The position numbers and the translations under genes were made by a program. Source: a virus. Taken from it: 22,185 nt of DNA. Position 1 is the first letter of the stretch. Each line of letters starts with the position of its first letter. The DNA lies in IMG/VR virus record IMGVR_UViG_3300046360_000173, positions 1 through 22,185 of that record. One strand, given 5' to 3'. The notes beneath the pieces are model-generated. The model worked only from the letters and a program-made list of their open reading frames with translations, was not told the DNA's origin and searched no databases. This document shows positions 1 to 22,185 of the stretch, one piece after another.

Positions 1-1197
1 ATCTTTTACAAATTGAGCGGTAATAATAGATTCTACCGTAGATGCATCTACGAAATCTCCATTTCCAGCAATATCTTCGTTAAATCCAGTAGGATTATAA
101 GGCCCATTAAATACAGCAGAATATCTACATCTATTAGGATATTTTATAGAAACTCCATTAACTAATTCAACTGTATTAAGAAAAATCATTCTATTTTTAA
201 ATTGCAGAATAATTTGAGTAGTTTGAATATAATTATTTCCTGTAAAATATATAGTAGCTCCTGCTGTTGTTCCTGAAAATGTATAAGCTCCTGTTGTGGT
301 GTCAAAAGTTCCATTTCCTATAGGACCAACTTGATAATTAGATGAAGGAGATAATGCACCAGATGTTGTTACTACAGTAAATGTTGTAGTTATTGTAGGA
401 CTCACCAAATTAAATTGTTGTCCAATAAATCCAGTACCACCCGGCACAGTTCCAGAGGTTGCTGTTCCTAGATTTTCACCTATAGTATAGTTCAATACGG
501 GCTTAGTCCATGTTGTACCATCCCAATAACGTATACCATCATTTACGGTAAAATTTGTAGTCCATAAAGCTGTTATTCCTGTAATAAAATTTGTATAGGG
601 ATTAGACCAAAAGAATTCATAATCTGTTCCCGTCCATATTGATACACCAGGAGTTAAACGAGCCCATACATTATTTATAACATCATAGATATAAGCAAAT
701 TGTGTATCGAAGGCTATAGTTCCGTATAAATTTGTTTGATCTTGATAAAATAGTGAAATACCCATAACTGGAGTTGCTGAATAGAAGAAAACTTCTGTAA
801 CCGCATTCGATCCCATTATAACAAATGCACCGGTAGAAGTATTGTAGGTACATGTAGCGGCAGACGTAGAAAGACAATTTCCTGGAGTTCCTGTTTGATA
901 GACTGTAAAAATATCAGTCCCACAACTAAATAATTGCCCTATAGCAAATACTACTCCTGGAACTGTTCCTGATAAGTTACCTGAACCATCAGTAGTACCA
1001 ACAGAAACTCGTAATCGAGATCCAGTTTGACCATCTCCAGTTGGTATGGTTCCAAATCTTTTTTTAACTCTCCCCCGTAAAACATAGACATTAGTTAAAG
1101 TTTCGAAAGCATTATCTGCTATAAGCCACGCTTTTGTACTACTCTGGAAACCTGAATTATTATCGTTATAACCTATGAGAAATTTATCATATGCCAT
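1..1197 (-). CDS. Large virion (probable tail) protein, 3' part cut by the window edge
   Basis: The reading frame starts at the ATG at 1197 and stays open to the left edge, giving 399 residues without a stop, so the C-terminus lies outside the window. It begins MAYDKFLIGYNDNNSGF. It is rich in Thr, Gly, Ser and aromatics and contains a YWDGTTWTKP stretch and repeated TTGAxxxSG-like segments, the composition of beta-rich virion proteins. The ATG overlaps the stop of the fibre gene upstream by one base (TAATG), so translation is probably coupled. The position after three fibre paralogues and a connector suggests a tail or tail-associated protein. I do not recognise a named family with certainty. 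Confidence 0.8.
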   Translation of the reverse strand, partial: MAYDKFLIGYNDNNSGFQSSTKAWLIADNAFETLTNVYVLRGRVKKRFGTIPTGDGQTGSRLRVSVGTTDGSGNLSGTVPGVVFAIGQLFSCGTDIFTVYQTGTPGNCLSTSAATCTYNTSTGAFVIMGSNAVTEVFFYSATPVMGISLFYQDQTNLYGTIAFDTQFAYIYDVINNVWARLTPGVSIWTGTDYEFFWSNPYTNFITGITALWTTNFTVNDGIRYWDGTTWTKPVLNYTIGENLGTATSGTVPGGTGFIGQQFNLVSPTITTTFTVVTTSGALSPSSNYQVGPIGNGTFDTTTGAYTFSGTTAGATIYFTGNNYIQTTQIILQFKNRMIFLNTVELVNGVSIKYPNRCRYSAVFNGPYNPTGFNEDIAGNGDFVDASTVESIITAQFVKD

Positions 1198-1805
1198 TAT
1201 ATACTCCCTATCGCCATCCAATAAACACTTGTAGAATAACCAGAATTGGGAACGGTCAATACAAAATTAGTTGTTGTGGGACTTGATATATAAGCTGCAG
1301 CACTTTGATTAGAATAGTTCCCATTTGCAGTAAAATAAATTTGATACGGTGTTGTTCCAAAAATAGGAAATCCACTCCCCGTAGGGAAAGTAATAGTGTT
1401 GAATCCTGAAGAAACAATTCCTGTTGCTAATCCCCATACCATGAAAACAGTAGTCGACATAAAAGAATATCCCGGACTTGCAGCGCCAGCTCCTCCCCCA
1501 TTACCACCACCAGTTAATTGTACAATAGTTCCATTACTTGGATATCTATAAAATATCTCACCTAAATTAGGACCACTAGGAGTTGATTTACTATAGACAG
1601 CCATTTCACCAGTTACTGTTATAGGATCTGATCCCTGAAAAGGTAAACTTGTATAATTATGTTTTCCATAATTAACAGGATCATTAAATCCAATATGATT
1701 AGTATTAATTAAATCTGAAACAGCTTGGAAATTGCTTTGTATTGGAGCTTGTGTAGCAGCTATTTTCTGAGAAGATTGTGGGACATTAGTTGAAAATGTA
1801 GCCAT
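1197..1805 (-). CDS. Tail-fibre-like protein, third of three tandem paralogues
   Basis: 202 residues, with AGGAT a few bases upstream of the ATG. The first ~100 residues match the two genes upstream: a PQ...TQ..I..NFQ segment, then NHIGFN, a GKHNYTSL segment, QGSDP, GEMAVYSKS and FYRYPSNGTIVQLTG. A Gly/Ala-rich hinge follows. The last ~80 residues contain VWGLATG, TITFPTG and a terminal VYWMAIGSI, which resemble the Gp53-like C-terminal domain of phage tail fibres (established family; similarity judged by eye). I infer that the conserved N-terminus anchors to the virion and the variable C-terminus contacts a surface or neighbouring fibre. The gene ends in a one-base overlap with the next gene. 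Confidence 0.8.
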   Translation of the reverse strand: MATFSTNVPQSSQKIAATQAPIQSNFQAVSDLINTNHIGFNDPVNYGKHNYTSLPFQGSDPITVTGEMAVYSKSTPSGPNLGEIFYRYPSNGTIVQLTGGGNGGGAGAASPGYSFMSTTVFMVWGLATGIVSSGFNTITFPTGSGFPIFGTTPYQIYFTANGNYSNQSAAAYISSPTTTNFVLTVPNSGYSTSVYWMAIGSI

Positions 1806-1813
1806 ATTATATC

Positions 1814-2518
1814 CTATATTCCAATTAAAGTTATATATGGTTGTAAAAAAGAACTATTTGAAGTTGTTAACCCTAAATTATATATAAGAGCAGTTGTATT
1901 ACTTGTTACCGTAGCACCATAATTTGTTTGTCCTGTATTCTGCGCTACTGCAGCAGTTAGTTGTATATTAAATGGTGGTTGAGTAAATGTAGGAACCACA
2001 ACTCCGTTGTTGTAGGTACCAGAAGGAAAATGTACTGTAAGTGGATTTATAGTATTTGTAAGAGTACTCGTTACAGTAAAAGATATAATTAAAATACCAT
2101 TAGAAAGATATTGCCAATATCCAGAAGTTGGATAACCAAGAGGAAGTGATACCTGTGTACTAAAAATACCTCCTGACGTCGCTCCACTTCCACCATTTGA
2201 AGAATTAGAAACTCCAGTTAATTGGACAATATTACCATTATTTGGATATCGATAAAATAATTCAGCACCATTAGGATCATTAACAACTGACTTAGAATAT
2301 AAAGCCATCTCACCAGATAGTGTAGATGGATCAGAACCTTGTTCTACATAACTTACAAAATTATGTTTACCGAAGGTATCGGCGGTATTAAACGGTATAT
2401 GATTAATTGCTAAAAGATCGTATATGTCTTGAAAATTTCTTTGAATCGAAGATTGAGTATTATTAATCTGTTGATTTCCTTGCGGAACAGTTGGAATATA
2501 CGTGTTAGATAATGACAT
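1814..2518 (-). CDS. Tail-fibre-like protein, second of three tandem paralogues
   Basis: 234 residues with a GGGGAT ribosome site upstream. The N-terminal ~105 residues share the paralogue pattern: PQGNQQINNTQ, NFQDIYDLLAINHIPFN, FGKHNFVSY, QGSDP, GEMALYSKS, FYRYPNNGNIVQLTG. A Ser/Gly linker follows (about 106-117). The C-terminal half is Thr/Asn-rich beta-type sequence containing GYWQYLSNGILIISF and ending ITLIGI. It differs from the C-termini of the two siblings, so it looks like an independently evolved or swapped tip. It lies 1 nt after the first paralogue and 8 nt before the third, in one transcription unit. No chaperone or catalytic domain is visible. Confidence 0.8.
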   Translation of the reverse strand: MSLSNTYIPTVPQGNQQINNTQSSIQRNFQDIYDLLAINHIPFNTADTFGKHNFVSYVEQGSDPSTLSGEMALYSKSVVNDPNGAELFYRYPNNGNIVQLTGVSNSSNGGSGATSGGIFSTQVSLPLGYPTSGYWQYLSNGILIISFTVTSTLTNTINPLTVHFPSGTYNNGVVVPTFTQPPFNIQLTAAVAQNTGQTNYGATVTSNTTALIYNLGLTTSNSSFLQPYITLIGI

Positions 2519-2519
2519 A

Positions 2520-3185
2520 TTACATCCCCATCAATAAAAAATTAAACGTAACTGGAGTAGAAGATGATACAGATGCATACAAAGCTACTGGCGTAGTTCC
2601 ATAAGTAATAGTAGATCCACTTTGAATTCCTATACCTTGATATACATAAACACCCGTAGGAACCTTACATCCAGATGAAATAGGAGCAACAGCGGCAGGA
2701 GTTTGAAATGTTTTATATTGAGGACCTTCATTATACCAAATAATAAATACTTGAGGATTTGATGTAGATGCACAAGTAAATGTACCCCATCTAAAAATTA
2801 TACCAGAAGGAAATGAACACCAACCTTCAGTTGCATTACCTCCTGATGATCCAGTAGCAGGAGTTGGCGCTGGTTGAGATATTTGTATAGAAATTTCTGA
2901 GCTTTGAGATCCTAAAGGATATTGTATAAATATTTCACATGGATTAGGTGATCCAGTAACTTGTGTAAACATAGCTATTTCAGTAGATGTAGTTCCTGGT
3001 GCAGTTCTATTAGGCATGCTTATAAAATTATGTTTACCTGTATTACTTATATTAAAACCAACATGATTAACATTAACAAACTCATTAATAGCCTGAAAAT
3101 TTTCCAATATTACGGGTTGAGTCCCATTCATAGGATTAGGACTTTGAGGTGTTGTAGGTGTAAATGTATATGTAGGACCTGCCAT
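2520..3185 (-). CDS. Tail-fibre-like protein, first of three tandem paralogues
   Basis: 221 residues with a strong AAGGAG ribosome site. It is the most divergent of the three. The shared N-terminal pattern is PQSPNPMNGTQPVILENFQ, then NHVGFN, TGKHNFISMP, EIAMFTQ and EIFIQYP. After a short Gly/Ser linker the C-terminal half reads GWCSFPSGIIFRWGTFTC and ends FNFLLMGM, consistent with a Gp53-like fibre C-terminal domain (IxxRWG core). It lies directly downstream of the adaptor gene (13 nt gap), a usual place for genes of tail tips and fibres. The receptor cannot be inferred. Confidence 0.8.
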   Translation of the reverse strand: MAGPTYTFTPTTPQSPNPMNGTQPVILENFQAINEFVNVNHVGFNISNTGKHNFISMPNRTAPGTTSTEIAMFTQVTGSPNPCEIFIQYPLGSQSSEISIQISQPAPTPATGSSGGNATEGWCSFPSGIIFRWGTFTCASTSNPQVFIIWYNEGPQYKTFQTPAAVAPISSGCKVPTGVYVYQGIGIQSGSTITYGTTPVALYASVSSSTPVTFNFLLMGM

Positions 3186-3198
3186 AATATCTCCTTAA

Positions 3199-4344
3199 TT
3201 AAAATTGGCCGCCGCCTTGACCAAATCCTGATGAATTATATCCAACACCATTCTGATTACTATAAATTGTCATAACCCTTTGCGTTGTATTCTGAACTAT
3301 TGTACGTCTTAGTACTAATTCTTCTTGCTCTTTCAACGAGGGCATAATGAGATTAATAGAATCGTAATCCATGCGATCTTCAAATATTTTCTTGGCAGAA
3401 TTCCACGCAATGAGCTGCCACCACTCGGCTAAATCTGGAGATTGATTCAAGGATAATAATTCTGTTGGTTGTACCCATACTTCCATATCTACTCGATATG
3501 ATTGATCAGGAACAGGGCGAACTACAAAGTTACCATCATAAAATAATAATGCTTGGGGTATAGCAGGGTTTACAGGAACTGTCTGACTATTAATTGTAAC
3601 GCCTGCGGCAGGTGCCGTAGAAAAAGTAACTACAAATTGACCTGTAATATAATTAATATAGTTATTAGTAGGAAATCCATTTGTCAAAAGAGTTGGTGTT
3701 GGAAGTGACAATACAGGATAACCATTGGGATTATTTAATGAATTAAATGGTTGTTCATTGGTAGTTAAAGCATTATAAAGAAGTCCAAAATGACTAGGAT
3801 TACCCGTTGTTGTATCTATGATAGGTGAATCAGCCATAGCCAGACCATTAACGTTTGCATCAATAGAACTAAATAATACATTATTCTGTAGTAACGTCAT
3901 AAACTGGGTACTATTTTGTGGTATATTTGCCTGCGATGTATTAATAAATCCAGTAAATGATTGAATTGTACCATTTCCAGTTTGACCAATATTAGCAATA
4001 CTATTGACGATAGGATAAATTCCATAAAATTCTTCTCTTGATTGAGAAAATAAAGCATTATATCCAGCAATATATACTGGAGAATCAGTTACCAAATATT
4101 TATTAGTAAAGTTATATAATGGACTAGCTGGACTTATATTAGTCGAATATCTATCGATAAAAGGTAATGTGTAAAATGTAAATGTACTTTTCAAATTGAA
4201 TAAACGTAAAGTCTCAGGGAAATCATAGAGCACATATGTATTAATGTATTGATCTAATTGTAGTGTAGAAAGTTGTGCTTCAGATAGACTTCTCGTTATT
4301 CTTCTAATTTTTTCTCGTATGGCCGCTAAACTTGTAACTGACAT
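3199..4344 (-). CDS. Putative head-tail adaptor / tail tubular protein
   Basis: 381 residues; AGAAGGAGAT precedes the ATG. The N-terminus is helical and basic (IREKIRRITRSLSEAQLS, then LDQYINTYVLYDFPETLRLF). The middle is a long beta-rich, Asn/Thr-rich region. The C-terminal segment EWWQLIAWNSAKKIFEDR followed by LKEQEELVLRRTIVQNTTQR resembles the helical end of podoviral adaptor proteins that sit under the portal (similarity from memory, moderate). The last residues are Gly/Ser/Gln-rich. Position between head genes and tail fibres fits an adaptor. It could also be another connector-region protein. Confidence 0.6.
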   Translation of the reverse strand: MSVTSLAAIREKIRRITRSLSEAQLSTLQLDQYINTYVLYDFPETLRLFNLKSTFTFYTLPFIDRYSTNISPASPLYNFTNKYLVTDSPVYIAGYNALFSQSREEFYGIYPIVNSIANIGQTGNGTIQSFTGFINTSQANIPQNSTQFMTLLQNNVLFSSIDANVNGLAMADSPIIDTTTGNPSHFGLLYNALTTNEQPFNSLNNPNGYPVLSLPTPTLLTNGFPTNNYINYITGQFVVTFSTAPAAGVTINSQTVPVNPAIPQALLFYDGNFVVRPVPDQSYRVDMEVWVQPTELLSLNQSPDLAEWWQLIAWNSAKKIFEDRMDYDSINLIMPSLKEQEELVLRRTIVQNTTQRVMTIYSNQNGVGYNSSGFGQGGGQF

Positions 4345-4356
4345 TTCTATCTCCTT

Positions 4357-4713
4357 CTAAACTGCCCGATATGGCAGAACATTTTTTGTGGCTAAATATA
4401 CGGTAGAATTAATCTCTCCAATTGGTATGCACTGAGCATATTGATTAACTCCCATGGGAACTGCAAATACCCAAAAGTTTCGTGTATCAATATCAATAGA
4501 GAAACTTGTTGCATCAATTACAGTTATAGCACCAGACATTTGATTAACTTGAAACATACCGAATCCAGGCGGCAACAAAAGTCGTACAATTAGACCTGTA
4601 TTATATTGATGAGCAAAAGATGTCGTAACAACTGCTGGAAAATCGTTCGTGATAGCCGTTATGATTCTCATCGCCGGTTGAAATACAGGAAATGTTTGCG
4701 CCTGGATTGACAT
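4357..4713 (-). CDS. Small virion protein with an FCCH-like beta domain
   Basis: 118 residues. Residues ~17-80 follow a pattern common in phage virion proteins: ITAITNDFPAVVTTS, FAHQYNTGLIVRLLLP, then INDATSFSIDID-like strands (actual text VIDATSFSIDIDT). This resembles the small beta domain annotated in phage proteins as ubiquitin-activating-enzyme E1 FCCH-like. A related but longer copy is visible in the 340-residue protein at 5226-6248 (residues ~195-260). It is probably a structural or decoration protein. Gene spacing is tight: 10 nt from its upstream neighbour and 12 nt to the adaptor gene. No enzyme motif is visible. Confidence 0.7.
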   Translation of the reverse strand: MSIQAQTFPVFQPAMRIITAITNDFPAVVTTSFAHQYNTGLIVRLLLPPGFGMFQVNQMSGAITVIDATSFSIDIDTRNFWVFAVPMGVNQYAQCIPIGEINSTVYLATKNVLPYRAV

Positions 4714-4723
4714 TGTATACCTC

Positions 4724-5152
4724 TTACTTGGTTATAACATTCTCAACAGTTGTAATTCTATTAATATTGCCATCCATACCATCATGATCCATAAATTCTA
4801 AACTCTGGAATGCCATACGACGAATCTTTTGGCCAATGCGTTGCATAGGAGTTCCATCTTCATTTCTTCCATATTCATGAATTGGATACCACGTATTATT
4901 ATTAATATGTTTTGCTACACCAAGTGGAATGGTATATACCTGATTATCATATAATTCAAATTTTTCTAATGGATCTTCAGCATATATCTTGATACAAAAA
5001 CCAACCATTCCTCCTGGAACTTCATAGTATTTAAATACGCCTTTAACCATTTGTCGATCTCTATCTCGGTCTAACTTTAATTTTTTAGCCATCTCATCAC
5101 GTGTTGTTTGTGATAATGTTGAACGACTTTTTGTCATATTTTTCGTTGTCAT
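4724..5152 (-). CDS. Hypothetical virion-region protein
   Basis: 142 residues with AAAAGGAAAA before the ATG. The N-terminal ~35 residues are charged and probably helical or flexible (KLKLDRDRDRQMVKG). The rest looks globular: YYEVPGGMVGFCIKIYAED, YTIPLGVAKHINNNTWYPIHEY, then KIRRMAFQSLEFMDHD. I recall similar unnamed proteins beside capsid genes in podoviruses, but I cannot assign a function. It lies between two beta-rich virion genes and is separated from the upstream one by a 13-bp hairpin (5183-5221), which may give it its own expression level. Confidence 0.7.
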   Translation of the reverse strand: MTTKNMTKSRSTLSQTTRDEMAKKLKLDRDRDRQMVKGVFKYYEVPGGMVGFCIKIYAEDPLEKFELYDNQVYTIPLGVAKHINNNTWYPIHEYGRNEDGTPMQRIGQKIRRMAFQSLEFMDHDGMDGNINRITTVENVITK

Positions 5153-5182
5153 AAGATTTTCCTTTTATAATTAACAATAAGA

Positions 5183-5221
5183 TATTTATTCAGGGCAGCA
5201 TAACACCACCCTGAATAAATA
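5183..5221 (-). terminator. 13-bp perfect hairpin between two virion genes
   Basis: A 13-base inverted repeat (TATTTATTCAGGG at 5183-5195 and its complement at 5209-5221) closes a 13-nt loop in the gap after the 340-residue gene. In the minus-strand RNA the 3' arm is followed by UCUUAUUG, not a clean U-run, so it may be a partial terminator, an mRNA-stabilising 3' hairpin or an attenuator. It lies 4 nt from the upstream stop. Confidence 0.5.
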
Positions 5222-5225
5222 GGTT

Positions 5226-6248
5226 TTAAGCAAATATGCCGCTATTATTTACACTAAAGGATTTACCAGCAACCCAGAAAATATTATCACCAAATGATCC
5301 AGCTGGACCGGTAGTTCCAGCACCTAATATCATGCCAATTTGACCTGTATTATTTGTTGCATCTGATAAAATATTAAGGTTATCTGACAATGCCAATGCA
5401 GTATCTTCTCCAACAGGAGCTACACTTGCATATGTAAATGGATATGCAGCAGATAAAGTAGATGATGAAGGATATGCACCCAATGAAGATGAATTAACAT
5501 CAACTGTAATTGTGTTATTAGGGTAGGTATTTTGGAAAGATGTAATATTACCTAGTACACCATTTAATTGTGACCAAGCTCCATATGCTGCACCAAAATT
5601 CAATCGAACACTTTGACCAACTTGATAATTATGAGCAACTGTTAATTCAAAGATAGTTGAATTGCCACTTGGAGTAGCAGTTGAAATATATCGACTCGGC
5701 GGATAGAAAATAGGACTTGAATTCACTACCATAAACGAACCGGTTGTACCTGCAATATTTAACTGGGCCGCATAATCTAAACTAAAGGTAGTTGAAGATA
5801 AAGTGTTACCACCAACACTAAAATCAATGCTGCTTAATTGCTTTGCAACACCAATATTAAATAATCGTACAACTTGACCTGCAATAATACCATTAGTTCC
5901 TGAATTGGTAACAACTGGAACAGATGCAGTACTTACAGCAGTAATAGTATTCATGATTACACCATATGAAATTAATGATGAATCAAAATAAGTAAAACCA
6001 TTACCAGAAATATATGCTACTAAGTTAGCACCCGCATTTGCAGAACCAGCTTTTTTATATTGCCATGAAAAACCAGCATCGAAACCTCTTTGCCAATAAT
6101 ATTCAACCCCTACAGGAGTAGTTTGACCGTTGGAAGCTACTGTCGTATTATAAACTCTCATCCAATCTACACCAGCACGAAGAGGAATAGTTGCTGCTAC
6201 ACCGGCAGAGAAGAATTGACCTTGTTGAATAATTGTATTATCTGACAT
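5226..6248 (-). CDS. Beta-rich virion protein (possible head decoration or tail component)
   Basis: 340 residues with AAGAAAGGAATAAT before the ATG. It begins MSDNTIIQQGQFFSAGVAAT and is rich in Ser, Thr, Gly, Asn and Val with few charges. Residues ~30-65 include VDWMRVYNT and GVEYYWQRGF. Residues ~195-260 contain IFELTVAHNYQVGQSVRLNF followed by NTITVDVNSSSL, an FCCH-like beta module also seen in the 118-residue protein at 4357-4713. A Gly-rich segment (TTGPAGSFGDN) lies near the C-terminus. It follows the major capsid gene by 12 nt, so it is probably made in large amounts. I cannot tell a decoration protein from a tail protein. Confidence 0.72.
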   Translation of the reverse strand: MSDNTIIQQGQFFSAGVAATIPLRAGVDWMRVYNTTVASNGQTTPVGVEYYWQRGFDAGFSWQYKKAGSANAGANLVAYISGNGFTYFDSSLISYGVIMNTITAVSTASVPVVTNSGTNGIIAGQVVRLFNIGVAKQLSSIDFSVGGNTLSSTTFSLDYAAQLNIAGTTGSFMVVNSSPIFYPPSRYISTATPSGNSTIFELTVAHNYQVGQSVRLNFGAAYGAWSQLNGVLGNITSFQNTYPNNTITVDVNSSSLGAYPSSSTLSAAYPFTYASVAPVGEDTALALSDNLNILSDATNNTGQIGMILGAGTTGPAGSFGDNIFWVAGKSFSVNNSGIFA

Positions 6249-6260
6249 ATTATTCCTTTC

Positions 6261-7696
6261 TTAAGCTAAAGTGGTACGTAAATTTAATACCCATAGATCA
6301 TTTGTGATCTTTGGAACTTCAGCAAATTTATAACCAACAGATGCGTTTAATGCTAATGGTCCATCATATATTGGTGGTCTATAGATGAAGGAAGCAGAGT
6401 AACCATCTTGTTCGATACAAGCATAAGCCTCCATACCAACACAGAAAATATTATATACAATCTGTCCTAATGCAGATGCAGCTGGAGTTTGAGAACCAAT
6501 TGATGAAATTAAGAATCTCAAGTTACCAATAGCGCCCCATTCTGAGCGCAATGCGTTCATTGGAGAAGGATATTGAGACTTGTTCGTAAATCCATTAACG
6601 TTATCAAAATTACCAATAAGTGCTGTGCTACATAATGCAAAATAAGCATCACGAACAGGCGCTGTACCAAATTTATCTTCACCTTCGATATTATCCATAA
6701 TTGTGTAAGCATTGTTACCAAGTAACGCTTCTACAACTACGTCAACGTCTGCACGTGAAATCTCTGTTGGGTTGTCACCATTAACACCACCAGTACAGTT
6801 AATAAATGATGCAGTTGATGCAAGCATATCACGTGTTAACTGATCTTCTGTTTGTCTACACTCTGTTACTTTTTTGACCAATAATTTATTGGCGGATGGT
6901 CTTGTTAATCCCATCTCAGTAAATTTCTCTACTGTTCGGACTATCGCATACGCATTTAATGCGTCCTCACCGCTTAGTCTCTGCGGGTCTTGACTTATCT
7001 TCTTTTGCCTTGTCTCAAATTATATCCAATATTTTGCCTTATATTATTATCAAAAAACAAGCAGCTCAGAAACTTATTGAGTTCTACAATACAACTATTC
7101 CAAATGGCGGAGATCGCCACTCTCAATCTTTCAAGCAAATGTATGCTGAAAAATTGAAGGAAAGAGAAATTATTGTAGATCAAATTCATAAGCTTAATCT
7201 CAAAGGTCTAAAGAAATAATCAAGTTCCCTCTGGTTGCCATAGGCATAAGCCCTTAGGTTTTCCAAGGTATTCAGGCAAGGTTTAATGTCCCCAAGACAA
7301 CGTAGTAGGGACACACCAAGACGAGCAGCACACTCATTTAAAACAGGGTCCTGATTTTGTAGGGTCACCTGTTCATTAAGCTGCACATAGGTCAAAATCA
7401 CGTCTTGATTCATACGGCACCTATTATGCTTTACCGTAAAAACTGATTTGAGCATCAATGTCTACCGCTGTCAAATTTTGAGCTGGAGGAGTCACACCAG
7501 AATTTCCTAGTGGAACCATAGCTGTTGACAATGGATTGTATCTTCGCATACGTAATGTTGTACCACCATTTCTCGGCATAACTTTTAACATCGCCGGTAT
7601 TTTGTGGATCATATTAGGCACTGGAACACTCAGAAGCTTATAACTAAAGCTTTGTTGGACCGGTGCTGGTAATGTACTAGTCGTTGTAATAGACAT
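6261..7696 (-). CDS. Major capsid protein (N4-gp56-like), gene in three pieces
   Basis: Exon pieces are 7696-7433, 7392-7307 and 6858-6261. Joined, they give about 315 residues. Piece 1 carries RYNPLSTAMVPLGNSGVTPP and ends DIDAQISFYG. Piece 2 starts TYVQLNEQVTLQNQDPVLNE. Piece 3 continues QTEDQLTRDMLASTASFIN, with SEWGAIGNLRFLISS and NASVGYKFAEVP later. This order matches N4-gp56-like capsid proteins (family knowledge). Pieces 2 and 3 are separated by a 448-nt group I intron. Splicing restores GVSLRQTED in frame. Pieces 1 and 2 are separated by 40 nt with stop codons. I chose the ATG at 7696 because GGGAG precedes it; the ATG at 7708 has no ribosome site. The open frames 6261-6914 and 7186-7458 are exons read into the intron, not separate genes. 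Confidence 0.85.
6859..7306 (-). ncRNA. Group I self-splicing intron in the major capsid gene
   Basis: 448 nt. The 5' exon ends GTCCCT (7312-7307) and pairs with intron GGGGAC (7293-7288), including the U-G wobble at the splice site (P1). The 3' exon AGACAA (6857-6852) pairs with TTGTCT (7300-7295), just 5' of the P1 guide strand (P10). P7 is GACTA (6979-6975) with TAGTC (6943-6939), in the usual CAGAGACTA / GATAGTCC contexts. P8 is ACGCA..TGCGT (6964-6950). The last intron base is G (6859). P9-type hairpins follow P7. Splicing restores Leu-Arg-Gln-Thr in frame. No endonuclease gene is recognisable inside. A plus-strand open frame (6959-7219) covers the peripheral region. Confidence 0.9.
7393..7432 (-). 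other. 40-nt insertion with stop codons inside the capsid coding sequence
   Basis: After DIDAQISFYG the frame reads two codons, then TAA TAG (7426-7421). Forty bases later the capsid sequence resumes with TYVQLNEQV in the +1 frame. Removing exactly 40 nt restores FYGTYVQLNEQV, the spacing of the conserved YGxY motif in this capsid family. A 5-bp stem (TACGG 7438-7434 with CCGTA 7417-7413) encloses the stops. An ATG at 7413 with AGGTG in front could restart translation. It may be a translational-bypass element, a split-gene junction, or a mutation. Confidence 0.75.
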
Positions 7697-7843
7697 AGCT
7701 TCTCCCATAAATTATTGTAAATATGACTGTAAATATGAACTGGCGAAGTTCAAGATCACGCCGAAGGTTGTGTGAAGCACGACTTCACGATGTACGTTAT
7801 GAATACATTACTATATACATACATTAATGCGCAAATAAAAGAC
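7697..7843 (-). promoter_or_regulatory. Leader region of the major capsid gene
   Basis: This gap of ~150 nt lies between the groEL terminator and the capsid start. The minus-strand RNA can form two short hairpins, GTGAAG..CTTCAC and TGAACT..AGTTCA. A direct repeat CATATTTACA follows before the ribosome site. A promoter is expected here because a terminator lies just upstream. TTGCGC and AT-rich TATATAG segments are present, but I cannot draw a convincing -35/-10 pair. Confidence 0.4.
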
Positions 7844-7868
7844 AAAAAAAGGGACCCCGAAGGATCCC
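7844..7868 (-). terminator. Intrinsic terminator after groES-groEL
   Basis: In the minus-strand RNA, GGGATCC (7868-7862) pairs with GGGTCCC (7857-7851) across a UUCG tetraloop, with one G-U pair, followed by seven U (7850-7844). This is a textbook rho-independent terminator. It ends the groES-groEL-tRNA-like unit and insulates it from the capsid gene. Confidence 0.9.
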
Positions 7869-7884
7869 CTAACAAAGTATATGT

Positions 7885-7955
7885 AATATCTTAAGAGACT
7901 CGAACTCTTATGCACACCGATCAGCAGTGAGATTTTCCAATTAATGTAAAGATAT
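7885..7955 (-). ncRNA. tRNA-like element with a short anticodon loop
   Basis: 71 nt, starting 7 nt after the groEL stop. The 7-bp acceptor stem is perfect (ATATCTT 7955-7949 with AAGATAT 7892-7886). The D-arm has T8, A14, G18, G19 and A21 in the expected places. The T-arm is perfect (AAGAG, loop TTCGAGT, CTCTT). The anticodon stem CACTG/CGGTG pairs over 5 bp but leaves a 5-nt loop (CTGAT) instead of 7; opening the last pair gives 4 bp and 7 nt without U33. No CCA is encoded. It is either a degenerate tRNA or a tRNA mimic; I assign no amino acid. Confidence 0.5.
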
Positions 7956-7961
7956 TAACAA

Positions 7962-9852
<1,891 letters not shown>

Positions 9853-9878
9853 AAATTCCTCTTTTTTAGTTATAAAAA

Positions 9879-9940
9879 CCTCGGGCAGATGGGATAATAA
9901 GAATATAGCGTAAACTTATTATAGGGATTGCTGCCCGAGG
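9879..9940 (-). promoter_or_regulatory. Two-tier inverted repeat upstream of groES
   Basis: Outer arms CCTCGGGCAG (9879-9888) and CTGCCCGAGG (9931-9940) are perfect over 10 bp. Inner arms ATAATAAG (9894-9901) and CTTATTAT (9915-9922) are perfect over 8 bp. The minus-strand RNA would be followed by UUUUUAU, like a leaky terminator. The minus strand also shows TATAAT (9923-9918) inside the repeat, so it could instead be an operator over the groES promoter. It is not a CIRCE element. Confidence 0.6.
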
Positions 9941-9971
9941 ATATTCAGATCATATATAGTGTATAAAAAAC

Positions 9972-10001
9972 AAAAAAAAAGGCCACTCTATTAAAGCGGC
10001 C
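9972..10001 (-). terminator. Intrinsic terminator after the exported-protein genes
   Basis: In the minus-strand RNA, GGCCGCT (10001-9995) pairs with AGTGGCC (9987-9981), with one G-U pair, over a 7-nt loop and is followed by nine U (9980-9972). It lies 7 nt after the stop of the 97-residue gene and closes the lysis-region transcript before groES. Confidence 0.9.
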
Positions 10002-10007
10002 ATCTAT

Positions 10008-10301
10008 TTAATTTTTTGGGTCTGGACTCGGACATTTTTTCAAACATTTTTTAGGTCCGGTGTCAGGAGTAGGATGTCGTTCTTGATTTTTATCCACTAA
10101 ATCTTTTCCAAAGAATATTTCAGCAATGTCCATACGTTCATGCGTCTCTTTTTCAATAGGGAAAAACTCATCATGGTATGTATATTCTTGCATCTCACTT
10201 TGAGATATAACTTTTTTATATTTATGCGGATGAGCATCACACGATCTAAAAGTTACCATAGTAGATAATAAAAAGCATGACAATAACGGAATACATTTCA
10301 T
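10008..10301 (-). CDS. Small exported protein, function unknown
   Basis: 97 residues; AAGGA precedes the ATG. The N-terminus MKCIPLLSCFLLSTMVTF is a hydrophobic signal segment followed by RSCDAHPHK, so cleavage near residue 20-23 is likely. The mature part is hydrophilic, His/Glu/Lys-rich, and ends in a Pro/Lys/Cys-rich tail (CLKKCPSPDPKN). The gene follows another exported protein and the endolysin, so a role in lysis (spanin-like) or in the cell envelope is possible. No coiled coil or clear lipobox supports this. It ends just before a strong terminator. Confidence 0.72.
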   Translation of the reverse strand: MKCIPLLSCFLLSTMVTFRSCDAHPHKYKKVISQSEMQEYTYHDEFFPIEKETHERMDIAEIFFGKDLVDKNQERHPTPDTGPKKCLKKCPSPDPKN

Positions 10302-10310
10302 TTTAAATCC

Positions 10311-10685
10311 TTACTTTTTAGAAGATTTATGACTTACAATTATATCAACAACATTACCTTTATGAACAGTTTTATATTCCATATCATCTGGAATAGTAAC
10401 ATTAATATGTGTTGGTACATTAAGATAGGTAGGTTGAATTTCTTGTGAAGCTAAGTATCTTCTTTCGCTTCTTTGGCTTACGGGAGTTGTCCCATTACGT
10501 TCTTGATATTCTAAAAACTTTTGCATAAAAGAAATACGTCTATTTATACATTCTTGATCTTCTTGCTCACATATTTGAAACTTAAAATCTTCAGGTAACT
10601 TACCTTGTGGTTCATAAGGCTCTTGGCAGGCATATGATATTGATGCTGTAAGGAGCACCATTAATAAACTATATAACTTTGTCAT
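10311..10685 (-). CDS. Exported protein, function unknown
   Basis: 124 residues from the ATG at 10685, chosen because AAGGGA lies 6 nt upstream and a signal peptide begins there; an ATG at 10751 would add a stretch without a ribosome site. The N-terminus MTKLYSLLMVLLTASISYAC is a signal peptide, with cleavage likely after SYA or a weak lipobox at the Cys. The mature region holds paired cysteines (FQICEQEDQECINRR) and later YLNVPTHINVTIPDD. It shares its transcript with the 97-residue exported protein and lies after the endolysin. A lysis or envelope role is an inference from position. Confidence 0.75.
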   Translation of the reverse strand: MTKLYSLLMVLLTASISYACQEPYEPQGKLPEDFKFQICEQEDQECINRRISFMQKFLEYQERNGTTPVSQRSERRYLASQEIQPTYLNVPTHINVTIPDDMEYKTVHKGNVVDIIVSHKSSKK

Positions 10686-10740
10686 GAATTGTCCCTTGTG
10701 TCGTAGAATATAAGATAATATCGCATGCAAGTATATCATC

Positions 10741-10767
10741 ATTATAACCATTGGTAAACGTTTCTAA
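10741..10767 (-). promoter_or_regulatory. Possible sigma70-type promoter for the exported-protein genes
   Basis: The minus strand has a perfect TATAAT at 10746-10741. TTAGAA lies 15 nt upstream of it (10767-10762), a weak -35 with short spacing. It sits just before the 124-residue exported protein and would give a leader of roughly 50 nt. Confidence 0.35.
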
Positions 10768-10773
10768 TTGTAA

Positions 10774-11121
10774 CTATTTTGTTGGTTTATCGTTGCGTTC
10801 AAAATGATTTGCATCTGCACGTTTAAAGTTTATGCCATTACGATTGCATGGACTTAATGATTCCCAATAGCGTGCAAATATTTCATAGTCTTCGCTTTTA
10901 TCTAAATATTCACCTTTCTCATTGAAGATATTCAGATCGATTGCTAATCGTTGGCAATGAAGACTATCAATAATACCCTTACCTTCTTTTGCATATATTG
11001 CTGCTTGTTCTGGAGATCGCATAGCTTCACCATAGGTAAATGAATATCCAGAATCATGAATAAACTTAAACAACGCTACAGTATCACGAGCAAAGAGTTG
11101 TTGTAATTCAGAAAGTTTCAT
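10774..11121 (-). CDS. Endolysin, M15 family (D-Ala/L-Ala-D-Glu type peptidase)
   Basis: 115 residues; AAAGGA precedes the ATG. It is a zinc peptidase that would cut peptidoglycan cross-links or stem peptides at lysis. The M15/VanY-type pattern is visible: YSFTYGEAMRSPEQAA (26-41), SLHCQRLAIDLNIF with His55 and Asp62 as likely zinc ligands, and DANHFE with His106 as the third ligand. The length fits short phage endolysins of Gram-negative hosts that lack a wall-binding domain. There is no signal peptide, so a holin is expected, but none is obvious nearby. The gene starts the lysis-region group. Confidence 0.88.
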   Translation of the reverse strand: MKLSELQQLFARDTVALFKFIHDSGYSFTYGEAMRSPEQAAIYAKEGKGIIDSLHCQRLAIDLNIFNEKGEYLDKSEDYEIFARYWESLSPCNRNGINFKRADANHFERNDKPTK

Positions 11122-11142
11122 TAGTATCCTTTTTTATACTGA

Positions 11143-11171
11143 TTCATTTCTCTAAGTTTTTATGTTATAAT
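11143..11171 (+). promoter_or_regulatory. Promoter for the plus-strand HNH gene
   Basis: TATAAT (11166-11171) lies 17 nt after a partial -35 (TTCATT, 11143-11148) and about 40 nt before the HNH start. It is the only clear promoter-like pair in this plus-strand gap. Confidence 0.55.
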
Positions 11172-11212
11172 TTACTTATAGATCAATAATATAAAATAAA
11201 GATTAAATCAAA

Positions 11213-11848
11213 ATGATTAATACAACAATAGGTAATTGGTTCATTATTGGCGAAGAATTAAATAGAATAAGAAAAAATGGTGTAAAACATTACAGATGTA
11301 TATGCACTTGCGGATTAGAATCAATAAAAACTAAATTTAGTATATATAAAACTAATGCATGTATTAAATGCTCAATCAATAAAAGATCAAAGCCTAATTT
11401 ACTACCAGGTCAAATTTTTGGTAAATGGACTATTGCAAAACTAGATGATTCTATAAAAAATAGTGAACGATATTATACATGTTTATGTTCTTGCGGAAAC
11501 AGCTCTTCAATAAGGGGATCAGTTCTTAGAGGAAATAAATCAAAAGAGTGTGAAACATGTAGAGTTTCAACCCATAAAATGTCCAGACATCCTTTATATA
11601 GAATTTGGAATGCTATGAATCAAAGGTGTTATAACCAAAATAATAAAGGTTATAAAAACTATGGTGGAAGAGGTATAAAGGTATGCGATTCATGGCATAC
11701 CTTTATAAACTTCTTCAATGATATGGGGCAAAAACCTGTAGGATTATCAATAGATCGTATCGATAATGACGGTAATTATGAACCTTCTAATTGTCGATGG
11801 GCAACTGCAAAAGAGCAGGCAAACAACCAAAGAAGACGTAAAAACTAA
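11213..11848 (+). CDS. Free-standing HNH homing endonuclease with two zinc ribbons
   Basis: 211 residues, the only convincing plus-strand gene. Two similar N-terminal modules follow the G.xxxWxI pattern: GNWFIIGE with Cys29/31/33 and Cys50/53, and GKWTIAKL with Cys90/92/94 and Cys113/116. The C-terminal nuclease contains HPLYRIW, YGGRGIKVCDSW, SIDRIDNDGNYEPSNCRWAT and KEQANNQRRRKN, the usual HNH arrangement in phage homing enzymes. It would nick or cut DNA to spread its own gene. Its stop overlaps the scaffold stop tail-to-tail by 3 nt. It has its own promoter and points against every neighbour, which suggests recent insertion. The ribosome site is weak. Confidence 0.9.
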   Translation: MINTTIGNWFIIGEELNRIRKNGVKHYRCICTCGLESIKTKFSIYKTNACIKCSINKRSKPNLLPGQIFGKWTIAKLDDSIKNSERYYTCLCSCGNSSSIRGSVLRGNKSKECETCRVSTHKMSRHPLYRIWNAMNQRCYNQNNKGYKNYGGRGIKVCDSWHTFINFFNDMGQKPVGLSIDRIDNDGNYEPSNCRWATAKEQANNQRRRKN

Positions 11849-12714
11849 TAATTATTCCGAGTTGCATTCTTCATTTCTCTAAGTAATTGATTTTTAAGAT
11901 CTGGAGTTAAACCATTTGCAAATGCATTGGCTTTCGATAAGGGAGAGTCACCTTGTTGTGGAGAAACTGATGCTAATGGACGAGGTTTAGCAGAGTTCTT
12001 TTGAGCAACAATCTTTTCTTGTTCATATGATTGATCTTTATAGATCCCGTATTGTTTGACCATGTCATAAGCAAGTTTAGCTTGTTTATAAATGTCTGGA
12101 GTTGCTAAAATCATATCTGCAAGATCTGGATTAACATTACGTAAAGATTGTAAATTATCTTGAGATACAACTTTATCAAAATCTGGATATTGAGACTTTA
12201 TCTTAACTTCAACGGTATCTTGTGTAGATTTAGTTTTATACGAGTGTAATTCTTTCTTCAGATTACGAACTTCTTTCAAAATCTCTTTAAGATGTTTACC
12301 TTCCGCAAGTCCATCATTATCAATCCCAAGGCCTGAAAGATAATCTTCTTCTGGTTCGGTGGGTTCAGGTGAGTTTGAGGTGGGCTTATTAAATGACATA
12401 GCATATTTCATAGCCTCATCACGTTCGCGTTCAGCTCGTTCAGCACGTTCTTTAATCATGCGAAAGTTCATTTGTTGAGGAGTCTCTGATGATTCTTGTT
12501 CTTCTACTTCTTCGATCTGTTCTTCATCTTCAACTATTTCTTCCCTAACTTCCTGGGATTCTTCATGATGTGCTAACATAGGATGTTTGCTTTCTACGGG
12601 TGGCGTTACCGTTTCTTCTTGAATAATTCCATCTTGCTTCATTCTTTTATCAGCTTCTAATTGCATAGCTTTCATTTGAGCTTGTGATGCATCTGGTAAC
12701 GAATTAATCGACAT
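11845..12714 (-). CDS. Putative capsid scaffolding protein
   Basis: 289 residues. The N-terminal third is very acidic (EEIVEDEEQIEEVEEQESSE, residues ~58-77), followed by a charged helical stretch (RMIKERAERAERERDEAMK) and a probable coiled coil near 140-165 (HLKEILKEVRNLKKELHSYK). The C-terminal end is basic with KNQLLREMKNATRNNY. This composition and the position between portal and capsid genes match phage scaffolds, which fill the procapsid and then leave. No protease domain is visible. There is no sequence motif that proves it, so the call rests on composition and position. It is separated from the capsid gene by the lysis and chaperonin genes, an unusual layout. Confidence 0.7.
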   Translation of the reverse strand: MSINSLPDASQAQMKAMQLEADKRMKQDGIIQEETVTPPVESKHPMLAHHEESQEVREEIVEDEEQIEEVEEQESSETPQQMNFRMIKERAERAERERDEAMKYAMSFNKPTSNSPEPTEPEEDYLSGLGIDNDGLAEGKHLKEILKEVRNLKKELHSYKTKSTQDTVEVKIKSQYPDFDKVVSQDNLQSLRNVNPDLADMILATPDIYKQAKLAYDMVKQYGIYKDQSYEQEKIVAQKNSAKPRPLASVSPQQGDSPLSKANAFANGLTPDLKNQLLREMKNATRNNY

Positions 12715-12731
12715 AGATTCCCCTTTAATAT

Positions 12732-13190
12732 TTAACTAAGTTCACCATTTAACATACGGCATTTACGCAAAAGTGTTCCATCTGAATCTTCTAAAACAAA
12801 CTGTAACAATTGTCGTTCTTCAGAAGGAAGCTCTAATGCACGATTCTTCATCATATTATATACCTGTTTGGATGGTAAAACCCATAAAAATTCACAATAT
12901 TCTGTAGCATGATGGAATTTATAGACAGAATTATCATATTGAGGTGTTGGACATGATTGTCGAACTATAAAATAGTTACGAATAACATTCTTCATCTTAG
13001 GTTCTTTTTTAGTCTCAACAACAATATAAAAGTCTTGAGGAAAATCTTTCTTCCCTCGTTCAATTGCTTCAAACATATTCGCTTCATAGGTATCAAGTTG
13101 CTCTCGCATTTGTTCTTCAGCCGAATGATCTAAAACTGAAGAGTTTGCCAAAAGATCCCACGATATCTTACCAACTGTATCTCTACTCAT
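12732..13190 (-). CDS. Hypothetical protein of the head region
   Basis: 152 residues from the ATG at 13190, which has AAAGG six bases upstream; an ATG at 13196 directly abuts the AAGG. It has an acidic N-terminal helix (AEEQMREQLDTYEANMFEAI), then DFYIVVETKKEPKMKNVIRN, FIVRQSCPTPQYDNSVYKF and a C-terminal ERQLLQFVLEDSDGTLLRK segment. I do not recognise the family. It lies directly before the scaffold gene (17 nt) and after a hairpin, in the head-gene block, so a virion or assembly role is plausible. Confidence 0.72.
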   Translation of the reverse strand: MSRDTVGKISWDLLANSSVLDHSAEEQMREQLDTYEANMFEAIERGKKDFPQDFYIVVETKKEPKMKNVIRNYFIVRQSCPTPQYDNSVYKFHHATEYCEFLWVLPSKQVYNMMKNRALELPSEERQLLQFVLEDSDGTLLRKCRMLNGELS

Positions 13191-13209
13191 TGCCATCCTT
13201 TAATAAAAC

Positions 13210-13258
13210 AAAGCGCCCGGAAAAAGATTAAGGGATTAAACTTTATTCAGAGCGCTTT
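13210..13258 (-). terminator. Inverted repeat, possible terminator or attenuator
   Basis: Arms AAAGCGC (13210-13216) and GCGCTTT (13252-13258) pair over 7 bp around a 35-nt loop. In the minus-strand RNA the 3' arm runs into UUUGUUUUAUUA. The long loop weakens the call. It lies between the DUF6496-type gene and the 152-residue gene. Confidence 0.4.
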
Positions 13259-13293
13259 TGATATGTATCTTACACAACAACACATATTAGCGT

Positions 13294-13467
13294 TTATTTA
13301 CGCTTTTTACCATTCTTTTTGGCTTCTTTAGCCTCACTATATGCTATCGCAACTGCTTGCTTAGGATTTTCTACAATAGGACCTTTTTTAGATCCTGAAT
13401 GTAATTTTCCTGACTTAAACTCTTTCATCACTTTCTTCATCTTCTTTTTCATAACTTTTTTTGCCAT
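13294..13467 (-). CDS. Small basic protein of DUF6496 type
   Basis: 57 residues, very Lys-rich. It starts MAKKVMKKKMKKVMKEFKSG and contains KLHSGSKKGPIVENPKQAVA followed by IAYSEAKEA. The LHSGSKxGPxVxxxKQAxAIAxSEA pattern is the hallmark of the DUF6496 family, small proteins common in phages and bacteria (family recalled, not searched). The function is unknown. The high charge suggests binding to nucleic acid (inference). GGAGAAT precedes the ATG, and it begins 2 nt after the stop of the upstream gene. Confidence 0.85.
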   Translation of the reverse strand: MAKKVMKKKMKKVMKEFKSGKLHSGSKKGPIVENPKQAVAIAYSEAKEAKKNGKKRK

Positions 13468-13469
13468 AA

Positions 13470-13739
13470 TTATTCTCCAATTTCACTATTTTCATCTCTA
13501 AATCCCAGAGATTCCATAAACTTATTTGGATTAAACATTTTATGAATAAATCGAGGCGATAAGTTTGCATAACCTTTATCGTCTTCTTGCATCATACGAC
13601 TATCCATAACTTGTTGTTTTAATCGAGGATCAATTTGTTTATAGAAAGAACCTGCAAGAGATTCAATAACCTTAGGATGTTCTGATCGTCTTAATTTTGA
13701 ACGAGAAGCTTTACGAACTCGAGGTGTTCCGTTTGCCAT
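13470..13739 (-). CDS. Hypothetical small protein
   Basis: 89 residues; AGAGGA precedes the ATG. The N-terminus is strongly basic (TPRVRKASRSKLRRSEHPK), followed by a mixed region IDPRLKQQVMDSRMMQEDD and a C-terminal FIHKMFNPNKFMESLGFRDE. I do not recognise it. It sits between a strong terminator and the DUF6496-type gene, with 2 nt to the latter, so the two are probably translated together. The basic N-terminus could contact nucleic acid or the acidic scaffold (inference). Confidence 0.7.
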   Translation of the reverse strand: MANGTPRVRKASRSKLRRSEHPKVIESLAGSFYKQIDPRLKQQVMDSRMMQEDDKGYANLSPRFIHKMFNPNKFMESLGFRDENSEIGE

Positions 13740-13751
13740 AATATTCCTCTT

Positions 13752-13790
13752 AAAAAAAGTAGACTGTTATAGTTGGCAATAACAGTCTAC
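13752..13790 (-). terminator. Strong intrinsic terminator
   Basis: GTAGACTGTTAT (13790-13779 on the minus strand) pairs with its complement (13770-13759) over 12 bp with an 8-nt loop and is followed by seven U (13758-13752). It closes the portal transcript after two small genes. Confidence 0.93.
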
Positions 13791-13798
13791 CGAATAAG

Positions 13799-13948
13799 TT
13801 ATTTCACGCGAGAAGACTCTTGAGAAATAAGCATTTTATTAACATATTCCTGCCATTTTGATCGTTTGAAAGCAAGATTAGCTGGTTTGCCTAATATCTT
13901 CCAAGCTATCGCAGTAGCGGGCTTATTAGAACGCGGCATTGTTGCCAT
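13799..13948 (-). CDS. Small basic protein downstream of the portal
   Basis: 49 residues from the ATG at 13948 (MATMPRSNKPATAIAWKIL), which lies 1 nt after the stop of the gene upstream. Longer readings of the frame start inside that gene. The peptide is basic with a KPANLAFKRSKWQEYVNKML segment. Family unknown. The coupled position suggests it is made with the 84-residue protein. The 12-bp terminator follows 8 nt later. Confidence 0.6.
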   Translation of the reverse strand: MATMPRSNKPATAIAWKILGKPANLAFKRSKWQEYVNKMLISQESSRVK

Positions 13949-13949
13949 G

Positions 13950-14204
13950 TTACCACTTCTTCGGAACGTTATTACGTTTCGCTTCTGATTCATCCATATC
14001 CATCTGTTTATTAATACCAGAAATTGTATCATCTAGATTTGAATCAAAGCCTTTGTAAGCACCTGGCCAGTCATGATAACGAACATTTTGAGGCATGTTA
14101 GCAATAGCTGATTTATCATCAGTTAACATTCCACCATCTCTCATTTCTGATTTACGACGATTTTCCATTCCTTCATATTCGCCATGGAATCTTTTTTTAG
14201 CCAT
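13950..14204 (-). CDS. Hypothetical small acidic-basic protein after the portal
   Basis: 84 residues; GAAGGGCTAGAA precedes the ATG. Hydrophilic throughout, with RFHGEYEGMENRRKSEMRDG, then MPQNVRYHDWPGAYKGFDSN and DDTISGINKQMDMDESEAKR. No membrane segment, signal or known motif. I recall similar unnamed proteins next to portals in podovirus genomes but cannot assign a role. It is expressed from the portal transcript. Confidence 0.7.
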   Translation of the reverse strand: MAKKRFHGEYEGMENRRKSEMRDGGMLTDDKSAIANMPQNVRYHDWPGAYKGFDSNLDDTISGINKQMDMDESEAKRNNVPKKW

Positions 14205-14293
14205 TTCTAGCCCTTCGATAGTAACTGTAGATATCTATGGATATCCACAAAGTATAACTTCTAACTATCTACACACACTGTATAGAATCGATT

Positions 14294-16357
14294 CTAGCTT
14301 ACTTGACCAGGGACTGGTTTCGCAAGTTCTTGTTGTTCGACTTGTGAGGCATTAATTTCTTGCTGTTTTAAAGCAGAGGCCATATTCAATAAACGTTCAA
14401 TATGTCCAAGATCCATATCTTCAAGTTCCTTAAGCGCTTTAATCTTATCTAACATAGCTCTTTCATCATTAGCATTTGCCTCATGAAGTTTCTGAATCGC
14501 AAGAGCACGATTCTCTTCAACTCGAGATGTTCGTTCGTTATATAATCCTTCATCAGCTTTAGCTCGGGCATGAGTAAGTTCAATTTGAGCCTGTTGTAAT
14601 TGCATAGCCATTTCAGCTTGTTGTTGTTGCAACTGACTTTGAGCTTGTTCTGCTTTTGTAAGATTATCAATAATGCGTTGCTTGTTTTGTAATGTTGCTG
14701 CTTCAAGTAGATCTTCAGGAGAAATAGGAACACCCATCTCTTTAAGTTGTAGCATTTGAGCAAATTGCATTTGCTTTTGAGTAGATGTATTTAATCCTTC
14801 TTCAACATCTGCATGATATTTACCAAAAGCTTTATTATGGAACTGTTCAGTCGGTTCTTCACCCTCAAGAATCTTCTTAATCTTACCAGGAGTAAAGTTA
14901 GCTTGTATAATATCAATCATCAACTTGCCTAAAAGCTTCTGGGATCGATCAAGTTGATCAAAAAGTGATTGTAATGTTGTTAAACCAGCGCTTTGCCGTA
15001 ACATGCTTAAAATACCAGCTTTGTCATCGATCGCACTGCCGAGTAGCTCATCGTTTACTCCCGACACCTCTTGAATTTCTTTAGCTAAAAGTTCTGAAAG
15101 TTGAATCATGGATGGTGGTATTTGTGGTGCTTGTATTTGCTGAACGTCTTGCATTGATGCATCTGTTTTTAGAGCAAGTCCACGACCTTGTCCAGATAAA
15201 AATACATCTTTTGGATTAACAAGAGCATTCTCTTTATAAATCCATCCCGAATTAATTTGGGATTCTAGAATATCCAATTCTATGACACGACGTCGGTTAT
15301 ATAAATATTGTGCATCTCGCAATCCACGAACAACACCTTGGATTCGCCAAGGGAAATAGGGCATTTGAGGGGCGTAGTAAGCCAACACAGGAACAAAAGG
15401 ATATTGATCAATACCCATAGGATTCGGGCCGTCATACATTACCTTTCCTTGAACTACAATCGCCATTCTTACAGTTGGTATTTCTTGCTCAATCATGGTG
15501 ACTGAAGGATATGTTTGTAAAAATAACTCTAAACGATCATCTTTATCATTTTTCCACTCCATGGTCTCACCGGTTTCTGAATCAACAAGCATCTTCTGCG
15601 TTCGATAATCACGATAATAAAACTCATCATATGTTAGAAGATTCTTCATACCATAGTTATATGATTCAGGCATAAACTGAAACTTACCATCACGACCAGT
15701 TCCAGAATCCAATCCAATAAGACCAATGATCTCTTCTGATTTATCTGGTAAGAGTGATATACATTCACGTTTGGTTAAGAATGATCTTTTCCATAAAGCA
15801 TTACAATCAGAAAGATCAGTCTTGCGAAAATAAGGATCAATAAGAAATGAATTATATGAACAGTTATCAACTTTTATATTCCCCGAAACAGGATCACTTC
15901 TATAATCCACCCAAACTTGTAATAGATTCATACCAGTTACAAGAGCACCATGAAATGATTCTGATATCGTATCTAAGATGCCTTCTTGGTTGACACACCA
16001 CATAAGAACTTTAGTAAACTGATCTGAAGTAACATTGTCAGCATTTTCGATAGGAACAGCAATAATAGATTTTCGATTACGGCGTTGATGTCCAGATATC
16101 ATATTTATGACACGACGTATACGGTTAAAGTTGAACTGACGTTTGCGATTTGCCGGCAGATTACCATACAAATCATTCCATAAAGTTTGATCACCTGATT
16201 CAAAACGAGTGTCTGTATCTGCTTCACCCCAAAAACTCTGATTAATGGTAATACTTTGTGCATAGAACGCTTCCATGCGGGCTAAAATATCTTGATGCTT
16301 CTCATCGTAATATTGCGGGCCCAATTGTGGAAATAAAATAGCACACCTCCCTTCCAT
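14294..16357 (-). CDS. Portal protein, P22-like
   Basis: 687 residues from the ATG, close to P22 portal length. It forms the ring through which DNA enters and leaves the head. Visible: FNFNRIRRVINMISGHQRRN (~74-93), ALVTGMNLLQVWVDYRSD, the stem-region sequence PYFPWRIQGVVRGLRDAQYL, and SGVNDELLGSAIDDKAGILS. A long Gln/Glu/Ala-rich helical C-terminus (from ~560) resembles a barrel or coiled coil. The start is uncertain: the ATG at 16357 has no ribosome site, while GGGAGG within the first codons lies 6 nt before an in-frame ATT at 16339. That ribosome site can pair with a sequence 50 nt upstream. Confidence 0.93.
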   Translation of the reverse strand: MEGRCAILFPQLGPQYYDEKHQDILARMEAFYAQSITINQSFWGEADTDTRFESGDQTLWNDLYGNLPANRKRQFNFNRIRRVINMISGHQRRNRKSIIAVPIENADNVTSDQFTKVLMWCVNQEGILDTISESFHGALVTGMNLLQVWVDYRSDPVSGNIKVDNCSYNSFLIDPYFRKTDLSDCNALWKRSFLTKRECISLLPDKSEEIIGLIGLDSGTGRDGKFQFMPESYNYGMKNLLTYDEFYYRDYRTQKMLVDSETGETMEWKNDKDDRLELFLQTYPSVTMIEQEIPTVRMAIVVQGKVMYDGPNPMGIDQYPFVPVLAYYAPQMPYFPWRIQGVVRGLRDAQYLYNRRRVIELDILESQINSGWIYKENALVNPKDVFLSGQGRGLALKTDASMQDVQQIQAPQIPPSMIQLSELLAKEIQEVSGVNDELLGSAIDDKAGILSMLRQSAGLTTLQSLFDQLDRSQKLLGKLMIDIIQANFTPGKIKKILEGEEPTEQFHNKAFGKYHADVEEGLNTSTQKQMQFAQMLQLKEMGVPISPEDLLEAATLQNKQRIIDNLTKAEQAQSQLQQQQAEMAMQLQQAQIELTHARAKADEGLYNERTSRVEENRALAIQKLHEANANDERAMLDKIKALKELEDMDLGHIERLLNMASALKQQEINASQVEQQELAKPVPGQVS

Positions 16358-16401
16358 TTGTAAATTTAATTAACTACAAACAATATAGATTAGAGGTGTA
16401 C
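16341..16401 (-). promoter_or_regulatory. Pairing that could hide the portal ribosome site
   Basis: In the minus-strand RNA, GUACACCUC (16401-16393) can pair with GAGGUGUGC (16349-16341) over 9 bp with one G-U. The second strand contains the portal's only strong Shine-Dalgarno sequence. Pairing would block initiation, so this is a possible translational switch. Confidence 0.5.
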
Positions 16402-16562
16402 AATTCCGCTAGTTTTTGGGATAATACGTATGATTTGTAGACAGCCAGATAAGTACCCGGCAGAACTGGTGTTATAGAAATATAACGATTGAATTATACT
16501 TGCTCAGTAAAATGAGAGTTAGAGGTAAGTAGATATATTAGGTTCGAATCCTAACCCAAATC
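16402..16562. other. Structured non-coding stretch with a tRNA-type T-arm
   Basis: No gene is seen here. On the plus strand TTAGG-TTCGAAT-CCTAA (16538-16554) is a perfect T-arm, followed by CCCAAAT that can pair with TTTGGG at 16415-16420 (a span of ~148 nt). GTTATA-GAAA-TATAAC (16471-16486) is a perfect tetraloop hairpin. No complete cloverleaf can be drawn. The same hairpins form in the minus-strand leader of the portal. It may be a leader RNA or a tRNA remnant. Confidence 0.4.
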
Positions 16563-16785
16563 AAAATTTATAATCAAATAAATCTTTACACTTCTTAGAA
16601 TAACATTTCTTATAAATCATATAAATAACAGTTCTAAATCTAGTTCTATGACAAACAAAACATATAGATTTATATAAATCTTCTCCCTTAAATTCTCCGT
16701 ATGGTAAATCATCTAATATCAGAAAATGTTTAATCTGTTTTACATATTCTACTTTTTTTCCATTACGAAAAGTCCGTATCATCAT
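16561..16785 (-). CDS. Small cysteine-containing protein, possible zinc finger
   Basis: 74 residues, starting with two Met (MMIRTFRNGKKVEYVKQIK). The C-terminal half carries CFVC (about 52-55) and CYSKKC (about 61-66), a possible four-Cys zinc site, among many basic and aromatic residues. AGGAC lies upstream, and the gene begins 2 nt after the zinc-ribbon gene stop. It lacks the GKWT motif of its neighbours, so it may be unrelated or strongly degraded. It could bind DNA. It is the last gene before the portal leader. Confidence 0.55.
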   Translation of the reverse strand: MMIRTFRNGKKVEYVKQIKHFLILDDLPYGEFKGEDLYKSICFVCHRTRFRTVIYMIYKKCYSKKCKDLFDYKF

Positions 16786-16787
16786 TT

Positions 16788-17009
16788 TTATGTCCTATAA
16801 CTACACTGTGGATAAATCTTAGCTATTTTCATATGACACTTAATACATTTCTCTGGATGAGTTCCACGTAAATAGTTATTTCTAATGTCTGTCTTTGTTG
16901 TACCACATTCACATTGCACAATCACACCAAATGATCCTCGAACCTTTTTATCAAGCTCTTCTATGACCGTCCATTTACCGTACTTATTACCAAGTATAGA
17001 TATCATCAT
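16788..17009 (-). CDS. Stand-alone zinc-ribbon module, HNH-associated type
   Basis: 73 residues. It opens MMISILGNKYGKWTVIEEL, then VQCECGTTK and CIKC: Cys pairs in the order CxCxxC/G ... CxxC. The same module occurs twice in front of the nuclease in the plus-strand HNH enzyme (11213-11848), and again in the protein at 17384-17611. Here the reading frame ends right after the module with no nuclease domain. It might be a remnant of an endonuclease or a small DNA-binding regulator. AAGGA lies before the start, and the ligase-like gene precedes it by 4 nt. Confidence 0.75.
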   Translation of the reverse strand: MMISILGNKYGKWTVIEELDKKVRGSFGVIVQCECGTTKTDIRNNYLRGTHPEKCIKCHMKIAKIYPQCSYRT

Positions 17010-17013
17010 ATCC

Positions 17014-17382
17014 TTATTGCATAGTATAAAGTGATTCTATTTCTGAGAGAGTTGTCGCATGTTCAGGATTCTTATCCTGTCTTATTCTAATAAACTTAGG
17101 TTTTATGATAAAGAAAGGTGATCTCTTCGATTGTGATGCTTCTATACGATCATAAGAAACTTCCATTACAATCTTAGGATATACATAAAACTCACATGGA
17201 ATCATACAAACAATTCTATGATCTTTGATACTTGTTTTATGTATATATTGAGACATTGTATCATCTTTAAATGATTTTATGAGTCCAATAGAAATAAATT
17301 CATCTTGCTTATCATCATAACAAGCCAATATAAATCTATTATCTTCAAATCCAATGAATACTAAATCTAATGTATCCATCAT
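17014..17382 (-). CDS. Stand-alone OB-fold domain of an ATP-dependent DNA ligase
   Basis: 122 residues (121 if the second Met is used). The whole protein aligns by eye with the C-terminal OB domain of ATP-dependent ligases: LDLVFIGFED at the start (LDLVVIG in ligase I), RFILACYDDKQDEFISIG, KIVMEVSYDRIEAS, then PKFIRIRQDKNPEHATTLSE, where RQDK (101-104) is nucleotidyltransferase motif VI. The adenylation domain with the catalytic Lys is absent, and nothing like it precedes the gene, which begins 1 nt after a zinc-ribbon stop. Alone it cannot ligate. It could complement a separate adenylation subunit, bind nicked DNA, or be a relic. Confidence 0.8.
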   Translation of the reverse strand: MMDTLDLVFIGFEDNRFILACYDDKQDEFISIGLIKSFKDDTMSQYIHKTSIKDHRIVCMIPCEFYVYPKIVMEVSYDRIEASQSKRSPFFIIKPKFIRIRQDKNPEHATTLSEIESLYTMQ

Positions 17383-17383
17383 T

Positions 17384-17611
17384 TTATTCTAAAACTCTCG
17401 GAAATATTGAAAACATCTTATGTATCTTACGAGCACATTTAGAACATTTATCAGGTGGATTAGTTTTTATAAAGAAATATTTAGCCATGATACGTATAGT
17501 TCCACACCTACACTGACATGTAACAATATCACGTCCATGCTTTCTTTTACCACTATCATCAATAATGGTCCATACTCCAAACTTCTCTCCAGTAATATTC
17601 CTAGGTTCCAT
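17384..17611 (-). CDS. Stand-alone zinc-ribbon module, HNH-associated type
   Basis: 75 residues. EKFGVWTIIDD (9-19) followed by VTCQCRCGT and DKCSKCARK gives the same GxWTI plus CxCxC...CxxC pattern as the N-terminal modules of the plus-strand HNH enzyme and as the protein at 16788-17009. No nuclease domain follows. Its ATG overlaps the terminase stop by one base (TAATG), so it is translated together with the intein-bearing terminase. The likely activity is DNA binding (family knowledge of these zinc ribbons); the biological role is unknown. Confidence 0.75.
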   Translation of the reverse strand: MEPRNITGEKFGVWTIIDDSGKRKHGRDIVTCQCRCGTIRIMAKYFFIKTNPPDKCSKCARKIHKMFSIFPRVLE

Positions 17612-19821
17612 TAGTAAATCCTATGATTATCGTTAAAGAATCCTTGCCCTATTCCTAATCCATCACTCCCATAACCCTGTGCTTGGCGATAACGTTTCTC
17701 AATGTCCTCTGCCGTTGATTGTTCATCACGGGATCGACTTAAAGATAAAACAAGATACCTAAAAGCATCTGCATAATGAGAGTTGTGAACTATGGCACCA
17801 TTCGCTAACGAAAAATGATGCGCATCCTCAACTTCAATATCATAAACATTCTGCTTTTCGTTTAGCAATCTTACCGATTCTATAATGAGTGGCTTTGCAG
17901 TTGGTATGGCAGAATTTTTGACTATGCGGCCCTTTATTAACCAATCCTTCAAATATTCTTCCACACTGAAGACATTCCATTGGAATTCGTTCTCGCTTCT
18001 CCCATGATTTGCATCTAACCGCTTGATTAGAATGCCATTTTCTTCCTTCTTCAGAACTATGCCATTCTGCAGTCTTATCCCTTGCAAGCTTAGACAATCC
18101 CTTTCCATTAGGTCTAGGATGCTTAAGATGTTCAAACCTTGGTAAACATTCCAAGTTATCAAGTCTATTGTTTTTTGGATCATTGTCCTTGTGGTGTATA
18201 TCACATTCTGGTGGAATTGTACCGAAAGCAGACTTCCAGACATCTCTATGTAATCTTGATCCGCCCCTAGAGAAATACTTTTCATTGGGCCATATTTTAT
18301 ACAATGATCCTGAGAAGTATGTTGTGACTGTATCGACGAGGATTGGATCACTGTATTCTTTGTTAGGGATTCTGCTGATTTCCAACCGTTTTCCGTTAGA
18401 AATAAATGCTCCGGCGTACATTTCACTTTCGTACCGTCTTGGAATGTTACTTCCACAAGATCCGCATTTTCCTTCGACATCCATGATGCTTTGCATTTCT
18501 TCCACCCTTTTAATGTTAATAATTCATCACCTATATTAACATCCATAATACGACGCATTCCGGTACGCGTCAACAAAAGAGTATCTCCAACAAAGCAGTT
18601 ATTATCATGCAGCGGTTTCTCTCTATAAACTTTGCGCTTTTCATCAAACTCTTGTCGATAATTCTCAAGAGCTCTAATTAATGGTTTGCAACGCTCTTCA
18701 TCAAACCACATCTTTGGTAAAGCAGATCGAACTGCTTCGATACCATCTTCAATTGATAACATAGGAAGAGCAGATTTAGTTCCTGCTTCACGAGTTTCAA
18801 ACTTTAAACCTAACTGCTTTGCTTTCTCTAAACGAGTCAATCCTGATCCAAATTCTTTAACAGCAATATCATGAGGAGCCCAATGCTTATCGTACTGATA
18901 AGGCTTATCCATAACAATATTAACATAGTGCTCTAATCCTTCTTTGTTCTTCTCATAACAATCAATGATATGAACAACTTGTCCTATAATCTGAAAGAAT
19001 ATTATACACGTAGAATCTCGAACACCGATATCAAAAGCTGTTGAAACTCTAAATTGTGGTTCCCATCTGACTTTTCCAATCTGGCCATTAAGTCTTAACT
19101 TATCAATATATTTAGCATAATAAGAACCTTCAGCTCCTTGATCAAAGGAACAATAATATTCTTGTTGTACTAAATCAGGACTTACAAGACCATCATCAAT
19201 ATCTTGTTGAATCATTTCGATGGGAATATGTTTTGTATCTGCAAGGCTTAACTTTTGGCAAAACCATTCAGATGAATATTGAGAAATATTATACATATTC
19301 CAAAACTCATTCTTACCTCGAGGAGTTGAAACTATAATAACAGAGCCACCATTAGCATTAATAATAGGCATAACAAACTTAAAAGCATCGGGATCTGCAA
19401 GCGCAAACTCAGAAAAAACTAACATACGAGGATTAGTACCAACAAGAGAGGTATCATATGAATCAGATCCAATAATTTGAATAATAGATCCATTAACAAG
19501 TGTTATCTTCAACTCTTGAGAATTCGTTGCTTTAACAAGCTCTGGTGGTATAAAGTCTATGAAACGCATCCCATCGTTCGTAATAGAATCCCAAATAACT
19601 TTACGACCTTGTGAGAATGTAGGAAGAGCATACATATAGACGCCAACTTTTCTAACTGCTTGTCGTATCATAAGATTCCAACAAACAATGTCTTTGCCTG
19701 ACCTTCGACCCCATACAAGCAGCATTTTCTTAAAGCCTCTATTCTCAAAGGCGTCACAAGCAGCTAATTGATATGGTCGAGGTTGAAACTTATCGAGATG
19801 AATCTCCGTCATTATACTCAT
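17611..19821 (-). CDS. terL: Terminase large subunit with an intein
   Basis: 736 residues as a precursor; about 464 after removal of the intein (residues 409-680). TerL pumps DNA into the head and cuts it. ATPase: Walker A WGRRSGKD (37-44), Walker B MLVFSE (133-138), coupling motif VSTPRGK (164-170). Nuclease: FDIG with Asp264, HDIA with Asp318, and HYADAF with Asp685, the last just after the intein. GGGAG lies 5 nt before the ATG. The start overlaps the preceding small gene by 32 nt. Until spliced, the third nuclease motif is separated from the rest, so the precursor should be inactive as a nuclease. Confidence 0.95.
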   Translation of the reverse strand: MSIMTEIHLDKFQPRPYQLAACDAFENRGFKKMLLVWGRRSGKDIVCWNLMIRQAVRKVGVYMYALPTFSQGRKVIWDSITNDGMRFIDFIPPELVKATNSQELKITLVNGSIIQIIGSDSYDTSLVGTNPRMLVFSEFALADPDAFKFVMPIINANGGSVIIVSTPRGKNEFWNMYNISQYSSEWFCQKLSLADTKHIPIEMIQQDIDDGLVSPDLVQQEYYCSFDQGAEGSYYAKYIDKLRLNGQIGKVRWEPQFRVSTAFDIGVRDSTCIIFFQIIGQVVHIIDCYEKNKEGLEHYVNIVMDKPYQYDKHWAPHDIAVKEFGSGLTRLEKAKQLGLKFETREAGTKSALPMLSIEDGIEAVRSALPKMWFDEERCKPLIRALENYRQEFDEKRKVYREKPLHDNNCFVGDTLLLTRTGMRRIMDVNIGDELLTLKGWKKCKASWMSKENADLVEVTFQDGTKVKCTPEHLFLTENGWKSAESLTKNTVIQSSSIQSQHTSQDHCIKYGPMKSISLGADQDYIEMSGSLLSVQFHQNVIYTTRTMIQKTIDLITWNVYQGLNILSILDLMERDCLSLQGIRLQNGIVLKKEENGILIKRLDANHGRSENEFQWNVFSVEEYLKDWLIKGRIVKNSAIPTAKPLIIESVRLLNEKQNVYDIEVEDAHHFSLANGAIVHNSHYADAFRYLVLSLSRSRDEQSTAEDIEKRYRQAQGYGSDGLGIGQGFFNDNHRIY
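17782..18597 (-). mobile_element. Intein in TerL with an endonuclease gene in another frame
   Basis: 272 residues between Asn408 and Ser681 of the precursor. Block A starts at Cys409 (CFVGDTLLLTRTG). Block B is GTKVKCTPEHLFLT with Thr and His in place. Block F is NVYDIEVEDAHHFSL. Block G is AIVHN, followed by Ser as the +1 residue. All splicing residues are present. The central ~150 residues match no endonuclease in this frame; the DNA there encodes an HNH enzyme in another frame. The insertion point, just before the third nuclease motif of TerL, is a highly conserved site, typical for inteins. Confidence 0.93.
17840..18496 (-). CDS. HNH homing endonuclease nested out of frame inside the intein
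   Basis: 218 residues from the ATG at 18496, which has AAAAGGG 8 nt upstream; a GTG at 18505 is also possible. Its codons are shifted by 2 nt relative to TerL. The convincing part starts near residue 57: SLYKIWPNEKYFSRGG, LHRDVW (His83), CDIHHKDNDPKNN with His101/His102 and Asn109/110, DNLECL. A C-terminal zinc finger has Cys175, Cys178, Cys196, Cys200. The first ~55 residues overlap intein block B and may only be a by-product of that constraint. The enzyme would cut intein-free terL genes and drive intein spread. Separate translation is inferred from the ribosome site. Confidence 0.88.
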   Translation of the reverse strand: MQSIMDVEGKCGSCGSNIPRRYESEMYAGAFISNGKRLEISRIPNKEYSDPILVDTVTTYFSGSLYKIWPNEKYFSRGGSRLHRDVWKSAFGTIPPECDIHHKDNDPKNNRLDNLECLPRFEHLKHPRPNGKGLSKLARDKTAEWHSSEEGRKWHSNQAVRCKSWEKRERIPMECLQCGRIFEGLVNKGPHSQKFCHTNCKATHYRIGKIAKRKAECL

Positions 19822-19999
19822 TGTTCTCCCTTTTTATTCCCATAAACTGTAAATCATCTTTACGCTTTAATCTGCTTTTGACGAGATATTCAATTAACTC
19901 CAGCATACAAGTCTGTTCCATCTCATCAGTCTTCTTTGCCCGAGTCTCAGAATGCTTATAAAAGCTATCTTTTAAGAAATCCTTATTCTGCTTGCTCAA
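19790..19999 (-). CDS. Small charged protein before terL
   Basis: 69 residues from a TTG start at 19999 with AGGA upstream; the first in-frame ATG would be at residue 26. The peptide is highly charged (KDFLKDSFYKHSETRAKKTD, then LELIEYLVKSRLKRKDDLQF) and probably helical. It overlaps the preceding gene by 17 nt and terL by 32 nt, a packed arrangement typical of phage operons. Family unknown. Position suggests a packaging-related accessory, without sequence support. Confidence 0.55.
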   Translation of the reverse strand: MSKQNKDFLKDSFYKHSETRAKKTDEMEQTCMLELIEYLVKSRLKRKDDLQFMGIKRENNEYNDGDSSR

Positions 20000-20192
20000 T
20001 GACTTGTCCTACCTCTTGAACAGTATCTACTGTAGGTATAGCATCATCTTGTTCAAATTCATCAATAATTGATGCTGATTTAATTAATCTTCTGCTCTCA
20101 AGATCTTCAGTCGTATTACTAAATAAACCTTGAGTCTTATACTCAACTGTTGAACCATCTTCTAACTCAAATCTGTATACATACATTTTCAT
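19983..20192 (-). CDS. Small acidic protein
   Basis: 69 residues with AAAGGG six bases before the ATG. The N-terminal 20 residues look like a beta hairpin (MYVYRFELEDGSTVEYKTQG). The rest is acidic (IIDEFEQDDAIPTVD, ending QVIEQAE). It overlaps the upstream gene by 4 nt (ATGA) and the downstream one by 17 nt, so translation is coupled. Function not recognised. Confidence 0.65.
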   Translation of the reverse strand: MKMYVYRFELEDGSTVEYKTQGLFSNTTEDLESRRLIKSASIIDEFEQDDAIPTVDTVQEVGQVIEQAE

Positions 20193-20545
20193 TTAATGCC
20201 CTTTAATCCACAAGAATAACAATTACATATATGACTAATTAACTTCTTATCTATAGCAAGCTTTTGGTTCTTAATACAATACTCTACAAACTCATTTACA
20301 TCTTTATCTTCAAATAATGAGACAGCAATATCATGAGCTGGATGAATCACATCATTTAGAATTGTAAGTATGTGACTCATAGTTTCAATGACTTGAAATT
20401 CTTCTTTTGTCTTTGTTTTAGCTGTTTCTTCGTTAATATCCATTTGCTTTAATTCAACAGCCAATGCAGACATATGTTGAAAACAAGTCGATAATATGTC
20501 TCTTAACACTCTTTTGAGATGAGTCTTGCTATCAGCTTTATGCAT
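20189..20545 (-). CDS. Hypothetical protein
   Basis: 118 residues; GAAGGATTAAT precedes the ATG. Mostly helical by composition: THLKRVLRDILSTCFQHMSA, then EFQVIETMSHILTILNDVIH and VNEFVEYCIKNQKLAIDKKL. The C-terminal end has CNCYSCG, a possible metal-binding cluster with an upstream His (SHICNCYSC). I do not recognise the family. It follows a 33-residue membrane peptide by 9 nt and is coupled to the next gene by ATGA. Confidence 0.65.
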   Translation of the reverse strand: MHKADSKTHLKRVLRDILSTCFQHMSALAVELKQMDINEETAKTKTKEEFQVIETMSHILTILNDVIHPAHDIAVSLFEDKDVNEFVEYCIKNQKLAIDKKLISHICNCYSCGLKGIK

Positions 20546-20554
20546 ATTAATCCT

Positions 20555-20656
20555 TCACTTTAAATTAAATAAGATAGTTACAAACCATAAAATAAAAGAC
20601 ATCGAAAAACAAGCTACCGTCAACGAAAATAAAATTGTAATAATAGTTACTACCAT
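20555..20656 (-). CDS. 33-residue single-pass membrane peptide
   Basis: MVVTIITILFSLTVACFSMS followed by FILWFVTILFNLK: nearly the whole peptide is one hydrophobic helix of ~28 residues with a Lys at the end. The ATG lies 3 nt after the stop of the 212-residue gene, with GAAG upstream inside that gene's end. It could be a membrane anchor, a holin-like peptide or a toxin-like small protein; nothing in the sequence decides. Its tight fit between two genes supports that it is translated. Confidence 0.55.
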   Translation of the reverse strand: MVVTIITILFSLTVACFSMSFILWFVTILFNLK

Positions 20657-20659
20657 GAG

Positions 20660-21298
20660 TTATTCTTCATAATCATCTCCAATATTCTTTGTATTTACAC
20701 GTACTACGCGTTGATCACCTGTTTGTTTATGAATTTGGGCAGCCACTTCTTCTGGAGATAGTTTAGAAAGAGAGATAACTTCAATGTCTTGTGCATGTGA
20801 TGAAGGAAATCGCTCAATAATAACCACACGCCCTTCAGAAGAAATTTCATCTTTCATTTTTGAAAGTTTTAAAGTTTCGCAAGCAAATATTTGGTCATAG
20901 TATCCCAGTGTTCTATGAATAGTGCCTTCTGAAAATTGACGTGTCATAGCGCCTTGTTCTCTTCTGCTTCCAATGCGTCTTAAAGCGAATTCATGAGCAA
21001 TCTTAATCTCAGGATATTTTTTAACCCAATCGTAATAAACTTCAGGAGTATAACCACGAGCATCTGTATAATCAACCATTCTTAAAGAATCTTGAAGTTG
21101 TGCCCATTCCATAATCCTAGAAGATTCTTGCTCTATAAATCTCTTTGTAATTGGAGACATTTGCCTAGTAAACATATTGTAATACTCTCCAAGAAATAAA
21201 AGTTCTACTTTGTGATTTTCTTCATCAGAGGCGTTATTACTACTCAGTTTCTTTATATTTTTATTTGAACTATTGTTATGATCATTAGATTTCTTCAT
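20660..21298 (-). CDS. Probable terminase small subunit
   Basis: 212 residues; AGGAGAGAG precedes the ATG. The first ~30 residues are Asn/Ser/Lys-rich and disordered. The core has a helical DNA-binding look: YTPEVYYDWVKKYPEIKIAH followed by EFALRRIGSRREQGAM, close to small terminase patterns in which a helix-turn-helix precedes an R-rich helix. The C-terminus is mixed (IERFPSSHAQDIEVISL, EEVAAQIHKQTGDQR). It lies upstream of terL in the same direction, with four short genes between. The assignment rests on pattern and position; it could be another DNA-binding protein. Confidence 0.55.
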   Translation of the reverse strand: MKKSNDHNNSSNKNIKKLSSNNASDEENHKVELLFLGEYYNMFTRQMSPITKRFIEQESSRIMEWAQLQDSLRMVDYTDARGYTPEVYYDWVKKYPEIKIAHEFALRRIGSRREQGAMTRQFSEGTIHRTLGYYDQIFACETLKLSKMKDEISSEGRVVIIERFPSSHAQDIEVISLSKLSPEEVAAQIHKQTGDQRVVRVNTKNIGDDYEE

Positions 21299-21328
21299 TA
21301 ACTCTCTCCTAAAAAGTAAACTTGAAAG

Positions 21329-21388
21329 TTATTTTCTTCTGTTATTAGCCTGTTCTTTATCAACGGTCCACTTACCATAGCGATTCAT
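21329..21388 (-). pseudogene. 19-codon remnant of an HNH endonuclease gene
   Basis: The frame reads MNRYGKWTVDKEQANNRRK and stops. It joins an RYGKWTV segment, as in the zinc-ribbon modules, to KEQANNRRK, the usual last helix of HNH homing enzymes (compare KEQANNQRRRKN at the end of the plus-strand enzyme). The middle of the gene is missing. The ATG overlaps the RusA-like stop (ATGA). It is most simply a deletion scar, though a translated micropeptide cannot be excluded. Confidence 0.6.
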
Positions 21389-21777
21389 ATTATATCCTCA
21401 AAGAAGAAAATTGTTTTTGCAACCTCTCCATATATCTTTTTAGCTGATACAGAAGCGACTATTGCATCATCATTATAACAAGCCTTAGACAACTCGTCCA
21501 AAGTTTTTTTAAGCAAGTTGTCAATATCCGGAGTAAATGAATGAGGCTTTCCAATCATGGATTCACGCTTTTTTTTAGAATAAGATTTAGGTATTTCAAA
21601 GATGTAGGTAATTTGTAAATGAACTGGCTGAGTTATTAATGGCAATTTACCATGTTGTCTCTTTATTTCTAGATGATTTATAAGTTTTTCTGATTTTTGA
21701 TCATCGTAAACTCTTCCCTGAAAGAACCTAACTCTATGCAAAGGCTGGGGATTTCCTAATAGTTGATATTCAATCAT
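21385..21777 (-). CDS. rusA: RusA-like Holliday junction resolvase
   Basis: 130 residues. RusA enzymes are small dimeric nucleases that resolve four-way DNA junctions with Mg2+. The family pattern is visible: GNPQPLHRVRFFQGRVYDD at the start, IFEIPKSYSKKKRE in the middle, TPDIDNLLKKTLDEL with Asp84 and Asp86, and YNDDAIVASVSAKKIYGE with Asp103/104 as likely metal ligands. The length is usual. AAAAGG precedes the start. In phages it may trim branched concatemers before packaging, which fits a position near the terminase genes. Its stop overlaps a tiny HNH remnant. Confidence 0.88.
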   Translation of the reverse strand: MIEYQLLGNPQPLHRVRFFQGRVYDDQKSEKLINHLEIKRQHGKLPLITQPVHLQITYIFEIPKSYSKKKRESMIGKPHSFTPDIDNLLKKTLDELSKACYNDDAIVASVSAKKIYGEVAKTIFFFEDII

Positions 21778-21785
21778 AGTTACCT

Positions 21786-22064
21786 TTAAAAGGGAGAATC
21801 CCCAAATCTTAATTCTTGTTCTCGATGATATTTGTCTGTGTATTTATTAATAAGAAATTGTATATAAGGCTGAGATGCTCCAACGGTAGAATGTTTAAAA
21901 TCTTTAAGATTTTGTATACGTAAAAGTAAATTGGGTTCATCTGTTATTTTACGAACATCTTCTAGAAACTTTACTGGATCATGTACAAGTTTATAAACTG
22001 GTGATTGATGTTTGTTTGGTTGTTCTTTTTCCCAAGTCTTTTTAAGTCGATATGAATCGCTCAT
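21786..22064 (-). CDS. Hypothetical protein
   Basis: 92 residues; GGAGGAATGCT precedes the ATG. Hydrophilic and probably helical: RLKKTWEKEQPNKHQSPVYK, then FLEDVRKITDEPNLLLRIQN and QFLINKYTDKYHREQELRFG. No known motif. Its ATG overlaps the stop of the gene upstream (ATGA), and it ends 8 nt before the RusA-like gene, so it may take part in the same DNA-processing step (inference from position only). Confidence 0.65.
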   Translation of the reverse strand: MSDSYRLKKTWEKEQPNKHQSPVYKLVHDPVKFLEDVRKITDEPNLLLRIQNLKDFKHSTVGASQPYIQFLINKYTDKYHREQELRFGDSPF

Positions 22065-22185
22065 AGCATTCCTCCGAATAAACCTCTGAATAAGTTAACG
22101 AAATCTTGATCTTGACTTGCTTCTACCAACTTTTCTTCTTGTTCTTTTTTGTATTGATCATCTAATAAATTCTGTTGTATTACGT
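22061..22185 (-). CDS. C-terminal end of a gene cut by the right edge
   Basis: The last 40 codons of a frame that enters from the right edge are visible. They read VIQQNLLDDQYKKEQEEKL, then VEASQDQDFVNLFRGLFGGML and stop (TGA), overlapping the next ATG by 4 nt. The segment is acidic and helical with a hydrophobic Gly-rich end. Product unknown. Confidence 0.6.
   Translation of the reverse strand, partial: VIQQNLLDDQYKKEQEEKLVEASQDQDFVNLFRGLFGGML

Follow-up and report, generated by a model that had tools for sequence, protein, structure and literature searches.

A DNA ligase normally has its OB domain firmly joined to the catalytic domain: when 29 Asgard archaeal genomes were scanned for PF04679, none of the 46 matches lay in an open frame of less than 214 residues. 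What, then, is a free-standing ligase-type OB domain doing in the packaging operon of a phage? Such a gene is present in the virus record IMGVR_UViG_3300046360_000173, of which the whole stretch of 22,185 nt (positions 1 to 22,185; hereafter the window) was analysed. A free OB module that carries motif VI and is under selection would make it possible to test if this motif can act in trans during DNA ligation, and would illustrate how single enzyme domains are reused by phages. Sequence comparison, including that with a second, fairly distant phage in which selection has preserved the gene, identifies the OB gene in the window as a functional piece lacking the catalytic half and not as a relic.

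Identity and boundaries of the OB gene

An earlier, sequence-only reading of the locus had matched the 122-residue product of the gene (which includes FIRIRQDKNPEHATT) over its whole length to the C-terminal domain of ATP-dependent DNA ligases and had proposed a profile check, and this check indeed places the protein in the ligase OB family. The Pfam model DNA_ligase_A_C (PF04679) is matched at profile positions 7-94 of 94 (E=3.9e-7) with 30.8 bits, which passes the curated cut-off of 27.5 bits, while the orthologue from a second phage described below (23.2 bits) stays under it. In a phmmer search of the PDB, the OB domain of archaeal ligases is matched by residues 2-122 (E=1.8e-13 for 2cfm, the P. 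furiosus ligase), and residues 872-899 of human LIG1 are matched by residues 94-121. Compared profile to profile with the OB domains of 24 archaeal ligases, the protein reached 99.7% across all 122 columns, the reversed-sequence control scoring at noise level. Motif VI, likewise noted in the earlier reading, is present as RQDK (residues 101-104).

The full-length ligase model TIGR00574 is covered only at positions 382-526 of 527. Since the N-terminus MMDTLDLV aligns with the start of the OB domain, just past the motif-V linker (compare YSEGMMDTLDLVVVG in a Thorarchaeota ligase), the gene is a domain-exact piece. These alignments show that it descends from the OB domain at the C-terminal end of an ATP-dependent DNA ligase of the LigI/archaeal type, being homologous over its whole length, and that it was cut at the natural hinge following motif V. 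AlphaFold models of the protein are poor (pLDDT 46-47); a Foldseek search with the first of these low-confidence models returned ligase chains at ranks 1-30, with a best E of 2.6e-3 and low TM-scores, and so lends the assignment weak support. A TIR-like PADLOC match (E=0.006), obtained for the window copy only, was set aside.

Genomic context

The window represents a phage late operon on the minus strand, comprising genes for the terminase large subunit (TerL), portal, GroES/GroEL and structural proteins. Coordinates of the OB gene, its neighbours and the residues discussed below are collected in Table 1.

Table 1 Features of the OB locus in the window
Feature	Position	Strand	Remarks
TerL gene with intein	17611..19821	-	operon gene upstream of OB gene
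Orphan zinc-ribbon gene zf1 (75 aa)	17384..17611	-	1 base upstream of OB gene; start codon overlaps TerL stop
Stand-alone ligase-type OB-domain gene (122 aa)	17014..17382	-	ATG start; Pfam, PDB, profile-profile and TIGR00574 matches
Junction (aa 16/17), ligase GxGxRxxxxG loop deleted	17332..17337	-	from alignment with ligase OB domains
IKPK (aa 93-96) at the site of ligase RFPR	17095..17106	-	corresponds to LIG1 residues 871-874
Motif VI RQDK (aa 101-104)	17071..17082	-	R, D and K in both phage copies
Orphan zinc-ribbon gene zf2 (73 aa)	16788..17009	-	downstream of OB gene
Portal protein gene	14294..16357	-	closes accessory slot

The two immediate neighbours, zf1 and zf2, are related to the N-terminal zinc-ribbon repeats of an HNH protein encoded at 11213-11848, and neither contains an HNH domain itself. 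The immediate neighbours are not the homing enzymes that had been assumed nearby, even though an HNH reading frame does sit within the TerL intein. Proteins of the zf type also occur in other relatives that lack the OB gene, and this orphan family without HNH is conserved between TerL and portal (window 16788-17009 and 17384-17611, L001:5246-5488, L058:9723-9941, L067:4467-4691). Among the HNH proteins themselves, the domain order can be reversed: at L054:393-1220 the HNH domain precedes the zinc ribbons, whereas the zinc ribbons come first at 11213-11848 of the window.

Several further features of the operon were recorded. GroEL (546 aa) and GroES-like (85 aa) genes lie at 7962-9852 on the minus strand and are both found in L001 as well. 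The TerL intein of the window (Intein_splicing, E=1.4e-13) is missing from the TerL of L001. Inside it, in a different frame, runs the HNH endonuclease ORF (17840-18505, minus strand, 221 aa; HNH_3, E=4.6e-14), so that both frames are open across 666 bases of the intein. When synonymous codons were shuffled with the HNH protein fixed, the TerL frame stayed open in 0.5% of cases, and with TerL fixed the HNH frame stayed open in 0 of 20,000; possibly, this ORF is an out-of-frame nested homing endonuclease. The portal gene of the nearest long relative (L058:9977-12261) is broken into two ORFs of 466 and 257 aa, and in the TerL-portal slot at L018:302-1715 a peptide of the TerL C-terminal region in another frame (MAYRPKIWTEDIMKLCLALRQICHGFLE) is near-repeated at two ORF starts.

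Absence of a catalytic half

The earlier reading had also stated that the catalytic domain is missing and that the flanking genes leave no room for it. Both statements hold. The adenylation domain PF01068 was matched neither in the 22,185-base record nor in any of 50 related phage records gathered by portal and structural-gene similarity, several of them 38-42 kb long, and no NAD-dependent ligase (PF01653) was present in 30 records (the window and 29 related ones). The protein begins past the motif-V boundary, and with no PF01068 match in the record, the KxDG lysine and motifs I-V of a complete ligase are absent. As the intergenic gaps on the two sides of the gene amount to 1 and 4 bases, the missing domain cannot hide beside it. 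A search of the window for a frameshifted or displaced adenylation domain was equally negative.

These results bear on the idea of a true split ligase, in which a separate adenylation domain would be encoded by the same phage beyond this contig. Retention of motif VI would fit such an arrangement, and both OB-bearing records are fragments (22.2 kb for the window, 15.0 kb for L001) compared with 38-42 kb for the longest relatives; within these two fragments, no nucleotidyltransferase without an OB domain of its own was found. Moreover, stand-alone nucleotidyltransferase genes do exist in two relatives. One of them, at L010:4835-5395, encodes a 186-aa RNA-ligase-like protein with KxDGT and KIKRRDFG motifs in the TerL-portal slot; the other (G044:C1:28495-29046; L100:4490-5128) is again RNA-ligase-like and in G044 lies upstream of TerL. 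Neither the L010 nor the G044 protein, however, belongs to PF01068, and in none of the related records examined does such a gene occur together with the OB gene. PF01068 is absent from all 50 related records, and the 39.6-kb relative nearest by TerL carries neither the OB nor the adenylation half. A split ligase is a possibility, at a probability below that of the two main readings of function given below.

A conserved orthologue under selection

A second phage, L001 (IMGVR_UViG_3300048796_000102), carries an intact orthologue of 119 aa with 61 of 118 aligned residues identical. Here, too, the OB gene stands alone, with the same gene boundaries and in the TerL-portal interval; its start overlaps the TerL stop by 1 base, and a zinc-ribbon gene and then the portal gene follow. 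Comparison of the two OB genes by the Nei-Gojobori method (NG86) yielded a dN of 0.415 and a dS of 1.2, the latter being near saturation, so that the resulting dN/dS of ~0.35 is approximate. When neutral drift was crudely simulated, 1.2% of trials kept an open frame at 0.3 draws per site, and 0.02% did so at 1.2.

The suggestion that the gene is a relic, that is, a decaying fragment of a captured ligase gene, could draw on the lack of an adenylation domain and on the AT-rich composition (27.9% GC vs 36% for TerL). Because of the intact orthologue at the same locus and with the same boundaries, and because of the dN/dS of ~0.35, this option was discarded as very improbable, the simulated neutral chance of an open frame being only about 1e-2 to 2e-4. 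Hence, the comparison of both genes shows a real, selectively maintained stand-alone accessory gene under purifying selection.

The gene is rare, with two copies known. Searches of viral contigs, annotated phages and plasmids for further copies, using OB queries and motif patterns, returned L001 only and no third copy, and a scan with the archaeal OB alignment gave nothing. In genome contigs, the sole match was a full-length Thorarchaeota ligase.

Residues kept and lost

In DNA ligases, motif VI orients ATP on the catalytic domain and thereby serves step 1 of the reaction (adenylation), while another face of the OB domain meets the DNA. Both phage copies retain the RxDK of motif VI (R101, D103, K104), of which R and K are present in 24 and D in 21 of the 24 ligases compared, as well as the ATT following it. 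Of the 37 positions invariant in ligases, 17 are retained by both copies; core positions D6, V8, P69, E74 and S83 are among the residues that both have kept. Conservation between the two copies is highest in the C-terminal segment bearing motif VI (22 of 36 residues identical) and in the N-terminal strands. The conserved RFPR and GxGxR loop of the PF04679 family, on the other hand, are found in neither copy. In LIG1, F872 is reported to insert into the minor groove and to push against the 5' terminus at the nick (PMC11418127); the corresponding RF pair (LIG1 R871/F872) is replaced by IK in the window and by VN in L001. The GxGxRxxxxG loop, found in nearly all compared ligases, is gone from both copies, as is the invariant Glu at position 79. 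Additionally, the L001 protein is strongly acidic (net charge -16, pI 4.2; range of ligase OB domains -9 to +1), while the window protein is ordinary (net charge -3, pI 5.6).

The losses of RF, loop and Glu and the acidity of the L001 copy argue against a plain nick-binding factor. The earlier suggestion of such a factor acting with homing enzymes is further weakened by the lack of HNH domains in the neighbouring genes. Since motif VI is kept and DNA-facing residues are lost, the pattern, as seen in two sequences, speaks more for contact with a nucleotidyltransferase than for nick binding by the protein alone.

Proposed function

Taken together, we favour a reading in which the OB module has a separate covalent nucleotidyltransferase as its target in trans, i.e. 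a host ligase or an enzyme encoded in a part of the phage outside the sequenced one. For docking, the module would offer the face that bears motif VI and that in an intact ligase assists adenylation of the catalytic lysine. Nick sealing would thereby be supplemented or modulated late in infection, around packaging, in place of nick binding by the OB domain alone. We give this reading a probability of roughly one in three. It is consistent with the full-length homology, the synteny and identical boundaries in L001, selection, the kept motif VI, the lost DNA-facing residues and the acidic L001 copy, and with the isolated nucleotidyltransferases of two relatives, of which that in L010 occupies the TerL-portal slot. 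Against it, the two halves never occur together in a relative, the nucleotidyltransferases found in isolation resemble RNA ligases and are not PF01068, and confidence in the structure model is low. Conservation of motif VI is judged from a single pair of OB copies, and the residues of the motif might be kept for folding instead.

Nearly as likely is a DNA-binding or TerL-associated role in packaging, which we regard as a tentative possibility: the OB domain would be a domesticated accessory of the packaging operon that binds dsDNA, its ends or TerL/portal, without involving a nucleotidyltransferase. That the gene lies between TerL and portal in either phage, that the L001 start codon overlaps the TerL stop and that the neighbouring zinc ribbons are probably DNA-binding agrees with this. 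Both copies have nevertheless lost the minor-groove RF pair as well as the Gly/Arg loop, a pI of 4.2 in L001 fits DNA binding poorly, and position says little, as the accessory slot from TerL to portal is variable in this phage group and holds unrelated genes in other relatives.

Returning to the trans-acting module, a still more doubtful proposal is that the phage's free-standing motif-VI OB subunit, docking in trans on a nucleotidyltransferase, forms a bipartite or hijacked DNA ligase.

Comparison with known systems

To our knowledge, an OB domain acting in trans in this manner is found only in trypanosome RNA-editing ligases. There, the OB fold is supplied to TbREL1 in trans by KREPA2, strongly stimulating adenylylation and ligation (PMC4366279), a precedent that was counted in favour of the trans-acting reading. 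The pairs of KREPA2/KREPA1 with TbREL1/TbREL2 resemble the phage case in that the OB fold is encoded apart from the nucleotidyltransferase (PMC4366279), but they act on RNA and with a known partner. With LigI and archaeal ligases (PF04679; TIGR00574), the phage protein shares homology over its 122 residues, the motif VI RxDK, ATT and the beta-strand core, whereas it lacks their adenylation and DNA-binding domains and has lost the GxGxR loop, RFPR and the invariant Glu. Minimal phage and bacterial ligases such as T7 ligase, Lig E and Chlorella virus ligase contain a comparable OB domain, which in their case is fused to the adenylation domain. Finally, the RLIG1/RNA-ligase-like nucleotidyltransferases of L010 and G044 are orphan ligase-related domains as well, the L010 copy even occupying the TerL-portal slot; they differ in representing the complementary catalytic half, in being RNA-ligase-like and in never being found with the OB gene.

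Follow-up and report, generated by a model that had tools for sequence, protein, structure and literature searches.

What is one to make of an intein whose endonuclease is not in its own reading frame? By definition, a full-length intein carries its nuclease in the same reading frame as the splicing domain, as one fused protein. In the window, by which we mean the whole stretch of 22,185 nucleotides of viral DNA that was analyzed, the gene for the large terminase (TerL) holds an intein, and the same DNA, read in another frame, holds a gene for an HNH endonuclease. Several questions follow. Are both of them real? On which of the two frames does selection act, and where? Is the layout found in relatives? 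And how would such an element be expressed, and how would it move?

We start with the intein. TerL is a single uninterrupted ORF of 736 amino acids on the minus strand (17611-19821), the strand on which all the TerL and HNH features given below are found. The N-extein (18598-19821, 408 amino acids) includes the ATPase domain and most of the nuclease domain; the intein (17782-18597) has 272 residues, from Cys1 at 18597 to Asn272 at 17782; and the C-extein (17611-17781) starts with Ser+1 followed by HYADAFRY. TerL relatives that are 75-91% identical in the N-extein have no intein, and in them the site is uninterrupted, as in HDNN/SHYADAFRY, or as in HDNSSHFADAFRY and HDLNSHYADAFRY (loci L209 and L211, respectively). 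TerL matches the Pfam model Intein_splicing (PF14890) with an E-value of 1.4e-13, above the gathering score, as well as the NCBIfam models for the N- and C-terminal ends of inteins (TIGR01445 and TIGR01443). All the residues needed for splicing are present: Cys1, T61 and H64 in block B (TPEH, in the VKCTPEHLFLTENG region at 18385-18435), H271-N272, and Ser+1. In eight aligned relatives Cys1, T61, H64 and H271-N272 are invariant, and the +1 residue varies, being either Ser or Cys. Blocks F and G (NVYDIEVEDAHHFSLANGAIVHN, 17782-17853) are supported by the Pfam and NCBIfam matches, by the alignment, and by a pLDDT above 80. The AF2 model of the intein resembles solved mini-inteins such as gp41-1 and DnaB (best Foldseek E-value 2.9e-7). 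Thus, the claim of the first-pass annotation that TerL carries a complete intein is borne out, and we find both a Hint fold and a precise insertion into a conserved host protein that is absent from homologues. The two halves of this intein are part of one ORF, not of the separate ORFs of a split intein. A group I or group II intron with an HNH ORF is ruled out, since there is no Rfam match to an intron RNA in the window and the TerL frame is uninterrupted.

The second gene is the ORF at 18505-17840, offset by 2 nucleotides from TerL, that is, in the -1 frame. It matches HNH_3 (PF13392) with an E-value of 4.6e-14, and the HNH endonuclease family phrog_15471 with an E-value of 1.2e-24. Its AF2 model has a mean pLDDT of 84.5; the closest fold match is I-HmuI, with a weak E-value of 0.037, and a profile search returned no PDB match. 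The HNH_3 core (LHRDVW ... DIHHKDNDPKNNRLDNLE, at 18128-18256) has H and N residues that are invariant in 18 relatives. A C-terminal zinc ribbon (17891-17977) is indicated by a weak, sub-threshold Pfam match and by four invariant Cys residues. Ahead of the core there is an N-terminal extension of about 54 amino acids (18334-18496) that lies over block B of the intein. This extension is missing from the free-standing relatives that we aligned, and no true relative was found when it was used as a query against genome contigs. A Shine-Dalgarno-like AAAAGGG is found at 18505-18511, just upstream of the ATG at 18496, and for that reason this ATG is likely to be the start of the gene (17840-18496, 218 amino acids) in preference to the upstream GTG at 18505. 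An out-of-frame HNH gene with a ribosome site of its own, as had been proposed, is therefore what these matches and this site support, and it is likely that one locus gives two products, as was also expected then.

Is the arrangement conserved? Querying viral contigs with the intein gave 17 loci, most of which hold both an intein (40-45% identity) and an HNH protein (46-56% identity), and the shift in frame of the latter never varies. Broader searches from alignments of the HNH protein and of the intein extended the collection to 205 loci, which are the best 80 per search and not an unbiased census. Within this collection of the best 80 per search, the HNH gene overlaps the intein ORF in the same relative frame in 191 of the 205 loci, and in none of them is it in frame. 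Reduced to 106 distinct loci at less than 90% nucleotide identity (again from the best 80 per search), the frame offset is 2 in all of them, the full-length intein lies within a single ORF in 99, and in not one do the endonuclease and the splicing domain share a frame as they do in a canonical intein. The search for homologues had been suggested as a check on whether the out-of-frame layout is conserved, and it is; a TerL frame that was always closed in homologues had been named as evidence against it, and the TerL frame is always open in the relatives. Named members are Tetrasphaera phage TJE1, Acinetobacter phage Highwayman, and Rhodobacteraceae phage LS06-2018-MD07, to which an unannotated gut phage is added. 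For TJE1 and Highwayman the records annotate the large terminase only. Two other TerL inteins (L261 and L264), which belong to a more divergent type, likewise have an out-of-frame HNH gene. The nesting of an out-of-frame HNH gene in a TerL intein defines a conserved and widespread family.

Given such a family, we can ask which frame is selected where by looking at the codon positions at which related elements differ. Where the intein alone is coding, past the HNH stop, its wobble positions differ in 0.575 of the codons. Where the HNH extension overlaps block B, this value falls to 0.175-0.216, and the first two positions stay low. The drop is significant (Fisher p 1e-19 and 5e-15, in tests that use disjoint pairs of elements that are not fully independent). 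Since intein wobble divergence falls there with the other positions also low, both frames are constrained, and the overlap of block B with the HNH N-terminal extension is a case of true dual coding.

The HNH core shows a different pattern. The TerL-frame linker that runs under it (intein residues 89-234, at 17896-18333) has its differences concentrated at the HNH wobble position, which is position 2 of the intein codons (0.40 vs. 0.14 and 0.08), so that only the HNH protein is constrained over this region. AF2 gives pLDDT values above 80 for the ends of the intein and below 50 throughout the 146 residues of the linker, which is thus predicted to be unstructured. That the TerL-frame linker holds a second, conserved protein domain is rejected on these two grounds, the low AF2 confidence and the substitutions at intein position 2. 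And yet the frame stays open. When the HNH codons of the window are reshuffled synonymously, the TerL frame acquires a mean of 2.6 stops, and only 1.7% of the shuffles are free of them. In 95 relatives we observe no stops at all in the linkers, versus 1.64 expected per element by the same synonymous reshuffling, and a TerL frame that is open by chance is rejected. Because only the HNH protein is constrained over its core, the TerL frame is there a passenger that avoids stops, kept merely stop-free. Thus, the first-pass annotation was right that the TerL frame is open beyond chance. Its proposal of selection on both frames is right at the protein level only where block B and the HNH N-terminal extension overlap; across the HNH core, selection on the TerL frame does no more than keep stops out of it.

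Our preferred reading, which we hold with good confidence, is that this is a mobile intein in which the homing endonuclease is a separate gene, overprinted on the splicing domain in the -1 frame, not fused to it. We infer the splicing, the separate HNH translation, the cleavage target and the homing as follows. Ribosomes starting at the TerL ATG would read all 736 codons, and the Hint domain (blocks A, B, F, and G) would excise itself and join the two halves of TerL. Ribosomes starting on the same mRNA at the internal site between blocks A and B would translate the other frame into a free HNH protein. The HNH protein probably cuts intein-less terL genes near HDxxSHxADA, and repair would then copy the intein, with its hidden nuclease, into the cut allele (homing). 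By analogy with I-HmuI, an HNH enzyme is usually a nickase or a single-strand-biased enzyme.

Does the nuclease home at all? The HNH protein could instead be a terminase-associated packaging nuclease that is not, or is no longer, a homing enzyme, with the packaging function maintaining the overlap. Free-standing HNH relatives do adjoin terminase genes (terS or terL) in several phages, and HNH proteins that adjoin terminases are known to aid packaging (cited in PMC11855218). Against this explanation, which we judge unlikely, close TerL relatives are entirely without the element. Moreover, as expected of a mobile element, HNH and TerL diverge almost independently, their identities being nearly uncorrelated (rho 0.10, partly from saturation at high divergence). 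A tree also interleaves nested and free HNH copies: nested L003 groups with free L007 (95/89), and nested L203 with free L204 (94/77). Among the 99 full-length elements, the position of the intein varies over several neighboring sites within HDWSSHxADA, and it always precedes a Ser or a Cys where the junction is readable.

At one locus (L022, 3741-6120), TerL and its intein are divided between two ORFs that flank the HNH gene. An in-frame HNH intein was considered for this locus and rejected, since the TerL frame ends ahead of the HNH gene and is taken up again in a different one, as in the split-intein or fractured-gene form. The split may come from a sequencing error. Taking the interleaving of nested and free copies together with the split in L022 and the free copies beside terminases, nesting has probably been gained or lost repeatedly.

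The window has other genes of related kinds. Two short ORFs on the minus strand downstream of terL (16788-17009 and 17384-17611) match only the middle of the phrog_374 HNH endonuclease, and are probably a DNA-binding module without the nuclease part. Between these two fragments sits an ORF of 122 amino acids (17014-17382, minus strand) that matches the C-terminal domain of ATP-dependent DNA ligase (3.9e-07) and has no catalytic domain. A phrog_374 HNH endonuclease (9.8e-59) is found at 11213-11848 on the plus strand, opposite to its neighbors, and is likely a free-standing homing gene. Among the structural genes there is a phage-encoded GroEL (Cpn60, 5.8e-76) at 7962-9852 on the minus strand, and the small ORF before it has a sequence resembling GroES.

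How the nuclease would be made is a separate question, for which the main rival to internal initiation is programmed frameshifting. Under this alternative, ribosomes would slip from the TerL frame and produce a fusion of the extein, the N-terminal part of the intein, and HNH. The HNH gene is in the -1 frame across the TerL family, which is the commonest direction of programmed frameshifts, and the two frames do overlap for a stretch ahead of the HNH core. Between the last upstream stop in the HNH frame and the ATG at 18496, though, the TerL frame of the window shows no slippery X XXY YYZ heptamer. What is conserved instead is a start codon and a ribosome site, with an internal site equivalent to that of the window present between blocks A and B in most elements. 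An ATG or GTG is found at intein nucleotide 86 in 64 of the 99 full-length elements, usually with GAGGT or GGAGGT 9 nucleotides ahead of it, and 23 of the 99, the window included, start at nucleotide 101 behind a site such as AAGG. In some elements the proposed start is not preceded by a clear ribosome site. In the intein frame, the nucleotide-86 site reads as part of a conserved motif, G-E-V-L-T, and its Glu codon is GAG in 52 elements and GAA in 4, whereas the other Glu codons of the same inteins divide 368:314 (p 1.4e-9). Because GAG is so strongly favored there, we take the bias to mean that ribosome binding is selected for at a synonymous site. Frameshifting also has to face the second class of elements described below, which uses the +1 frame, and we regard it as an improbable source of the nuclease.

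It is less probable still that the intein is dead or splices poorly, the insertion persisting because TerL tolerates it. Such a persistence has been proposed for the ShiLan insertions, which are thought to stay in the protein (PMC11855218). In the TerL family the splicing residues (Cys1, TxxH, HN, and the following S or C) are conserved, and an excess of wobble substitutions shows purifying selection on blocks F and G; an unspliced insert of 272 residues in a conserved TerL motif would, we expect, be harmful.

Finally, assembly or sequencing indels that split an ordinary in-frame HNH intein, a scenario with nothing in its favor beyond the frame difference itself, have next to no chance of being the explanation and can be excluded, as the same offset recurs in over 100 distinct contigs (106 distinct loci from the best 80 per search) and in isolates such as TJE1 and Highwayman, and the compensating indels that had been named as contrary evidence would have put in frame a nuclease that is never in frame among relatives.

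Is this layout restricted to terminases and HNH nucleases? A clamp-loader gene (L021) has an intein with a hidden ORF in the +1 frame, which is a DUF559 nuclease (1.8e-14). The layout recurs in helicases of Vibrio phages, where the annotation reads "coil containing protein" or "putative helicase". A search with three DUF559 nucleases, pooled with those three, gave 83 loci. Requiring an open host ORF, 79 of the 83 are nested in the +1 frame; the other 4 failed that requirement. There are 67 distinct nested loci, most of them located between the DE and the CH of the Walker B motif, and their hosts are helicases, SNF2-type proteins, and clamp loaders (L021, L206, L207, and L288-L367). Ten of the host proteins were tested, which confirmed the intein domain in 9 and the nuclease in all 10. 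Host-frame stops over the DUF559 nucleases number 0, versus 11.4 expected for each, and the wobble divergence of the nuclease is again the highest. One member (L329, 1280-5245) is a SNF2-type helicase ORF of 1322 amino acids with an in-frame LAGLIDADG match upstream, at residues 403-468, and a separate intein that hides the out-of-frame DUF559 nuclease.

The nuclease, the frame shift, and the host genes of this class all differ from those of the TerL/HNH class, which indicates an independent origin, and that the architecture arose at least twice. We lean toward a more general statement, somewhat beyond an even chance in our estimation: that overprinted inteins may be a general architecture of viral mobile elements, in which one stretch of DNA encodes in two frames a cis-splicing intein and a homing endonuclease that is translated apart from it, starting from a ribosome site inside a conserved intein motif. 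It would have arisen at least twice, as HNH in the -1 frame of TerL, and as DUF559 or EDxHD-like nucleases in the +1 frame at the Walker B motif of helicases and clamp loaders, and would exchange with free-standing and split forms.

What would be gained by such an arrangement? An overprinted nuclease separates the splicing and the cutting activities, and the expression of each can be regulated apart. Overprinting also ties the evolution of the two together: a change that mutates the nuclease can disable the host protein as well, and vice versa, from which it follows that the usual decay of homing endonucleases would slow. For annotation, the consequence is that surveys of inteins that look at the host frame only will class these elements as having no recognizable nuclease. 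Annotators do miss it: several records annotate the host gene only, and the nuclease is unannotated in L002, L003, and L206. One nuclease family is found nested, split, and standing free, and this makes it a direct test case for the origin of overlapping genes as well.

The first-pass annotation knew of no well-described system of this kind, and that claim does not stand, as there are two precedents. A brucellaphage paper of 2015 (PMC4422536) reports an HNH ORF that overlaps the middle of terL out of frame and calls it "putative intein-encoded"; this is a remark in a paper on SNPs, without intein blocks or comparative analysis, and our comparison with it is by description. Arsenault et al. 2025 (PMC11855218) describe the ShiLan domain, or Pacc40 insertion, with an out-of-frame HNH in phage DNA methylases. 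The authors state that the ShiLan element lacks both a splicing domain and any detectable ribosome site, and they suggest leaderless translation. The likeness to our element is in an HNH gene in another frame of an insertion that is open in the frame of the host gene, in a disjunct distribution that suggests homing, and in free-standing relatives beside the same gene in other phages. The TerL element differs in having a complete intein, a conserved internal ribosome site, a dual-coding block B, and another host gene. The window thus has the out-of-frame HNH of a ShiLan-type insertion together with the splicing domain that ShiLan lacks. A third report, Gosselin et al. 2025 (bioRxiv 2025.01.02.630785, cited in PMC11855218), is on actinobacteriophage inteins with a "non-canonical architecture"; to judge by its title and the context of its citation, overlapping frames in such inteins may be among the things it describes. 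A hidden out-of-frame HNH is, as an idea, already published. In the open-licence literature we have found no description of a complete intein with a nuclease overprinted on it, of the internal ribosome site, of dual coding in block B, of how far the family extends, or of the second class.

Two better-known arrangements complete the comparison. Fractured genes, in which a homing endonuclease gene stands between the parts of a split intein (Dassa et al. 2009, as cited in PMC12350094), are alike, by that citing account, in having a free nuclease gene between the intein halves, and their EDxHD or Vsr-like nuclease may correspond to the DUF559 nuclease found here. They differ in that the intein of the window is contiguous and predicted to splice in cis; in the TerL family, only L022 is split with its HNH gene. 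With canonical full-length inteins, the element shares a Hint splicing domain, a nuclease coded between blocks B and F, and mobility. The difference is that the nuclease here has its own ORF, which is in another frame and starts upstream of block B, and for that reason it would not be released as part of the intein.
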